A program made the translations under genes and the position numbers. A DNA stretch of 64,000 nucleotides from Blastocatellia bacterium. Its GTDB lineage: Bacteria > Acidobacteriota > Blastocatellia > Chloracidobacteriales > Chloracidobacteriaceae. How positions within the stretch are numbered: the first letter of the stretch is position 1; each line of letters begins with the position of its first letter. The notes beneath the pieces are model-generated. The model was not told where the DNA came from, made no database searches, and saw nothing but the letters and a program-made list of their open reading frames with translations. Of this stretch, positions 1 to 64,000 are shown piece by piece. The stretch is taken from contig JAIBAN010000022.1 in assembly GCA_019695185.1 (NCBI GenBank), positions 1-64,000 on the forward strand. Reading direction: 5' to 3'.

Positions 1-9200: not shown

Positions 9201-10619
9201 TGTTCCGGCCAGGCCGGAGGCGACTGGAAGCGGATAGCTGTCGCCCCCGGTGAGAGACAGCCACACATCGTGTTTGACCACGCCGGTATTGTCCGAAGAA
9301 GTCCAGCGCACCTGGGTCACCGCGCCCAATTGGACGGTTTCACCTCCGTTGGGAGCCAGCACGGTCACTGTGGGTGACTGGCTGTCGCCCGAACTGCCAG
9401 CGCGAACCACGGCTCGAATCAGCAAATTTGCCGATGTGCCGTCCGAAAATTGAAGCGGGCCAAGAAAATTCGCCCCGTTGTTCTGAGAGTAAAATCCCCG
9501 GTGCTGGGACGGGCCGTTTGAATCAACCGCAAAGCCAACCCCATTGGCCGGATTGCCAGCCTGATATCCGACGTAAACATCCCCTGCGGAAATCACCAGC
9601 GGCGATACCGCAAAATCCATAAAAGAGCCGGTTCCGGGAATGGTCACGGTTTGGCTGAGCGCAGGTTGGGCATTGACCGGCGGATTTCCTGTTCCCTGAG
9701 GTTCAAGGTACACCACCAGACGGGTCGTCGCCCCCACCGGATTGGGTTGACCTTGAAAAGAAACGAAGTAGATGCGGATTTTTTCCAGGGTGGCAGGGTA
9801 CCGGCTGGGCGTCAGTCGGTTAACCATCATCATATTGTTTTCCAGAAAACCCCGCCCGTCCGCCGTTCCGTCATCGGTTTTCAACTCTTCGGAATCACCG
9901 GTCGTCGTGGTTGCCACCACCGCCCGCATCAGAATATTGGGTTTGGTGCCATCCTGAAATTGCAGCGGACCCTGAAAGGTGGTTCCCTGGTTGGTTGAAA
10001 AAAAAGCCCGTTGTTGCGGCTGGCTGCCGGTGTCTGCTGAAAAACCCACTCCCTGGGCGGGATTGGGGGCCTGGAATCCCACATACACATCGCCAGCCGA
10101 AAGCAGGATGGGTGAAATGGTAAAATCAAGAAACAAACCAACCTGACTGATGGTCACAGGCTGGTTGACATTGTAAGAAACCGGAGTCACCGGCCTGCCA
10201 CTGCCCGAAGGATCCGTAAAAACCAATAACCGAACTGTTTTTCCAATCGGAGACGGCAGGTTTTGATACGCATCCCACCGGATTCGCACCCGTTCCACCG
10301 TGACGGGATAGGTCGCGGGGGTCAAGCGGTTGACGACAATGAGGTTGTCACCCACCACCCCTGATTCCACTGTGCCATCATCGGTTTTCAATTCCTCTTC
10401 CGCCTGGGGGAGAACGCCTCGGTCAAGTGCCGGTCCGGATTCGACCTGAACTAGACCAGGCAGTGCCTCTGATGTTGCGGAGACGGGAATCTGCTGGGAA
10501 AAATCAGGAGTTGCCACCTGTGACACCACCTCCCGACAGCCTCTTTGCATGGAAAACAGGAATGCGAGAAACACACAGGCAAGGAAAATTGACAGATGGA
10601 ATAATTTTTTCTGGAACAT
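6288..10619 (-). CDS. Large secreted modular protein with Ig-like domains and a HExxH peptidase-like domain
   Basis: Predicted exported protein of 1443 aa. I place the start at the ATG at 10619 rather than 10736, because it is preceded by AAAGGGGGCGAT and opens a signal peptide (MFQKKLFHLSIFLACVFLAF). Order: two related modules of about 155 aa that each begin ELKTDDGT; two Ig-like modules of about 100 aa that begin SPTV-VL-PNGGE; a further Ig-like stretch; a ZU5-like segment (GSEGGTISAAGFKLKIP); then a zincin-like domain with HELFH at about residue 990 and a downstream REACSVWIE that could supply the third zinc ligand (gluzincin pattern); and a C-terminal beta-rich tail. Likely a cell-surface or secreted peptidase. 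The substrate is unknown and activity is unproven. Confidence 0.72.
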   Translation of the reverse strand: MFQKKLFHLSIFLACVFLAFLFSMQRGCREVVSQVATPDFSQQIPVSATSEALPGLVQVESGPALDRGVLPQAEEELKTDDGTVESGVVGDNLIVVNRLTPATYPVTVERVRIRWDAYQNLPSPIGKTVRLLVFTDPSGSGRPVTPVSYNVNQPVTISQVGLFLDFTISPILLSAGDVYVGFQAPNPAQGVGFSADTGSQPQQRAFFSTNQGTTFQGPLQFQDGTKPNILMRAVVATTTTGDSEELKTDDGTADGRGFLENNMMMVNRLTPSRYPATLEKIRIYFVSFQGQPNPVGATTRLVVYLEPQGTGNPPVNAQPALSQTVTIPGTGSFMDFAVSPLVISAGDVYVGYQAGNPANGVGFAVDSNGPSQHRGFYSQNNGANFLGPLQFSDGTSANLLIRAVVRAGSSGDSQSPTVTVLAPNGGETVQLGAVTQVRWTSSDNTGVVKHDVWLSLTGGDSYPLPVASGLAGTAQSYQWTVSGSSTALARVKVMAFDAAGNSGFDTSNENFAISSGSGDVQSPTVQVLSPNGGEQLVAGTTVRIAWTSTDNIGLAMHNLALSTDGGSTFPLVIATGLPATAKEFFWSVPLVETQRGRVKVSAFDTSSNEGFDLSDRDFQITATSTGDFTLTAAPTSLNLSAGESGPVLIAAAGTAGFQNPVALNATVSPADANVRVTFQENPLRIGSSTTATVSLTDPLATSSYTITLTGSSGGKTHSVEVALGIWKAIASKPVGSEGGTISAAGFKLKIPANALSESSQVTVSESPAAPFDAASKQYRITGLTPFTKNLKMTIPMTKPASGSENYAAITCLSASVTAGPSRMEPTWVSAKVSGTTATVTLPAMEAETASGQTEEAAWAPPDRAAFGESVKEFFANMVDTTAWYYVDSSNNHFKMTYRHTGNESRVTQLAANLEDAYKTLESVGLTWAGRTKWPIRVCVGEFKDPKEKEEMWGYEITPSLWGVNYAYIGLNEDKLNAPNNETEFKSTVAHELFHVLQETYVRSTVVREDAYYWMREACSVWIERKMLPAVCPSVLGNSDSVKFPTVGVGMMEYKQSQDHGYGASMFLSFLTNSYKDDQIIGRIWDNAKKKYSPVAALGAATNDATWAQKWLQFANAYFTGVNADRCWPPANSTQIWGETWNLTSTANQTHTFSPTVKGLCAIPLRVKVLTGGFRADQKITLTYKPGSTSSVVSIFKIQGGATTLLGNITQSLTIEPITDFESNKTTLLCLVVSDAISGNGAASLEVKLEGTNQDVTYAMKPFTKVSDVWSPSVWGQRKGRIMLKGTMTGPNLNLATDHVLWPTDENLATHEVQTYVSGKGDSLPLGITYQVDSFEVDGATAAENQNRSWTTTQVFPSGGREVSVITFTGYRLYDRYGIDILAESSGGTFNLTVANKTREEARYRLDLVFTVSRETFDKDGKKTGSSGPAPLRENVLWFEFEVR

Positions 10620-11029
10620 ATCGCCCCCTTTCCAGGTTGCACCTGGTCTGTTGTTTGGAGATGCAAGTTCTGTTCCCAAACGGGATTTTGTCGGGCTGGG
10701 CGGAAGGGGATTCCTGGGAAAGGTTAAAGGCACCAATCCAAAGCATTTCCAGGTTGGGGCGGAGCAATCTGGGGGCAGGCGGAAAGCGGGGGTTTACCGG
10801 AAATGAGCGTGATTGGCTTGAATTACCCGGACTGGGTGAAATTCAGCGGGATTTTGCCAACTGATTGGAATCGGGAAATTGGTGAAGGTGGAGCCGGGTA
10901 ATCCGGCAGGCCAAACCGGGACGGGAAGCCAAGGGGCAGGTTGGTTCAATTTGCGATATGAATTCCGGTGAGGTTCGCGCTGCCGGGGGATTTTTCCAAG
11001 GCCGGGGCAGCCCGGTTTTGAGTCTTCGG
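10620..11029. other. Intergenic region upstream of the large secreted protein
   Basis: About 410 bp between two minus-strand genes. It must hold the promoter of the 6288-10619 gene. I see no convincing promoter hexamers, heptamer array or small gene. The ORFs crossing it are short and lack support. Confidence 0.5.
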
Positions 11030-11833
11030 TTAATGCTGCACCCCAATCACAATGCCCTGAATTTCAACCTGTTCCTTGGTATAGGTGACCGGATTGTGGG
11101 GCGGATTGGTGGCTTGCAGCCGAAAGGTGTTTTTCTCCAGAAAACAGCGTTTCACAAAGGCGTTTTTGTGCTCAATGATGGCCACAATCAACTGGCCGTT
11201 GGGGATTTCCTTTTCCTGAATCACAATCAGCAGGTCGCCGTCCTTAAACCCGTCCGCTTCCAGTCCTGTGCCGCGCACGCGCAGGGCAAACACCATGTCG
11301 GAATCCCGAAAGGTTTTGGCCACATAAACTTTTTCCATTTCAGTGAGGGCTTTGATGGGTTTTCCCTGAATAATTTCACCCACGAGCGGAATGGGAACTT
11401 TCTCTCCGAAATACTCAATCGTCACGGATTTTTCCGTGTCGGGGTCCAATCCGAATTCAATCAGTCCCTGGCGGGTCAACCGGTGAACGACTTCCTCAAA
11501 ATGAATCCCTTCCTTGCGGGCCATTTTCTCGATGGCCCGGCACTCGCCCTCGGTAAAAATGGTCTGAATCGGGGTTGAATTCCGAATCCAGGCGGGTTCT
11601 TCACCTGTGATCAGCCATTCAATTGAAGTACTGCTTAAACGAGCAATCTTAATCAAATTATCCAATGAGGGAATCTGCCCGCTATGCTTCCATTGCCAGA
11701 CAGCCGCGTCCGTTAAGCCCAGGGTATTGGCAATTTGGCGGATGGTTTCGGCTCCCAAGGACTTGGCAATCCGATCCCAAACCGATTCTTGATTTATGGT
11801 TGCTAAATTTTTTTCTTGACGTTTTTTAGGCAT
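11030..11833 (-). CDS. XRE/CI-like HTH regulator with S24 (LexA-like) domain lacking the catalytic serine
   Basis: Predicted DNA-binding repressor. An N-terminal CI-type helix-turn-helix (about residues 17-78, with QIANTLGLTDAAVWQWKHSG) is joined by a linker to a C-terminal peptidase S24/LexA fold (about 146-262). By motif alignment with E. coli LexA (VSGMSMKDIG), this protein reads VRGTGLEADG, so the nucleophile Ser is Gly190. The Lys of the dyad is kept (FVKR, Lys228). The usual Ala-Gly cleavage site is Gln156-Gly157 (IIQGKP). It should therefore be unable to self-cleave and is probably a constitutive or ligand-controlled repressor rather than an SOS-cleaved one. It is divergent from a promoter/terminator pair and from a large secreted peptidase. 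Confidence 0.88.
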   Translation of the reverse strand: MPKKRQEKNLATINQESVWDRIAKSLGAETIRQIANTLGLTDAAVWQWKHSGQIPSLDNLIKIARLSSTSIEWLITGEEPAWIRNSTPIQTIFTEGECRAIEKMARKEGIHFEEVVHRLTRQGLIEFGLDPDTEKSVTIEYFGEKVPIPLVGEIIQGKPIKALTEMEKVYVAKTFRDSDMVFALRVRGTGLEADGFKDGDLLIVIQEKEIPNGQLIVAIIEHKNAFVKRCFLEKNTFRLQATNPPHNPVTYTKEQVEIQGIVIGVQH

Positions 11834-11844
11834 TGGTTTATTTT
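11816..11844 (+). promoter_or_regulatory. Candidate sigma70-type promoter, divergent from the S24 regulator
   Basis: TTGACG at 11816-11821, a 17-bp spacer, then TATTTT at 11839-11844. It overlaps the 5' end of the regulator gene and reads away from it towards the hairpin at 11909. Hexamers are near consensus with ideal spacing, but this is prediction only. Confidence 0.45.
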
Positions 11845-11850
11845 AAGAAT

Positions 11851-11961
11851 CACGAGAGTGAATCTGTAGCGTTCAACACGATTGCGTTATCAAGTGATCG
11901 TTGTCATTCCGGGTGTGTTACGAGGCTGCAAGGTGCAGCCAAACACATCCGGATTTTTTTT
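11851..11961 (+). ncRNA. Candidate small RNA of about 110 nt
   Basis: Bounded by the predicted promoter at 11816-11844 and the intrinsic terminator at 11909-11961. No upstream plus-strand gene exists for that terminator: everything from 6288 to 11833 is on the minus strand. No open frame of useful length lies inside. An inverted 8-mer (ATCGTTGT at 11897-11904, ACAACGAT at 11966-11973) brackets the hairpin and might be an operator. Expression is unproven. Confidence 0.4.
11909..11961 (+). terminator. Strong orphan intrinsic terminator
   Basis: The upper stem GGCTGCA/TGCAGCC has an AGG loop. An 11-bp lower stem (CCGGGTGTGTT with AACACATCCGG, one G-U pair) follows a small internal loop. The hairpin spans 11909-11952 and runs directly into eight T residues (11954-11961). 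The T-tract fixes the direction as plus. Confidence 0.8.
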
Positions 11962-12514
11962 ATTTACAACGATTAACGTAAGGTTGGACACTTGCTCACC
12001 CTCAAACTGAACCACTGTAGTAACTGAATGCCGGGCAGGTGCGGGCAAAATGTTTGGGCTTTATAACGACTATTGGGATTTTACTCATAGTTAAAAAAAA
12101 TTCAACCATAGATAAATTTTTTGGTAATTGTCAGAAAAACCATCGGTCTTTGGAGCCTTCGGCTCAACCCTGAACCGCTCTCCCATCCTCGCACACCCAA
12201 ACTGTTTGCACTCGCACACCCCGCATTTTTCCCCGGCTCAAAACCCAGGTTGCGAACCTATTGGCCGGCGGGCAAACCAACCTGTTTCTGAAAATCATGC
12301 AGCCAGAGGACAGGCGCTCTTGCCCGGATGACTTCACAACGACTGTCATTCCTGTTAGGGTTTGGGGGTCACAACCCAAGCCAAACGCCGATATCAACCA
12401 ACCTGACGGGAAGCGAAACCGTAGCCTGACATGGATTCGTTACCATGAACCGGACCTGGAACTCCCACGGATGGCAGTCCATCCCAAGCCCCACAATTGA
12501 AATGGAGTTTTCTT
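11962..12514. other. Long leader of the first reprolysin-like peptidase gene
   Basis: About 550 bp with no gene I can support. The small frames at 12128-12331 and 12261-12500 lack ribosome binding sites and recognisable content. GGGCAAACC near 12269 recalls cyclic-di-GMP riboswitches, but the rest of that fold is absent. It presumably contains the promoter of the peptidase gene. Confidence 0.5.
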
Positions 12515-15500
12515 ATGCGGTCACCAATCCGACCTTTTTTCATCGTTTTTGTGCTTCTGCTTGGCGGTAGTTTTCTGATGCGGCTGAGTCAGGCTGACTC
12601 CACGCCACGGCCAGCCGCTTCCGCCACTCCGCTGGCTGCGGCCCGCCAGCTTGGATTGGGCATTTGGCGGGAAGCGACTCCCGGCGAACGATTGACCTTG
12701 CTTCAGAAAAAAACGGCTACGCCGCTGCCCGCTGGTGCCCGGATGCTGAGACTGGACCGGCAGGCGCTGAAACGGGATTTGGGCCAAATTCCGCTTGAAT
12801 TCAGTTCCGCTGCCAAAACTCATCCCGTGGTGATGGAATTTCCCTTGCCGGATGGCAAAAACGGACGGTTCCGGATTGAGGAGTCGCCCACGATGGAACC
12901 GGCGCTGGCAGCCAAATTTCCTGAAATCAAATCATTTCGGGGGATTGCGGTGGATGGAACGAGGGCCTATCTGCGCTTTGACTGGAGCTATCGCGGGTTC
13001 CACGCCATGCTCGTGACGAATGGGGTGGAAGTTCAAATTCAGCCCGCAGCTCCTGACAATCAGGAATTTTACCAATGTGCCTACGCCAAGGATTTTCCCT
13101 CCAATCGTGAATCTTCCTGCCTGACGACCCGCATGACCCGCGCTCTGGCGGAACGGGAGGCCGAATCTCCCCAAACCCCCACTGCTGAAGATGTGGCATT
13201 GGGCAGTGTCCGCCGGAACTACCGGCTGGCGGTGGCGGCCACCCAGGAATTCTATAATGGACCGGGGGGCGGTTCCCAAATCAGCGCCCTGTCACTCATC
13301 AACAGTTATGTCAATAATGTCAATGTTCTGTTTGAGCATGAGCTGTCGGTTCATTTCAACCTGATCGGCAATAACGATCAAATTCTTTTCACGGCGGAAC
13401 CGGATGGATACACCAACAATCAGCCGCCGCTCATGCTGGATGAAAACCGAATCAAGCTCCAGACCGTGATTGGTGCCGCCAATTACGACGTGGGGCATGT
13501 CTTTGGCTTGGAAACCCCTGCGGTTACCTCAACCGGGATTGCCTATACCGGCGTTGCCTGCCGTGACAATGATCCGGGCGATGGAAAAGGACCGGTCAAA
13601 GCTGCCGGGGTGGTGACCCTCACCTCAAATCAAAATCTCGATCCGATTACCTCCGCTCTGTTTGCCCATGAACTGGCCCACCAGTTTGGAGCCACCCACT
13701 CTTTTAATGATTCAGCCGACTTGCGGGAACAACGGGTGGGGGCAACGGCTTACGAATCGGGTTATGGTGCCACGATCATGTCGTATGCCCGAAACGGAGT
13801 GCATACGATTTCGCCGGTCCGTGAGCCACGGTTTCATTCGGGCAATTATACCCAGTTGAGCGAATACATTACCAAGGTGGCCACCTGTGCCACGACCACC
13901 AACACGGGGAACAATCCTCCGACGGTCAGTGCCGGACCCAATTATGTGATTCCCCGCAATACGCCGTTTATCCTGACGGCCAACGGGACCGACCCTGATG
14001 TGGCGGACATTCCCATGCTTGCCTATTGTTGGGAAGAGCTTGATGCCGGTGGCCTGAACTTCGCATCGCCACCTTACAGTGATGTCAACGACCCGGCCAA
14101 CACAACCCGACCGATTTTCCGTCCGTTTCCACCCGTTGCACAGAACTTTCGTTTTTTTCCCAGCCTGCAATTTATTTTGGATAATAATAATGTGCCCCCG
14201 CCGACCCTTTTTGAACAGCAAACGGCGGAAAATCTGCCCAATGTCGCCCGCACGATGAATTTTCGCTGCACGATTCGGGACATCAGCGGGGGAATCAGCA
14301 ATTCCACCACCCAAGTCACTGTGGCTCCCACGGCTGGCCCTTTCATGGTCACCTCGCAAAATTCGTTCGTTTCCTGGGCCGGAAATTCCACCCAAACCGT
14401 GACCTGGAACGTCGCCAATACCAACCAGCCGCCCATCAATTGCACCATGGTCAGAATCTCGCTTACCACGGGCAATTCCTCTGATGCCGGGGGCACGTTC
14501 CCCATCGTCCTGGCCGATAATGTACCCAATACGGGGACTGCGAATGTCATCGCTCCGAACGTGGCGGCGGCTTCAGCGCGCATCAAGGTGGAAGCCGTCG
14601 GTAATATCTTTTTTGACATCAACAGCAGCCCGTTTGAAATCACGACTGCTTCCCAATGTCCGGAATTGAGATTTTCACCCGCCAGTCTGCCTCCCGCCAG
14701 CGGTGCCTATAATCAGCAATTGAGCGTGAGTCCGGCAACCGGAGCCGTCACCTTTACAGCCTTGGATCCCCTGCCTGCCGGATTGACCCTTTCTTCCGGT
14801 GGCCTGCTTTCAGGGACGCCAACCGCCGGAGGAACCTTCCGGGTCCAGGCCACGGACCAAAGCCCCTGTTCGGCCATTCAAACCTACCGGCTGGTTGTTT
14901 GCGGTTCCATTACCTTGACTCCAAACCCATTGCCGGATGGAACCGTAGGGAGCGATTACACCACCCAGTTGACGGCCAGCGGGGGAACCGGACCTTATTC
15001 ATTTGCCGTCACGGTGGGGACGCTGCCAGCCAATCTCGTCTTGGCCACCAACGGGCTTTTCTCCGGTGCGCCTCAAAGTACTGGTTCATTTTCCTTCACC
15101 ATTCGGGCAACGGATGCCAACGGCTGCACCGGTTCGCAAGCCTACACCTTGAATGTCGGAGCTGCGGCGGAACGGTTTGCCTCGATTGCGAGCCGGGTTT
15201 CCGGGGCGGAACGGGGCGGTGAAGGCCGTGCCGGGAATATTTTGTCGTTTCCAGTGATGCTTTCTGCTCCGAGCGCCACTCCTGTGACGGTTGATTTTGC
15301 CACTGATACGGTACCCGGCGGGGCAGTTCCAGGGCAGGATTTTATTGCCGAAAACGGAACTGTGACGTTTGCCCCAGGCGAAACGCTCAAATATGTGGAT
15401 GTCATTGTAATGGACAACGACTCCAGCGAAGGTGAAGAAACCTTTGAAGTTGACTTGAGCAACCCGGTCAATGCCATCCTGGGAAATGCAACGGCCATCG

Positions 15501-17743
15501 GCGACATTTTGGATGACGATTTTCTGAATGTGGCTTCGGGAATTACGGTTCAACAGGGAACCAACTCCACTGGAACCACCATTGCCACTGTGGTCAACAC
15601 AACGGATTTGACTGGAATTCATGCTTCCGTGCTTTCTGCGCCAAACGGTGTGAACCTGACCAATTTCCAAAATACCAACGGAACCATTACGGCCAATATT
15701 CAGATTGATTGCACTGTGCCGGTGGGTCCGGCCACGATAGATTTGTACTACACCGACGACGAAGACATCGAAAACGTGGTGGACATCACCATTCAAATCA
15801 ATGCGAATACCCCACCCGGGATCGGAGCCTATACCCAAACCGGGGTGCCGTTCGGAGGCGGAGCCACGGCCACTCCGGCCAGCGGCCCAACCGATAACGG
15901 CGGAACCCCCACACTTGCGATTGATATTCCAGGCTTCACTGGGACCTCTTCAATTAACCAGAACACAGGCGTGGTCACCCTGGGGAATGGGGGACCGGGC
16001 GGGAACTTTACCGCCACGGTGACCGCCACGGATAATTGTGGTTCCATCACCACCCGAACTTTTACTGTCTCAGTCAGTAACCCGCCTCAAATTACAGCCG
16101 GGGGAACGGTCAATGTACAGGCCGGTGCCAACGGGGCCGGTGCCACCATTGCCACTGTCAGTGATGTGGAAACAGCGGCTGGCAGCCTGGTGGTCACCGC
16201 CAACCCGCCCGCCGGTCTGACGGTGACCAATATCGTCAATACCAACGGGACTGTGACCGCCACCGTCACCGCCCTCTGTAACGCGACCACCGGCGCAAAT
16301 ACGGTGGTTTTAACGGTCACCGACGGAAGCGCCATTTCCATCAACGCCAATCTGTCGGTGATGGTGACAGCCAACTCGCCGCCCCAAGTTGGGACCTATG
16401 CCAACAGTTCGGTTCAGGGTGGTGGCGGAACCACGATTACCAGTACCCCGCCAACCGACAACGTGAGTGTGGCCAGCTTGACGGCCAATGCTCCAGGCTT
16501 TACTGGAACCATTACCGGCAACACCGGCACCGGCACTCTGACGGTTACAAATGCTGCCCCGCCGGGTGTTTTTACCGTGACGGTGACTGCCACCGACAAC
16601 TGCGGCGCGACCGCCACCACGACGTTCCAGTTGACGGTGATTAACGGTCCGCCGACGATTCAGCCTGCCGGTGCCATCAACCGCCAACAGGGAACCGCCG
16701 GTTCTGTTTCAACTGTGGCAACGGTCACTGACGACAGCGGGAACGGAACGGTCACGGTCACTGCCACTTCGGTTCCGGCGGGGCTCACCGTAACCGGCAT
16801 TACCAATACCAATGGAACGGTCACGGCCACGATTGCTGCTTTGTGCAATGCCACGGTCGGGAACAATACGGTGGTGTTGACCGCCACGGACATCAACAAT
16901 TCAACCGGCACACTCAATCTGACTGTGAATGTCATGGCCAATGGCGGGCCGACCCTGACCTATACCTCGGCCACCGTGGCGAGTGGCAGTGGCCGGACCA
17001 TCAATCCGGCCAGTGGTCCGAGTGACAACGGTTCGGTGGCTAATATCATTGTGTTCAGTCCGGGAACCTTTGCCGGAACGGTTTCGGTCAACAGCGGAAC
17101 CGGGGTGGTCACCGTGGGTAATGCTGCGCCGGTGGGCACCCATACCATTACCATCCGGGCCACCGATAACTGTGGTGCCATCACTGATGCCACGTTGACA
17201 CTGACGGTGACGGGGGCGGCTTCGCATACGGTAACCCAGTTTTACCCGGTGGCTTCCACCAGCGGAAAAACCATTACCATCGCCGGAACCGGCTTTGTGG
17301 CTGGCAACACCCAGGTCTTTTTCGGAGATGAGCGGTTGATTCCGGCAACGGTCAATACGGTCACGCCAACCACCATTTCGGTGGTGGTACCGGCTTCTTC
17401 GACCGGGGCCGGGAATGTCAACGGCTACATCACGGTGCGGGTCAACGGGGCGGATGTGACGACCTCCGGCCTTACCCCCAATGCGCCTGACCCAAGTAAT
17501 CCGGCGGCGGTCTTCCCTGAATTTATCCTGTGGGGGGATGTGACCCGTGATGGGCAGTTTGCCACCAATGATGTGGCGTTGGCACGGGCCTTTTTGCAGT
17601 TCCAGGCCACTCCAACCTCCCGACAAATGCTGGCAGTGGATGTCATTCCTGCCAACGGCAACGGAAGTCGGGGCAATGGACAATTGACAACCACCGATTT
17701 TACTTTCCTGCGAGCGGTTTCGTTCGGCCAGGCGGTCTTTTAA
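12515..17743 (+). CDS. Secreted reprolysin-like (M12B-type) metallopeptidase with long beta-sandwich tail and dockerin-like end
   Basis: Predicted exported zinc peptidase of 1742 aa. The ATG at 12515 follows GGAG by 7 nt and opens a signal peptide (PFFIVFVLLLGGSFLM), so I prefer it to the TTG at 12497. An N-terminal prodomain-like region is followed by the catalytic domain, with HELAHQFGATH (HExxHxxGxxH, first His about residue 385) and the Met-turn IMSYA. Then come Ig/cadherin-like modules (two Ig-like ones with LPAGLTLSSGGLLSGTP), a Calx-beta-type module near residues 900-1000, several related modules of about 100 aa rich in Thr, Val and Gly, an IPT/TIG-like domain, and a C-terminal dockerin-like repeat pair (DVTRDGQFATNDV, DFTFLRAV). 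It is a paralogue of the peptidase at 27244. The stop TAA starts the next repeat element. Confidence 0.85.
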   Translation: MRSPIRPFFIVFVLLLGGSFLMRLSQADSTPRPAASATPLAAARQLGLGIWREATPGERLTLLQKKTATPLPAGARMLRLDRQALKRDLGQIPLEFSSAAKTHPVVMEFPLPDGKNGRFRIEESPTMEPALAAKFPEIKSFRGIAVDGTRAYLRFDWSYRGFHAMLVTNGVEVQIQPAAPDNQEFYQCAYAKDFPSNRESSCLTTRMTRALAEREAESPQTPTAEDVALGSVRRNYRLAVAATQEFYNGPGGGSQISALSLINSYVNNVNVLFEHELSVHFNLIGNNDQILFTAEPDGYTNNQPPLMLDENRIKLQTVIGAANYDVGHVFGLETPAVTSTGIAYTGVACRDNDPGDGKGPVKAAGVVTLTSNQNLDPITSALFAHELAHQFGATHSFNDSADLREQRVGATAYESGYGATIMSYARNGVHTISPVREPRFHSGNYTQLSEYITKVATCATTTNTGNNPPTVSAGPNYVIPRNTPFILTANGTDPDVADIPMLAYCWEELDAGGLNFASPPYSDVNDPANTTRPIFRPFPPVAQNFRFFPSLQFILDNNNVPPPTLFEQQTAENLPNVARTMNFRCTIRDISGGISNSTTQVTVAPTAGPFMVTSQNSFVSWAGNSTQTVTWNVANTNQPPINCTMVRISLTTGNSSDAGGTFPIVLADNVPNTGTANVIAPNVAAASARIKVEAVGNIFFDINSSPFEITTASQCPELRFSPASLPPASGAYNQQLSVSPATGAVTFTALDPLPAGLTLSSGGLLSGTPTAGGTFRVQATDQSPCSAIQTYRLVVCGSITLTPNPLPDGTVGSDYTTQLTASGGTGPYSFAVTVGTLPANLVLATNGLFSGAPQSTGSFSFTIRATDANGCTGSQAYTLNVGAAAERFASIASRVSGAERGGEGRAGNILSFPVMLSAPSATPVTVDFATDTVPGGAVPGQDFIAENGTVTFAPGETLKYVDVIVMDNDSSEGEETFEVDLSNPVNAILGNATAIGDILDDDFLNVASGITVQQGTNSTGTTIATVVNTTDLTGIHASVLSAPNGVNLTNFQNTNGTITANIQIDCTVPVGPATIDLYYTDDEDIENVVDITIQINANTPPGIGAYTQTGVPFGGGATATPASGPTDNGGTPTLAIDIPGFTGTSSINQNTGVVTLGNGGPGGNFTATVTATDNCGSITTRTFTVSVSNPPQITAGGTVNVQAGANGAGATIATVSDVETAAGSLVVTANPPAGLTVTNIVNTNGTVTATVTALCNATTGANTVVLTVTDGSAISINANLSVMVTANSPPQVGTYANSSVQGGGGTTITSTPPTDNVSVASLTANAPGFTGTITGNTGTGTLTVTNAAPPGVFTVTVTATDNCGATATTTFQLTVINGPPTIQPAGAINRQQGTAGSVSTVATVTDDSGNGTVTVTATSVPAGLTVTGITNTNGTVTATIAALCNATVGNNTVVLTATDINNSTGTLNLTVNVMANGGPTLTYTSATVASGSGRTINPASGPSDNGSVANIIVFSPGTFAGTVSVNSGTGVVTVGNAAPVGTHTITIRATDNCGAITDATLTLTVTGAASHTVTQFYPVASTSGKTITIAGTGFVAGNTQVFFGDERLIPATVNTVTPTTISVVVPASSTGAGNVNGYITVRVNGADVTTSGLTPNAPDPSNPAAVFPEFILWGDVTRDGQFATNDVALARAFLQFQATPTSRQMLAVDVIPANGNGSRGNGQLTTTDFTFLRAVSFGQAVF

Positions 17744-17880
17744 TTGGGAATTGAGAATTGAGAATTGAGAATTGGGAATAGCGTTATTGCATAACGAATT
17801 GCTTATTCTTAAATGAGTTGCAGGATTGAACCTGCAATCACTTCTCACTTCTCAATTCTCAATTCTCAATTCTGAATTGG
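17741..17880. repeat. Inverted pair of AATTGAG arrays with palindromic core
   Basis: Arrays at 17741-17779 and 17851-17880 surround a core with two perfect small hairpins: CGTTAT-tgc-ATAACG, and TTGCAGG/CCTGCAA with a 6-nt loop. The left array begins at the peptidase stop codon (TAA at 17741). The right array ends 2 bp before the hisZ ATG. Confidence 0.93.
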
Positions 17881-17882
17881 AA

Positions 17883-19016
17883 ATGAACTCACCAACGTTG
17901 CTCTCAAAAATTCCACCGGGCGTCACTTATGTGCTGGGCGAGGAAGTGATTGCCCGTCGCGCGGTGGAGCGCACTGTGTTTGAAGTCCTGCACGGCTGGT
18001 CGTATGCCGAGATTTTGCTGCCAGCCTTTGATTATCACGAAATTTTTGCGCAGGGGCTGGGAACCAGATACGCCGATACAACCTTTTGTTTTACCGATTC
18101 TGAAGGCGGATTGCTGGCGTTACGTCCGGATTTGACCGCCCTGGTCGCCCGTACGGTCGCCACCCGCTTTGGCGGGCAGCCACGGCCCATCCGATTGTGT
18201 TACACCGGGGAGGTGTTTCGGAACCTCCAAACCCCAGGCCGGGCACCCCGTGAAAGCTGGCAAATCGGAGCCGAATTGATTGGGAACGACCGTCTGGAAG
18301 CCGATGCCGAAATGCTCTTTGTCGCAATTGAATCCATGCAGCGACTGGGTGCGGGTGCCTTCCAGATTACTCTGGGGCATGCAGGTTTTTTTCAGAATAC
18401 CGTGACCGCTTTGAACTTGAATTCAGCGGAAACGCAGACCCTGTTTGAAATTCTGGACAGCCGAAATCAACAGCGGTTACTGGCATGGTTGCAGGACCGG
18501 ACAAACCCACAACAGGCCGAAAGCTGGACCAGGCTGTTTCAACTGGCGGGCGGGGCCGAGGTGTTGGAGGCCGCCCGGAATTTGGGACTGGAGGCGGATT
18601 TTTCCGCTGCCATTGACGATTTGGAGCATGTCTGGGAGATTGCCAGGGTTTTGCAGTTGGACCATTTTCTGGAACTTGACTTGGGTGAAGTCAGCAATCT
18701 GGATTACTACACCGGCATGACCTTTAAGATATATGCTGCCGGTGTGGGTGCATCAGTGGGAAGCGGTGGGCGCTATGACCGCCTGCTACGCAATTTTGGC
18801 GCTGATGAACCAGCCGTCGGATTTCAATTCAATCTGGAGCGCATGATTTGTCTGCTGCGCCAGCAAAAAAATTCGCCCTCGACCGCTTTGGCTCCAACCA
18901 TCCTGGAGGCGGACAGCGACAACCTGCTGGCTGCCTTTCAGAACGCCCAACAATTACGAAACCAGGGCAAACAGGTGGAAATCAAAACCATGCGGCATTC
19001 ATTGGCTCCGCATTAG
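17883..19016 (+). CDS. hisZ: ATP phosphoribosyltransferase regulatory subunit HisZ
   Basis: HisZ partners short-form HisG in the first step of histidine synthesis. It is a catalytically inactive relative of histidyl-tRNA synthetase. The class II synthetase core shows as LRPDLTALVAR, the motif-2-like region RLCYTGEVFR and the tail GGRYDRLLRNFG. I use the ATG at 17883; the earlier in-frame TTG at 17826 would translate the heptamer array (SQFSILNS). The protein has 377 aa, near family length. The stop TAG is the first base triplet of the following TAGGGTTCAGGG array, so the extreme C-terminus may have been reshaped by the repeat. No hisG is in the window. Confidence 0.9.
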   Translation: MNSPTLLSKIPPGVTYVLGEEVIARRAVERTVFEVLHGWSYAEILLPAFDYHEIFAQGLGTRYADTTFCFTDSEGGLLALRPDLTALVARTVATRFGGQPRPIRLCYTGEVFRNLQTPGRAPRESWQIGAELIGNDRLEADAEMLFVAIESMQRLGAGAFQITLGHAGFFQNTVTALNLNSAETQTLFEILDSRNQQRLLAWLQDRTNPQQAESWTRLFQLAGGAEVLEAARNLGLEADFSAAIDDLEHVWEIARVLQLDHFLELDLGEVSNLDYYTGMTFKIYAAGVGASVGSGGRYDRLLRNFGADEPAVGFQFNLERMICLLRQQKNSPSTALAPTILEADSDNLLAAFQNAQQLRNQGKQVEIKTMRHSLAPH

Positions 19017-19200
19017 GGTTCAGGGTTCAGGGTTCAGGGTCTTTTGAATGGATAATTGACAATGGACAATTGACAATGAAAGCCCCATCCAGAGCTTCAA
19101 ATCTGCTGATATTCGAAAACCCCGAACCTTGAACCCTGAACCCTGAACCCTGAACCCTAAACCCTAAACCCTAAACCCTGAACCCTGAACCCTGAACCCC
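19014..19200. repeat. Inverted pair of GGGTTCA arrays
   Basis: GGGTTCA copies at 19016-19040 and TGAACCC/TAAACCC copies at 19121-19200 flank a core that includes a smaller ACAATTGACAATG-type repeat. It begins at the hisZ stop codon and ends 43 bp before lipA. Confidence 0.92.
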
Positions 19201-19243
19201 AAATAGGGTTTCCCCTCTGGAAAGTCTTTGTTAAGATGGGATT

Positions 19244-20236
19244 ATGGAAAAGAAAACATTCAAGCGTCGTGAACTCCGGCCTGAGCCGAAACCGGAGTGG
19301 CTCAAGATTCGCCTGTCAGCACGGGAAACCTTTCAGGAAGTTTCCCAAATGGTGAATGACCTGACCTTGCACACAGTCTGTCAGGAAGCTCGGTGTCCCA
19401 ATATTTACGAGTGTTTTTCCCATCGCACTGCCACTTTTATGTTGTTGGGTGACATCTGTACCCGACATTGCGGATTTTGTGCCGTGACCAAGGGAAAACC
19501 TCGTTTGGTTGACCCGGAAGAGCCCCGGCATGTGGCCGAGGCAGTCAAAAAGCTGGGATTGCAGCATGCGGTTGTGACCTCGGTCAACCGGGATGAACTG
19601 CCGGACGGCGGGGCGCACCAGTTTGCCGCCACCATAAGGGAAATCCGCCGGCTCGTGCCCGGTTGCAAGGTTGAGGTGTTGATTCCGGATTTTCAGGGTA
19701 ATTGGGAAGCTTTGGGAGTCGTCCTTGATGCTCGTCCGGATGTCCTCAACCACAACACCGAAACCGTCAAAGCCTTGTACAAACGGGTCCGTCCCGATGC
19801 CAGATACCAACAGTCCATGGAATTGTTACGCCGTGCTGCCGCTTATCGCAGCCCCGCCTTTCCGCTGCTGACCAAATCAGGAATCATGCTTGGCCTGGGG
19901 GAAACCAGAGAAGAACTGCTGGAAACGATGCAGGATTTACGTCTGGCGGATTGCGATATTTTGACCCTCGGTCAATATTTGCGGCCCAGCATGCGCCATT
20001 TGCCGGTGGAAAGGTTTTATACTCCCGAAGAGTTTGCCGAACTGAAAGTGCGGGGCATGGAAATGGGCTTCAAATATGTTGAATCCGGTCCGTTGGTGCG
20101 CAGTTCCTATCATGCCCACGAACATCGCCCGGCCCAGGTGGAGGGTGTTTTCCCAACTCCACTTCCTCTTGAAATTCCAGTTGATTCACCGAAATTGGTC
20201 ACATTAGGTATTCGACGAAATGCCACTGGTAATTGA
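19244..20236 (+). CDS. lipA: Lipoyl synthase
   Basis: Radical-SAM enzyme that inserts two sulfurs into octanoyl groups on lipoyl domains of 2-oxoacid dehydrogenases and the glycine cleavage H protein. Both iron-sulfur motifs are intact: the auxiliary cluster motif [12 protein letters not shown] (CX4CX5C) and the radical-SAM motif CTRHCGFC (CX3CX2C). The C-terminal RSSYHA, whose serine ligates the auxiliary cluster, is present. Length 330 aa is at the upper end of normal. The last codons (AAT TGA GAATTG) form an AATTGAG unit at the stop. lipB is not in the window. Confidence 0.98.
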
Positions 20237-20301
20237 GAATTGGGAAGCGGCCTTTCCCTCGACTTCAATTTCCAACCTTTCTTTTTTATTGTGAAAAACT
20301 T

Positions 20302-21399
20302 ATGGACGTTGCCATTGTTGGCGGCGGCATTGCTGGACTCGCCGTAGCCTACGAGCTTTCAAAGCAGGGGATTGTTTGCGAGCTTTTTGAAAAAGCCCGA
20401 GTTGTGGGCGGTCGTCTGACCACACGCTATCACCATGGTTCGGCAATTGACCTGGGAGCCCAGTTTTTCACAGTCCGCACGCCTGAATTTGAAACGTGTT
20501 TACGCGAAATCGGGGCAGTTGGGAAGATGAAGCAAATCAATGTCCCGATTGTAACCTATCCCTTTGCCAACCTGCGGGAAGCCCTGACGGTTTGCTACCG
20601 GGAAGAACAGGAAGCATTAGGCTCAGGGTTGCCCTTTCCCCACCGATATGTTTTTCAGGACGGGATGGCTGCTTTGGCGCAACAACTGGCCGACCATGCC
20701 AGTCTATGTTCCCTCAACCTGGAAACCTATGTTGAGGGAATCAAATGGGACGAAACCTCTGGTCGGTGGATTCTGCATACCAGAGGCGACAACACCACCC
20801 TGGGAGGGGCGTCTTCGGCTCGATTTGTTGTTTTCACCTTGCCCGCACCACAAACGGCCCACATTCTTTCCCGGAGCGAAACCCCGTCGGTTCCGCTCAT
20901 CACCTTGGCTGAAACCTTGAACCAGGTGAATTATGACAGTTGTGTGACTGTGATTTTACAAACCGGACAGGACCAGCAATGGGAACTGGTCGGGGCTTTT
21001 CGCGGGGTGGACGGCAATCAGCCCATTAACTGGATGACCTGGGGCAATCGGATTGCTCCTGAAAATTATCCGGAGGGAGATGGAGCCATCATTCTGAATT
21101 TCTCGCCGGAAGCCAGCCATCAGATATTCGACCTTGGTGAGGACATCATCCTGGCTGCCACCCAAACTGCGCTGCACAATGATTTGAGTATTTCCCTGCC
21201 AACGCTCAGATGGTTGCATGTCAAGCGATGGCGCTATGCCAATCCCCAACCTGGCTGGTTGTCGCCGGATTTAATGGCCAGTGCCGCCAAACAGGGGATT
21301 TTCGTGGGTGGGGATTTTGTGGAAAAAGGGCGGGTTGAATCTGCTTATCTTTCCGGCTACAGATTGGCGCAGGAACTGATAAAGAGAATTGAGAATTGA
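20302..21399 (+). CDS. FAD-dependent amine oxidase-like oxidoreductase (renalase-like)
   Basis: Predicted soluble flavoprotein of 365 aa. The N-terminal dinucleotide-binding motif is VAIVGGGIAGLAVAYEL, followed by VVGGRLTTR, a pattern of amine oxidases and renalase-like enzymes. The C-terminal FAD-contact segment GIFVGGDFVEKGRVESAYLSG is also present. I start at the ATG at 20302, which places the Rossmann fold at residue 2; the longer TTG form is unlikely. The last four residues (RIEN) and the stop are encoded by the AATTGAG array. Substrate unknown. Confidence 0.85.
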   Translation: MDVAIVGGGIAGLAVAYELSKQGIVCELFEKARVVGGRLTTRYHHGSAIDLGAQFFTVRTPEFETCLREIGAVGKMKQINVPIVTYPFANLREALTVCYREEQEALGSGLPFPHRYVFQDGMAALAQQLADHASLCSLNLETYVEGIKWDETSGRWILHTRGDNTTLGGASSARFVVFTLPAPQTAHILSRSETPSVPLITLAETLNQVNYDSCVTVILQTGQDQQWELVGAFRGVDGNQPINWMTWGNRIAPENYPEGDGAIILNFSPEASHQIFDLGEDIILAATQTALHNDLSISLPTLRWLHVKRWRYANPQPGWLSPDLMASAAKQGIFVGGDFVEKGRVESAYLSGYRLAQELIKRIEN

Positions 21400-21507
21400 G
21401 AGATTCCAAAGGTTGAAGAATCACCTGCTACAACAGGCGGCAGTGACACATTCTTTCAGGATAAACTGAGAGTTACTGGTATTCTCAATTCTCAATTCTC
21501 AATTCTT
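21386..21507. repeat. AATTGAG inverted pair between convergent genes
   Basis: GAATTGAGAATTGAGAG at 21386-21402 faces CAATTCTCAATTC copies at 21481-21507. The plus-strand oxidoreductase stop (TGA 21397-21399) lies in the left arm, and the pyrE stop (TAA, minus) abuts the right arm. The two arms could pair in RNA and act as a bidirectional terminator. Confidence 0.88.
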
Positions 21508-22091
21508 TAGCTCTGTTTCCGGCTACCGGGTTTGACGGCAGGGATTCCAGTCTGGCATAAGGGGCAGGCATCCGGCTGATAGGTTGGGATTTCCAGCCGA
21601 ATCAGCGCTGCCCTGGGCACACCCAGGTCAATCGGTTCTTTGGTCCGGTCAATAATTGAGCCAACCCCAATCACCTTGGCCCCGGCTGCTTCAAGGGCAG
21701 TCATGGTTTCACGGGTGGAAAGACCAGTGGTGACGACATCTTCAATCACCAGGGTTTTTTCACCAGGGTTGACATCAAATCCGCGCCGCAGAGTCATGGC
21801 GGTTCCTTCGCGTTCGGTGAAAAGACACCGCACCCCAAGAGCCCTGGCAACTTCATGTGCAATTAAAATTCCACCGATGGCCGGGGCTGCCACGACATCG
21901 GGCGGGCCGGTCACACTCGCCAGGAGCTTTTCCGCCAGGGCTTTGCCAATGACTTCGGCAACGGAGGGAAATTGCAGCAACCGGGCGCATTGCACATAAT
22001 TGGGGCTGTGCAGTCCCGAAGACAAAAGGAAATGACCGGTGAGCAAGGCTCCGGTTTCCGCCAACAAATGTTCGATTTGAGAGGTTTCCAT
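21507..22091 (-). CDS. pyrE: Orotate phosphoribosyltransferase
   Basis: Converts orotate and PRPP to orotidine 5'-phosphate in de novo UMP synthesis. The PRPP-binding motif LVIEDVVTTGLSTRETM is clear, and the N-terminal GHFLLSSGLHSPNYVQ loop is typical. I choose the ATG at 22091 (METSQIEHLL), which gives 194 aa, a normal length; the upstream extension is Cys/Phe-rich and not family-like. The C-terminus has a CPLC pair seen in some PyrE groups. Confidence 0.95.
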   Translation of the reverse strand: METSQIEHLLAETGALLTGHFLLSSGLHSPNYVQCARLLQFPSVAEVIGKALAEKLLASVTGPPDVVAAPAIGGILIAHEVARALGVRCLFTEREGTAMTLRRGFDVNPGEKTLVIEDVVTTGLSTRETMTALEAAGAKVIGVGSIIDRTKEPIDLGVPRAALIRLEIPTYQPDACPLCQTGIPAVKPGSRKQS

Positions 22092-22258
22092 TGAGGTCGT
22101 GAATCCTTCTTTGCAGAAAAAATGTTCAAGGCAAAAGCAAAAGTGCAAAACGCCAAGGGAGGGACAGGCTGACCAGCCCTCCCCGGCAGCGCAACCATAA
22201 ACGTACTCCCTCCGGTTTTGTCAATCGGCCTACCAACATTTTTCCGAAAAAGGAGTGG

Positions 22259-23113
22259 TTGCATAGACTTCAATCAGCAGGTCAATTGCCGAAAGGTGCC
22301 GTGAATTCTTCCATTCTTCAACGTTTACGAGAACATTTGGAACGGTCCGAAGCAGCGGTTCCGCTGGAAACGCTGGGTCGGGAAGTCTTTCGCGCTCCGC
22401 TGGCCCAGCGGGAAGTGCTGGAACAGATTCTGACACCGCTGCTGGCCCAACTGCCGCAAGCCCGCATCAATGAAGTCGGTTGGGTGTTATGGGAGGCCCC
22501 GCCGCCAAAAACAACGAGCCTGGCGGAAACACGGTTTGTCGTGGTGGATGTTGAAACAACCGGTAGTAGTACCCGCACTTCCCGTATTACCGAAGTGGCC
22601 TTGTTTGCCGTCCAAAATGGGAAAGTGGAACCCGGTTTTACGTCGTTGGTCAATCCTCTGATGGAAATCCCGCCCATGATTACTGATTTGACCGGAATTA
22701 CCAATCAAATGGTGGCGACGGCCCCCCGGTTTGTGGAGATTGCCGACCAAGTGGCTGATTATTTGGCTGAGGCAGTCATTGTGGCACATAACGCCCCTTT
22801 TGACTGTGCTTTTTTACGATTGGAATTCGGTCATTGGGATGCCGGATTCGACTTTTTGAACGAATCCTTATGCACCGTCCATCTGGCCCGTCATCTGGTT
22901 CCGGGGCTCGAAAATTACAAACTGCATACGGTTGCAGAACATTTTGGGGTGACCATCGTCAATCGTCACCGGGCCGCCGGTGATGCCTTGGCCACTGCCC
23001 AGGTTTTCCGGAATTTGCTGGAACTGATGCGGGAACAAGGGGTCACTACCCTGGAGGGTGCCGCCAACTTAAAAAAGGAACGCAAGCGGCGGAAACTGGC
23101 CGAACTCCGATAA
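22259..23113 (+). CDS. DEDD-family 3'-5' exonuclease (DNA polymerase III epsilon-like)
   Basis: Predicted proofreading-type exonuclease. Motif Exo I is FVVVDVETTG (about residue 93), Exo II lies in VAHNAPFDCAFL, and Exo III is HRAAGDALATAQ, so it belongs to the DEDDh class. An N-terminal helical region of about 85 aa resembles the extension of longer epsilon-like proteins. Start is uncertain: TTG at 22259 (AAGGAG very close upstream) or GTG at 22301 (GAAAGG 5-6 nt upstream). It is divergent from pyrE. It could be dnaQ-like repair exonuclease rather than the replicative subunit. Confidence 0.88.
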   Translation: MHRLQSAGQLPKGAVNSSILQRLREHLERSEAAVPLETLGREVFRAPLAQREVLEQILTPLLAQLPQARINEVGWVLWEAPPPKTTSLAETRFVVVDVETTGSSTRTSRITEVALFAVQNGKVEPGFTSLVNPLMEIPPMITDLTGITNQMVATAPRFVEIADQVADYLAEAVIVAHNAPFDCAFLRLEFGHWDAGFDFLNESLCTVHLARHLVPGLENYKLHTVAEHFGVTIVNRHRAAGDALATAQVFRNLLELMREQGVTTLEGAANLKKERKRRKLAELR

Positions 23114-23187
23114 TTGAACCAAGTCGGCCTGTACAAGGTGAAAAAAAGACTGAAGGCGGAAGGTTGTCATTTTCGAGGGACCACTTT

Positions 23188-23709
23188 ATGAGCCACTTTA
23201 CGGAAGATTCACAGGAACTGTCTGAAATCAGTGAGGTGCAGCGTGTGGCGGCCAAACAGCTTTTTCAGGAAGCCTATGAACTGCAAATGGCCGGGGAACT
23301 GGATGAAGCAATTGAATGCTACCAAAGGTCAATTGAACTGTTCCCAACGGCAGAGGCTTATACCTTTTTGGGTTGGACCTACAGCTTCAAAGGGGATGTG
23401 GACCGGGCCATAGCGGAATGCCATCGGGCAATTGCGGTGGACCCGGATTTCGGCAACCCCTATAACGATATTGGGGCTTATCTGATTGAAAAAGGGGACG
23501 TGGTGTCAGCCATTTCCTGGTTGCGTCGGGCGATGCAGGCAAAAAGATACGAATGTTACTATTACCCTCATTTTAATCTGGGGCGGATTTATGAGATGCA
23601 GCGCCGTTGGCTGGACGCGCTCCGTGAGTTTCAAAAGGCGTTGGATTTATATCCCGGTTATACGGCAGCCCAAAAGGCCATCCGACGGGTCCAGGGGAAG
23701 GTGAATTAG
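23188..23709 (+). CDS. Tetratricopeptide repeat protein, 173 aa
   Basis: Small soluble protein with about four TPR units (AIECYQRSIELFP, AIAECHRAIAVDPDFGNPYNDIG, ALREFQKALDLYP). The ATG at 23188 is preceded by GAGGGA at good spacing, so I prefer it to the TTG at 23164. It probably serves as a protein-protein adaptor; partners are unknown. The stop TAG is the first triplet of the adjacent TAGGGTTCAGGG array. Confidence 0.85.
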   Translation: MSHFTEDSQELSEISEVQRVAAKQLFQEAYELQMAGELDEAIECYQRSIELFPTAEAYTFLGWTYSFKGDVDRAIAECHRAIAVDPDFGNPYNDIGAYLIEKGDVVSAISWLRRAMQAKRYECYYYPHFNLGRIYEMQRRWLDALREFQKALDLYPGYTAAQKAIRRVQGKVN

Positions 23710-23832
23710 GGTTCAGGGTTCAGGGTTCAGGGTTCAGGGTTTTCGCCTATCAGAAAAATTGAGGTTGTGAATTGGCTTTCAATTCTCAATTCTCAATTCT
23801 CAATTCTCAATTAAAAAAACCCTGAACCCTGG
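23706..23832. repeat. Nested repeat: AATTGAG array inside a GGGTTCA inverted pair
   Basis: GGGTTCA copies at 23708-23740 pair with CCCTGAACCCTGG at 23819-23832. The core carries CAATTCT copies at about 23779-23812, with one opposite-sense GTGAATTGG-like word before them. Two heptamer families are combined in a single element between convergent genes. Confidence 0.9.
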
Positions 23833-23836
23833 TTTC

Positions 23837-24544
23837 CTACAATGAAAAAGTGGTTGGCTGGGTAAATTTCAGCCGGATAATGACCCCGTTGCGGAGGTGG
23901 ATGTCATTTCCCTTGGTCAACAACACCCCAGCTCCGGCAGCTCCACCCAGAGTTCCTGCCGCCGCGCCGCCGCCGCCGCCGCCCCAAAGCACGCCAGTCC
24001 CGCCGATACTTCCCAGAATTCCGCCTTTAATTGTGTTATTGACAGTTCTGGAGCCGCTGTGGCCGCCCTGGACAGTTCCGTCCTTGTCGGCCTTCAGGCG
24101 CTGTTCGGCATAGTAATCCTCAATCGAGGTGACGACGGTTGGAACGGACTCGGTCCCGTAATCAGTCACAACCTGGTCAAAAACAATCAGTAATGAGGCT
24201 TGCCGTTGCCCGACTTTGGCCTGTGTGAGTTTTGCGATACGGCCGCGAAACTCGGTTCCTCTCGCAAAGACCAGCTTTCCGTTGACCCGAAAGGGTTCTT
24301 CCAGTTGAGCAACCACCGGGTCGTCAACCTGGCTGACTTTGGTATTTACCTGTGAAACCAGCACCAGCCGTAACGTCGTGTCGGCGGGAATTGTCACCTG
24401 TGTTCCGTTGGTGGATTGGGATGAGACCGGATCCTGATTGGCAGGGCGGTTGGCTCCACTTTGGGCATGGACAGGGGAAAAGTTAAACAAAATCGGGGTG
24501 GCAATCAGCAGCAAAACAAATGAGAAGCGCAAAAAAGGCTTCAT
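23837..24544 (-). CDS. Secreted Gly/Ala-rich protein, possibly TrbI/VirB10-like fold
   Basis: Exported protein of 235 aa. The signal peptide is MKPFLRFSFVLLLIATPILF; the ATG at 24544 is preceded by GAGG. The middle part (VTIPADTTLRLVLVSQVNTKVSQ, then FARGTEFRGRIAKLTQ) resembles the C-terminal beta-barrel of TrbI/VirB10-type proteins, but there are no other conjugation genes here. A Gly/Ala stretch (SIGGTGVLWGGGGGGAAAG) near residues 180-210 could be a membrane-active hairpin. Function unknown; the fold suggestion is tentative. Confidence 0.6.
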   Translation of the reverse strand: MKPFLRFSFVLLLIATPILFNFSPVHAQSGANRPANQDPVSSQSTNGTQVTIPADTTLRLVLVSQVNTKVSQVDDPVVAQLEEPFRVNGKLVFARGTEFRGRIAKLTQAKVGQRQASLLIVFDQVVTDYGTESVPTVVTSIEDYYAEQRLKADKDGTVQGGHSGSRTVNNTIKGGILGSIGGTGVLWGGGGGGAAAGTLGGAAGAGVLLTKGNDIHLRNGVIIRLKFTQPTTFSL

Positions 24545-24741
24545 ACACACCTCAAAAAATCAATTGAGATAGCGAGAACAAACTCGTGCAGATGTGCTTG
24601 GGAGCGCTGGACATGGCTACGGCAGACGCAGTTTCGCCCTGGCTGCAAAACCTGTCAATCTCTTTTCCAGCCAAAACCGGATTATGAGAGAACTTTAATT
24701 ATTTCCCCCATAGGGTGGGAACTGAAGGGGTTTCCGGGCTT

Positions 24742-26592
24742 TTATCGGCGGAGCAGTTCTTTGATTCCACCCAGTTTGATGTCAAACAGTTCACGTTCCT
24801 CAGGCGGGCAGTAGGTCATCAACTCCCGAATGAAATCCTCATAGAAAAGACTTGGGTTGAAATAGAGAAGTACCCGTGCCTGTTCGGCATGTTTGATGTT
24901 ATTGACGGCAGCCAGCATAACTTCATGAACTGGTTTTCCGCTCAAACTGGCCCGCCGGAGCGCCCAACTGGCAATGATTTCAGCCAGTCGCTCTTTTTTG
25001 ACCAGAATCGGGTCCGTGGTTTTGAAGAGCAGGGAGAGGGAATCAGCCACAAACAGCGGAGCTTTGAGGTCGTCCAGGTAGGCCATTAAATCTTCAATGG
25101 CAGCGTCAATATTGGCATTTTTTCCAGGGTCGCCAAAGGATTGGCGTCGGTTGACGAGACTGGCCGGCCACATGTCCTCATTGGTTTCAGTTTTTTCTCC
25201 TGCTTCGGGTTCGGTTCCGGAAAGGCTGATTTCGGTCGGTGCCGGGCGGGAAGGACTGAACGCGACCGGGCGGGGCAATCGGTAGCCCACTTCCAGTGAC
25301 TGAGTAAGGTTGGGGTAAGGCACTCCACCGCCCAAGGCTCCGGTTCCCAGCGTGGGGACCGCTTCAATTTCACTGGTGGCGGGTGGCGGGCCGGGCAAAG
25401 CCTGGGGCGCAGCAGGCGGGGGAACCATTCCACTCAAAGGTTGGGTGGCGGATGCTGGGGGAATCATTCCGCTCAAAGGCTGGGTTCCGCTTCCAGGTTG
25501 AGGCATGACTGGTTGGCGCATCGAATGAACCAAATGCGCCATCAGGCGTTGCCGCAACATTTCATAGGCATAGGCGATGTGGCGAAAAATCGCGTCAATT
25601 TCCAGCCGCAACTCCCTGGGTGCCTGAAGAAAACGGTCCGGGTGGAATTTTTCGGCCAATTTGAAATACGCCTGATTCAGGTCTTCCATGGTCCCGTTGG
25701 GCGGGAAATCAAGGGTGATATAGGGATTGTTTTGTCCGATCCGGGCTTTGATAATTTCCAAATCCCGCATAAAGCTGCGGAAGTCGGGCGGGGCCGGAAC
25801 AGGGGTCTGTTGCACCACCGGAGCCGGAGCCGGGGGATTGTCTTCCATTCCTTCGGGAACGGTAAACTTGCCGGTCCGGCGGGAAAGCTGGGGGGCCTGG
25901 GTTTGTTCCAGAATTCCGGCGGAAAGCAGGCCATACAGCGACCGCAACGTCATATCGGGTGGGGCCTGCGAATTGATCAGAAGCTGAAGCAGGTCGGTGG
26001 GGCTTTTCACCAGTTCCACCAACCGTCGTTCCACCGGTTTGAGCGAAATGGTTTGCAATCTGAGTAAGGGTGAGGAGGAAGGACTAACCAGGCGGTTCAG
26101 GTCGCCAAGGCCCCGCCGGATGACTTCGAAATCCTCAATCCGCCGGACCCCTTCCAAAATGATGCTGGCGGTGGTGAGCTTGAGTTTGAGTTCTTCGGCC
26201 ACCGGCATCCGGCCTTCGATGAATTGATATTGGCCAACCGTCCAGGTAAAGAGGGAAAAAATAATGTCGAGGATTTGAAAGGTGACATTCATCACAAGGT
26301 CTGACTCGCTCATGATGCCCAATTCCACCATGGCTTTCCCAAACCGTTTGCCGTTTTGGGTTTCGGCCAGCACCTTTTCAAAATTATCGTAACTGAGCAG
26401 GCCATGCCGGAGGAGCACTTCCCCAATCCGGTCCTCCCGTTGATTGCTGGCTGAAAAGACAATGTTTCCCAACTCAAAATAAATCTGCTTGCGTTGTTGA
26501 CCCTGGGTGAAAATCAGTTCGCCGGTGCGTCGTTCGACATAGAGGGTACGCAGTAAATCCGGCAGGCAAACGGTCGTCAAATCGCCCTGCAT
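24742..26592 (-). CDS. DUF4388 protein with a J-domain
   Basis: Cytoplasmic protein of 616 aa. The N-terminal DUF4388 (PatA-like; about residues 1-110, with RRTGELIFTQGQQRKQIYFELGNIVFA-type residues) is common in signalling proteins of Acidobacteriota and Myxococcota. A central helical part is followed by a J-domain near residues 285-345 with the HPD motif intact (EKFHPDRFLQ), so it may recruit DnaK. A Pro-rich linker has three copies of a PLSGM motif (about 370-420), and a helical tail follows. Alone in its transcription unit. Partner proteins unknown. Confidence 0.82.
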   Translation of the reverse strand: MQGDLTTVCLPDLLRTLYVERRTGELIFTQGQQRKQIYFELGNIVFSASNQREDRIGEVLLRHGLLSYDNFEKVLAETQNGKRFGKAMVELGIMSESDLVMNVTFQILDIIFSLFTWTVGQYQFIEGRMPVAEELKLKLTTASIILEGVRRIEDFEVIRRGLGDLNRLVSPSSSPLLRLQTISLKPVERRLVELVKSPTDLLQLLINSQAPPDMTLRSLYGLLSAGILEQTQAPQLSRRTGKFTVPEGMEDNPPAPAPVVQQTPVPAPPDFRSFMRDLEIIKARIGQNNPYITLDFPPNGTMEDLNQAYFKLAEKFHPDRFLQAPRELRLEIDAIFRHIAYAYEMLRQRLMAHLVHSMRQPVMPQPGSGTQPLSGMIPPASATQPLSGMVPPPAAPQALPGPPPATSEIEAVPTLGTGALGGGVPYPNLTQSLEVGYRLPRPVAFSPSRPAPTEISLSGTEPEAGEKTETNEDMWPASLVNRRQSFGDPGKNANIDAAIEDLMAYLDDLKAPLFVADSLSLLFKTTDPILVKKERLAEIIASWALRRASLSGKPVHEVMLAAVNNIKHAEQARVLLYFNPSLFYEDFIRELMTYCPPEERELFDIKLGGIKELLRR

Positions 26593-27243
26593 AGGTTACG
26601 TCCGTTTCAAGGGAACGCAAGAAGGGACCGGTGGTTGGTCCTTCCTGCGGGAAATTGGTCAAAGTTGGAACGGTGAATGCAGCTTTGGTGCAGACCGCAT
26701 CATAAAGCCGGGACAGGAAAAAGTACAAAGAGAATTTTTCCGGAGCAAGGGGTTCACCTTTTTTCCAGAGCAGTTCCGGAGGTGCTTCGCCTCAAATCCA
26801 GGGTGTATCGGCGAAAACAGGTGCAATTTGGTAAGGCACCATGACTTGTCTCACACAAAGCCCTCGATTACATTGGCGGAAAGCAAGAATCAAGGGCGGT
26901 AAATTATTTCAATCGGTAAATTTCAGATTACACACCAAATAATTTGCCAGTCCCATAACAACATCCTCCACAGGTTCACACTCAATAAACAAGTTTCAGA
27001 ATATGGCGAAACTTCACGGCGGAGCCCAAAAATCCTCTGAGTTTGGTTTTTATCGCAGCAAGCCGGTCAGGTCAGCGACGGTTGACCGGAGTTGTGTGTC
27101 GTAACACAAGGGAAAATGCCCGGCAATCATGACTGCATTGGACTGATCCAAACCTTCAGGTTTCAAGCTCCTGCAACCAGGAAACGAAAGGTTCGCCTGT
27201 TTCTCAAAATCACTTTAGAAAAACATTTGAAATGAGGTTTGAA
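26593..27243. other. Divergent intergenic region
   Basis: About 650 bp between the DUF4388/J gene (minus) and the second reprolysin-like peptidase (plus). No heptamer array, no small gene and no RNA I can name. It shares a short word (CCTGTTTCTSAAAATCA) with the leader of the other peptidase gene, which may be chance. Confidence 0.5.
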
Positions 27244-29961
27244 ATGCTGACTCGATTGAGAATTTTTATCTGCCTGGTGCTGGTTGGGCTGCTGGGCGGA
27301 AGCCTGTGGGAAAAGACGGGCCTTTCTGCTACTCAGGTTGCAGCGAAACTTCCCCGCCCAAGTCATTCGACCGCCTTGGTCCCTGCTTCCACTGGTTTGT
27401 GGAGCGACATCCCCGTGAAAGACCCCGCACTGCGGACAGTGACTGGCAAACGGCTGATTGTCCCGCAGGCAGCCCGTCTGCTGCGAGTGAATCAACAGCA
27501 ATTGCGCGAGACATTGCAAGCGGCTCCACGGGAATTTACGCCTGCTGCCCAAAGCGGTGCGACGGAATTGACCTTGCCCTTGCCGGACGGTTCTTTCGAG
27601 CGTTTTCGGATTTTCAATTCGCCGATGCTGGAACCAGAACTGGCGGCGAAATTTCCTGACATCAGAACCGTTTCGGGACAGGGAATTGACGACCCGACGG
27701 CTACTTTGCGGGCGGATTGGACGGTTTTGGGGTTCCATGCCCAGGTCTTTTCCGAAAAAGGGGTTTGGTATATTGACCCGTATCAAACCAATGATACGGA
27801 AACCTATCTTTCCTATCGCCGAAACGACCTGAACCGGGAAGCGGCAGCATTCCGCTGTCAGGTTGAGAGCCAGGTTCAGCGCTCGGTTGGCACCACCCCC
27901 AAACGGGTGGTGAGCGGCGCAATGTTGCGGACCTATCGGCTGGCGGTTGCCGCCACCGGGGAATACAGCCAGGTTTTTGGGGGAACGGTGCCGCAGGCCA
28001 TGGCGGCAATTGTCACCACCATCAATCGGGTCAACAGTATTTTTGAACGCGATGTGGCCGTGCGATTCAATCTGGTCGCCAACAACAATCTGGTGATTTA
28101 TACCAATCCCGCCACGGACCCTTACACCAACGGCAACGCCAACGCCATGATTGCGGAAAATCAGAGAAACGTGACTCAGGTCATCGGGGCTGCCAATTTT
28201 GACATTGGGCACCTGTTTGGCACGGATGGCGCAGGATTGGCTGCAACACCCTGTGTTTGCCTCGATTCCCAGAAAGCCGAAGGCATTACTGCGATTTCCA
28301 ACCCTTCGGGCGACGCCTTTGATGTGGATTACGTGGCCCATGAAATCGGACATCAGTTCGGGGCGCATCACTCGTTTAACAGCAATGAAGCCGGGTGCTC
28401 GCAACGCTCTCAGGAAGATGGGTATGAACCGGGCAGCGGCATTACCATCATGAGCTATGCCTCACTCTGTGAAGCCTCAAATTTAGCCATTAACAGTATT
28501 CCGTTTTTCCATACCCATAGCATCAACCAGATGGTCGGAACGATTGAAACCACCAATTGCGGCAACCGGACCGCCACCGGCAACACGCCGCCCACGGTAC
28601 AAGGACCGGGAAACTTTACCATTCCGCAAAGCACGCCTTTCAGCCTGACGGCCTCGGCCAGCGACATCAATGGGGACAGCTTGACGTACAGTTGGGAACA
28701 GTTTGACCTGGGAGCCGCCGCCCCACCTCACACCGACGATGGGACGCGTGCGTTGTTTCGTTCCTACCCGGCGACGACCAGCCCGACCCGGACATTTCCC
28801 AGTCTGACCTACATTCTTAACAACGCCAACGTGCCACCGGCCCGGCTGGCGGGTGACATGTTGAGCGGAGAAGTCTTGCCCACCACCAACCGGACCATGA
28901 ATTTTCGCTGTACCGTTCGTGACAACCGGACGGGCGGAGGCGGCGTCAACACCGACGCCAATGCGCGGGTGACGGTGGTGGCTGCTGCCGGGCCTTTTCA
29001 GGTGACGGCTCCCAACACCAATCTGACCTGGAACGGAGGTTCCACCCAGACCGTGACCTGGAATGTGGCCAATACGACGGCGGCCCCGGTCAGCACCGCC
29101 AATGTGCGGATTACCCTTTCGACCGACGGCGGTACCACGTTTCCCAGAACGTTGCTGGCCAGCACGGCCAATGACGGAAGTGAAAGCGTGACGGTCCCAA
29201 ACATCAACACGACTCAGGCACGGGTGCGGGTTGAGGCAGTGGGAAATATCTATTTCGACGTTTCAGACGCCAGTTTCACCGTTGTTTCAGAGGGCGGCAC
29301 CGATGACACAGCGGCACCGACGGTGACGGTCACGGCTCCGGCAGCCGGGCAGCAAATCGAATCCAAAGCCGGAACCCAGGTTTCCATTGTCTGGCAATCG
29401 TCAGACAACGTGGGGGTGGTGCAACATGACATCCGGCTGGCCCGCATTATCCCCAACGGAATTCCCACCCTTGAAGTGATTGCCACCGGACTGGCCGGCA
29501 ATGTGCAGAATTTTACCTGGAACGTGCCGGAAAACCTCGACATCCCGCAGGCAATCATCAATGTGGAGGCTGCCGATGCCGCTGGGAACAAAGGGACCGG
29601 CAATTCAGGCATGTTCACGGTCAAAAAGCCTGACGTGGCTCCTTCGGATACGGAGAAACCAGTGGTTTCAGGTGTCACCCTCTCACCCAGAAAAATAAAA
29701 CGGAAGGTGGATCCGACACTGGTCATCTCCTGGAAATCAACCGACAACATCGAAGTGAAGGAGCATGAGGTATATTTTGCCGCAGACGGAGAAGACTTTG
29801 ATGTGTTGGTCGTGGCAGGGCTTCCCGGTACGGCCCAAAGTTTTACCTGGACGATTCCCAACTCCGTTCCCAAAACCACAAATGGTGTGATTGGAATTTT
29901 GGCCCGTGATGCGGCGGGGAATGAAGGTACAGCAGTGTCAACTTTCCTGGTCATCAAGTAA
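27244..29961 (+). CDS. Secreted reprolysin-like (M12B-type) metallopeptidase, shorter paralogue
   Basis: Exported zinc peptidase of 905 aa. The ATG at 27244 lies 7 nt after GAGG and opens a signal peptide (RIFICLVLVGLLGG). The prodomain-like N-terminus aligns with that of the 12515 gene (for example LPLPDGSFERFRI against FPLPDGKNGRFRI). The catalytic motif is HEIGHQFGAHH (first His about residue 366) with the Met-turn IMSYA. Next come an Ig-like domain shared with the paralogue (GNTPPTVQGPGNFTIPQ) and two modules of the SPTV/TAPTV type with SDNVGVVQHDI, a motif also found in the 6288-10619 protein. There is no dockerin-like end. Confidence 0.87.
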   Translation: MLTRLRIFICLVLVGLLGGSLWEKTGLSATQVAAKLPRPSHSTALVPASTGLWSDIPVKDPALRTVTGKRLIVPQAARLLRVNQQQLRETLQAAPREFTPAAQSGATELTLPLPDGSFERFRIFNSPMLEPELAAKFPDIRTVSGQGIDDPTATLRADWTVLGFHAQVFSEKGVWYIDPYQTNDTETYLSYRRNDLNREAAAFRCQVESQVQRSVGTTPKRVVSGAMLRTYRLAVAATGEYSQVFGGTVPQAMAAIVTTINRVNSIFERDVAVRFNLVANNNLVIYTNPATDPYTNGNANAMIAENQRNVTQVIGAANFDIGHLFGTDGAGLAATPCVCLDSQKAEGITAISNPSGDAFDVDYVAHEIGHQFGAHHSFNSNEAGCSQRSQEDGYEPGSGITIMSYASLCEASNLAINSIPFFHTHSINQMVGTIETTNCGNRTATGNTPPTVQGPGNFTIPQSTPFSLTASASDINGDSLTYSWEQFDLGAAAPPHTDDGTRALFRSYPATTSPTRTFPSLTYILNNANVPPARLAGDMLSGEVLPTTNRTMNFRCTVRDNRTGGGGVNTDANARVTVVAAAGPFQVTAPNTNLTWNGGSTQTVTWNVANTTAAPVSTANVRITLSTDGGTTFPRTLLASTANDGSESVTVPNINTTQARVRVEAVGNIYFDVSDASFTVVSEGGTDDTAAPTVTVTAPAAGQQIESKAGTQVSIVWQSSDNVGVVQHDIRLARIIPNGIPTLEVIATGLAGNVQNFTWNVPENLDIPQAIINVEAADAAGNKGTGNSGMFTVKKPDVAPSDTEKPVVSGVTLSPRKIKRKVDPTLVISWKSTDNIEVKEHEVYFAADGEDFDVLVVAGLPGTAQSFTWTIPNSVPKTTNGVIGILARDAAGNEGTAVSTFLVIK

Positions 29962-30093
29962 GAAGGTCGAACCTTCGGTTTGGAGTCCAGCTTTTGGGCT
30001 GCTTTCTTTGCACCATCTGAAGGACAAACAGAAAGCAGTAACCCGCAGGCTGTCCTCCAAACCTTAAACAGCAGTCAGTTTCACCTGTCATTT

Positions 30094-33000
30094 ATGAATT
30101 CTTCCCGTTTCAATTCAGACATCACCCAACCAGACATCACTCAAACCACTGGTAACGGTCAGACCTTTGGCCATTCTGATGAAACAGTGGCTGATGTGGT
30201 CCCCGGCAAGACAGTCGGTCAGGTTCGGGGACAGGGCGATGCAACGGTGGCTGACATGGTTTGGGAGAGGCCGCCCAAACCGGTTTTCGGTTCTGGTGAT
30301 GAAACAGTGGCTGATGTGGTCCCCGGCAAGACAGTCGGTCAGGTTCGGGGGCAGGGCGATGAAACGGTGGCCGATGTGGTTTCAGGCAAGACAGTCGGTC
30401 AGGCTGGGGGGCAGGGCGATAAAACGGTGGCTGACCTGCCAGTCAGTGACCAACCCACGGCTTTGGAGCCCCAAAACAGGCAACCGGTCAACGTCAATTC
30501 CGGTTCATTTACTGAAAATGAAACTGAGGTATTTCCTGCCTCGCCTCAATCCGACACTGGTTTCAGCCCCCCCGACAAAGTAACCAAATCACCTTTTCCA
30601 GTGCAGCAATGGGACCGCTATGAGTTTGTCAAATTGCTGGGACAAGGCGGCATGGGGCAGGTCTTCAAGGCCGTTGACCTGCGGTTGAAACGGACGGTGG
30701 CGCTGAAATTTTTATTGGGGGACCACCCGGAACTGGTGCGCCGCTTTCATCAGGAAGCCCAGGCCCAGGCTCGGATTGACCATGACAATGTGTGCAAGGT
30801 TTATGAAGTCGGAGAAGTCGAGGGAAAACCGTTCATTGCCATGGAGTTTGTGGATGGCCCCTCATTGAAGGAAGCGGCAACGGATTTGCGGCTGGAGGAA
30901 AAAATCACAATATTCCGCGATGTGGCGCTGGCACTCCATGCCGCCCACCGATTGGGTTTTATTCACCGGGATGTCAAGCCTGCCAACATCATGCTGGAAC
31001 AACGCGAAGACGGCACCTGGCGGCCTTTTGTGATGGATTTTGGACTGGTCCGCGAGATGGGAACCGACGGGGCCACCATGACCGGAACCGCAATGGGAAC
31101 TCCGGCTTACATGTCACCGGAACAGGCGGATGGCGACCATCGGCGGGTGGACCGCCGTTCTGATATTTACAGCCTGGGGGCCACGCTGTATTTCCTCCTG
31201 GCGGGTCGTCCCCCGTTTGAGGCTGAAACCGGCATGTCTCTCATTTTGAAGGTTTTGGACCGCGAGCTGGACCCGGAACCGGTTCGCCGGCTGAATCCTG
31301 GAGTACCTGCCGCGCTGGACCGGATTACCCTGACTTGCCTGCGCAAGGATCCGCATCTGAGGTATGAATCAGCCAAAGCCCTGGCTGATGACCTGCAACG
31401 CTATCTGGAGGGGGAACCGGTTCAAGCCGCCGACATCTCATGGCGTTACCGGGCGCGGCGACTGTGGGCCCGCCACCGGGTCGCATTGTCGCTCGGCATG
31501 GTGGCTCTGCTGGTCCTGCTCGGTTTGAGCGGCCTGCTGGTGCAGTCCCGCTGGCAGGCGGCCCAGCAAGCCCGTTATGCCTATCAGTTTGGTCGTGAAG
31601 CCGAACAAATTGACAACATCATGCAACGTGCCTATCTGCTGCCGCTGCATGACATCCGCTCGGAAAAAGCCCTGGTCCGGGAACGGCTGAAAGCCGTCCA
31701 GGCTGAAATGGTCCGGGGTGGAAAAGTGGCCGCCACGGCTGGAAACTATGTCCTGGGACGCGGACATTTTGCCTTGGGCCAATACCGGGAAGCCCGCCTG
31801 TATCTGGAGCTGGCCTGGCAGCAAGGGATGCGCAACCCCGAATTGGCTTTGGCCCTGGGGGTGTCGCTGACCGAACTCTATAACGCAGCCTTGCTTGAAG
31901 CTCCAGGCGGGGACAAACCAGCGGCACGAGCCACCTACCTTGCCAAAATTGAAAAGGAACTGCGTACCCCGGCCTTGAATTACCTGAAAATAGCCCAAGC
32001 CGCACCAGGAGGTGATTCCCTTTATGTGGAGGCATTGATTGCTTTTTGTGAAGACCGGCTGGATGATTCCCTCGTCAAGGCCGCACAGGCTTTTCAGGCC
32101 CAGCCCTGGCTGTATGAAGCAAAAAAACTGGAAGGGGATATTTTGGTACGGCAGTCAAGCCAACAGGCTGCGGTGGGACAGTATGAAATCGCCGCCGACA
32201 TTTTGGAACGGGCGGCGGTTCCATACCGGCAGGCGCTGGAAATTGGTCGTAGCGCCCCGAACCTGTATGCCGCCGAAGGAACCAGGCTGTTTCTCAAACA
32301 GGAGCGAAAAATTTCCCAGAAAAAATTTGATGAAAATTTGATTCCCCTTGGTCTGGCTGTATTTGCTGATGCCTTGAAAGCAGACCCGGATTCGGCTGTG
32401 GCGCTGGAAGGGGTGGCCAAGTTGCAATATCGCCTGGGGGAAAGAGAGTTCGAACTGGGAAAAGACCCTCGGCCCACTTTAGAACAGGCGCTTGAGGCTG
32501 CCACCCGGACGATTGAAATTGACCCGACCAAAGGTGATGGCCACAATATTGTGGGAAGCACCCTCATGGTGATTGCTCAATATGAGATAGACCATGATGT
32601 AGGAACTCCTGCTGCAACGCTCAACCGGAGCATTGCGGCCTTGGAAGAAGGGTTGCGCCGTCTTCCGGGGGAGGAAGTCATGCGGGGAAACCTGGGAAAC
32701 GCCCTGCAAGTCACCAGTCAATATGTGGCTGAAACCGGCGGCAACCCCCAACCCTACTGGGACCGGGCGACGACAGTGTATGAAGACGCCCATCGGCAAA
32801 ATCCCCAGGATACTCTCATCCTCAATAACTTTGCCTGTTTATGGATAAGCCGGCTGGATTATGCCATCAGAAGCGGACAGGACCCGGAACCCTTCTTTCA
32901 ATCCGGCCTGGAGAGATTGAATCAAATGGTTGCCATTAACCCAAGGATGACACTTGGTCATATCAACCTGGGGGTGTTGCACGTGTTGAAGCTTCAATCC

Positions 33001-33681
33001 ATGATTGACCATGAACAGTTTTCTCCGGCTGTGGCGGCTCAGGCACGTCAGTCATTGTTACACGCTTGGGAAATCGAGCCGAATCCGGATGCACTGCAAG
33101 GTCTGCTGGAATTAACCTTATTAGAAGCCACTCAGGCTGTCCGGACCGGTGCCGATACGGCTCCGGCACTGGCTGAGGTTCGCCGCTGGGCCGGCGAAAT
33201 GCAGCGTCTGTATCCGAATTATGTCGTACCGCTCAAACTGGCTCAGGCCGAACTTTTAGCCGCTCGTGGCTTGAAGGGGCGGAACCGGCCTCCAGGGGAT
33301 TCCCTGAAAAAGGCCCGAAACTTCATTGAACAGGCTTTGGCGGGTTCGACCAGTGATGCCGTAAACTGGTTGACCGCAGCCGAAATCTCACTTTGCCAGG
33401 CGGAATGGAATCAACTGTCAGGCACCCAGCTCAAAAATGTGCTTTCCCAGGGGATTCAGCAAGCGGAAAAAGCTTTGAAATGTTCGGTTGACCACCCGCG
33501 CGCGCTGGCCTTCAAGGGAGCCTTCCTCCAGCTTCAGGCCAAAACGGAAACCGACCCACAACGAGTCGCTCAAATTCAGGCAGAAGCGCAGACCGTCTGG
33601 CAGCGGGCCTTCCAGCTTAACCCATTGCTGAAACAGGAGTTTCGGGCTTGCCTGCCGCAAAAGGGGATTGCTGGTAAATAA
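30094..33681 (+). CDS. Transmembrane Ser/Thr protein kinase with TPR sensor region and N-terminal ETVAD repeats
   Basis: Hanks-type kinase of 1195 aa. I choose the ATG at 30094; the TTG at 29980 overlaps low-quality sequence, and neither has a good ribosome site. Residues about 28-113 hold about 4.5 near-identical 20-aa (60-bp) repeats with the core ETVADVV. The kinase domain (about 175-445) has GQGGMGQVF, the Lys in VALKF, HRDVKPAN (Asp293) and DFG, so it looks active. One membrane helix (about 465-490) is followed by some 700 aa of TPR-like helices, predicted outside the cytoplasm. It closely resembles the kinase at 37395-40874 in architecture. Upstream gene: secreted peptidase. Confidence 0.92.
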   Translation: MNSSRFNSDITQPDITQTTGNGQTFGHSDETVADVVPGKTVGQVRGQGDATVADMVWERPPKPVFGSGDETVADVVPGKTVGQVRGQGDETVADVVSGKTVGQAGGQGDKTVADLPVSDQPTALEPQNRQPVNVNSGSFTENETEVFPASPQSDTGFSPPDKVTKSPFPVQQWDRYEFVKLLGQGGMGQVFKAVDLRLKRTVALKFLLGDHPELVRRFHQEAQAQARIDHDNVCKVYEVGEVEGKPFIAMEFVDGPSLKEAATDLRLEEKITIFRDVALALHAAHRLGFIHRDVKPANIMLEQREDGTWRPFVMDFGLVREMGTDGATMTGTAMGTPAYMSPEQADGDHRRVDRRSDIYSLGATLYFLLAGRPPFEAETGMSLILKVLDRELDPEPVRRLNPGVPAALDRITLTCLRKDPHLRYESAKALADDLQRYLEGEPVQAADISWRYRARRLWARHRVALSLGMVALLVLLGLSGLLVQSRWQAAQQARYAYQFGREAEQIDNIMQRAYLLPLHDIRSEKALVRERLKAVQAEMVRGGKVAATAGNYVLGRGHFALGQYREARLYLELAWQQGMRNPELALALGVSLTELYNAALLEAPGGDKPAARATYLAKIEKELRTPALNYLKIAQAAPGGDSLYVEALIAFCEDRLDDSLVKAAQAFQAQPWLYEAKKLEGDILVRQSSQQAAVGQYEIAADILERAAVPYRQALEIGRSAPNLYAAEGTRLFLKQERKISQKKFDENLIPLGLAVFADALKADPDSAVALEGVAKLQYRLGEREFELGKDPRPTLEQALEAATRTIEIDPTKGDGHNIVGSTLMVIAQYEIDHDVGTPAATLNRSIAALEEGLRRLPGEEVMRGNLGNALQVTSQYVAETGGNPQPYWDRATTVYEDAHRQNPQDTLILNNFACLWISRLDYAIRSGQDPEPFFQSGLERLNQMVAINPRMTLGHINLGVLHVLKLQSMIDHEQFSPAVAAQARQSLLHAWEIEPNPDALQGLLELTLLEATQAVRTGADTAPALAEVRRWAGEMQRLYPNYVVPLKLAQAELLAARGLKGRNRPPGDSLKKARNFIEQALAGSTSDAVNWLTAAEISLCQAEWNQLSGTQLKNVLSQGIQQAEKALKCSVDHPRALAFKGAFLQLQAKTETDPQRVAQIQAEAQTVWQRAFQLNPLLKQEFRACLPQKGIAGK
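30176..30445 (+). repeat. 60-bp coding tandem repeat (ETVADVV)
   Basis: About 4.5 copies of a 60-bp unit in the 5' part of the kinase gene, nearly identical at DNA level. One copy (30241-30300) differs in its second half. Each unit encodes GD-x-TVAD plus GKTVGQ-x-x-GQ. Confidence 0.93.
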
Positions 33682-33722
33682 AACCCCCAGCTCAAGGGAA
33701 TGAACCGGGGGGAGGTTTTACC
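33678..33722. terminator. Probable bidirectional terminator
   Basis: AAAACCCCC at 33680-33689 can pair with GGGGGGAGGTTTT at about 33709-33721, with a small bulge. It sits exactly between the convergent kinase and beta-propeller genes. T-runs on both sides are only four long. Confidence 0.5.
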
Positions 33723-35664
33723 GACCAATCACGCTGCGATTGCGGAAGGCCAGCATCCGCGAGGAAAACTTGTATTCTCCCACCCAGAGCCGGGAGCCGT
33801 CATACGCCAGTCCGCCCGGCCAGAAGAGCCGGTTTCGCCCAATTCCGGCTTGGCGGCTTTGGGCGTTTGTCTGGCCCAGAATGGCGTCGGGCGGGTTGCC
33901 GGAAATTGCCTGCTCGACATTCTGCCACGCCAGCACCCGGCTGTTGACGGTGTCGGAAATAAAGAACTGATTGTCAGCCAGCAGGGCATCCTGGGGCAGG
34001 TTGAGGGAAAAATCGGCTGCCCCCTGGCGGCTGAAAACCTTGACCGGGGTTGCTGTGGCGGAAAGCGATTCGATTTTGTAGAGCGACACGGTGGCCAATT
34101 GCTGCGAAACCACAACCAGATATTTGCCGTCACTTGCCAGCCGGGCTGGTTGTTGTGTGGTCAGAGTCAACAGCGGAGGCAGAGCGGGGTTGGTGAGCAG
34201 GGTTTCCAGGTCGGCGGCATTCCAGACAAATACCTTGTTGTTGCGGTCTGAAACATAAAGATACCGGCCATCCAGGGCGATTCCCAGAAGTTCTGTGGCG
34301 GCGCTGAGTTGGACAGAAGCCGGGGTCAGACTGGTTCCATCGGTGGGAAGCCGTTTCCAGACCATGAGGACGCGCCGACCTACCGCCGCCAGTTTGCCGT
34401 TGTGAAGGGCATTGTCCCAGGGAGCTTCAATCAAGGTGGTCGTAAAATCGGGAGCTTGTCCGTTTTGGCCGGGAATGGTCCGCCAGACATACAGCCTGCG
34501 GTCAAAATCGGAGGTCACAAAGAGGGACGTGCCGTCAGTGGATGGCACCCCGTTGGTAATAATGGATTTGCTGTCGAGCGTGTTGGTGTTGAGGTCAGGG
34601 CTGCCAAGCACAAGGTCGGGCCGGCTGGAGCTACTGGCAGGAGCCGTGGAATACCCCACGATTTTGTTGTCGTTGGCCAACGAAATCAGGACCTTGGAGC
34701 CGGCCAGCGTGACGCCGCATCCGTCTCCAGCCTTGGAACCGGAAATGATGAGGTCAGGGTTTCGGTTTTCAGCGGGCAGGGAATTCCAGATATAGAGGGC
34801 TCCTCCCTGCGCGACGAATTTTCCTTCCGGGGTCAGCACTCCGCCCCACATGACCTGATGCTGGTCCACTCCCGGCGGGTGAAACGAGAAATCAAAAGGC
34901 TGGTCGTTCTGGGTGGGAAACGATTTCCAGAAAAAGCTGCCGACATCGGCAGTCACACGGGAGTTATGGTCACCAATCACGAGATAGGTTTTGCCGTCGG
35001 TTCCAATGGTGCGAGGGGTGCCAAACATGGATTGGCCGGATTGATTGCGTCCGGTCAGGGTCAGGCTGGGTGGGCTTTGGTCACCGGTGGGGAAACTGTT
35101 CCAGAGATACACCTTGCCGTTTCCGGTGCTGGCGGCAATCAGTTTGGTTCCGTCGGTCCAAACTGCCCAGGGCCATTGCAGATTGGTCCGGATTTCATAA
35201 TCAGCCGGTTGTCCGCTCCGCGTTGGCAGGCTGTTCCAAACCAGTAACCGGTCGTTAAAGGAATCGGCCACCACCACTTTGCCACCTCCCACTGCGACCC
35301 CCACAGGCCAGTTCATCTCGGCCAGTCCGGTGCCGGGATTGTTGGTGGTGGGGTCGGTTTGCCCCAGCACCAAGTCGGGTGGGGTGTTGCCGGTGGGAAT
35401 CGAATTCCAAAACAAAACCCGATTGTTGTTTTTGTCAGCCAGCAACAGCCGGGTGCCATCGCTTGCCACATTGCCCGGATGGTTGAAAAACAGTCCATCG
35501 TTGGGGCGGCTCAAAAAGCCGGCGTCGTTAAAGTTGGGAGCACTGACAATGCGGGAAGCTGATTGTCCGGTGGCAAACCAGGTGGTGCGGTTGATATTTC
35601 GGCCATGCGTCACAAAGGAAAGGCCAATTCCCAGAAGAACGGTCAAAAGGAGTGCTTTTTTCAT
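33718..35664 (-). CDS. Secreted beta-propeller (NHL-like) protein
   Basis: Exported protein of 648 aa. The ATG at 35664 follows GAGGGG and opens a signal peptide (MKKALLLTVLLGIGLSFV); the longer form from 35748 is not needed. A motif of type VWNSLPT-x(4)-PAD-x-VLGQ recurs at about 50-aa spacing through the chain (FWNSIPTGNTPPDLVLGQ, VWNSLPTRSGQPADYEI, LWNSFPTGDQSPPSLTL and others), as in NHL-type propellers. Each unit also has an NNRVLF- or NDRLLV-type strand. No enzyme motif seen. Likely a surface or periplasmic binding protein. Confidence 0.8.
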   Translation of the reverse strand: MKKALLLTVLLGIGLSFVTHGRNINRTTWFATGQSASRIVSAPNFNDAGFLSRPNDGLFFNHPGNVASDGTRLLLADKNNNRVLFWNSIPTGNTPPDLVLGQTDPTTNNPGTGLAEMNWPVGVAVGGGKVVVADSFNDRLLVWNSLPTRSGQPADYEIRTNLQWPWAVWTDGTKLIAASTGNGKVYLWNSFPTGDQSPPSLTLTGRNQSGQSMFGTPRTIGTDGKTYLVIGDHNSRVTADVGSFFWKSFPTQNDQPFDFSFHPPGVDQHQVMWGGVLTPEGKFVAQGGALYIWNSLPAENRNPDLIISGSKAGDGCGVTLAGSKVLISLANDNKIVGYSTAPASSSSRPDLVLGSPDLNTNTLDSKSIITNGVPSTDGTSLFVTSDFDRRLYVWRTIPGQNGQAPDFTTTLIEAPWDNALHNGKLAAVGRRVLMVWKRLPTDGTSLTPASVQLSAATELLGIALDGRYLYVSDRNNKVFVWNAADLETLLTNPALPPLLTLTTQQPARLASDGKYLVVVSQQLATVSLYKIESLSATATPVKVFSRQGAADFSLNLPQDALLADNQFFISDTVNSRVLAWQNVEQAISGNPPDAILGQTNAQSRQAGIGRNRLFWPGGLAYDGSRLWVGEYKFSSRMLAFRNRSVIGR

Positions 35665-35778
35665 AAGGAACCCCTCGGTGCGGGATGTGCGGCGTGAATC
35701 CTGGGGCCAGCAATGACTGGCGGATGGCCTTTTGTAACGGAAATTCATTCGGTACGGGCTAAAATTTTGATATCCGGT

Positions 35779-36456
35779 TTAAGAGGGCGACAAGCGGCTT
35801 GGTATCGGTTTCAGGTAAGAGCGGAAGAGGTACTGCTGGTTTTCCGCCTTGGCATGACACGCCTGGCAACTTCCCACTTTTTGCCGTTGCTCAATTTTCT
35901 TTTGATTGCCGCTCACCACCAGAAATTCCCAGTCACCGCAGGCCGGGTTGAACCCTTTTTCATGTTTAATCATGACGGTCAGGAGTTCCGGACTTTCAGT
36001 CACCAGTTTTTCCCGCACAATCATGGTTCCACGGGGCAGAGGTGTGGTGCTGCCGGACAGAAAGGCGGCTTGTCCAATCGGATTGACATACACCATTCCG
36101 TAAATGTTGTGGGCCAGATTGTTTTGCTGAACAAAAGAGGCAACCTGAACCACTTCCTCTTTTTTCCGGTCGGATACATCCGGGTGAAACACTGTGTCCT
36201 GGTAATGGCCATCACCGATGACCGCTGTTTCAAAGCTTCAACCCGCAAACATGGCTTTCGGAATAAATTGTGGTTTTTCAGTGACCGGTTTCCAGTTTTT
36301 ATATCCGGCGATTTGGTTCAGGGTAAAGGTATCATCCAGATTGGCCGCCAGCAAAAACCTGGATTGGGCTTTAATATTGAGCACCCGGCTGTAAATTCCC
36401 AGTCCGGCGATGACCGCCAGAATGAGGGTAAAGGCCAGAAAACGAGTTCTTTTCAT
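35779..36456 (-). CDS. Cytochrome P460-like protein with an in-frame TGA (candidate selenocysteine, or pseudogene)
   Basis: Predicted exported c-type haem protein of 225 residues. The ATG at 36456 has an excellent ribosome site (GGAGGAATT) and a signal anchor (FLAFTLILAVIAGLG). The P460-type pattern follows: YKNWKPV early, YVNPIGQAAF, IVREKL, GDWEF, and a C-terminal haem site CQACH. Codon 73 is TGA (36238-36240), and the frame is open on both sides with no other fault. Starting 15 nt after the TGA there is a perfect 7-bp stem GGTCATC/GATGGCC with loop GGT, 21 nt between TGA and loop, which fits bacterial SECIS rules. Alternatives: a nonsense mutation, a sequencing error, or two separate peptides (the frame after the TGA could restart at a GTG at 36192). 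A small membrane protein gene lies 80 bp upstream on the same strand. Confidence 0.7.
36207..36223 (-). promoter_or_regulatory. Candidate bacterial SECIS stem-loop
   Basis: On the minus strand GGTCATC (36223-36217), loop GGT (36216-36214), GATGGCC (36213-36207). The stem has 7 bp including one G-U pair, and the loop begins with G. UGA-to-loop distance is 21 nt; published models allow 16-37 nt with a 3-14-nt loop and G at one of the first two loop positions. Confidence 0.45.
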
Positions 36457-36536
36457 AATTCCTCCACACAAACCGAAACCACAACTCGAACCCCAAAACG
36501 AAAAGGCAGGGAGTTTCCGTTTTTTAGGGTATTGCT

Positions 36537-36947
36537 TCAATTGGAAAGGGGTTTCCCTATTTGACTCAGGAAATGCAGAAAAGTTCCACCAAATGTGGCA
36601 TAGAGTCCGAGTGGGCTGAGGGTCAGTTCCCATTTGAAATGATTCGGTTCATACCAAAAGGCAACGCCCAGCAGAAAAGGCGACAGCAGCAGGAGCCCGG
36701 ACCCTAAACGCTGGGTCCACCACCTCCAGCCGACAGAAGCCGTGGTGAAATACAAACCCAGGCAGACATTCACCGCGCCGGAAAACATCAGATACAGATG
36801 CCGGGAGCGCAGAAAAATCCGTAACACCGGGTCCAGTTCCGGCAGGGGCGGATGATGGAGCCGTAAAAACCAGCCTGAAATCACAAAGGCGGCAATGGCC
36901 GCCAGTCCAATGATAAGGTGCGTTCTTCCCAGTTTGTCAGCCGACAT
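36537..36947 (-). CDS. Small integral membrane protein, 136 aa
   Basis: Four hydrophobic segments (about 10-27, 48-66, 78-97, 110-130) with short loops; no signal peptidase site and no known motif. It lies 80 bp upstream of the P460-like gene in the same direction, so the two may be co-transcribed and the membrane protein may act with the haem protein. No clear ribosome site. Family not recognised. Confidence 0.68.
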   Translation of the reverse strand: MSADKLGRTHLIIGLAAIAAFVISGWFLRLHHPPLPELDPVLRIFLRSRHLYLMFSGAVNVCLGLYFTTASVGWRWWTQRLGSGLLLLSPFLLGVAFWYEPNHFKWELTLSPLGLYATFGGTFLHFLSQIGKPLSN

Positions 36948-36957
36948 AACAAGTAGT

Positions 36958-37392
36958 TTTGAGTTTTGAGTTTTGAGTTCTGAGTTCCGCCTTCAGGCGG
37001 CAGTTTGGAGTTCCGCCTTCAGGCGGCGGTTTTGAGTTCCGCCTTCAGGCGGCAGTTTTGAGTTCCGCCTTCAGGCGGCAGTTTGGAGTTCCGCCTTCAG
37101 GCGGCAGTTTGGAGTTCCGCCTTCAGGCGGCGGTTTTGAGTTCCGCCTTCAGGCGGCTGGCGGTTGCCAGTTTATTGTAGTTGCTGTTTTGATTTGGTCA
37201 TGATTTTTATGGTGCCTTTTTCCGTAGGGTAAAACAGGCGGCTCCAATCATCGGTCGTTGAGACCCCCGAAAAACGTCATTAAATGACCAAAGACCCTCA
37301 AGTTTGACTCCCCACGCCGCCTGAAGGCGGAACTCCAAACTGCCGCCTGAAGGCGGAACTCAGAACTCAAAACTCAAAACTCAAAACTCAAC
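36958..37392. repeat. GAGTTTT heptamer arrays joined to a 25-bp palindromic repeat
   Basis: GAGTTTT copies at 36958-36985 lead into seven copies of a unit of about 25 bp (36986-37155) that contains the palindrome CCGCCTTCAGGCGG. After a core of about 150 bp, complementary copies occur at 37317-37392 and end in AACTCAAAACTC. The right edge is 3-4 bp from the stop of the kinase gene at 37395. It resembles REP/BIME elements, here combined with a heptamer array. Confidence 0.92.
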
Positions 37393-37394
37393 CT

Positions 37395-40300
37395 TCATTT
37401 TCTCTCCGCCAATTGTTTGGCAATGAGATAAAGCGGTTCGTATTCCCGTTTGAACAAAAGGCCGCTCGTCAAAACTTTTTCCAGAATGTTGCGGGCGCGG
37501 ATTGCGATTTGCGTCTGTGCCGTCTGATTGGTCAGGCTTTGGGCCTGCAAGAGGAGCAAGGCTCCCTGGAGGGCGGTGGCTTCAGTGGCATCCGGGTTGA
37601 TGGTCAAAGCCTTCTGGGTCAACTCCAGTCCTTTTTGAATCTCAAGAGCCGGATTCTGTCCCGTGTCCTTCAGCCATTCGGCTTTGCGGCGGACCAGTTC
37701 GGCTTCCACCAATGCTGCCGAACCGCCATCGGCTTTGGCTTGCCAGGCTTTTTCCAGCAGTTCCCCTGCTGTAGCAAAAGCATTTTGGGGGTCAGTATGG
37801 TGGATTATGGCAAAGCGGGCAGCCAGAATTTCCGCCTTGGCCTGTTCCAACAAGACCCAGGGGGCATCTGGACGAAGGTGCAGCGACTGGGAAAAATTGG
37901 TTTGCGCCTGTGTGAGGTCGTTGGCGGGGTTCTGGTTCATTTCCAGGCGGTACGCCGCCAGATTTAGGAAAACATGCCCCAGGTTTCCATAGGCAACCTG
38001 AGATTGCGGATTGAGTTCGATTGAATGTTTGAAATTTTCAATGGCGCGGTCAAAAGCTTCAGTCGGGTTTTGGCCCAATCTGAGTTGATAAGAGCCCTTG
38101 TTTTCATAGGCCGTGCCCAGGTTGTTATAAGCCAGCGCATAGCCGGGACTTGTGCGTATGGCTTCGTCATAGCATTCCAGCGCTTTGCCAAGGGCCACTG
38201 TGGGGTCAATTCCGTGCCACATTTCATACTGTGCCCGGTCCCGCATCACATTCCCCAGGCTGTTGAGTGGCACACCCGGCAAATTGGCAACTGAAATGGC
38301 TTGGCGAAAAGCTTCAGCGGCCCGGTTAAACGAAGCCAGCGGGTCAACCCCGTGGCTGCTTTCATATTTTCCCAACTGGTGATAGGCATTTCCCAAGGCC
38401 GTATGGGCAGTCGCATTCCCGGATTCAAACCGAATGGCCTGTCTGGCACATTGGATGGCTTCATTCAAATTCGAGCGTGGGTCCTGTCCCAGCCCGTTTT
38501 GATATTCGCCCCGGCGGAACAGGCTGCGGGCTTTAAGGCACCATGCCACACCGCTTTCACTGTTGGTTTGCAGCGCTTTGTCACAGGCTTCGATGGCTTT
38601 TTGGGCGGCAGCTTCAACTGGTTTGCCGCGCGCCACCTCCATCAATAACACATCAACGCCACAGGAGGCTTGGCGCAAATAAACAACCTCGGCGCTAGGG
38701 GCGATTTTCATGGCAGCCAGATATTCCGCCTCAGCTTCCTGGTACCGGGTCACAGCCAGCTCAAAATCGTTGTTGTCACGGGCGGCCAAAGCCTGCCCAA
38801 TCAAGGCGTCGCCGGACAGCAAATGGGCTTCATACATCCAGGGTGCAAGTTTGATGGTGTCCTGGGCTTTGCCAATTGCTTTGGGAAAGTCCTTGCGATA
38901 AAAGGCAATCAAGCCTTCCAAATAGAGTGTTTCACGCGATTCGGTTCCAGAGGTGTTGCTTTTGACATAGAGTTCCAGATGCTTGAGGGCTGTCTGGAGG
39001 TAGAGGGTCTCAAGTTCCCGGCGGCGGAATTCGCGGGCTTCACGGTTTCCCAGCCGCTCCACTTCGCCCACTTCTTCCTGAAACAGTTCCCCCAGGACCC
39101 GTCCCAGCGCAAAATCCACCTCCGGAGTTTGAAAACCCAGCCGAATGGCCTGATCCAGGTGGGTTTTGGCTTTGCGAAAATTATAGAGTGCCAGATACCC
39201 CTGCCCCAGCGCATAATTTCCCGGACCTTGGGCAGTCTGGCCGCCTTGGGCCATGCGGAGGGAGATATGGTTCAGTTGCCATTGAGCCGAAGCCCGCTCC
39301 GGTCGGATGTCATGCAAGGGCAACATGTAGGCAGGCCGCAAATCAGCTTCGATTTTGAAAGCCTGGTCGCCAAATTCAAGTGCATATCGGGTTCCTTCCT
39401 GGGCCCGCCAGCGGGTTTGCAGGGTTTCCACTCCAAGAAACCCAATGGCCAGGAGGGCCAGGGTGGAAATGGCCAGCAGCGTCCGGTGTTTTTTCACTTT
39501 ACGGCGGAGCCGGTCCGACATGGTGGCCTGACGGGCGGAAATCGGGTCTCCATCCAGGTACGCTTGTAAATCACGAGCCAATGCCTGGGCGGATTCATAC
39601 CGTTGGCTGGGATCCTTTTCCAGGCATTTCATGGCAATGGTGGCAAGGTCCCGTGGGATTTTTGGGTCCAGTCGCTCAAGCGAAGGCGGGTCATCATGCA
39701 GTACTTTGAGCACCACCTGCATGGGGGTCACGGCCTCAAAGGGCGGGCGTCCGGCAAGCAGGTCAAAAAGCATGGCTCCCAGACTGTACACATCCGCGCG
39801 CCGGTCCAAATGGTTGATGTCACCGGCAGCCTGTTCGGGTGACATATAGGCCGGGGTTCCCATAATCATGCCCGATTGGGTCAAACCGATGTCGTGGGTG
39901 GAGTCACGAGCCAGGCCAAAGTCCATGACAACCGGCATCAGTTGGCCGTCGGCAGCCCGCTCCACCAGGATATTGGCGGGTTTGATGTCACGATGGATGA
40001 TACCAATCCGGTGGGCGGCAGCCAGTGCCTCGGCCACTTCCTTGACGATGCGGACCTGCTGTTCCAGGTTCAGCCATTTGCGGGCTTTGGCAAGGGAGTC
40101 TCCGTCAACATACTGCATGGCAATGTAGGGCATGCCCTCCACATCACCAACTTCAAAGACTTTGCACACATTCGGATGGTCAATTCGGCTTTGGGAGCGG
40201 GCTTCCTGCATAAACCGCTCAAGCAGGGTAGGGTCGCCACCCCGGATGAATTTGAGCGCCACCAGCCGGTCCAACCGCCGGTCGCGTGCCTGGTATACAA

Positions 40301-40874
40301 CCCCCATCCCACCTTCGCCAATAAGTTTAATGAAGTCATAGCGGTCCCACTCGACGACCGGGAATTCACCCTTCTGGCCCGGTGCCGCTTTTTTTTCCCG
40401 CAGTTCATGGACAAAAAAGGAAAGCGTCTGGGACACATGGAGCGGTTTGCGTTGCGGAGAAGTTTGGGGACCGGTTGCGGAATAGGGGGCAGCCGTCTGG
40501 CGGATTTCTTTGCACAAGGTTTCCGCCGCAGTTTGAGAGAGTTTGCCCTTTTGAATCAAAAACTCAATCCGGGGACCCATCCCGGCAGAGTTGCCCAGGG
40601 GCGACGGGGCGGGAGCAATCACCGTTTCACAGGCTGTGAAATCCGGCCGGATGGCGGAACCGGAGGGCTGTTGGTGACCCACAATGGTTTCAGCCGTTTG
40701 CAACAAAGCGGTGGGGGATAATGTGTGTGTCTCTGGCTGGAGGTCAACCACGGTTTCCATCAATTGGGCATTGGTTTCAACCAACGTGGCTGTTTCACTC
40801 AGGTCATCGTCGGTCAACCAGCCGCGTTCCACGGCTTTGCGCAGAAGTTGGTCTTCAAAACGATGGTCAGCCAT
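37395..40874 (-). CDS. Transmembrane Ser/Thr protein kinase with TPR region
   Basis: Hanks-type kinase of 1159 aa. I start at the ATG at 40874 (MADHRFEDQLL). The longer in-frame version from 40958 would translate a GGACTGA array (KLSPQSSVLSP). The N-terminal 160 aa carry scattered ETVV, ETIV and ETVI motifs. The kinase domain (about 178-450) has GEGGMGVVY, VALKF, HRDIKPAN (Asp296) and DFG. A membrane helix (about 470-492) is followed by some 650 aa of TPR units with regular DPxxxxxxAIxxxxxA patterns. It is a paralogue of the 30094 kinase in reverse orientation. Confidence 0.92.
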   Translation of the reverse strand: MADHRFEDQLLRKAVERGWLTDDDLSETATLVETNAQLMETVVDLQPETHTLSPTALLQTAETIVGHQQPSGSAIRPDFTACETVIAPAPSPLGNSAGMGPRIEFLIQKGKLSQTAAETLCKEIRQTAAPYSATGPQTSPQRKPLHVSQTLSFFVHELREKKAAPGQKGEFPVVEWDRYDFIKLIGEGGMGVVYQARDRRLDRLVALKFIRGGDPTLLERFMQEARSQSRIDHPNVCKVFEVGDVEGMPYIAMQYVDGDSLAKARKWLNLEQQVRIVKEVAEALAAAHRIGIIHRDIKPANILVERAADGQLMPVVMDFGLARDSTHDIGLTQSGMIMGTPAYMSPEQAAGDINHLDRRADVYSLGAMLFDLLAGRPPFEAVTPMQVVLKVLHDDPPSLERLDPKIPRDLATIAMKCLEKDPSQRYESAQALARDLQAYLDGDPISARQATMSDRLRRKVKKHRTLLAISTLALLAIGFLGVETLQTRWRAQEGTRYALEFGDQAFKIEADLRPAYMLPLHDIRPERASAQWQLNHISLRMAQGGQTAQGPGNYALGQGYLALYNFRKAKTHLDQAIRLGFQTPEVDFALGRVLGELFQEEVGEVERLGNREAREFRRRELETLYLQTALKHLELYVKSNTSGTESRETLYLEGLIAFYRKDFPKAIGKAQDTIKLAPWMYEAHLLSGDALIGQALAARDNNDFELAVTRYQEAEAEYLAAMKIAPSAEVVYLRQASCGVDVLLMEVARGKPVEAAAQKAIEACDKALQTNSESGVAWCLKARSLFRRGEYQNGLGQDPRSNLNEAIQCARQAIRFESGNATAHTALGNAYHQLGKYESSHGVDPLASFNRAAEAFRQAISVANLPGVPLNSLGNVMRDRAQYEMWHGIDPTVALGKALECYDEAIRTSPGYALAYNNLGTAYENKGSYQLRLGQNPTEAFDRAIENFKHSIELNPQSQVAYGNLGHVFLNLAAYRLEMNQNPANDLTQAQTNFSQSLHLRPDAPWVLLEQAKAEILAARFAIIHHTDPQNAFATAGELLEKAWQAKADGGSAALVEAELVRRKAEWLKDTGQNPALEIQKGLELTQKALTINPDATEATALQGALLLLQAQSLTNQTAQTQIAIRARNILEKVLTSGLLFKREYEPLYLIAKQLAERK

Positions 40875-40879
40875 AAAAA

Positions 40880-41018
40880 GCAAAGGACTGAGGACTGAGG
40901 ACTGAGGACTGAGTTTTTGATAATACACCGAATTTATTTTCTGTTCCGGCAGGGTCAAAGGAAACTATTTGATTCTTTGCCAGACTCAGTCCTCAGTCCT
41001 CAGTCCTCAGTCCTTTTG
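40880..41018. repeat. GGACTGA inverted pair, core type 1
   Basis: GGACTGA copies at 40883-40913 face TCAGTCC copies at 40985-41015. The core (about 40911-40985) matches the core of the element at 59540-59730, with 24 of 32 identical bases at its left end without gaps, and shared TTTGAT and TTGCCAG near the right end. It fills the gap between the kinase start and the unknown gene at 41021. Confidence 0.92.
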
Positions 41019-41020
41019 AT

Positions 41021-42442
41021 TTAGTCTTCAATTCCAGGGTAATCAAACGGGTGATTGGCCAGGACGGCTCGCATATTGACCTGACCGAGGAGAGTTTCCA
41101 GGAACGTGCCGAAAAGGTGAACGACCTTGAGCAGTTCCTCCAGATTCCGGGCGGCAATCACTTCCTCCAAAAACCGTTCATATTCGTCCCAATCCTTGTA
41201 CATCAGGTATTTCAAGGTGGTGTCACGATACACCGTGATTTGTTCAATGAGGGGCATCACCAGGGACTTGTCGGCTTTTTCCTCAAAGCGACGGAGGTGG
41301 CAAAGCAGCCGCCAGGAATCGCTTCGCAGGCGCAGGGACTGGTCCAGTTTGGTCTGGAACGTGTCAAAAAGAACCGCTCCCTCAAATTGCAGGTCAAAGA
41401 CCTGCGCCAGCGCCACCACCGACTGTTGGAAGCAGTCACGCAGGAGCCCGTGGGCATTTTCCACTTTGGCATAAATGGCCGGGGCTTGGCGCAGATGGAC
41501 AAACCCAATCAGTTCGCGCCCGAAAACCTTGCGCAACTCCATTTGGAGGGCATAGACCGTGGCGTCAATGGCCTCGGATACGGTGGTGGAAAGGTCTGGA
41601 ATCCGCATCACCCGTTTTTCCAGATATTCCATCAGCATCACGGCGTCGGCGTTAATCAGGGTAAAAATCAGAATCGAGTCCTTGAGCGGGCGGTCCTGGC
41701 TGAGGTCGTTTTGAATAAAATCAAGGTAGTGCATGAGCCGGAAAAATTCGAGGAACACCTTGGCCATATCCTGCCGCAGCATATCGTTGGGGATGCTTTT
41801 GACGGCCACGGAAAGGCGGGTGTTTTCAATCCGGTCATAGTGGGGTTTGAATTTGTATAAAACCAGCAGGTCAATATAGCGGCAGCGTTTGATTTCGCGG
41901 TTAATCAGTTTTCCGACACTGGTAAAGGTTTGAAATCCCACCGAGGAAAGCCGGGTCAGGTCGTCAATCAGCACCCGCACATCCGCCAGGCTTTCGGTCA
42001 ACAGAGCCAGCGAGTCCTCCGGGGTGGGTTGTTGTAACAGCCGGTCAATCAAACGGTCCATGGTGTGGACCCGTTTGAGTTGTCCCTCGACATAGGTATT
42101 GAACCGTTTCATCCCCGCGCTGTCGGTGTTCATGATTTCACCGCAGAGGTAGCTCATGCGCAGGGTGGCATTCCGGACAATCCGCAGTTCCTCGGTGAAA
42201 TCGCGCCGGACAATATCTTTTTGTTCCTGTTCCGAAAGGGGATGATTTTTGATGCGGAAAAACCGGTCAAAGCATTTAATCCACATTTCAAGTTCAAAGA
42301 GAAAGGTGGTTTTGTGCTCGCGCCCCAGAATGTCAAGCCAGCGATTCAAGGTCGAGCGGCTGCTTTCATGACCCAGGCGGTCAATCGTTTCCTGCGCTTC
42401 CGCGAGTTCGCCGGGTTTGGTACGAAGAGTGGCGTCGCTCAT
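41021..42442 (-). CDS. Hypothetical all-helical cytoplasmic protein, 473 aa
   Basis: I do not recognise the family. The protein is almost wholly alpha-helical by composition, with charged amphipathic stretches and no signal peptide, membrane segment or catalytic motif. AAGGAC lies about 9 nt before the ATG. Codon use matches its neighbours and it is long, so it is surely a gene. It sits downstream of an IS-like fragment and upstream of the second TPR kinase on the same strand, which gives a weak link to signalling. Confidence 0.75.
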   Translation of the reverse strand: MSDATLRTKPGELAEAQETIDRLGHESSRSTLNRWLDILGREHKTTFLFELEMWIKCFDRFFRIKNHPLSEQEQKDIVRRDFTEELRIVRNATLRMSYLCGEIMNTDSAGMKRFNTYVEGQLKRVHTMDRLIDRLLQQPTPEDSLALLTESLADVRVLIDDLTRLSSVGFQTFTSVGKLINREIKRCRYIDLLVLYKFKPHYDRIENTRLSVAVKSIPNDMLRQDMAKVFLEFFRLMHYLDFIQNDLSQDRPLKDSILIFTLINADAVMLMEYLEKRVMRIPDLSTTVSEAIDATVYALQMELRKVFGRELIGFVHLRQAPAIYAKVENAHGLLRDCFQQSVVALAQVFDLQFEGAVLFDTFQTKLDQSLRLRSDSWRLLCHLRRFEEKADKSLVMPLIEQITVYRDTTLKYLMYKDWDEYERFLEEVIAARNLEELLKVVHLFGTFLETLLGQVNMRAVLANHPFDYPGIED

Positions 42443-42504
42443 GCAATCGTGTCCTTTTCAGGCTTTTGTATTGTTCTTTCAAGACCACGGGAAGGGAGGT
42501 TTCG

Positions 42505-42945
42505 TTTTGACATCCTCTTCGCAGTAAACTGCGAGGATTCCCTGGGTGAAGGCCGCAGCCATGCGCCAGAGAACGGGTACCCTCCAGGCGGAGGATTCCC
42601 AGGTTCGCGGTTCATCCAGCAGTCCAACGACTGCCGTCCCCGCGCAGCCACCGCCTGCCCGGCGGCGGTTCCTCATATTAAGGAATGGAGTGGTTCTCTC
42701 TTTGGCGGTCCAGATGTTTTACGTGCAAGCCTGTCTCGCACAACTCCCCTACCTGGAAGTCAAAGAGCCGCGATGCCTGATCTTGCGGGTACTTGCAACC
42801 ACTGCAAGGGTTGGAGTCGCATCCGGATTGGATGGGGACACCATAGACCGTAAAGCGAGCGTCTGGCAAGGATTTTGTTGAATCGGGTGGCATTCCTGTC
42901 TGCTGACAGGCAGGCATCCTCGGAATCAATTCCGGTGGTTTCCAC
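42505..42945 (-). mobile_element. IS200/IS605-like right end with guide-RNA-like region, no transposase
   Basis: On the minus strand the segment ends in GAATCCTCGCAG...GAGGATGTCAA, the type of subterminal hairpin and end seen in IS200/IS605 (TnpB) elements; the hairpin is 42513-42537. Before it are further GC-rich hairpins (CCTCC/GGAGG near 42581-42594, GCAGTC/GACTGC near 42617, CCGCC/GGCGG near 42648-42667), as in TnpB-linked reRNA. No intact TnpB or TnpA frame is present. It may be a remnant or a non-autonomous copy. Confidence 0.42.
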
Positions 42946-42978
42946 TAGTGGACGAATTCAGAAATAACACCGCAACCG

Positions 42979-43062
42979 GTCAATGGTAAATGGTGAATGG
43001 TGAATGGTATTTTGCTGAACATCTGGTTTTCACCATTCACCATTTACCATTCACCATTGACC
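42979..43062. repeat. ATGGTGA heptamer inverted pair
   Basis: Four ATGGTGA-type units (42979-43009) and their complement (43032-43062) around a 22-bp core. The two arms could form a stem of about 31 bp with few mismatches. It lies in a 225-bp stretch without genes. Confidence 0.92.
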
Positions 43063-43119
43063 AAAACGAGTTGGAGGGAAATTTATGATTTACTCCACTA
43101 GGCTTTCTATAACCCAGCC

Positions 43120-43171
43120 CCTGAACCTGAACCCTGAACCCTGAACCCTGAACCCTGAACCCTGAACCCTA
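43120..43171. repeat. GGGTTCA array (single arm)
   Basis: About seven TGAACCC copies end within 20 bp of the stop codon of the EVE-domain gene (minus). I found no inverted partner nearby. Confidence 0.9.
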
Positions 43172-43732
43172 TTTCCCCCCTAGTTTCAAAATGATTTTCC
43201 ATTCCTCTGCCGTGACCGGTTGGACGGAAAGACGGCTCCCGCGTTGGACGACCTGCATGTTTTCAAGTCCTGCCGTTTGTTTCAGCAGGGGCAGGGGAAT
43301 CAGTTCCCGAAAGACCCGAACCAGTTTGATGTCCACCATAAACCAGGTTGGGTTGGCTGGGTTGCTTTTGGGGTCGTAATGATGATGGTCGGCGTCAAAA
43401 GCCGTGTCGTCCGGATAACCGGTCCGCACCACTTCGGCCAATCCGGCGATGCCTGCCGGTTCTGCGTTGCTGTGGTAAAAAAGAACGCCATCCCCAACCT
43501 GCATCACATCCCGCAGGTAGTTGCGCGCCTGATAGTTGCGCACCCCGTCCCAGCAGGTGGTCTGGTTGGGGGCATTGCGTAAATCCTCAATCGAAAACGA
43601 CGTGGGTTCACTTTTCAGCAACCAAAACTGTTGGGAACAGGACTGAGGACTGAGGACTGAGGACTGAGTTTCAGGGGGTAAAGTAATAACGTTCACGGAG
43701 TTTATCGGTGTTTTTGATTTCTTGGCAGGCAT
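43169..43732 (-). CDS. EVE-domain protein
   Basis: EVE domains (PUA-like fold) bind modified bases in RNA or DNA. The domain runs from about residue 36 (WLLKSEPTSFSIEDL) to the end, with the typical CWDGVRNYQARNYLR, VLFYHSN and GLAEVV motifs. The first 35 residues include SSVLSPQS, encoded by a GGACTGA array, and INSV from the core of that element. As no other start is convincing, either the repeat is translated or translation begins at a weak TTG at the domain edge. Often monocistronic; its role here is unknown. Confidence 0.88.
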   Translation of the reverse strand: MPAKKSKTPINSVNVITLPPETQSSVLSPQSCSQQFWLLKSEPTSFSIEDLRNAPNQTTCWDGVRNYQARNYLRDVMQVGDGVLFYHSNAEPAGIAGLAEVVRTGYPDDTAFDADHHHYDPKSNPANPTWFMVDIKLVRVFRELIPLPLLKQTAGLENMQVVQRGSRLSVQPVTAEEWKIILKLGGK

Positions 43733-43810
43733 GGATATAAGTCCTTGTTTTCGAGTTGCTTCATTCAGTTCAAGGAATCGGAATTGCTCAGTCCTCAGTC
43801 CTCAGTCCTT
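43637..43810. repeat. GGACTGA inverted pair, related core
   Basis: GGACTGA copies at 43639-43669 and TCAGTCC copies at 43788-43810. The left arm and part of the core lie within the EVE gene, and the right arm reaches the stop of the histidine kinase (TAA at 43809-43811, then GGACTGA on the minus strand). The core has a GAGTTTAT word like the other two GGACTGA cores but is otherwise diverged. Confidence 0.88.
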
Positions 43811-46187
43811 AAGAAAGGCAGGCCGCCAGCGCACCCAACAATTCTTTGGAGCGGAACGGTTTGGCCAGGCAGCAAGAAAAACCTTTGGTCAAAAGGAAGG
43901 TCTGGTCGGTTTCATCAAATGAGGTGGTGAGAGCAATCACCTTGGCCTGACTGGTGGCAGGGGCGTTTTTTAAGGCTTCCAGTTCTGCGACCCCTTCCAC
44001 GGATGATTGGCTCACATCCAGCAAAATGATGCCGGGTGCGGTTTGCTCTGCCTGGGCCAGGGCGGAGACTGTGTCTGGTGCCCCCACCACCTGATAACCG
44101 GCAGCTTCCACCATAGCGCTGGTGATTTCCCGCAATTCTTCATTCCGTTCGATAATCAGAACCGTCGGTTTTTCAAGTTCCGCCGAAACAAAACGAAGCT
44201 GTTTGGTGGGGACCCGTAACTCAACAGTAAAAGTGGTTCCGGTTCCCAAGACGCTCTCACAGGTCACCTTGCCTCCATGCAGGTCAATCAGGGCTTTGAC
44301 AATCGTCAGCCCAATACCGGTTCCGCCAAACTGACGGGTGCTGGAGCCATCAGCCTGCCGGAAGCGGTCAAAGATATAGGGCAGGGCTTTGGGGGAAATG
44401 CCCACGCCGGTATCGCTGACTTTGATGACCACTTGGTTGGTTTCAAAGCGTGAGGAAACCCGAATGGTTCCCTCGTGGGGCGTGAATTTGACGGCATTGG
44501 TCAGCAGGTTCCACAGTACCTGCTTCATCCGGTTCGGGTCCACCGGCAGATAGGGCAGGGGCTTGCCCAAATCGGTTTCCACCCGGATGCGTTTGTTTCC
44601 AGCACTGAGCGTCACACTCTGCACAGTTTGGGCAATCAAGCGGTTGATGTCGGTGGTTTGGGGGGTGATTTCAAGGGTTCCCTGGTCAAGCCGTGAAAGG
44701 TCCAGCAAGTCGTTAATCAGAATCATCAGGGTTTCTGAGGACCGGTTGATTTGCTCAATACCGGTTTGGGCCTGTCGGTCCAGATTGCTGCTGCGGGCCT
44801 GCAAAATCTGGGCCCACCCCATGATGGTGGTCAACGGCGTGCGCAGTTCGTGGCTGACATTGTTCAAAAACTCGGACTTGAGCTGATTGGCCAGCCGGAT
44901 TTCCTGAAAACTCTGTTGCAGGTTTTCAAACAGCCGCACATTGTAGAGGGCAGTGGCCAGCGTCGAGGCCAGCGTGGTCAGGAGTTGCGTTTGGGCATCG
45001 GAAAACGGCACGCCTGAATAGCGTTGGAGGAGCACCGTTCCCTGCAATTCGTTGCCTTGCCAAAGTGGAACCCCCAGCAACGCCTGGGGAATTTTATTGT
45101 TGCCGACCACCGTGTAGGAAATTGGCAGTTGGTCCAACTCCTCCCGCGAGGAAATCCGCAGCGTATTTTGCGAACGGCTTAAAAAGCCCGTAATCCCCAC
45201 ATCGGCCGGCTGGTCAAATTCGGGAAAGGTTTCGTCCCCTTCCCGCAGATAGCGACAGGTAAATGATTTGGTTTCGGCATTGTAGGTCGCCAGCGACATA
45301 CAATCACTCGGAATCAGTTCGTCCAGTTCCGTCACAATGGCATGAATCAAATGGTCAAGCTGATTGGTGGCGTTGACTACATGGCCAACCCGGTTAATGG
45401 CGGAAAGCTCCTTAACCCGCTCTGTCAGGGTTTCCTGCGAAACGTAAAACTTTTTGATGAGCCAACTGGCACTGAGCAGCAATCCGCCAAAGAGGCAGGT
45501 GCCAAACAGCCCGCCTTTGGGCGAATGAAACACCACGGCAATCAGCCATCCGATGGGAACCGTGATGCCTTCAAAGGCAAAAACCCTGGTTGAATAGACC
45601 TTGATGAAATGGAGTAATTCATTCCCGTCAAAATATTCCTTGAAGGTGTAAATCGTATGCAGCACCACCTGGTTGACGACAAAAAACACCAGGGTCTGCC
45701 ACAGCGGGGTCAGTTCGGCACCGGGCTGGATGACCGGTTCCAGCCGGAACGCATGTGCCGTGAGCCCCACAAAAAACCAGAGCAGGCTTTCCTTTCCACT
45801 CCCAAACAAAACCCGTCCCAGGTTCATCGGCAGGGAATCATGCCGTTGTTCGGTGCGCAGGATATGCTGGACGCGAATGGCCACCACACTCAGGCTGGAG
45901 CAGAGCATGGCCGGCAAGGGGCCGAAAATCAGCAGCACGGCAAAGCGAATCGCAATGGAGAGCGCCACATAAAGGTTTTGCGACCGAGTGACCCCGATGT
46001 TGACCTGAAACAACGGGTCGTACATCACGATGTCGAGCAAAATAAAGACGAATAAAAAGGGATGGAGATTGACGGCCTCCTGAGACCACAACACTGCGGC
46101 GGTAATCAGGGTCAACCAACCGAGGATCCCAATGGAGTAGTGAAACGGTGTTAAAAACCGGGTTTGGCTGGGCGGAGGGGTTTCCAT
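43809..46187 (-). CDS. Membrane hybrid histidine kinase with GAF and receiver domains
   Basis: Two-component sensor of 792 aa. About seven membrane helices in residues 15-250 form an unidentified sensor module. They are followed by a GAF domain (about 265-425), HisKA (SHELRTPL, His446), HATPase_c with N, G1 (DTGVGIS) and G2 (GGTGIGLTIVKAL) boxes, and a C-terminal receiver domain with Asp724 (IILLDVS) and Lys (CLAKPF). All phosphorelay residues are present. The final output is not encoded next door. No clear ribosome site precedes the ATG at 46187. Confidence 0.93.
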   Translation of the reverse strand: METPPPSQTRFLTPFHYSIGILGWLTLITAAVLWSQEAVNLHPFLFVFILLDIVMYDPLFQVNIGVTRSQNLYVALSIAIRFAVLLIFGPLPAMLCSSLSVVAIRVQHILRTEQRHDSLPMNLGRVLFGSGKESLLWFFVGLTAHAFRLEPVIQPGAELTPLWQTLVFFVVNQVVLHTIYTFKEYFDGNELLHFIKVYSTRVFAFEGITVPIGWLIAVVFHSPKGGLFGTCLFGGLLLSASWLIKKFYVSQETLTERVKELSAINRVGHVVNATNQLDHLIHAIVTELDELIPSDCMSLATYNAETKSFTCRYLREGDETFPEFDQPADVGITGFLSRSQNTLRISSREELDQLPISYTVVGNNKIPQALLGVPLWQGNELQGTVLLQRYSGVPFSDAQTQLLTTLASTLATALYNVRLFENLQQSFQEIRLANQLKSEFLNNVSHELRTPLTTIMGWAQILQARSSNLDRQAQTGIEQINRSSETLMILINDLLDLSRLDQGTLEITPQTTDINRLIAQTVQSVTLSAGNKRIRVETDLGKPLPYLPVDPNRMKQVLWNLLTNAVKFTPHEGTIRVSSRFETNQVVIKVSDTGVGISPKALPYIFDRFRQADGSSTRQFGGTGIGLTIVKALIDLHGGKVTCESVLGTGTTFTVELRVPTKQLRFVSAELEKPTVLIIERNEELREITSAMVEAAGYQVVGAPDTVSALAQAEQTAPGIILLDVSQSSVEGVAELEALKNAPATSQAKVIALTTSFDETDQTFLLTKGFSCCLAKPFRSKELLGALAACLS

Positions 46188-46348
46188 GCAGGCAGTAAAC
46201 CGAATTTGCGGCTTTCTCAGATTGTGATGTCAGGCAGTGGTTGAATTCTAAGCCGAGTCAGTGGTTTTTCAAAACAAAAATCATGCTTTTTGCCAATCGG
46301 ACACTGTTCGTGGATGGGGATTCTTTCTTCAGAACCCTTTGGGGAATT

Positions 46349-46446
46349 GTGGCGCGATTGGTTTCATCGCGCTTGGAAAGAACTTATTGGTTCTCCAAAG
46401 TAAGTGGAAGAAAAGGGCAAACGCGCGATGAAACCAATCGCGCCAC
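46349..46446. repeat. Hairpin element with perfect 24-bp inverted repeat (GTGGCGCGATT family)
   Basis: 46349-46372 and 46423-46446 are exact 24-bp inverted repeats with a 50-bp spacer. The right flank (GTTCCAAACCGAGAATTG) matches the element at 52241-52332. It overlaps the 3' end of the gene ending at 46384. Confidence 0.92.
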
Positions 46447-46872
46447 GTTCCAAACCGAGAATTGTTGGAAACATAAACAGCGTCCAAGACAAAAACGCCC
46501 AGCCATTCCATCCGGAGACAGCAGGTCGGTCCCAAATGAAAGCAGAATTCCCAAAAAAACCCAAAGCACTGTCTGGGGCAGGGAAAAACTGCTTTGTTCC
46601 CTGGCCCGTACCCCGATGATGAGGGCGATGAAGCCCCATTCGACCACCCGAACCAGTGAGTAGACGAAAAAATAGGTTTGCCCGGCTTCTTCCCGAGAGG
46701 AAACCTGCACCGTAAAAAACAGGATGAATCCGAACACCAACCCCAGAAACCACCGGATGGTCCCCAATCCAACGGCCAGGGGAAAAGGTGTTGCCTCGTC
46801 TGAAAGCCATTTGATTCCCAGATAACACCAGGTGACGTAGGCAACAAATTTCACTGCTCCATACAACAGCAT
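46384..46872 (-). CDS. Small membrane protein whose C-terminus is encoded by a repeat element
   Basis: 162 aa with about four membrane helices (starting LLYGAVKFVAYVTWCYLGIKW). I start at the ATG at 46872, because GGGAGG lies 8 nt upstream; the longer frame from 46968 is not membrane-like at its start. The last 25 or so residues (VWNVARLVSSRVCPF onwards) come from the 46349-46446 hairpin element, so the native C-terminus seems to have been replaced. Family not recognised. Divergent from the next gene. Confidence 0.65.
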   Translation of the reverse strand: MLLYGAVKFVAYVTWCYLGIKWLSDEATPFPLAVGLGTIRWFLGLVFGFILFFTVQVSSREEAGQTYFFVYSLVRVVEWGFIALIIGVRAREQSSFSLPQTVLWVFLGILLSFGTDLLSPDGMAGRFCLGRCLCFQQFSVWNVARLVSSRVCPFLPLTLENQ

Positions 46873-47065
46873 TGCAGGCACCTCCCAGAGAAAGTTCGTC
46901 TCCAGGTATTGTGCTTGGGGTGGGCAGAGCCGGTGATTGCACCAAGGCAGAAAAAAAAGTGTCCGCACTGCTTTTCAAAAACCGTTGGGATTGCGTAAAG
47001 TCGGCGGTCCGTGTGGTGGTTGTCGATTTACCTTGTTTTGAACCAGCGGTTTTCTGTAATTTCCT

Positions 47066-47488
47066 ATGACCCCTGCCCAATTCAAATCCTCGCCGGAGAG
47101 TGGCTCTGTCCGGCGCGCCTCCACATTCGCCATGGTTTCGATGGTTATTGCCTGTCTCAATGTGGTGGTGTTCGTGGCCTTGACCCTCTGCATTTTCGGA
47201 GGCGATGCGCTGCGCCACCGGCTGGCCCACACCTCCTGGGAGCATTTCTTTTTTCGTCTGAGCGATACCGGTTTTATCGTGTTGATTTACTATGCGCTTT
47301 CCCTGGGTTGGATGGTTTCGCTGGTGGGGGCGCTGCTGGGAATGGTGGCCCTGCTCCGCCTTGAGCACAAAAAACGGTTTGCCCTGCTGGCGCTGGTATG
47401 CAATGGCGGGTTGCTGGTTGTAAATCTGGTGATTGATATTCTGCTGGGGCTGGCCTATATCTCCTTGTCCGCTTTGAGCCCCCGGTAG
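47066..47488 (+). CDS. Small membrane protein, DUF4190-like
   Basis: 140 aa with three or four hydrophobic helices (about 20-45, 66-98, 105-133). The layout, a short polar N-terminus then GALLGMVALLRLEHKK, resembles DUF4190-type membrane proteins, but I am not certain. It lies 33 bp before the Hsp90-like gene and may share its promoter. Function unknown. Confidence 0.65.
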   Translation: MTPAQFKSSPESGSVRRASTFAMVSMVIACLNVVVFVALTLCIFGGDALRHRLAHTSWEHFFFRLSDTGFIVLIYYALSLGWMVSLVGALLGMVALLRLEHKKRFALLALVCNGGLLVVNLVIDILLGLAYISLSALSPR

Positions 47489-47521
47489 GTTATTCCCCGA
47501 ATTTTCGAGCACATATTGGTT

Positions 47522-49345
47522 ATGGATTATAAATTTCAAGTCAATTTGCAGGGCATTATTGACCTGCTTTCCAATCACCTTTACAGCGGGCCGCAGGTGT
47601 ATGTGCGGGAACTGCTGCAAAACGGCGTGGACGCCATCCGGGCCCGACTCGAACCGGAACCCAAACTTGCGGGAGCCATCCACCTCAGCCTGACCACTGC
47701 GGAAGAAACCGGTGCTCCGGTACTGGTTTTCGAGGACAACGGGATTGGCCTTACCGAAGCTGAAATCCACCAGTTTCTGGCCACCATCGGACAGACCTCC
47801 AAACGGGACGAACTGAACCGCCAGCGCAGTGAATTTATCGGCCAGTTTGGGATTGGTCTGCTGTCCTGTTTTCTGGTGTCGGATGAAATCGTGGTTCACA
47901 CCCGGTCAGCCAAAGCAGCCGACAGCCCGACGATGGAGTGGCAGGGAAGACCGGATGGAACCTACAGCGTGCGCCAGTCGGAAGAGGTCCTGCCGCCCGG
48001 CACCAGAGTCAGGCTGGTCTGCAAGCCCGGTTTTGAAACCTATTTCAAACCCGCCAAAATCCGCGAACTGGTCAATTTTTTCGGCGGCCTCTTGCCGTAC
48101 CCGATTTTTTTGAGCCAGGGAACCAAACGGGTCCAACTGAATCCGGGCGGCGCACCCTGGACCCATACCTATTTCAACGATGCCGAGCGCCGCGAAGCCT
48201 ATCTGGCATATGGCAAGGAGAACTTTGAGATTGATTTTTTCGACTGTTTCGAACTCAAGTCCGAGGTCGGAAAAGTCGAAGGCATCGCCTTTGTGCTGCC
48301 GTTTTCACCCAGCCCGTCGCAGCGGGGCGCGCATCGGGTCTATCTCAAACACATGCTGCTTTCCGAGACGGTGGACAATCTGCTGCCGGACTGGGCGTTT
48401 TTCGTCAAATGTGTGGTCAATGCCAATGAACTGCGCCCGACGGCCTCGCGGGAGTCCTTTTACGAGGATGAAACCCTGGAACTGACCCGTGAAGCGCTGG
48501 GGCAGACCCTGCGGGGCTATTTGGTGAAAATGGCGCGGGAAAACCCCAAACGGCTGCAAAAATTCATCCAGCTCCACCATTTGTCCATCAAGGCGCTGGC
48601 CGTCTATGACGACGAATTTTACCGGTTGGTGATTGACTGGCTGCCCTTTGAAACTTCGCTGGGGGAAATGACCTTTGGCGATTATCGGCAACGGAATGCG
48701 GTCATCCGCTACACGCCCAACATTGACCAGTTTCGCCAGATTGCCCAGGTGGCGGCAGCCCAATCCCTCTGTGTCATCAATGCGGCCTATACCTACAACA
48801 TGCAGTTGCTGGAACGATATGCTGAGGTGTTTGGCGACAAGCCCGTGGGGATGATTGACACGGAAATGCTGGTGCAAAGCTTTGCCGAACTGACGATTGA
48901 CCAGCAGGAACAGGCAGACGGGTTCCGCACCTTTGCCGAGGAAGTGCTGGGACCGTTTCATTGCGGGGTCGAAATCAAAATCTTCCAGCCGGCTGAACTG
49001 CCCACGTTGTTCAGTACCGACCAGGATTATGGGTTCCAGCGTTCCGTGTCCACTGCCAAAGACGTGGCTGATGCGGTCTGGGGAGCGGTTTTGGACGACC
49101 TGACCTCCGACACGGAAGACGCTTTTAACGCCCAGCTTTGTTTCAATTACGGGAATACGCTGGTCCGGAAAATCTGCACCATCGAGGACCGGACGGTGCT
49201 CAAACTGGCCATTCAAATGCTCTATGTGCAGGCGTTGCTGCTGGGCCATCACCCGCTCAGTTCACGGGAAATGACGCTGCTCAATTCCGGCTTGCTGAAT
49301 CTGATTGAAATCGGAGTGGATTCCGGGAAAGGCTGGGTGGTATGA
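47522..49345 (+). CDS. Hsp90-family (HtpG-like) ATPase
   Basis: GHKL ATPase of 607 aa related to HtpG. The ATP site has ELLQNGVDAI (Glu and Asn of the N-box), EDNGIGL and GQFGIGLLSCFLV, and the middle domain has RGAHRVYLKHMLL and NELRPTASRESFYED, equivalents of the HtpG middle domain. It is shorter and more diverged than standard HtpG, and the C-terminal dimerisation part is atypical. I use the ATG at 47522 rather than the TTG at 47516. The stop overlaps the next start (ATGA), so the two products are probably made together. A separate chromosomal htpG may exist outside the window. Confidence 0.9.
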   Translation: MDYKFQVNLQGIIDLLSNHLYSGPQVYVRELLQNGVDAIRARLEPEPKLAGAIHLSLTTAEETGAPVLVFEDNGIGLTEAEIHQFLATIGQTSKRDELNRQRSEFIGQFGIGLLSCFLVSDEIVVHTRSAKAADSPTMEWQGRPDGTYSVRQSEEVLPPGTRVRLVCKPGFETYFKPAKIRELVNFFGGLLPYPIFLSQGTKRVQLNPGGAPWTHTYFNDAERREAYLAYGKENFEIDFFDCFELKSEVGKVEGIAFVLPFSPSPSQRGAHRVYLKHMLLSETVDNLLPDWAFFVKCVVNANELRPTASRESFYEDETLELTREALGQTLRGYLVKMARENPKRLQKFIQLHHLSIKALAVYDDEFYRLVIDWLPFETSLGEMTFGDYRQRNAVIRYTPNIDQFRQIAQVAAAQSLCVINAAYTYNMQLLERYAEVFGDKPVGMIDTEMLVQSFAELTIDQQEQADGFRTFAEEVLGPFHCGVEIKIFQPAELPTLFSTDQDYGFQRSVSTAKDVADAVWGAVLDDLTSDTEDAFNAQLCFNYGNTLVRKICTIEDRTVLKLAIQMLYVQALLLGHHPLSSREMTLLNSGLLNLIEIGVDSGKGWVV

Positions 49346-50475
49346 CCACAACCAATGAAATTCATGATTTGATGTATCAAGCGCATCAGTTGGAAGATGG
49401 TGACCCGGCCAAAATTGCCCTCTTTGAACAGGCCATCAATCTGGCTGATTCCAGTCAGAACGACCGGTTGGCTTTTGCCGCCCGGAATTCGCTGATTGAT
49501 GCCGCCACTTTTGGCGGGCAGTTTCACAAGGCCATGGCCGCCTTTGCCTGGTGTCTGGCCCAAAGCGACAAACAACAGACTTTTACTTCGCTCTGGAATT
49601 TGCTCTGGAAATACAAATGGATGGTGATGAATGCCCCGCGCTATCCGCAAATCGAGAAGCCACAACTGGAAAAAATGTTTACCGATGCGCAGGAACGGTT
49701 TCAGGCTTACGGAGCGAGTTTGCGCCCCCTCTATCGGGCCATGGCAGACAATGCGGAAAGCCTGTGGGGCGAGGCCAAACGGCGGGAACTGCTGGAACTG
49801 TATCTGAGTGCCCGGCGCGACTCACTGGCGGATTGCTCCACCTGTGAACTGGCCTACGAGGTGGGCGAGGCCGAGCGCTTTGACGACCCGGCGACCGTCA
49901 TCAGAAAAGCCCAGCCGATTTTGGAGGGCAGGCTGACCTGTCGCAGTCAGCCCCACGGCGTGTTGGCCCAGGTGCTGCTCTCCCTGGTTCGACTGGGCTG
50001 GTTGACCGAGGCGGAAACCTGCCATCAGCGCGGTTACCGTCTGATTCGGACCAATCCAAATTATTTATGGGAGATGGCCAGCCATATCACGTACCTGACG
50101 TTGACCGGCAATCTGAGTCGGGCCCTCAAGCTGTTTGAACGGCACCTGGGTTGGGTCATAAACACAAAAGAACGGGCCGCCCATTTTTATTTTCTGCTGG
50201 CGGTCTGGTTTTTGCTGGAACAGGTGGGCGAAACCCGCAAACGACCGTTAAAACTTACGCTCCTTGCCACCTTCCCGCTGTTTCGGGAGGACCGAACTTA
50301 CCAGGTGGCTGATTTGAAAGCCTGGTTTCAAAAAGAAACCGAAACCCTGGCGGGCCGGTTCAACCGCCGGAACGGGAACGATTATTTTGACCGGCAAATC
50401 CGGGAGCACTTTGACCTGAAAGAACTGGCCGAGCGGGTCCGGCTGCAAGCCTCGCAGCCACCTGCCGGGGATTGA
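49342..50475 (+). CDS. Partner protein of the Hsp90-like ATPase, helical repeat, 377 aa
   Basis: Soluble helical protein with weak TPR-like periodicity (DLMYQAHQLEDGDPAKIALFEQAI at the N-terminus, WLTEAETCHQRGYRLI, LTGNLSRALKLFERHLGW). No enzyme motif. It starts inside the stop codon of the Hsp90-like gene (ATGA), which implies translational coupling and a shared task, probably as client adaptor or co-chaperone. Family name not known to me. Confidence 0.75.
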   Translation: MTTTNEIHDLMYQAHQLEDGDPAKIALFEQAINLADSSQNDRLAFAARNSLIDAATFGGQFHKAMAAFAWCLAQSDKQQTFTSLWNLLWKYKWMVMNAPRYPQIEKPQLEKMFTDAQERFQAYGASLRPLYRAMADNAESLWGEAKRRELLELYLSARRDSLADCSTCELAYEVGEAERFDDPATVIRKAQPILEGRLTCRSQPHGVLAQVLLSLVRLGWLTEAETCHQRGYRLIRTNPNYLWEMASHITYLTLTGNLSRALKLFERHLGWVINTKERAAHFYFLLAVWFLLEQVGETRKRPLKLTLLATFPLFREDRTYQVADLKAWFQKETETLAGRFNRRNGNDYFDRQIREHFDLKELAERVRLQASQPPAGD

Positions 50476-50526
50476 CATCGGTTCTTTTTTGCGCGTCTTT
50501 TCGCGTGTTTCGCGGTCTCATCAAAA

Positions 50527-51018
50527 TCACCCTGGAGGTTGATTTCCTGTGGGTTCCCGCAACCGGTATTCCATATACACGTCCGCTGTTTCGTAGCCCA
50601 CATCCGCCGGCAGCGGACAATGCACAAATCCCATTTTTTCATACAACCGGAGAGCCGGTTGCAGTTTGGTTGAGGAAACCAGCACCACTTTGGCGGCTCC
50701 CTGGTTCCGGGACCATTCCAGCACGGTTTCGGAGAGGAGTTTCCCCAGCCCCTGGCCCTTGGCCCGGTCAGCCACGGCCAGCTTGGCCAGTTCGACGGTT
50801 TGATGGCCACGGGGAATGGCAGCACAGGTACCCACCACCTCGCCATCCAGGAGAGCAAAAAAGATTTCGCCGCCGTGGTCCAGAATCATTTCCTGCGGAT
50901 GTTCCAGATATTTGCGGTCTTCTTCCTCAAACAACCCGAACCCGTCCAGCCAGACGCGGTTCAGGTCGTTGAAGGCTGCGGCAAAGTGTGGCTGAAAAGA
51001 AACGATTTCAATCGGCAT
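50527..51018 (-). CDS. GNAT-family N-acetyltransferase
   Basis: 163 aa, normal for a single GNAT domain. The acetyl-CoA motif is LAVADRAKGQGLGKLLSE (Q/R-x-x-G-x-G/A), followed by VLVSSTKLQPALRLYEKMGFV, the usual C-terminal signature. Substrate unknown. It converges on the Hsp90 partner gene. Start ATG at 51018. Confidence 0.92.
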   Translation of the reverse strand: MPIEIVSFQPHFAAAFNDLNRVWLDGFGLFEEEDRKYLEHPQEMILDHGGEIFFALLDGEVVGTCAAIPRGHQTVELAKLAVADRAKGQGLGKLLSETVLEWSRNQGAAKVVLVSSTKLQPALRLYEKMGFVHCPLPADVGYETADVYMEYRLREPTGNQPPG

Positions 51019-51138
51019 GGCACATGGTCTTCCGTTTTTTAACCAACGATGGGATGGTACTTCTTACAAGATTTCTGAACTGTACCAGAGGAAGAACCAG
51101 TTGTTCCAAGTCGTTTGGGGGACCAACCACTGCCGGAT

Positions 51139-52161
51139 TCAGCTTTTGGGATGGTTGCGGAAAAACTCCCAAATGGTTTCGCTGGCGTCAAAATCCCGGC
51201 TGGTTTTGCCAATGATGATTTGCGGCAGGTACTGAAACCCGCCCGGCCAGGTGTGGCCGCCGTTTTGGACGGTAATTAAAACAACCTGGGCATTGTGGCT
51301 ACAACCGTTGTAGACCTCGCGGCGGGCCTGGGTTCCATCGTTGGCGGTATCCGGGAGCAGGGTGACCTCCGGAGTGGGGGAACATCCTCCGGCTTTCACC
51401 CAGAGAGCCACCGTGGCGGCAACTGAAAGGGACTTGCCCCGGTTGCCGGCCACAAATCCGCCGTTATAAAGGACCAGCGGGTCATCGGTTCCGTTGATAA
51501 GCAAAACCGGCAAGGGACCGGCGGGGGCATAAAGCGGCGTGGTCGAAAAATCAGGAAAGGCACCAGCCACCGGGGCAATGGCTGCAATTTTGTTTGAAAG
51601 CTGACAGCCCAGGCGGTTTGAAAAAAAACCGCCGTTGGACATCCCCGTGGCAAAAATCCTGCGCTGGTCCACGTTGTATTCGGTCCCCAGTTTGTCAATC
51701 AGAGCCGAGATAAAGCCAACATCGTCCACATCGGCCTGCCCCGGTTTGTCTTCGCGGCCATCATTCCACGATTTATTCAGGCCGTCAGGATAGACTGCGA
51801 TGAATTTCTCCCGTTCGGCAACGTCGTTGAAATGGGTGAGGGTGACCATTCCTTTGCCATCGCCGCCGCCGCCATGGAGGACAATCACCAGAGGGGTTGC
51901 ATTCTGTTTTTGAATGGCTTTGGGGACATACAGCCGATAAGTCCGCTCCAATCCACCGACGGTGATGGAGCCTGAGAGCAAGCCTTTTTTGGCGGCCAGG
52001 GATTGGTGAATCCGTTCGGTCAGCCGACCTTGCCGCCGTGGTTCACGGGAAAATTGGTGACTGGCGGCGCTGCCGCAAACAAAGAGGCTGGTGAACAGCA
52101 GAAACAAACCAATAAAGAGGGTAGCACCCCGGATTGTCAGGGTTCTCAACCGGATTCGCAT
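51139..52161 (-). CDS. Secreted PHB-depolymerase/feruloyl-esterase-like hydrolase
   Basis: Exported alpha/beta hydrolase of 340 aa. AAAGGAA lies 7 nt before the ATG, and the signal peptide is GATLFIGLFLLFTSLFVCG. The oxyanion region is VLHGGGGDGKG, the nucleophile motif GMSNGG holds the catalytic Ser, and the late segment GGHTWPGG carries the catalytic His. This pattern is shared by PHB depolymerases, LpqC and feruloyl esterases, so the exact substrate (polyester, feruloyl or acetyl-sugar ester) is open. A hairpin element lies just upstream. Confidence 0.88.
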   Translation of the reverse strand: MRIRLRTLTIRGATLFIGLFLLFTSLFVCGSAASHQFSREPRRQGRLTERIHQSLAAKKGLLSGSITVGGLERTYRLYVPKAIQKQNATPLVIVLHGGGGDGKGMVTLTHFNDVAEREKFIAVYPDGLNKSWNDGREDKPGQADVDDVGFISALIDKLGTEYNVDQRRIFATGMSNGGFFSNRLGCQLSNKIAAIAPVAGAFPDFSTTPLYAPAGPLPVLLINGTDDPLVLYNGGFVAGNRGKSLSVAATVALWVKAGGCSPTPEVTLLPDTANDGTQARREVYNGCSHNAQVVLITVQNGGHTWPGGFQYLPQIIIGKTSRDFDASETIWEFFRNHPKS

Positions 52162-52240
52162 GGCAGGGTTCCTTTCCGGAAAGATGTTGTTTTGGAGTTA
52201 TACCGGGAAAGGAGCCGGATGGGTTCAGGAAAAAGAAAAA

Positions 52241-52332
52241 GGTGAATGGCAGCAATTCTTGGTTTGGCAAAAGAAGTGGCGCGATTAAACAAATCGCGCC
52301 ACGTTCTGAACCAAGAATTGCTGCCATTCACC
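52241..52332. repeat. Hairpin element with nested inverted repeats (GTGGCGCGATT family)
   Basis: Outer arms 52241-52264 and 52309-52332 are exact 24-bp inverted repeats. Inner arms GTGGCGCGATT (52276-52286) and AATCGCGCCAC (52292-52302) have a 5-bp loop. The whole folds into one hairpin of about 92 nt. The inner word and right flank match the element at 46349. Outer arms resemble the ATGGTGA heptamer family (GGTGAATGG). Confidence 0.93.
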
Positions 52333-52365
52333 ATTCACTATTTACCAACGTGCCGCCCGGTGCGG

Positions 52366-53754
52366 TTAGTTTTCCCTGGCTGGCGCAAGGGTATATTTGT
52401 CGGAAACTTCGGCGTTGGTACCGGTCAAACGGGCTTTGACATATTCGACCGTGGCCTTGTCGCCTGCGACTTTGACCCGCATGTGTCCGGAACTGCTGAG
52501 AATAGTGCCGGTTTTGTATCCATATTCAGCGGCGCTGTTGGCGGCTCCGTCGCGGGCAAAGCTTGGCTGCGGCACTTCCTGATAGGCAATGCCGTCCCGC
52601 TCCTGATGGACATAGAGGTGGTCATGGCCGTGAAAAACGGCGGAAACCTGATGGGTGCGCAACAGGTCATGAATCGGCATTGGCCAGCCCGGTCGTTTGG
52701 CCGCAAACCCCGGTGTGCCGTCTGCGTTGGCCCCGCCCCATTCATAAAAGGCTGAAGCTTCCGCGCCGCCCCGCGCATCCTTGCCGTTGCCTCCGACCAG
52801 ATGGTGAATAAACACAAACTTGTACGGAGCCTGGGAATTTTCCAGCAAGGTCCGCAGCCAGTTGTATTGGTCCTTGCCGAGCGTCCAGGCCCAGCCCTCC
52901 AGGGTTTTGCCGGGGCGGGCGGTCGTTTCGTGATATGGGTCGAGCACAATGAACAGCGCGTCCCCCCAATTCCAGGCATAGTAATTTTGAGTCAGCGGCC
53001 CAGCCGTGTAGAAATCGTTACTCAGCACCTGGGGAAAGTATTTGCGCCGCATCATGTTGGACCATTCCGAAATTCCGGCGGCGGAACCTTTGACTGGCCA
53101 GCCTGCTTCACCGTCATGATTCCCCAGGGTCAAATAAACGGGAACGGTTTGCCCCACCAGCCCGAAATAATAGCGCTGCGCCAGATATTGGGCGGCGGAA
53201 TCCTGATATTTCGGGTATTTGTCGGTCATGAAGGTGTCACCCAGGTCAACCAGAAAATCCGGTTTATCGGCAATCATATTGGCCAGGGTGGTGGTATAGA
53301 CTTTGACATCGCTGTTGGTGTCGAGGTGTGAATCCGCCTGCATGACAAAGGTGAAATCGGAACCCGCCGGGCGGGCGGTCCGAAACGAACCGTTCAAAAT
53401 CGGTTTTTCCCCTGCCACTGTGTAGGTGTACGCCTGATTGGGCTCCAGGCCAGTGATTTCATATTCCAGCGGAACCCCGTTTTTGAGTGAAAGCGGAACG
53501 TTGCCTCCGCCCGGTTCATAGGTCAGGGTTACCGCCAAATCCTTGTAGGCCAGCATGCTCAACGTGACGGATTTTGTGGTGGGCCGGGCCAGCACCACGT
53601 CCAAATCGTGTTTGGGCACATCGGTTTTGAAATCACCAACCGGGCCGCCCTTTTGCCCTTGCACCGTCAGGCCGGACCAGTTGGCCGCCGGACCAACCAC
53701 CAGGAAAATCCCGGTCAGACACACCAGCAGGCTCAATCGTTTCAGAGTGTTCAT
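52366..53754 (-). CDS. Secreted metallophosphatase, copy 1
   Basis: Exported calcineurin-like phosphoesterase of 462 aa. A signal peptide (LLVCLTGIFLVVGPAANW) is followed by a fibronectin/purple-acid-phosphatase-like N-terminal domain (SVTLSMLAYKDLAV, EYEITGLEPNQAYTYTV) and the metal site: ADSHLD, DLGDTF, LGNHDGE, HHLVGG and FHGHDHLY, all in order. Substrate unknown. It lies 23 bp downstream of its paralogue, so they form an operon by tandem duplication. Confidence 0.9.
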   Translation of the reverse strand: MNTLKRLSLLVCLTGIFLVVGPAANWSGLTVQGQKGGPVGDFKTDVPKHDLDVVLARPTTKSVTLSMLAYKDLAVTLTYEPGGGNVPLSLKNGVPLEYEITGLEPNQAYTYTVAGEKPILNGSFRTARPAGSDFTFVMQADSHLDTNSDVKVYTTTLANMIADKPDFLVDLGDTFMTDKYPKYQDSAAQYLAQRYYFGLVGQTVPVYLTLGNHDGEAGWPVKGSAAGISEWSNMMRRKYFPQVLSNDFYTAGPLTQNYYAWNWGDALFIVLDPYHETTARPGKTLEGWAWTLGKDQYNWLRTLLENSQAPYKFVFIHHLVGGNGKDARGGAEASAFYEWGGANADGTPGFAAKRPGWPMPIHDLLRTHQVSAVFHGHDHLYVHQERDGIAYQEVPQPSFARDGAANSAAEYGYKTGTILSSSGHMRVKVAGDKATVEYVKARLTGTNAEVSDKYTLAPAREN

Positions 53755-53777
53755 AACATTGTTCCTCGTGGTCCGGG

Positions 53778-55169
53778 CTATTTGGCAGCCGGAATTTTAT
53801 AGGTGTGGGAAACCTGTCGGTTGGTGCCGTTGCCCGGCAAAAAAGCGCGGACGTAATCAACCGTCACATCAGACGGAGAGACGGTGACACGCAGGTGGCC
53901 CGAATTGTTGGCCACTGTGCCGCCATAGGCTTTGGCATTCACATCTCCGACGTGATAGGTGGCGTCCGACGGCATCGGCGTTTCCTGATAGGTCACCCCG
54001 TCCAGCACCTCGCGGGCATAAAGGTGGTCGTGGCCCTGAAAATAAATCGTGACGTTGGTATCCACAAACAATTGATGAATCGGTTTGGCCCAGCCGGGGC
54101 GTTTGGAAGCAAACAAATTCTGGCCCCGCTTGTCCCGCCCGCCCCATTCGTAGAGCGTGGCCGAACCGACCGCGCCCCGCGTCTGGCCCAGCAGGTGATG
54201 GGCAAACACAAACTTATATTTGGCAGTGCTGTGTTCGAGGGTCTGCCGGAGCCACTCGTACTGGGTTTTCCCCAGCGTCCAATCCCACAGGTCTTTGGTT
54301 GCCTTGGGGTCAACCGGTTCGTGCCGATACGGGTCAATCACCACAAAAAGGGCGTCGCCCCAGGTCCAGGCATAATAATTTTGCGGCAGTCCGACATATT
54401 TTTCCTCAACTTCATTGCCTGTGTAAAAACTGTTGGGCAACGGGTTCGGATAATATTTCAGACGGGCTTTGGTGCCGTAAATCGCCAGGTTGTTGGGTGC
54501 ATTGACGTTGAGGTAATAACCGCCTTCGCCTTCGTGGTTTCCCAGCGCCAGAAACACCGGGGCCGAGCTGCCCACAATTCCCATAAACGGGCGTTGGTCA
54601 AGGTGCAACTGGTCCATTTCCTTTTCGGAGATACTCAGGTCATGGTCGTCGCCAAATGTGTCACCCAAATCGAGCATGAAATCAGGCGCGTCCGCCAACT
54701 GGTTTTTCATGGCGATTTCATACAGGGTGTGATTGCCTTTTTTATCGTAAATGTGCGAATCGGACTGAACGGTAAAGGTAAAGGTGCTGCCTGCTGCCCG
54801 CTGGGTCTGAAAACTGAATTCGGGGCGGGGCGTAAAAGTTCCTCCGCCCGGTTTGCGATACTGCATCCGGTAAAAATATTTGGTATTGGCCTGCAACCGG
54901 TCCATGACGACTTCAATCCGGTCGCCGGTCTGATAGGTCAGCGTTGGGGTCTGCAAATCGTATTCGCCGGATTTGAGGCCGTATTCGAAATAGGCTTCCA
55001 CGGGCGAACCGGCAATCATGTTGATGGTGATGGAATTGTCCGTGGGGCGTCCGAGCAACTCTGTGGCGGTAAACCTGACCTCGGTGGTTTGCGCGGGAAC
55101 CAGGAACAACCCGGAACTTCCCAGGACCAGACAAAACAAAACCGACCAAAAATAGCTTTTTCTTGACAT
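53778..55169 (-). CDS. Secreted metallophosphatase, copy 2
   Basis: Exported paralogue of the gene at 52366, 463 aa. The ATG at 55169 follows GGAGG by 9 nt. It has a signal peptide (SYFWSVLFCLVLGSSGLF), the same N-terminal beta domain, and metal motifs SDSHIYD, DLGDTFGDD, LGNHEGEGG, HHLLGQ and QGHDHLYA. It is first in the pair, so the promoter lies before 55169. Both keep every metal ligand, so both should be active. Confidence 0.9.
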   Translation of the reverse strand: MSRKSYFWSVLFCLVLGSSGLFLVPAQTTEVRFTATELLGRPTDNSITINMIAGSPVEAYFEYGLKSGEYDLQTPTLTYQTGDRIEVVMDRLQANTKYFYRMQYRKPGGGTFTPRPEFSFQTQRAAGSTFTFTVQSDSHIYDKKGNHTLYEIAMKNQLADAPDFMLDLGDTFGDDHDLSISEKEMDQLHLDQRPFMGIVGSSAPVFLALGNHEGEGGYYLNVNAPNNLAIYGTKARLKYYPNPLPNSFYTGNEVEEKYVGLPQNYYAWTWGDALFVVIDPYRHEPVDPKATKDLWDWTLGKTQYEWLRQTLEHSTAKYKFVFAHHLLGQTRGAVGSATLYEWGGRDKRGQNLFASKRPGWAKPIHQLFVDTNVTIYFQGHDHLYAREVLDGVTYQETPMPSDATYHVGDVNAKAYGGTVANNSGHLRVTVSPSDVTVDYVRAFLPGNGTNRQVSHTYKIPAAK

Positions 55170-55347
55170 TTTTATGATCCTCCAGCTTGGTTTCAAGCAG
55201 GTGAAAAACCAGATTCGGAAATTTGTTTCCTGCCTTTGCAGGTGGGGGCAGGAAGTGCGACGGTGGAGTTGTGGTTGGTCAACTGAAAGGGGAGTTCCAG
55301 CCTTATTTTACTCACCGTCGCACGGCTTTCAATTTTTTTCTTCCCAC

Positions 55348-56970
55348 CTATGAGCGGGTAAACGCAAACGGTGCGGAAACCCGGCCATCCGGATTTTGCA
55401 CGGTAATTTGGACTACTGTTCCTTTGGGCAGGCTGGTTTTGAGGCCGCTGCCTTTGGCCATGAGCGAAGTTTCGCTTTGAAAGACGGTTGTTGGGACCGC
55501 TTGTCCGTTGACCAGAACCTTGCAGCCGGATTGGAATCCGGTTCCGGTGATGGTCAGGCTGAAGGGGGCTTGCCCCAGCGTCACGTTGCTGATGGAAAAG
55601 GAGGATACCGCCGCGCTGGAAAACAGGTAGTCCGTGTTGGAAATGTACGGGTCCAGCACGGAGAGAGAGGTAATCACCCCCGAAAAGAGGTACGGCGTTT
55701 TGCACACCGTAAAGTCGAAGGCCGTTCCATCCGCATAGGTGCCGGAGAGAATGGATTTGCGCAAGGCCATCAGTTTGTCCATCTGGGCCGGGCTCAAACT
55801 GGCTTTGACCTGGGCAAAAACAGTGGCGTAGAAGTAGTTGTTATCTCCGTCCAGTTCACCATATTTGGCCGAATTTTCCAGCACCGTGGCTTTGATCTTT
55901 TCCAGCGTGGCGTCACTGGGGCGGGTTGGGGCAATCAGGCTTCGCAGCGCGGCGGAAATATCGGTTCTGATTTTGATGATATTGGCTGCGCCCGTGATGA
56001 GGTTGTCCCGTTGGAGGGCAACCAGAGAAGACATCACTTGCGCCTGTTGCGGCGTGACATAGCCCTTGGAGCTTTCACAGAGCACCGAACCGGCTGAGGC
56101 CGTCAGTTCTTCGTCAATCGAGTAGCCGGGGCGGCCAATCGCCGGGGCATCCTTGATATAAAACCCACCAAAGTAGGTGCCGTGCCGTTCCGGGCAAAAA
56201 TATACGTCGGCATCCACACAGCCGGCATACCACGAGAAAATATCCCCGGCGTAGGTCATCAGGGCTACTGCCTCGTCGCGGGGAAGTCCGCCGGTTTTGT
56301 CCCGCACATCCGTTTCCTTCTTATCAGGCCAGGAGGCCCAGCCTTTGCCCACCATCGCATCCAGATAGGCTTTCTGGTCCGGTGTCAGGGAGCGGAAAAT
56401 ATCGGAAAAGACCAGTGCCCGTTCAAAACTGAGTTGCCCGTCCAGTTCATAGAGCGACCGCGAGACGGCCCGCACCGCTTCCCGGTTGAGGCCGGTGGAA
56501 CCGGCGGGCAGGTCGTTATCCACCAACCGGCGAAAGGCTTTCATCAGCGCAAACCGTTTGTATCCATATTCATTGATAGGGCCAACCTGTTGTTTGCCCA
56601 GGGTTTTCAGAGTGTCCACCTGGTTTTTGTCCAGAATAAAAAGCACATTGCAGGCGGCACGGGTCAGAAAGCTGGTGTTGTGCCCCATATTGTTGGGGTC
56701 GTTGTCCCGCAAATATTGAAAGCCCCAGTAATCCACCAGTTTGCCCGGCGGGAAAAAGGACTGGGCTTCGAGATTGCCGGTCATCATGGCAAACCCGTCA
56801 AAAGCCAGGGTATTGCGTTGGGCATTGTCCGAAACGGCCTGTTGCAGGTTGAATGACCCTTTGCCGCAGGATTCCGGAGCATTGTTTTCCTGAAAGGCCA
56901 ATGCCGGAGGGGAGAGCAAGGCCAGGATTGCGCAGACAAGTGAAAGGCGTTTGAATAAATTGGTTGACAT
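55348..56970 (-). CDS. Secreted protein with LTPxQ-type motifs and a C-terminal IPT/TIG domain
   Basis: Exported protein of 540 aa. I choose the ATG at 56970: AAGGAG is 8 nt upstream and a signal peptide follows (VCAILALLSPPALAFQ). Three motifs of the Spy/CpxP LTPxQ type recur: SLTPDQKAYLDAM, YVTPQQAQVMSSL and SLSPAQMDKLMAL. The C-terminal 85 aa form an IPT/TIG beta-sandwich (SLTITGTGFQSGCKVLVNG). Several Cys pairs suggest an oxidising compartment. I do not recognise the main domain. Confidence 0.75.
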   Translation of the reverse strand: MSTNLFKRLSLVCAILALLSPPALAFQENNAPESCGKGSFNLQQAVSDNAQRNTLAFDGFAMMTGNLEAQSFFPPGKLVDYWGFQYLRDNDPNNMGHNTSFLTRAACNVLFILDKNQVDTLKTLGKQQVGPINEYGYKRFALMKAFRRLVDNDLPAGSTGLNREAVRAVSRSLYELDGQLSFERALVFSDIFRSLTPDQKAYLDAMVGKGWASWPDKKETDVRDKTGGLPRDEAVALMTYAGDIFSWYAGCVDADVYFCPERHGTYFGGFYIKDAPAIGRPGYSIDEELTASAGSVLCESSKGYVTPQQAQVMSSLVALQRDNLITGAANIIKIRTDISAALRSLIAPTRPSDATLEKIKATVLENSAKYGELDGDNNYFYATVFAQVKASLSPAQMDKLMALRKSILSGTYADGTAFDFTVCKTPYLFSGVITSLSVLDPYISNTDYLFSSAAVSSFSISNVTLGQAPFSLTITGTGFQSGCKVLVNGQAVPTTVFQSETSLMAKGSGLKTSLPKGTVVQITVQNPDGRVSAPFAFTRS

Positions 56971-57451
56971 AGGATTTTCTCCTTTTTTGTTGGACATCGG
57001 TTTTCTTTCTTCCCGCTCGCCTGCACCACGAATGAAGCGCGGTTTTCTGATTGGAAATGCAAAAGATGACGGATTCTCAAAGAACAGCCGGTGACAGTTG
57101 GAAAATGGGCAATGCAGCCGGGACAAGCCAATCGGGTGCCGTGCCAGCCGTCATTCCCCATTTCGCAACCGGCGGCGTGGACTTCGGATATACCTGTGTT
57201 TTTTTAACCAAAAGGTTTGGCAGGATAGTTTGAAAGACTTGTGACGTTCTTTGCTTGTCAATGGAGTTTGACTGGTCAAAGAGTTCCAAAACTGTTTACA
57301 TTTTTTTTGATGCCCAAAAAAATGTACCGACTAAAATCATTTCACACTGCGAACCTTTGCCGCGCCCGGTTGATTCGGGTTGGTGGCCAACGGGTTCAAC
57401 CCACTAAAATCCCGGATTTTCCTGCTTTCAGCAAAAACTCAGAAAAATTGT
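56971..57451. other. Divergent intergenic region
   Basis: About 480 bp between the LTPxQ protein (minus) and the next secreted protein (plus). No repeats, no RNA and no small gene that I can support; it presumably holds both promoters. Confidence 0.5.
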
Positions 57452-58099
57452 ATGGTGAAAAAAACACGTTGGATATTCCTGTTCCTGGCACTGGGTTTGG
57501 TGTTAGGCGGTTCCCCCGCAACCAGTGAGGCACGCTGTTCCGGTCAGACGAACAAGCCTCCGGCGGTTCCTTTTGAGCTTCCCACGCCCCAGGGCTGGCG
57601 CACGGAAACCATTCCGTTTCCGCTGGGTTTTGCGCCCTCGCTGCCTTACAAAGGGGTTGAGGAACTGCGGTTTGCTCCCGGTTTTTTCAAAGCCGGTCAG
57701 GAAGATATGTGGAGTTATGTGTTTGTCTGGTATCTGGAAGGCAAACCTGCCTTGACCGAAGCCACCTTCCAGAAAGACTTCAAAGCCTACTTTGAAGGGT
57801 TGGCCAAAGCAGTCGAAAAACCGGAGAAATTTGACCCGGCCAAAGCGACAGCCACCCTCAAACTGGGAAAGGCGGTTTCAACCACAGCAGGAAGAACCGT
57901 TTATGAAGGCACGCTCGCAAATTATGACCCCTTTGTGACCCATGACCGGCTGGCCCTTTTCGTCAAACTGGAAGTCTTGCGGTGTGAAAAGGAAAACCGG
58001 ACCGTGGTGTTGAGTCAGATTTCACCACAACCGAAATCCCACCCGATTTGGCAAACTCTCAACCGGATTTCCCAAGGCTTTGCCTGTGCAATCAAATGA
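57452..58099 (+). CDS. Secreted hypothetical protein, 215 aa
   Basis: The ATG at 57452 opens a signal peptide (WIFLFLALGLVLGG). The mature part is beta-rich with a conserved-looking GWRTETIPFPLGFAP segment near the start and a Cys near the end. Family not recognised. It precedes a PQQ-type lipoprotein by 100 bp on the same strand, so a shared transcript is likely. Confidence 0.75.
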   Translation: MVKKTRWIFLFLALGLVLGGSPATSEARCSGQTNKPPAVPFELPTPQGWRTETIPFPLGFAPSLPYKGVEELRFAPGFFKAGQEDMWSYVFVWYLEGKPALTEATFQKDFKAYFEGLAKAVEKPEKFDPAKATATLKLGKAVSTTAGRTVYEGTLANYDPFVTHDRLALFVKLEVLRCEKENRTVVLSQISPQPKSHPIWQTLNRISQGFACAIK

Positions 58100-58199
58100 A
58101 ATAAAGTTTCCCGGTTGCCGGATTCCAAAGGAAATCAAGAACCGTCACCGGTGGTTCGGGCTCGCATCACATTTCAAAATCAGGAATAAACGTATTTCA

Positions 58200-59543
58200 A
58201 TGAAAATTTTTTTTCGGGTGTTCACCCTTTTTTCAAGTCTTTTCGCTGTAGGCTGTCTGCCTGTTTCAATGCCTCCCAAGGCCAACCTGAAACCCCTCTG
58301 GACCGCTCCCATTGCTTCAAACAATCAACCCTATGTCATCAATGGCAAAGTGCTGGTGCTTGGCTTTCACGCCGGAAAACCGGAGGAAGCCGACCGGCTG
58401 TATGCTTTTGATGCGTCTTCGGGGCGGCAATTATGGGCTTCGGAAATGACCTTTGCCCGCTGGAGCCACAGTCGGGTCGGGCATGATTTTTGTGTCCAGG
58501 GCGTGGTCGGGCCGTATGTGTATGTGCTGGATGAAGCCAAAGACCTGCGGGCACTCGACCTTGAAACCGGCAGGGTTACGAATGAAATCAAAGCCGATAC
58601 AGCGGTGGACGACCCTTTTCAGGTCCGCATGATTGCCGCCGGGGTGGTCTATTTTGTCAACAGCCAATATCAGTTGACCGCGCTCCGGCTGGAAAGCGGG
58701 AAAACCGAGTGGCAGACCCGAACCTCCTTGATTCCCAAAAAGACCAAAATTGATTCGGACGGCGACACCGTTCAGAAAATCCGGGTCGAGGGAAATCATG
58801 TGGTGGTGGTTTCAATCCGCTTTATCACCAAAGGCACAAAAAGTGAGACTTGTGGCACGGTGGAGGGTTTCGACCTGAAAACGGGGAAATCACTGTGGGC
58901 CTATCAGACGAAAAACAGCGGCTCCATCACGGAACTGACGTTTGGGCAGGGCAATGCTTATGTGCAGGCTACGGAAACCCGTTCAATTCCGGAAAATCCG
59001 GGTGGAACCGTTACCTTTGGGGTCAATACGCTGATTGCCCTCGACCTGGAAACCGGTAAGCAAAAATGGCAGTTGATACCGGGTGGAAACGTGATTCAGG
59101 CTGAGGACAAACAGGTTTGGGTGTTTGTTTCAACTTCGGACGAGAAACACAAACAGGTAACCTGCCACATGGGAGTGGACCCGGCGACCGGAAAGGAACT
59201 CTGGCGGCGCAACGTTGAGGAAACCGGCACGTTGGAAAACCAGATGTTGTGGCGGGCAGCCGGTGAATCCTCCATCAATCTGGAAAAGGAATACAACGGG
59301 GACCGGCGCGGTTCCAAAATGCCTCCCGGCAGTTTTATTCCCAATAATGTGCGAAACAGTTGGGTGGCCGGTTTTGACCCGCTGACCGGCAAAATGAAGT
59401 GGAACAGCGAGCAGCTTCAGGCCACCGATATGTCGGCTGCCTCCCTGGCCGGCGGGATGCTCTATGTCACAACCCTGGCGGAAATGAAGGAAGGGAAGTC
59501 GGGGCTGTGGGCCTATCAGTTACCCGGACCGAAACAGGACTGA
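58200..59543 (+). CDS. Lipoprotein with PQQ-type beta-propeller
   Basis: 447 aa. The ATG at 58200 opens a lipoprotein signal peptide (FTLFSSLFAVGC, lipobox AVGC), so it should be anchored by a lipid at the Cys. The rest is a PQQ-like propeller with repeats of the type LDLETGK and FDLKTGKSLWAYQ, as in BamB and quinoprotein relatives. No dehydrogenase motif seen, so a scaffold or binding role is more likely. The stop codon TGA is part of a GGACTGA unit (KQD-stop). Confidence 0.85.
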   Translation: MKIFFRVFTLFSSLFAVGCLPVSMPPKANLKPLWTAPIASNNQPYVINGKVLVLGFHAGKPEEADRLYAFDASSGRQLWASEMTFARWSHSRVGHDFCVQGVVGPYVYVLDEAKDLRALDLETGRVTNEIKADTAVDDPFQVRMIAAGVVYFVNSQYQLTALRLESGKTEWQTRTSLIPKKTKIDSDGDTVQKIRVEGNHVVVVSIRFITKGTKSETCGTVEGFDLKTGKSLWAYQTKNSGSITELTFGQGNAYVQATETRSIPENPGGTVTFGVNTLIALDLETGKQKWQLIPGGNVIQAEDKQVWVFVSTSDEKHKQVTCHMGVDPATGKELWRRNVEETGTLENQMLWRAAGESSINLEKEYNGDRRGSKMPPGSFIPNNVRNSWVAGFDPLTGKMKWNSEQLQATDMSAASLAGGMLYVTTLAEMKEGKSGLWAYQLPGPKQD

Positions 59544-59731
59544 GGGCTTTTTTTTAGGACTGAGGACTGAGGACTGAGGACTGAGTATTTGATGGTAGCG
59601 TGAGTTTATTTTCTACCCAGCGAGGAACCAAGGCAGCCGTTTGATTTGCCAGCTAAACTCAGTCCTCAGTCCTCAGTCCTCAGTCCTGGAATCGCCCTCA
59701 GTCCTCAGTCCTCGGGTTGTCCTCAGTCCTT
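59537..59731. repeat. GGACTGA inverted pair, core type 1, between convergent genes
   Basis: GGACTGA copies at 59537-59585 (broken by a T-run) face TCAGTCC copies at 59657-59730. The stop of the PQQ gene (59541-59543) and that of the kinase (59723-59725, minus) are each a TGA within a GGACTGA unit, one at each end of the element. The core matches that at 40880-41018. Confidence 0.93.
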
Positions 59732-62700
59732 TCTTTTATCCAATGTCCCAATCTCATGCGTGGGAACCACTGAAATGTCCATTGAGGGGGTAAAACCGGT
59801 GGGCAGGCTGGAGATGGTGGGACGGGTCATAAACTCCTGGGTGGGGTGGGACAGAACCAGATTGCCTTCCTCCGCGCTCAGGTGCCCCAGGGTATCAGAG
59901 AGCAGGGCGGCCAGTTCCTTGGCGGTTGGGCGGTCTGCCGGATTTTTGACCAAGGTTCGGTTGACGATGGCTTCGACTTTCTGGGGAACCACTGGATTGT
60001 AGGACCGCAGCGAAGGTGGTGCCTCATGGACATGAGCCACCACCAGACCCACCAGACCGCTGGCTCCAATGGCAAACGGCAACCTGCCACAGAGCATTTC
60101 AAACAACATCACGCCCACGCTGTAGACATCTGACCGGCCATCATAGGGAAGGTTCGAAATCCGCTCCGGGGCCAGATAATACGGGGTTCCCAAGATGCTG
60201 CCGGTCGCGGTCAGCGAGGCGGCGATTTCACCCATGGAATCTTCGCCGACCATTTTTGCCACGCCGAAATCCACCACTTTGACGGTTTCACCTTCCGGAC
60301 CCCGGTTCAAAAAAACGTTTTCGGGTTTGATGTCGCGGTGGATGATACCCAGCCGGTGGGCTTCGGTCAGCGCTTCACAGACCTGAATGACGATATTGAG
60401 GCAGCGTTTAAGAGAAAACGCCTTGTTTTCATGCAGTTCCTCGGAAAGCGTCCGGCCTTCCAGCAGTTCCATCACCAGATAGGCAATACCTTCGCTGGAA
60501 ACACCGGAATCAAGTACCTGAATGGCATTCGGATGCTGGATCCGCGAGGCGGAAATACCTTCGAGCTTAAACCGCTCGGCAGCCTGCGCCGAATCATTTC
60601 CCGGCAGCGGACGAAACACCTTGACCGCAATCGGGCGGTTGAGGGTCAGGTGGGTGGCCCGAAAGACCACCCCAAAGCCACCGGCTCCGATTTTTTCCTC
60701 AAGCCGGTATTTGTCATCCAGCACCGTGCCGGGCAGGGCTTCAGCCAGGGCTGAAAAAATTCGGTCAGCCCGTTGCTGCGAGGCAATCAATTCCTGGTTT
60801 TTTTGTCCCAGTTCGCGGTTCTTCTGGTCCAGTTCGACATTTTGGCGTTCCAGCCGGGCGGCGGTTTCCGCCTTCAACTCGGCTTCACGGAGCGCCCCCA
60901 GAGTGCGTACCCGGTTCAACTGCGAGCGGAACAGGCCGAAAATCACGCCTCCCGTGGCCAGTGCATACAAGGTATAAGCCCACCATCGTTTCCAGGGCGG
61001 GGGAATCACCCGCACCCGGAGGGAAAGGCCGGTTTCGTTCCAGTATCCGTCACAATTGGCCGCCTTGACCCGAAAGATATAGGTGCCGCCGTCCAGATTG
61101 GTATAGGTTGCTTCCCGCTTGGTTCCGTTTTGAATCCAGTCCTGGTCAAACCCTTCAAGTTTGTAGGCATAGCGGTTCTTGCGGGAATTGACAAAACTAA
61201 GGGCGGCAAATTCAAACGTAACCATGCTTTCCGTATACTCAACGGTCAGTTCGGAAAGCTGGGAAACATCCGTGGATTGCGCCAATGAGTGGTTGTTTTT
61301 GGTAATTGCGGTCAATCGGACCGGCGGCTGATAGGTGTAATCCGTAATCCGGTTGGGTTGAAACAGGGTGAACCCATTGCTGCCGCCAAAGCACAGTTTG
61401 GTTCCGTCGGCGCTGCCACTGACCGAACCGGGCAGGAACTCGTTGCTTTGCAAGCCGTCGGCGGCTTCAAACAGACGGAAGGTGCCATTGGCAGGTTGGA
61501 ACCGGGCCAGCCCGTTTTTGGTGCTCACCCACAGATGACCGGAGGCATCGGACCGGATGGCGCAGATACTGTCACTGGGTAAGCCATTGACCTCTCCGAA
61601 AAAAGTGAATTGATCGGTTTGTGGGTCATAGGCCGCCAATCCGTTGCCAGCCATTCCAATCCAGACTTTTCCCGCCGGGTCTTCAAACAAATCATTGATG
61701 GCATAAAGGATAGGTCCCTGGGGGCCGTTGGGTCTGGTGGAAAAACGTTCCAGTTTTCCGGTAGCCGGGTGAAACCGGTACAAACCGCCATCCAGCAGCC
61801 CAATCCAGATGCCGCCGGTGCGGTCCACCAGCACTGCCTGAATCCAGGTTCCGGTCAGTTCCTGCGAACCAGTGCCAAGCGAAAGAACCTTGGCAAATTG
61901 GGCGGTGGCCGGGTCAAACCGACAGAGGCCGCCTCCCAGCGTGCCCAGCCAGAGTTTTCCTTCCGGGTCCTCCGCCAGGTCAAACACGCGGTTCGGAGTC
62001 AGTCCGGCCCGTACCGTGGAATCAAAGGAAAAATTGGTGAACCCTGCTGTGGCTGGGTCAAAACGGCTTAATCCGGCTCCGTCAGTGCCAACCCAAATGG
62101 TGCCTTGATGGTCTGCAAAGATCGTGCGGATTTCATCATGGCTCAGGCTGTGCGGGTTTTTCGGGTCATGTTGGAAAACCTGCCATTGATTGGTTTCCGG
62201 GTCAAAGCGGAAAATCCCCCGGTTGCGGGTTCCGGCCCAGATTTTCCCTTGCCGGTCGAAGCATAGGCCAAAGGTCTGTTCATTGCTCCGCCCCGGTGCA
62301 TGGGCGTCGGATGGTCGAAACGAGGCAAACCGGTTGGTTGGTTCGTCCACCCGCCACAAACCGTCCCAACTGCCAAACCAGAGGCTGCCCTCCTGGTCCT
62401 GGTAAATGACGGAGGTAAATCCAAACGAATCGGATTGTTGTTTGGAAAAGGTGGCGGTGAGGCGGTCAAAGACGCAGACGCCGCTGTCACGGGTGCCAAT
62501 CCAGAGTTGCCCCAGATTATCCTCCCGAATCGAATAAACCGTGTCGTCACTGAGTCCGCCCGTAACCTGTGGGTTGTAACGGAAAGCGGTAAACTGCTGA
62601 TTGACCGAATTAAAGTAATTCAAGCCGCCGCCATAGGTTCCGACCCACAACACCCCGGCCCGGTCCACATACAGACAGCGGATGCGCCGGGAACTGAGTC

Positions 62701-63400
62701 CGCCGGGGTCATCGGGCTGCACGCCGTACCGATGAAACCGGCCCGTCGCCGGGTCCAATGAACACAAACCTTTTTCAAAGGTGCCCACCCACAGGATGCC
62801 GGCATGGTCAACTGCCAGGGAACTGATTTCATCACCCGAAAGACTGGCCGGGTCGGTGGGGTTGGCCTGATAGGTCATCGCTTCGCGGGTTTTCAGGTCG
62901 AGTGCCGACAGACCGCCGCCATAGGTGCCGATCCACAACCGCCCTGCATTGTCGGGACAGAAGGCCCGAATCTGGTCGCCTCCAATACTTTTGGGATTGT
63001 CGGGTTGATGGCGAAACGTCTGAAATTGCTGGGTCGCCCGGTCAAGACACCCAATGCCACTGTCACGCGTTCCCACCCATAAAAATCCCTGAGGGTCTTC
63101 CCAAATCACGCGGATGTCGTTTTGAGGCAGAGAGTGCGGGTTATTGGGCTGATGCCGGTAAACGGTAAACGCATATCCATCAAACCGGCAAAGCCCATCC
63201 ACGGTGCCAACCCAGAGAAAACCGGAACGGTCCTGAAAAATGGCCTGGACGGTACTGGCCGGCAATCCTTCCGCCAGGGAAAGGCCGGTAAATCGTTGCC
63301 GTTCTCTGGCGCAGGTCGTGGGAAGAGCCCAGCTTACCCACCCTGACAGCAGGGCCAGACACAACAGAAAGGTGGGTAAAAGATTCCTGAACCGTGGCAT
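59723..63400 (-). CDS. Membrane-anchored propeller sensor (HTCS-like) fused to a Ser/Thr protein kinase
   Basis: 1225 aa. A signal peptide (NLLPTFLLCLALLSGWVSWA) is followed by about 12-14 two-component-regulator-type propeller blades (LWVGTVDGLCRFD, IWVGTDGAGLSRFD and others; about 30-730). Next are a Y_Y_Y domain (about 735-800), a membrane helix (WWAYTLYALATGGVIFGLF, about 803-823), a coiled coil (QKNRELGQKNQEL) and a Hanks kinase domain (about 895-1165) with GAGGFGVVF, VKVF, HRDIKPEN (Asp1023) and DFG. The sensor half is that of hybrid two-component systems, but the output is a Ser/Thr kinase. The stop TGA is a GGACTGA unit. Confidence 0.9.
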   Translation of the reverse strand: MPRFRNLLPTFLLCLALLSGWVSWALPTTCARERQRFTGLSLAEGLPASTVQAIFQDRSGFLWVGTVDGLCRFDGYAFTVYRHQPNNPHSLPQNDIRVIWEDPQGFLWVGTRDSGIGCLDRATQQFQTFRHQPDNPKSIGGDQIRAFCPDNAGRLWIGTYGGGLSALDLKTREAMTYQANPTDPASLSGDEISSLAVDHAGILWVGTFEKGLCSLDPATGRFHRYGVQPDDPGGLSSRRIRCLYVDRAGVLWVGTYGGGLNYFNSVNQQFTAFRYNPQVTGGLSDDTVYSIREDNLGQLWIGTRDSGVCVFDRLTATFSKQQSDSFGFTSVIYQDQEGSLWFGSWDGLWRVDEPTNRFASFRPSDAHAPGRSNEQTFGLCFDRQGKIWAGTRNRGIFRFDPETNQWQVFQHDPKNPHSLSHDEIRTIFADHQGTIWVGTDGAGLSRFDPATAGFTNFSFDSTVRAGLTPNRVFDLAEDPEGKLWLGTLGGGLCRFDPATAQFAKVLSLGTGSQELTGTWIQAVLVDRTGGIWIGLLDGGLYRFHPATGKLERFSTRPNGPQGPILYAINDLFEDPAGKVWIGMAGNGLAAYDPQTDQFTFFGEVNGLPSDSICAIRSDASGHLWVSTKNGLARFQPANGTFRLFEAADGLQSNEFLPGSVSGSADGTKLCFGGSNGFTLFQPNRITDYTYQPPVRLTAITKNNHSLAQSTDVSQLSELTVEYTESMVTFEFAALSFVNSRKNRYAYKLEGFDQDWIQNGTKREATYTNLDGGTYIFRVKAANCDGYWNETGLSLRVRVIPPPWKRWWAYTLYALATGGVIFGLFRSQLNRVRTLGALREAELKAETAARLERQNVELDQKNRELGQKNQELIASQQRADRIFSALAEALPGTVLDDKYRLEEKIGAGGFGVVFRATHLTLNRPIAVKVFRPLPGNDSAQAAERFKLEGISASRIQHPNAIQVLDSGVSSEGIAYLVMELLEGRTLSEELHENKAFSLKRCLNIVIQVCEALTEAHRLGIIHRDIKPENVFLNRGPEGETVKVVDFGVAKMVGEDSMGEIAASLTATGSILGTPYYLAPERISNLPYDGRSDVYSVGVMLFEMLCGRLPFAIGASGLVGLVVAHVHEAPPSLRSYNPVVPQKVEAIVNRTLVKNPADRPTAKELAALLSDTLGHLSAEEGNLVLSHPTQEFMTRPTISSLPTGFTPSMDISVVPTHEIGTLDKRKD

Positions 63401-63585
63401 GGGTGGTTTGAGCCTCCGACCCGGTGGCCAGAATTGATTGGCTTTTCAAGCAAGGGAAAGGTACAAATGCAAGGCTTTTCGGTTTTGGATTGGGGGCTGG
63501 ATTGCTTTCCAGGCCATCTGATGGTTCTTACAGGCTGGGAAGCGGTTGGCCGCACCCTCCAAACCAAATTCAGACACGCCAGATT
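63401..63585. other. Divergent intergenic region
   Basis: About 185 bp between the propeller kinase (minus) and the spermidine-synthase-like gene (plus). No repeat or RNA seen. GGAGG occurs about 12 nt before the kinase start, longer than ideal spacing. Confidence 0.5.
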
Positions 63586-64000
63586 ATGACACAATCATTT
63601 GATTCGACAATTGACAATCCTGCCAAATCTGCCCCTTTTTCTCATGCCCCAATAACTACCCTGGTGTTATCGTGTTTTTTGCTTTCCGGGGCCAGTGGCT
63701 TGATTTATGAGGTGGTCTGGACGCGGATGCTCGGACTTGTCTTTGGGGGGACCACCTTGGCCATCAGTACGGTGCTCACGGCTTTTTTGGGTGGGTTGGC
63801 CTTGGGGAGTTTTTGGCTGGGAAAACGCGCCGATACGGTGCGGGACCCGTTTCGCGTGTATGGCCTGCTGGAAATCTCGATTGGTTGCTACGGCATACTG
63901 ACGCCGACCCTGTTTGCCTCGGCAGGTTTCAGCGCCTTTTGGAAAACGTTGGTGCTGGCTGTGGGCGGCGGACAAATTACCTCCTTTTTGATTCGCTTTC
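63586..64000 (+). CDS. Fused MFS/spermidine-synthase-type membrane protein (5' part, runs off the window)
   Basis: Open from the ATG at 63586 to the window end (138 codons seen). After a polar start of about 25 residues come membrane helices with the family signature SGASGLIYEVVWTRMLGLVFG, then TVLTAFLGGLALGSFWLGKRAD and YGLLEISIG. This is the N-terminus of the large family of spermidine-synthase-like proteins with MFS-type helices. The catalytic part lies beyond the window, so substrate and completeness cannot be judged. No convincing ribosome site is seen before the ATG. Confidence 0.88.
   Translation, partial: MTQSFDSTIDNPAKSAPFSHAPITTLVLSCFLLSGASGLIYEVVWTRMLGLVFGGTTLAISTVLTAFLGGLALGSFWLGKRADTVRDPFRVYGLLEISIGCYGILTPTLFASAGFSAFWKTLVLAVGGGQITSFLIRF

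Follow-up and report, generated by a model that had tools for sequence, protein, structure and literature searches.

The DNA analysed here (the window, 64,000 nt, part of contig C125) belongs to a genome of 8.33 Mb in 222 contigs (G000), whose lipoyl synthase has its relatives mostly in Blastocatellia and other Acidobacteria. The window carries, among others, genes for a peptidase, HisZ, LipA, an FAD enzyme, PyrE, MutM, a TPR protein, a histidine kinase, a PQQ protein and a propeller kinase, and the gaps between genes contain tandem heptamer arrays, including pairs of facing arms on opposite strands (Table 1). The gap between the peptidase gene and hisZ is predicted to fold into a single end-to-end stem (-63.7 kcal/mol, z -10.8). 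Rfam models gave no match to the window at gathering scores.

Table 1. Heptamer arms and associated features along the window
Feature	Position	Strand	Remarks
Imperfect arm facing 270-372	114-142		
AATTGAG arm, 14.7 units	270-372	-	ends 3 nt before the ATG at 376
Partner of the mutM arm	1953-1976		at the 5' end of the next called ORF
ACTGAGG / 19-mer arm	2061-2114	-	at the mutM stop (2107)
Facing AGGGTTC arms	2961-3014 and 3133-3175		divergent gap, without any gene 3' end
AATTGAG arm from the peptidase stop (TAA 17741-17743)	17742-17779	+	perfect run 17748-17774, 4 nt past the stop
AATTGAG arm facing the peptidase arm	17838-17878	-	ends 4-9 nt before the hisZ ATG (17883)
AGGGTTC arm at the hisZ stop	19015-19040	+	last two letters of TAG are array letters
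AGGGTTC element core	19041-19117	+	with an AATGGAC/AATTGAC stretch inside; among the 14 copies aligned from the sample
AGGGTTC arm facing the hisZ arm, AGGGTTT variants	19118-19199	-	upstream of the lipA start 19244
Two imperfect units (AATTGAGAATTGGG)	20231-20246	+	contain the lipA stop TGA 20234
AATTGAG arm entering the FAD enzyme ORF	21384-21401	+	provides the FAD enzyme stop TGA
AATTGAG arm facing the FAD enzyme arm	21481-21506	-	directly abuts the minus-strand pyrE stop TAA
AGGGTTC arm	23708-23741	+	at the TPR gene stop TAG
AATTGAG arm facing the TPR-gene AGGGTTC arm	23779-23812	-	unlike unit, one convergent gap
Facing AGTTTTG arms	36955-37391		CCGCCTTCAGGCGG palindromes between
Facing ACTGAGG arms	40884-40913 and 40985-41014		right arm 6 nt from the stop at 41021
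AATGGTG facing pair	42978-43009 and 43029-43063		within 42978-43170
AGGGTTC arm	43119-43170		overlaps the stop at 43169
Facing ACTGAGG arms	43639-43668 and 43787-43809		right arm and the histidine kinase stop TAA overlap by one letter
Facing ACTGAGG arms	59556-59713		convergent gap between the PQQ and propeller kinase genes

A preliminary description of the window had held that the stop codons of ten genes are part of, or touch, the first unit of an array. All ten stops were placed correctly, the gene names fit the Pfam matches of all ten proteins, and the stop lies within or touches at least one heptamer-like unit in 10/10 genes. However, a clean period-7 run overlapping the stop or no more than 4 nt away is present in only six (peptidase, 4 nt; hisZ, -2; FAD enzyme, -16; TPR, -2; pyrE, 0; histidine kinase, -1). 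Among the other four, lipA has about two imperfect units only, the PQQ stop lies inside a single GGACTGA unit with the array beginning 12 nt further on, the array of the propeller kinase is 9 nt from the stop, and a mixed 19-mer precedes the array at the mutM stop. Three further minus-strand genes had been overlooked; they end at 37395 (gene 37395-40928, 3 nt from the right AGTTTTG arm), 41021 (array 6 nt away) and 43169 (array overlapping). Mirror arms 5' of start codons had been missed as well, for example 270-372, 3133-3175, 17838-17878, 19118-19199, 36955-36979, 40884-40913 and 43639-43668.

Placement and orientation of the arrays

Arrays, defined as perfect period-7 runs of at least 19 nt, were collected from 1.10 Mb of G000 and from 1.17 Mb of G003, another large genome of the same family but of a different genus, with 82% identity in lipoyl synthase; the sampling was non-random, with contigs already known to carry arrays going in first. 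The family comprises ten genomes, seven of them small (2.8-3.7 Mb). The G000 sample contains 282 arrays (approximately 256 per Mb), whereas first-order random sequence modelled on the first 0.84 Mb gave 0-1 runs, an expectation of about zero. Among runs of at least three copies in G000, period 7 dominates (242), followed by periods 4 (26), 9 (24), 6 (10), 8 (3) and 5 (1), with none of period 10-12 in the sample. The main units, read on the G-richer strand, are ACTGAGG (84 arrays), AATTGAG (64), AGGGTTC (60) and AGTTTTG (14), the first three making up 208 of the 282 arrays. Only AGGGTTC contains GGG, and most main units therefore lack the tract of at least three G associated with quadruplex potential.

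Tandem heptamers lie mainly between genes. After removal of 12 arrays inside genes and 13 without a neighbouring gene, 257 of the 282 G000 arrays are intergenic, and the corresponding figure for G003 is 291 of 309 (nine and nine removed); genes were called with our own codon-usage script, which is reliable for stops and less so for starts. The nearest gene edge is a stop, with the G-richer strand coding, for 138/257 arrays in G000, compared with 74 when placement and orientation were drawn at random inside the same gaps (500 draws). This excess is strongest close to the codon: 63 such arrays lie within 3 nt of a stop against 5.4 at random (maximum 13), and 97 within 10 nt against 13.6 (maximum 25). 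G003 behaves alike (131/291 versus 77; within 3 nt, 31 versus 3.2), and the excess persists at run thresholds of 16, 19, 24 and 30 nt. The claim that arrays gather at stop codons thus holds well beyond the window, and the rule formulated there for three heptamers is real as an excess at stops, although the fourth unit, AGTTTTG, had escaped notice. In 20 of the 138 stop-side arrays of G000 the array reaches into the ORF by 5 nt or more and provides the stop codon, so the repeats also edit protein ends; another 16 overlap the stop by 1-4 nt, and 27 begin 0-3 nt after it. TAG is the stop at 7/16 AGGGTTC arrays and in 65/477 other genes.

A placement or selection of arrays at gene 3' ends, as had been proposed, accounts for a stop excess far above random placement, but this reading is incomplete because 84 of the 257 G000 arrays are nearest to a start, with the G strand on the template, and because divergent gaps hold the same facing pairs. 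The two opposite orientation classes comprise only 27 and 8 arrays. The pattern of G coding after stops and G template before starts therefore covers 222/257 arrays in G000 and 246/291 in G003, where 115 are start-side with template G and the opposite classes number 32 and 13. Opposed neighbours within one gap occur 79 times in +/- order and once in -/+ order in G000 (convergent 20:0, tandem 53:1, divergent 6:0), and 67 versus 3 times in G003, the second arm stopping just short of the next ribosome-binding site or stop. Both arms have the same unit in 55/79 G000 pairs (18.7 when shuffled) and 37/67 G003 pairs (8.0 when shuffled), and the remaining 24 of the 79 G000 pairs combine unlike units. 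Arm lengths within a pair, in the first 0.84 Mb, are uncorrelated (-0.12).

In all 55 same-unit pairs the arms are complementary over a stretch of 10 nt or more (median 28 nt). However, unlike pairs whose arms lack 10 nt of continuous complementarity (10/24 in G000, 14/30 in G003) keep the facing order, and partnerless arrays follow the orientation rule 36:10 in G000 and 57:14 in G003. Since partnerless and non-pairing arms obey, orientation goes with the gap rather than with pairing, and hairpin pairing is rejected as its main cause: on every arm that obeys the rule, the G-richer strand leads out of the gene into the gap, independent of the direction of transcription and of pairing between arms. 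The same rule was obeyed by 32 of the 39 placed arrays (43 in total) at 80 lipoyl-synthase loci across the class, where many other units occur and where two loci (L108 and L112), carrying identical arrays, do not count as independent. The order is reversed in a few elements, locus L072 of this set being a clear exception. In array-free G000 gaps, a weak skew points the same way: it is +0.12 after the stops of convergent gaps and -0.14 before the starts of tandem gaps, and about zero after the stops of tandem gaps. Background or decayed arms may therefore account for part of the orientation.

Arrays touch a large share of gene ends in G000, being present in 34/107 convergent and 115/503 tandem gaps, compared with 12/104 divergent ones; in G003 they occupy 32/104 convergent and 18/103 divergent gaps. 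Outside paired elements a median of 29 nt of gap remains in total, whereas gaps free of arrays have a median length of 141 nt.

Shared cores and orthologous gaps

The loops between facing arms share homology in some families. In G003 this holds for AGTGGTT (13/13 loops), AGTAGTC (8/10), AGGGTTC (5/10) and AGCGAGT (2/8), and in G000 for AGGGTTC (5/10) and ACTGAGG (4/25), whereas 0/21 AATTGAG loops of G000 share homology and shuffled loops share none. The AGTAGTC and AGTGGTT families each have a core of their own; by eye, a nested insert common to some members of both had joined them in one cluster. The cores occur in many copies in one genus and are absent from the sample of the other, and a called gene contains 1/10 matches of one core but no match of the four remaining cores. 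Many dispersed short copies with inverted ends, as in MITE-type elements, are thus found for AGGGTTC in G000 and for AGTGGTT and AGTAGTC in G003, but not for AATTGAG. Loops of AATTGAG and ACTGAGG elements fold no better than array-free gap pieces (z below -2 in 8/46 versus 12/60).

Fourteen copies of the AGGGTTC core in G000 align end to end and contain, at the same position, an inner array of AATGGAC, AATTGAC or AATTGAG units whose length differs between copies mostly by multiples of 7 nt. Replication slippage would explain this pattern, and it may account for changes of array length in 7-nt steps inside homologous elements, though for nothing further.

Twenty-nine adjacent gene pairs are common to the samples of G000 and G003. 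At the thresholds used, arrays occupy the shared gap in both genera in six cases, in G000 only in four, in G003 only in five and in neither in 14, some of the gaps scored as empty containing decayed arrays. The units differ in 6/6 gaps with arrays in both genera, and the G003 gap orthologous to that between the FAD enzyme gene and pyrE has an 8-mer in place of the heptamer. Three gaps that measure 20, 24 and 23 nt in one genus have array-bearing counterparts of 155, 445 and 179 nt in the other, and among the one-sided cases the array-bearing gap is the longer in 7/9 and not longer in 2/9.

Three-copy words were counted with overlapping matches included. AATTGAG words number 750 in G000 and 36 in the next genome, G030 (58 genomes searched), GGACTGA words 1,169 in G000 and at most nine elsewhere (56 genomes), and GGGTTCA words 762 in G000, 1,198 in G003 and 57 in G021 (56 genomes). 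Samples of other genomes contained few arrays (G002, 0 in 100 kb; G014, 5 in 80 kb; G026, 1 in 70 kb; G023, 1 in 60 kb; G017, 0 in 60 kb).

Origin of the arrays and relation to known repeats

The arrays are probably arms of dispersed, likely mobile, palindromic intergenic elements rather than terminators seeded at stop codons. Such an element would consist of a heptamer array whose G-richer strand leaves the gene for the gap, a spacer or core of approximately 40-115 nt and an array on the opposite strand, and would occupy the short space from a stop codon to the ribosome-binding site of the next gene or to the next stop. The arms appear anchored at stops because almost no gap remains outside the element. 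Copies of a family would have spread to many gaps, as is shown for families with a conserved core, and after arrival the arrays would lengthen, shorten or swap their unit in place in 7-nt steps. Either an insertion preference or selection against damage to ORFs, ribosome-binding sites and promoters could explain the close fit between stop and ribosome-binding site. This interpretation draws on the facing order, the same-unit arms, the 29-nt remainder, the shared loops, the genus-limited cores, the steps of the inner array and the short versus long orthologous gaps. Against it count the loops without shared homology (all 21 of AATTGAG and 21/25 of ACTGAGG), the two of nine gaps that are not longer, the background skew and the elements of opposite order. 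In addition, no transposase for the elements was found, core searches of 13-14% of each genome gave short copies only and no autonomous one, and the element flanks, with ends blurred by outer repeats and no closely related empty site for comparison, yielded no target-site duplication. The elements of the two commonest units (all those of AATTGAG and most of ACTGAGG) have only their arms in common, and their spread is a presumption.

Selected stems next to the stop codon are a role proposed for REP stems, and the arrays might likewise be functional hairpins in which RNA-paired arms terminate, protect or separate transcripts, selection holding the stem at the stop. The end-to-end fold of the peptidase-hisZ gap, the complementarity of all same-unit pairs, the high occupancy of convergent and low occupancy of divergent gaps, and the six orthologous gaps with elements of different units in both genera agree with this explanation. 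However, non-pairing pairs and partnerless arrays keep their orientation, divergent gaps follow the rule as well, and many orthologous gaps have no elements, the six shared ones only slightly exceeding the 3.8 expected (calculated by hand) from 10 and 11 occupied gaps of 29. A role as terminators, put forward in the preliminary description, fails as the main cause: the segment 15,000-25,000 of the window contains ten terminator-like sites, against 13.9 in shuffles, and no GC-rich stem followed by a T run, the form of an intrinsic terminator, lies on an arm there. Functional hairpins at gene ends are therefore an unlikely explanation overall.

Slippage from stop codons or other chance seeds, with gene-end location reflecting exclusion from coding sequence and promoters, is very improbable. 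It would fit the 7-nt length steps within one family, the arrays that provide a stop codon and the frequent TAG at AGGGTTC arrays, but the recurrence of few units, the facing same-unit arms, the shared cores and start-side arms as regular as those at stops are each features that independent seeding does not predict. As a main cause, the stop-seeded form suggested earlier is rejected in view of the start-side and divergent arms and the shared cores.

Telomere-like end addition, in which G-rich genome-specific heptamers were added to both 3' ends of a break in a gap that was then rejoined, leaving inward-facing scars, does predict that the G strand leads, in the 5' to 3' sense, out of each gene into the gap irrespective of how the gene is oriented, and likewise that unlike units share a gap and that arms are nested. 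However, conserved cores lie between the arms in several families and would have to be later captures spread by copying, and the numbers of reverse transcriptase matches do not tell genomes rich in arrays from those poor in them (G000, 5; G003, 3; G014, 2; G017, 2). We know of no bacterial enzyme that adds telomere-like heptamers at breaks, and this origin has only a slim chance of being correct. Mobilisation of REPIN-like elements by a REP-associated tyrosine transposase (RAYT) is suggested by the spaced facing pairs and by Y1_Tnp matches in G000 (11) and G003 (9), but is extremely doubtful and was rejected as the main cause on two loci (of the 11 G000 matches), as the repeats flanking both RAYT-type loci within the samples are of a different, classic REP-like kind, Y1_Tnp matches also occur in array-poor genomes (G026, 14; G023, 6; G006, 11), and G030 has AATTGAG arrays but no such match.

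Dispersed palindromic elements of the kind favoured here resemble several published repeats, which are compared on the basis of excerpts from the respective articles. REPINs are likewise facing, spaced, extragenic, hairpin-forming and dispersed doublets, but consist of REP units with a RAYT partner (Bertels and Rainey 2011, PMC3116915), whereas the elements described here consist of heptamer arrays with no RAYT link at two loci. BrickBuilt, a minisatellite within a MITE of Porphyromonas gingivalis, is also dispersed, intergenic and composed mostly of tandem repeats (Klein et al. 2015, PMC4596501); it differs in having 23-nt repeats between a leader and a tail, small inverted ends and a distance of at least 49 nt from genes, whereas the arrays here are themselves the facing arms and touch stops. 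TAACTGA heptamers of Beggiatoaceae form abundant intergenic arrays, some overlapping ORF ends, but are described in the excerpts as lying mostly in one orientation towards a start codon, with a single inverted repeat and no facing pairs, and are read as translational sites (MacGregor 2015, PMC4679880). Searches of the openly licensed literature on heptamer and intergenic palindromic repeats brought up neither heptamer arrays of Acidobacteria nor heptamer-armed elements with cores.

The closest precedent is the GGGNATC and GGGGAYT heptamers of Xanthomonas and Nostoc (Rehm et al. 2015, PMC4692102). According to the excerpted text, these form dispersed intergenic arrays with the G strand coding just after stops, overlap included, and template just before starts, occur as facing pairs in 70 and 75 cases with few in divergent gaps, and vary in length across related genomes; they are explained by G-quadruplexes, and the excerpts report no link to mobile elements. 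The strand geometry at stops and starts, the stop overlap, the facing pairs, the scarcity in divergent gaps and the variable lengths are thus already known for those units. However, one unit type per genome is described there, while several occur per genome here, and the genomes studied here have mostly GGG-free units, oriented unlike pairs, cores and unit differences in orthologous gaps. The present data thus add heptamers that lack quadruplex potential, the co-occurrence of several units in a genome, orientation free of complementarity, cores and unit turnover within the same gap. The genus-specific cores and units should make insertion, slippage and unit replacement separable by strain comparison. 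A geometry published for quadruplex-prone units recurs in Blastocatellia with units unable to form quadruplexes, and because most units here are of that kind, quadruplex formation is argued against as its general reason; the result points to facing, element-like structures fitted from the stop codon to the next gene.

Palindromes and transposase-associated repeats

In the 1.10 Mb sampled from the genome of the window, palindromes of the CCGCCTTCAGGCGG type numbered 68 and were grouped into 21 clusters, all 21 of which were intergenic, and 6 of 23 AGTTTTG/AGTTCTG arrays lay within 40 nt of such a palindrome. Beside AGTTTTG arms in the window, CCGCCTTCAGGCGG is joined to a heptamer piece in a 26-mer. 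At the two loci with RAYT-type genes (L011 and L169), the REP-like repeats bear no relation to the heptamers.

Elements of the related large genome

In the sampled genome from another genus of the same family (G003), AGTAGTC elements read in core orientation (e.g., L176-L178, L139, and L188) often have, by eye, a left heptamer arm far longer than the right, an asymmetry that looks like directional expansion. Some AGTAGTC and some AGTGGTT elements carry the same palindromic insert between their arms (atgcsagttaagggttg... to ...cttaattcgcat).

Positions of the repeats and RAYT-type genes
Feature	Source	Position	Remark
19-mer repeat	window	2061-2114	mutM 3' end; CTTTCTTC alternating with heptamers
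Nine-mer repeats	window	3879-4027	GGAGTCTAG and facing AGACTCCCA; in called ORF 3188-5827
AACCCTA x3.9	window	19153-19179	inside arm
Minisatellite	window	30178-30434	60/120-nt
26-mer	window	36976-37157, 37316-37367	
Y1_Tnp gene, L011	window genome	C11:85828-86160	own REP-like repeats on flanks
Y1_Tnp gene, L169	G003	C91:65897-66238	own REP-like repeats on flanks
Palindromic insert	G003	C60:60114, C28:81040, C148:50247	

Other repeats

AACCCTA, the plant-type telomere word, is here a local variant of AACCCTG. Several gaps in the sample of the window's genome have facing arms built of nine-mers similar to those in the called ORF.

Follow-up and report, generated by a model that had tools for sequence, protein, structure and literature searches.

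The window analysed here, a stretch of 64,000 nucleotides of contig JAIBAN010000022.1 from a Blastocatellia bacterium, contains a cytochrome P460-like gene on the minus strand (35779..36456) whose in-frame UGA (36238-36240), judging from the sequence and its relatives, very probably encodes selenocysteine (Sec) at residue 73, a reading to which we assign a probability of about 0.95. The same reading had been proposed in the initial annotation of the window, and it is now supported by the selenocysteine machinery of the genome, the conservation of the TGA, a Cys partner in homologous proteins and a covarying hairpin. In the mechanism proposed, SelB with Sec-tRNA-Sec would recognise the hairpin 21 nt past UGA 36238-36240 and the ribosome would insert selenocysteine at residue 73 rather than terminate. 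The product would be an exported c-type monoheme protein of the cytochrome P460/cytochrome c'-beta superfamily, with Sec replacing a Cys that is invariant in a sister clade. This Sec-type P460 family appears to be new, though heme selenoproteins are already known.

Gene structure and selenocysteine machinery

The gene comprises 225 codons including Sec73, running from the start codon ATG (36456-36454) to the stop codon TAA (35779-35781), and translation of the minus-strand frame 36456-35779 revealed a single internal stop, the TGA at codon 73 (36238..36240), so that the frame is continuous apart from this codon, as initially described. The ribosome binding site noticed at that time was also found by direct reading, as GGAGG (36461..36465) 4 nt upstream of the ATG. 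Residues 1-27 (36376..36456) are hydrophobic and would act as an N-terminal export signal or membrane anchor; they form a long N-terminal helix in the predicted model. The YKNW motif occupies residues 52-55 of the readthrough protein, and translation and alignment place the heme c attachment motif CQACH at residues 197-201 (35854..35868). This is the only CxxCH in the protein, and the several CxxCH motifs of multiheme selenoproteins are absent. The part downstream of the TGA matched Pfam PF16694 (Cytochrome_P460) with 42.2 bits (cut-off 27), which together with CQACH bears out the P460-type assignment of the coding sequence; all 24 of the 24 family members matched PF16694 at E 0.001.

An open frame of 283 codons (35713-36564, plus strand) runs antisense over the entire Sec gene; codon usage, rather than a second gene, probably accounts for it. 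On one side of the Sec gene lies a gene for an NHL-repeat protein and on the other a gene for a small membrane protein. The locus is also flanked by two very large proteins (29980-33681, plus strand, and 37395-40958, minus strand) that are Ser/Thr kinase-like and have TPR-like tails; the former has GDETVADVVPGKTVGQ-type internal repeats close to the N terminus.

The host genome, a draft of 222 contigs that spans 8.33 Mb and is 99.7% complete, was found to contain all four of the genes named in the initial annotation as a check on the assignment, namely selA (462 bits), selB (387 bits), selD (386 bits) and selC, the last encoding a tRNA-Sec with anticodon TCA that was identified by Rfam and ARAGORN and scored 61.8 bits, over the gathering threshold. 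Among the other carrier genomes, 16 of 17 have a tRNA-Sec over the gathering threshold, the exception being a genome that is 62% complete. Since selA exceeds the cut-off in 149 of the 162 genomes of the class, so that it does not tell carriers from non-carriers, its co-occurrence with the gene was not used as a strong argument.

Conservation of the TGA and the downstream hairpin

A profile of the Sec forms was searched against 162 genomes of the same class (Blastocatellia, Acidobacteriota), which identified 22 genes with exactly one TGA from 18 genomes and 12 genera, several of the carriers being Pyrinomonadaceae or other Blastocatellia MAGs. Of these, 21 were extracted and read, and the remaining one (G001:C997) is known from the search table alone. 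The extracted genes are strongly diverged, yet in 21 of 21 the TGA stands at the same place and no other stop occurs; neither TAA nor TAG was seen at the TGA position among the Sec-type relatives. When 396 genomes were sampled from across the phylum, no match was found outside the class Blastocatellia at E 1e-15. The TGA column is invariant in an alignment of 12 Sec sequences, with 28-41% identity to the window protein, and in an alignment of 28 Sec and Cys sequences every Cys form carries Cys at this column. Both points had been raised in the initial annotation, which asked whether homologues have Cys at codon 73 and whether close relatives keep the TGA. Altogether Cys was aligned with the TGA in 22 of 22 Cys-type homologues, 18 residues past a conserved Trp, as in the window. 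In a maximum-likelihood tree of 43 sequences the Sec and Cys forms make up separate clades (support 97/96) that are accounted for by one change, and since both forms are present in several genomes they are regarded as paralogous subfamilies. The codons on either side of the TGA are under purifying selection: between the close Sec genes L085 and L093, dN/dS was 0.36 for the part ahead of the TGA, compared with 0.19 in the conserved later region.

Several further arrangements of these genes were recorded. The genome of the window carries a second P460 gene of the Cys type (G000:C162, L100; motifs IAKLCNMP and VVKEK) besides the Sec gene (C125). Genome G156 has three consecutive tandem Sec-type P460 genes (L079:456-2529, also L011), each with its own in-frame TGA; the surroundings of U are shifted in the first (QDSUDNS). 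Another genome of the window's family has two Sec-type P460 genes side by side (L101, G003:C13), with the hairpins TTGTCATC-GGT-GATGACAA and TTCGTCG-GGTC-CGACGGA. Relatives of this P460 branch were also seen in records labelled Armatimonadetes (L095, L096 and L098), and L098, the sole one read fully, is a Cys form. At L091, L088, L086 and L079 the Sec-P460 gene adjoins or lies near a zinc-type alcohol dehydrogenase gene, and three of the four also have an upstream lipA-like gene. Several Pyrinomonadaceae Sec genes sit between lipA and the zinc-type alcohol dehydrogenase, a neighbourhood that suggests vertical inheritance without an obvious functional link, and no functional partner was found among the genome neighbours of Sec-P460 genes that were examined.

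Bacterial SECIS elements are stem-loops directly 3' of the UGA with a small apical loop containing G (PMC1088965). In the window such a hairpin, GGTCATC-GGT-GATGGCC, lies at 36207..36223 (minus strand) with its loop at 36216-36214, 21 nt past the TGA. The initial annotation had described a perfect 7-bp stem with a GGT loop; the hairpin is present and its spacing is right, but the 7 pairs include one G-U wobble. Compared with dinucleotide shuffles the region shows no extra stability (z = 0.06), and a stem of at least 7 bp with a G loop at the right distance arises in 3.5% of codon shuffles (P 0.035). On its own, the window hairpin is weak evidence, and it is only through the relatives that it goes far beyond chance.

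Published-style SECIS limits, with the figures given in the initial annotation, call for a G among the first two loop bases and a loop 16-37 nt from the UGA. With these limits and a stem of at least 6 bp, a hairpin was found in 18 of 21 Sec genes compared with 2 of 22 Cys genes, and codon shuffles gave a mean of 1.9 and a maximum of 6 (n=1000); the other 3 of the 21 Sec members have no qualifying stem of at least 6 bp. The best simple hairpin averaged -7.2 kcal/mol after the TGA of Sec genes versus -2.3 kcal/mol after the Cys codon of homologues (Mann-Whitney P = 7e-5), and codon-shuffled Sec genes averaged -2.8 kcal/mol (z = -7.4, 0/500). Real and control sequences were treated alike in the energy and pass-rate comparisons, which lack the selection bias of the following set. 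A set of 14 loop-anchored triloop hairpins had 94.9% paired cells versus 51.5% in shuffles, 47 cells with compensatory changes on both sides versus 14.2, and a covariation of 1.21 versus 0.30, figures that are inflated because the set was selected for a visible hairpin. In these 14 hairpins both-side changes affect all seven pairs, pairing is destroyed by sliding the register one to three bases, the first loop base is invariably G and the third is T in 13 of 14. The RNA following the TGA, whose folding had been proposed as a check, forms a hairpin of SECIS type in which compensatory change among the relatives is heavy.

The other ways of reading the TGA can be weighed against these data. If it were a true stop, the locus would be a pseudogene or two short genes with re-initiation, the second being an ORF from GTG 36192 that encodes a 137-aa heme domain, and standard translation does yield exactly these two ORFs; this is nevertheless very improbable, given the same TGA in 21 diverged extracted genes free of other stops, purifying selection on both sides of it and a covarying hairpin absent from the Cys forms, and a pseudogene would not be expected to keep one specific stop codon. 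Decoding of the UGA as another amino acid (Trp or Cys through a near-cognate tRNA, or under a reassigned code) is less probable still, with no supporting evidence found: the homologue column holds Cys and never Trp, the Trp codons of the protein itself are TGG, the genome has a full Sec system, and reassignment would not need a conserved hairpin past the UGA. Least probable of all is a one-base sequencing or assembly error, which a draft of 222 contigs might invite, but the TGA recurs in 22 genes spread over 18 separate assemblies. On the basis of conservation and machinery, the pseudogene, code reassignment and assembly error readings were all rejected, and selenocysteine is the reading retained; no outcome that the initial annotation named as refuting it was observed.

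Fold, heme pocket and possible role of selenocysteine

The AlphaFold2 model of the window protein has a mean pLDDT of 76. Its closest solved fold is T. thermophilus cytochrome c'-beta (7ead, Z 15.0 over 123 residues), followed by M. capsulatus c'-beta (6hih, Z 13.2) and the cytochromes P460 (2je3, 6amg and 6hiu, Z 10.5-12.3; about 12 for M. capsulatus P460). The model is poorly determined past Sec73, with pLDDT under 50 at residues 74-91 and 100-114.

Three features of the distal pocket are described in a review of the superfamily, namely a crosslinking Lys, a distal carboxylate and a capping residue (PMC11928373). Where cytochromes P460 have their heme-crosslinking Lys (Lys70/78/106), the alignment places Arg148 (36013..36015) in the window protein and Arg in 21 of 21 Sec members, and the Cys members have Lys (16 by pattern and the other 6 read by eye), so that the Arg/Lys change tracks Sec/Cys strictly. 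The distal carboxylate column (Glu96/Asp102), set by sequence alignment only, holds Thr160 in the window protein and T, I, V, A or S in 21 of 21 Sec members. Since the crosslinking Lys and the distal carboxylate are both missing, a hydroxylamine oxidase of the Nitrosomonas type is, by sequence, probably not what the gene encodes.

As for the cap, the distance from W55 to Sec73 is 18, as in all Cys forms. In T. thermophilus c'-beta the capping F29 lies 18 residues past the Trp (W11), and in the P460 of Nitrosomonas sp. AL212 the capping F76 lies 19 past W57. If the count is made backwards from the VYVN strand that follows, the cap column instead falls on or next to His117; the two directions of counting disagree because the family has an insertion between Sec73 and His117, and, from the alignments, either Sec73 or His117 could lie over the heme iron. 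Across the Sec clade the Trp-to-Sec spacing ranges over 18-41 and is exactly 18 in 6 of 21, and loss of the His near the cap position is frequent. The U-to-IVREK segment covers 46-111 residues in Sec members versus 39-49 for the matching segment in Cys members; long and predicted to be disordered, it fits a coding region that also bears an RNA hairpin. Besides CxxCH, Sec is the only conserved thiol or selenol, and it has no CxxU or UxxC partner.

Two roles of the selenocysteine are about equally likely. Because the Trp-to-Sec73 spacing (18) matches the Trp-to-cap spacing of solved relatives (18-19), Sec may tentatively be placed at the mouth of the distal heme pocket, at the site where these relatives have a capping Phe or Arg, where it would cooperate with the heme, either through redox activity of its own or as a selenolate ligand, for instance against peroxide or NO species. 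That Sec73 is specifically an Fe ligand or a directly reacting residue of the distal pocket, a feature that co-evolved with loss of the crosslinking Lys, is a narrower proposal and rather unlikely; if it holds, this would be a monoheme protein of the selenolate-heme c kind, and no such pairing is described in the P460 superfamily. It is just as conceivable that Sec makes no heme contact and serves as a surface selenol on a flexible loop, for peroxidase-type chemistry, thiol exchange or binding of a metal or metalloid, the heme only transferring electrons. The predicted disorder past Sec73, the absence of a further conserved thiol or selenol partner, the frequent loss of the cap-position His and the variable Trp-to-Sec spacing of the Sec clade speak for such a surface position, and against it stand the constant Trp-to-Cys spacing of Cys members, equal to the Trp-to-cap spacing of a solved relative, and the strict pairing of Arg/Lys at the heme-crosslink column with Sec/Cys.

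Relation to known cytochromes and significance

The cytochromes P460 of N. europaea (2je3), Nitrosomonas sp. AL212 (6amg) and M. capsulatus (6hiu) share PF16694, CxxCH and the fold with the window protein, which differs from them in lacking the crosslink Lys (Arg148) and the distal carboxylate (Thr160) and in having Sec73 and a long inserted loop. Like the window protein, cytochromes c'-beta (7ead and M. capsulatus 6hih) have neither the crosslinking Lys nor the distal carboxylate, but they have a hydrophobic cap (Phe29/Phe32), no Sec- or Cys-bearing loop and Phe instead of Arg at the crosslink column. The Cys-type sister clade (e.g. L084, L087 and L100) has the same domain, in the same genomes, with Cys exactly at the Sec position; unlike the Sec form, it has Lys at the crosslink column, an NPH motif near the cap position and a shorter loop, and no such hairpin. 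Multiheme c-type cytochromes containing Sec are known, including ExtKL (NF040886), the octaheme tetrathionate reductase family (TIGR04315) and MccSep (PDB 9wt8) (PMC13188914, Table 1), but these belong to other families and bind several hemes, whereas the window protein has a single CxxCH and the P460 fold.

Selenium is never mentioned in the review of the P460 superfamily (PMC11928373), P460 is absent from the 2026 inventory of 119 prokaryotic selenoprotein families and subfamilies (PMC13188914), and the Sec-type P460 is absent from the deep-Sep paper (PMC12013277). No paper combining "selenoprotein" and "cytochrome P460" was found in the open-access (PMC) literature, and none of the 24 members matched a model of NCBIfam release 20.0 (0/24 at E 0.01). 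The earlier remark that no P460 selenoprotein had been described therefore stands within the open-access literature and NCBIfam.

Sec-P460 would add, in soil bacteria, a further family to the 119 inventoried prokaryotic ones, many of which are thiol-redox proteins, and would be the first example found of selenium in the cytochrome P460 fold. Such genes are split at the UGA by standard gene calling, so that they are easily lost or annotated as fragments, and the aligned hairpins provide a useful SECIS set from a poorly studied class. At the crosslink column Arg goes strictly with Sec and Lys with Cys; this pairing offers a natural experiment on the co-evolution of a heme pocket and a chalcogen residue, and makes what Sec adds next to a heme directly testable.
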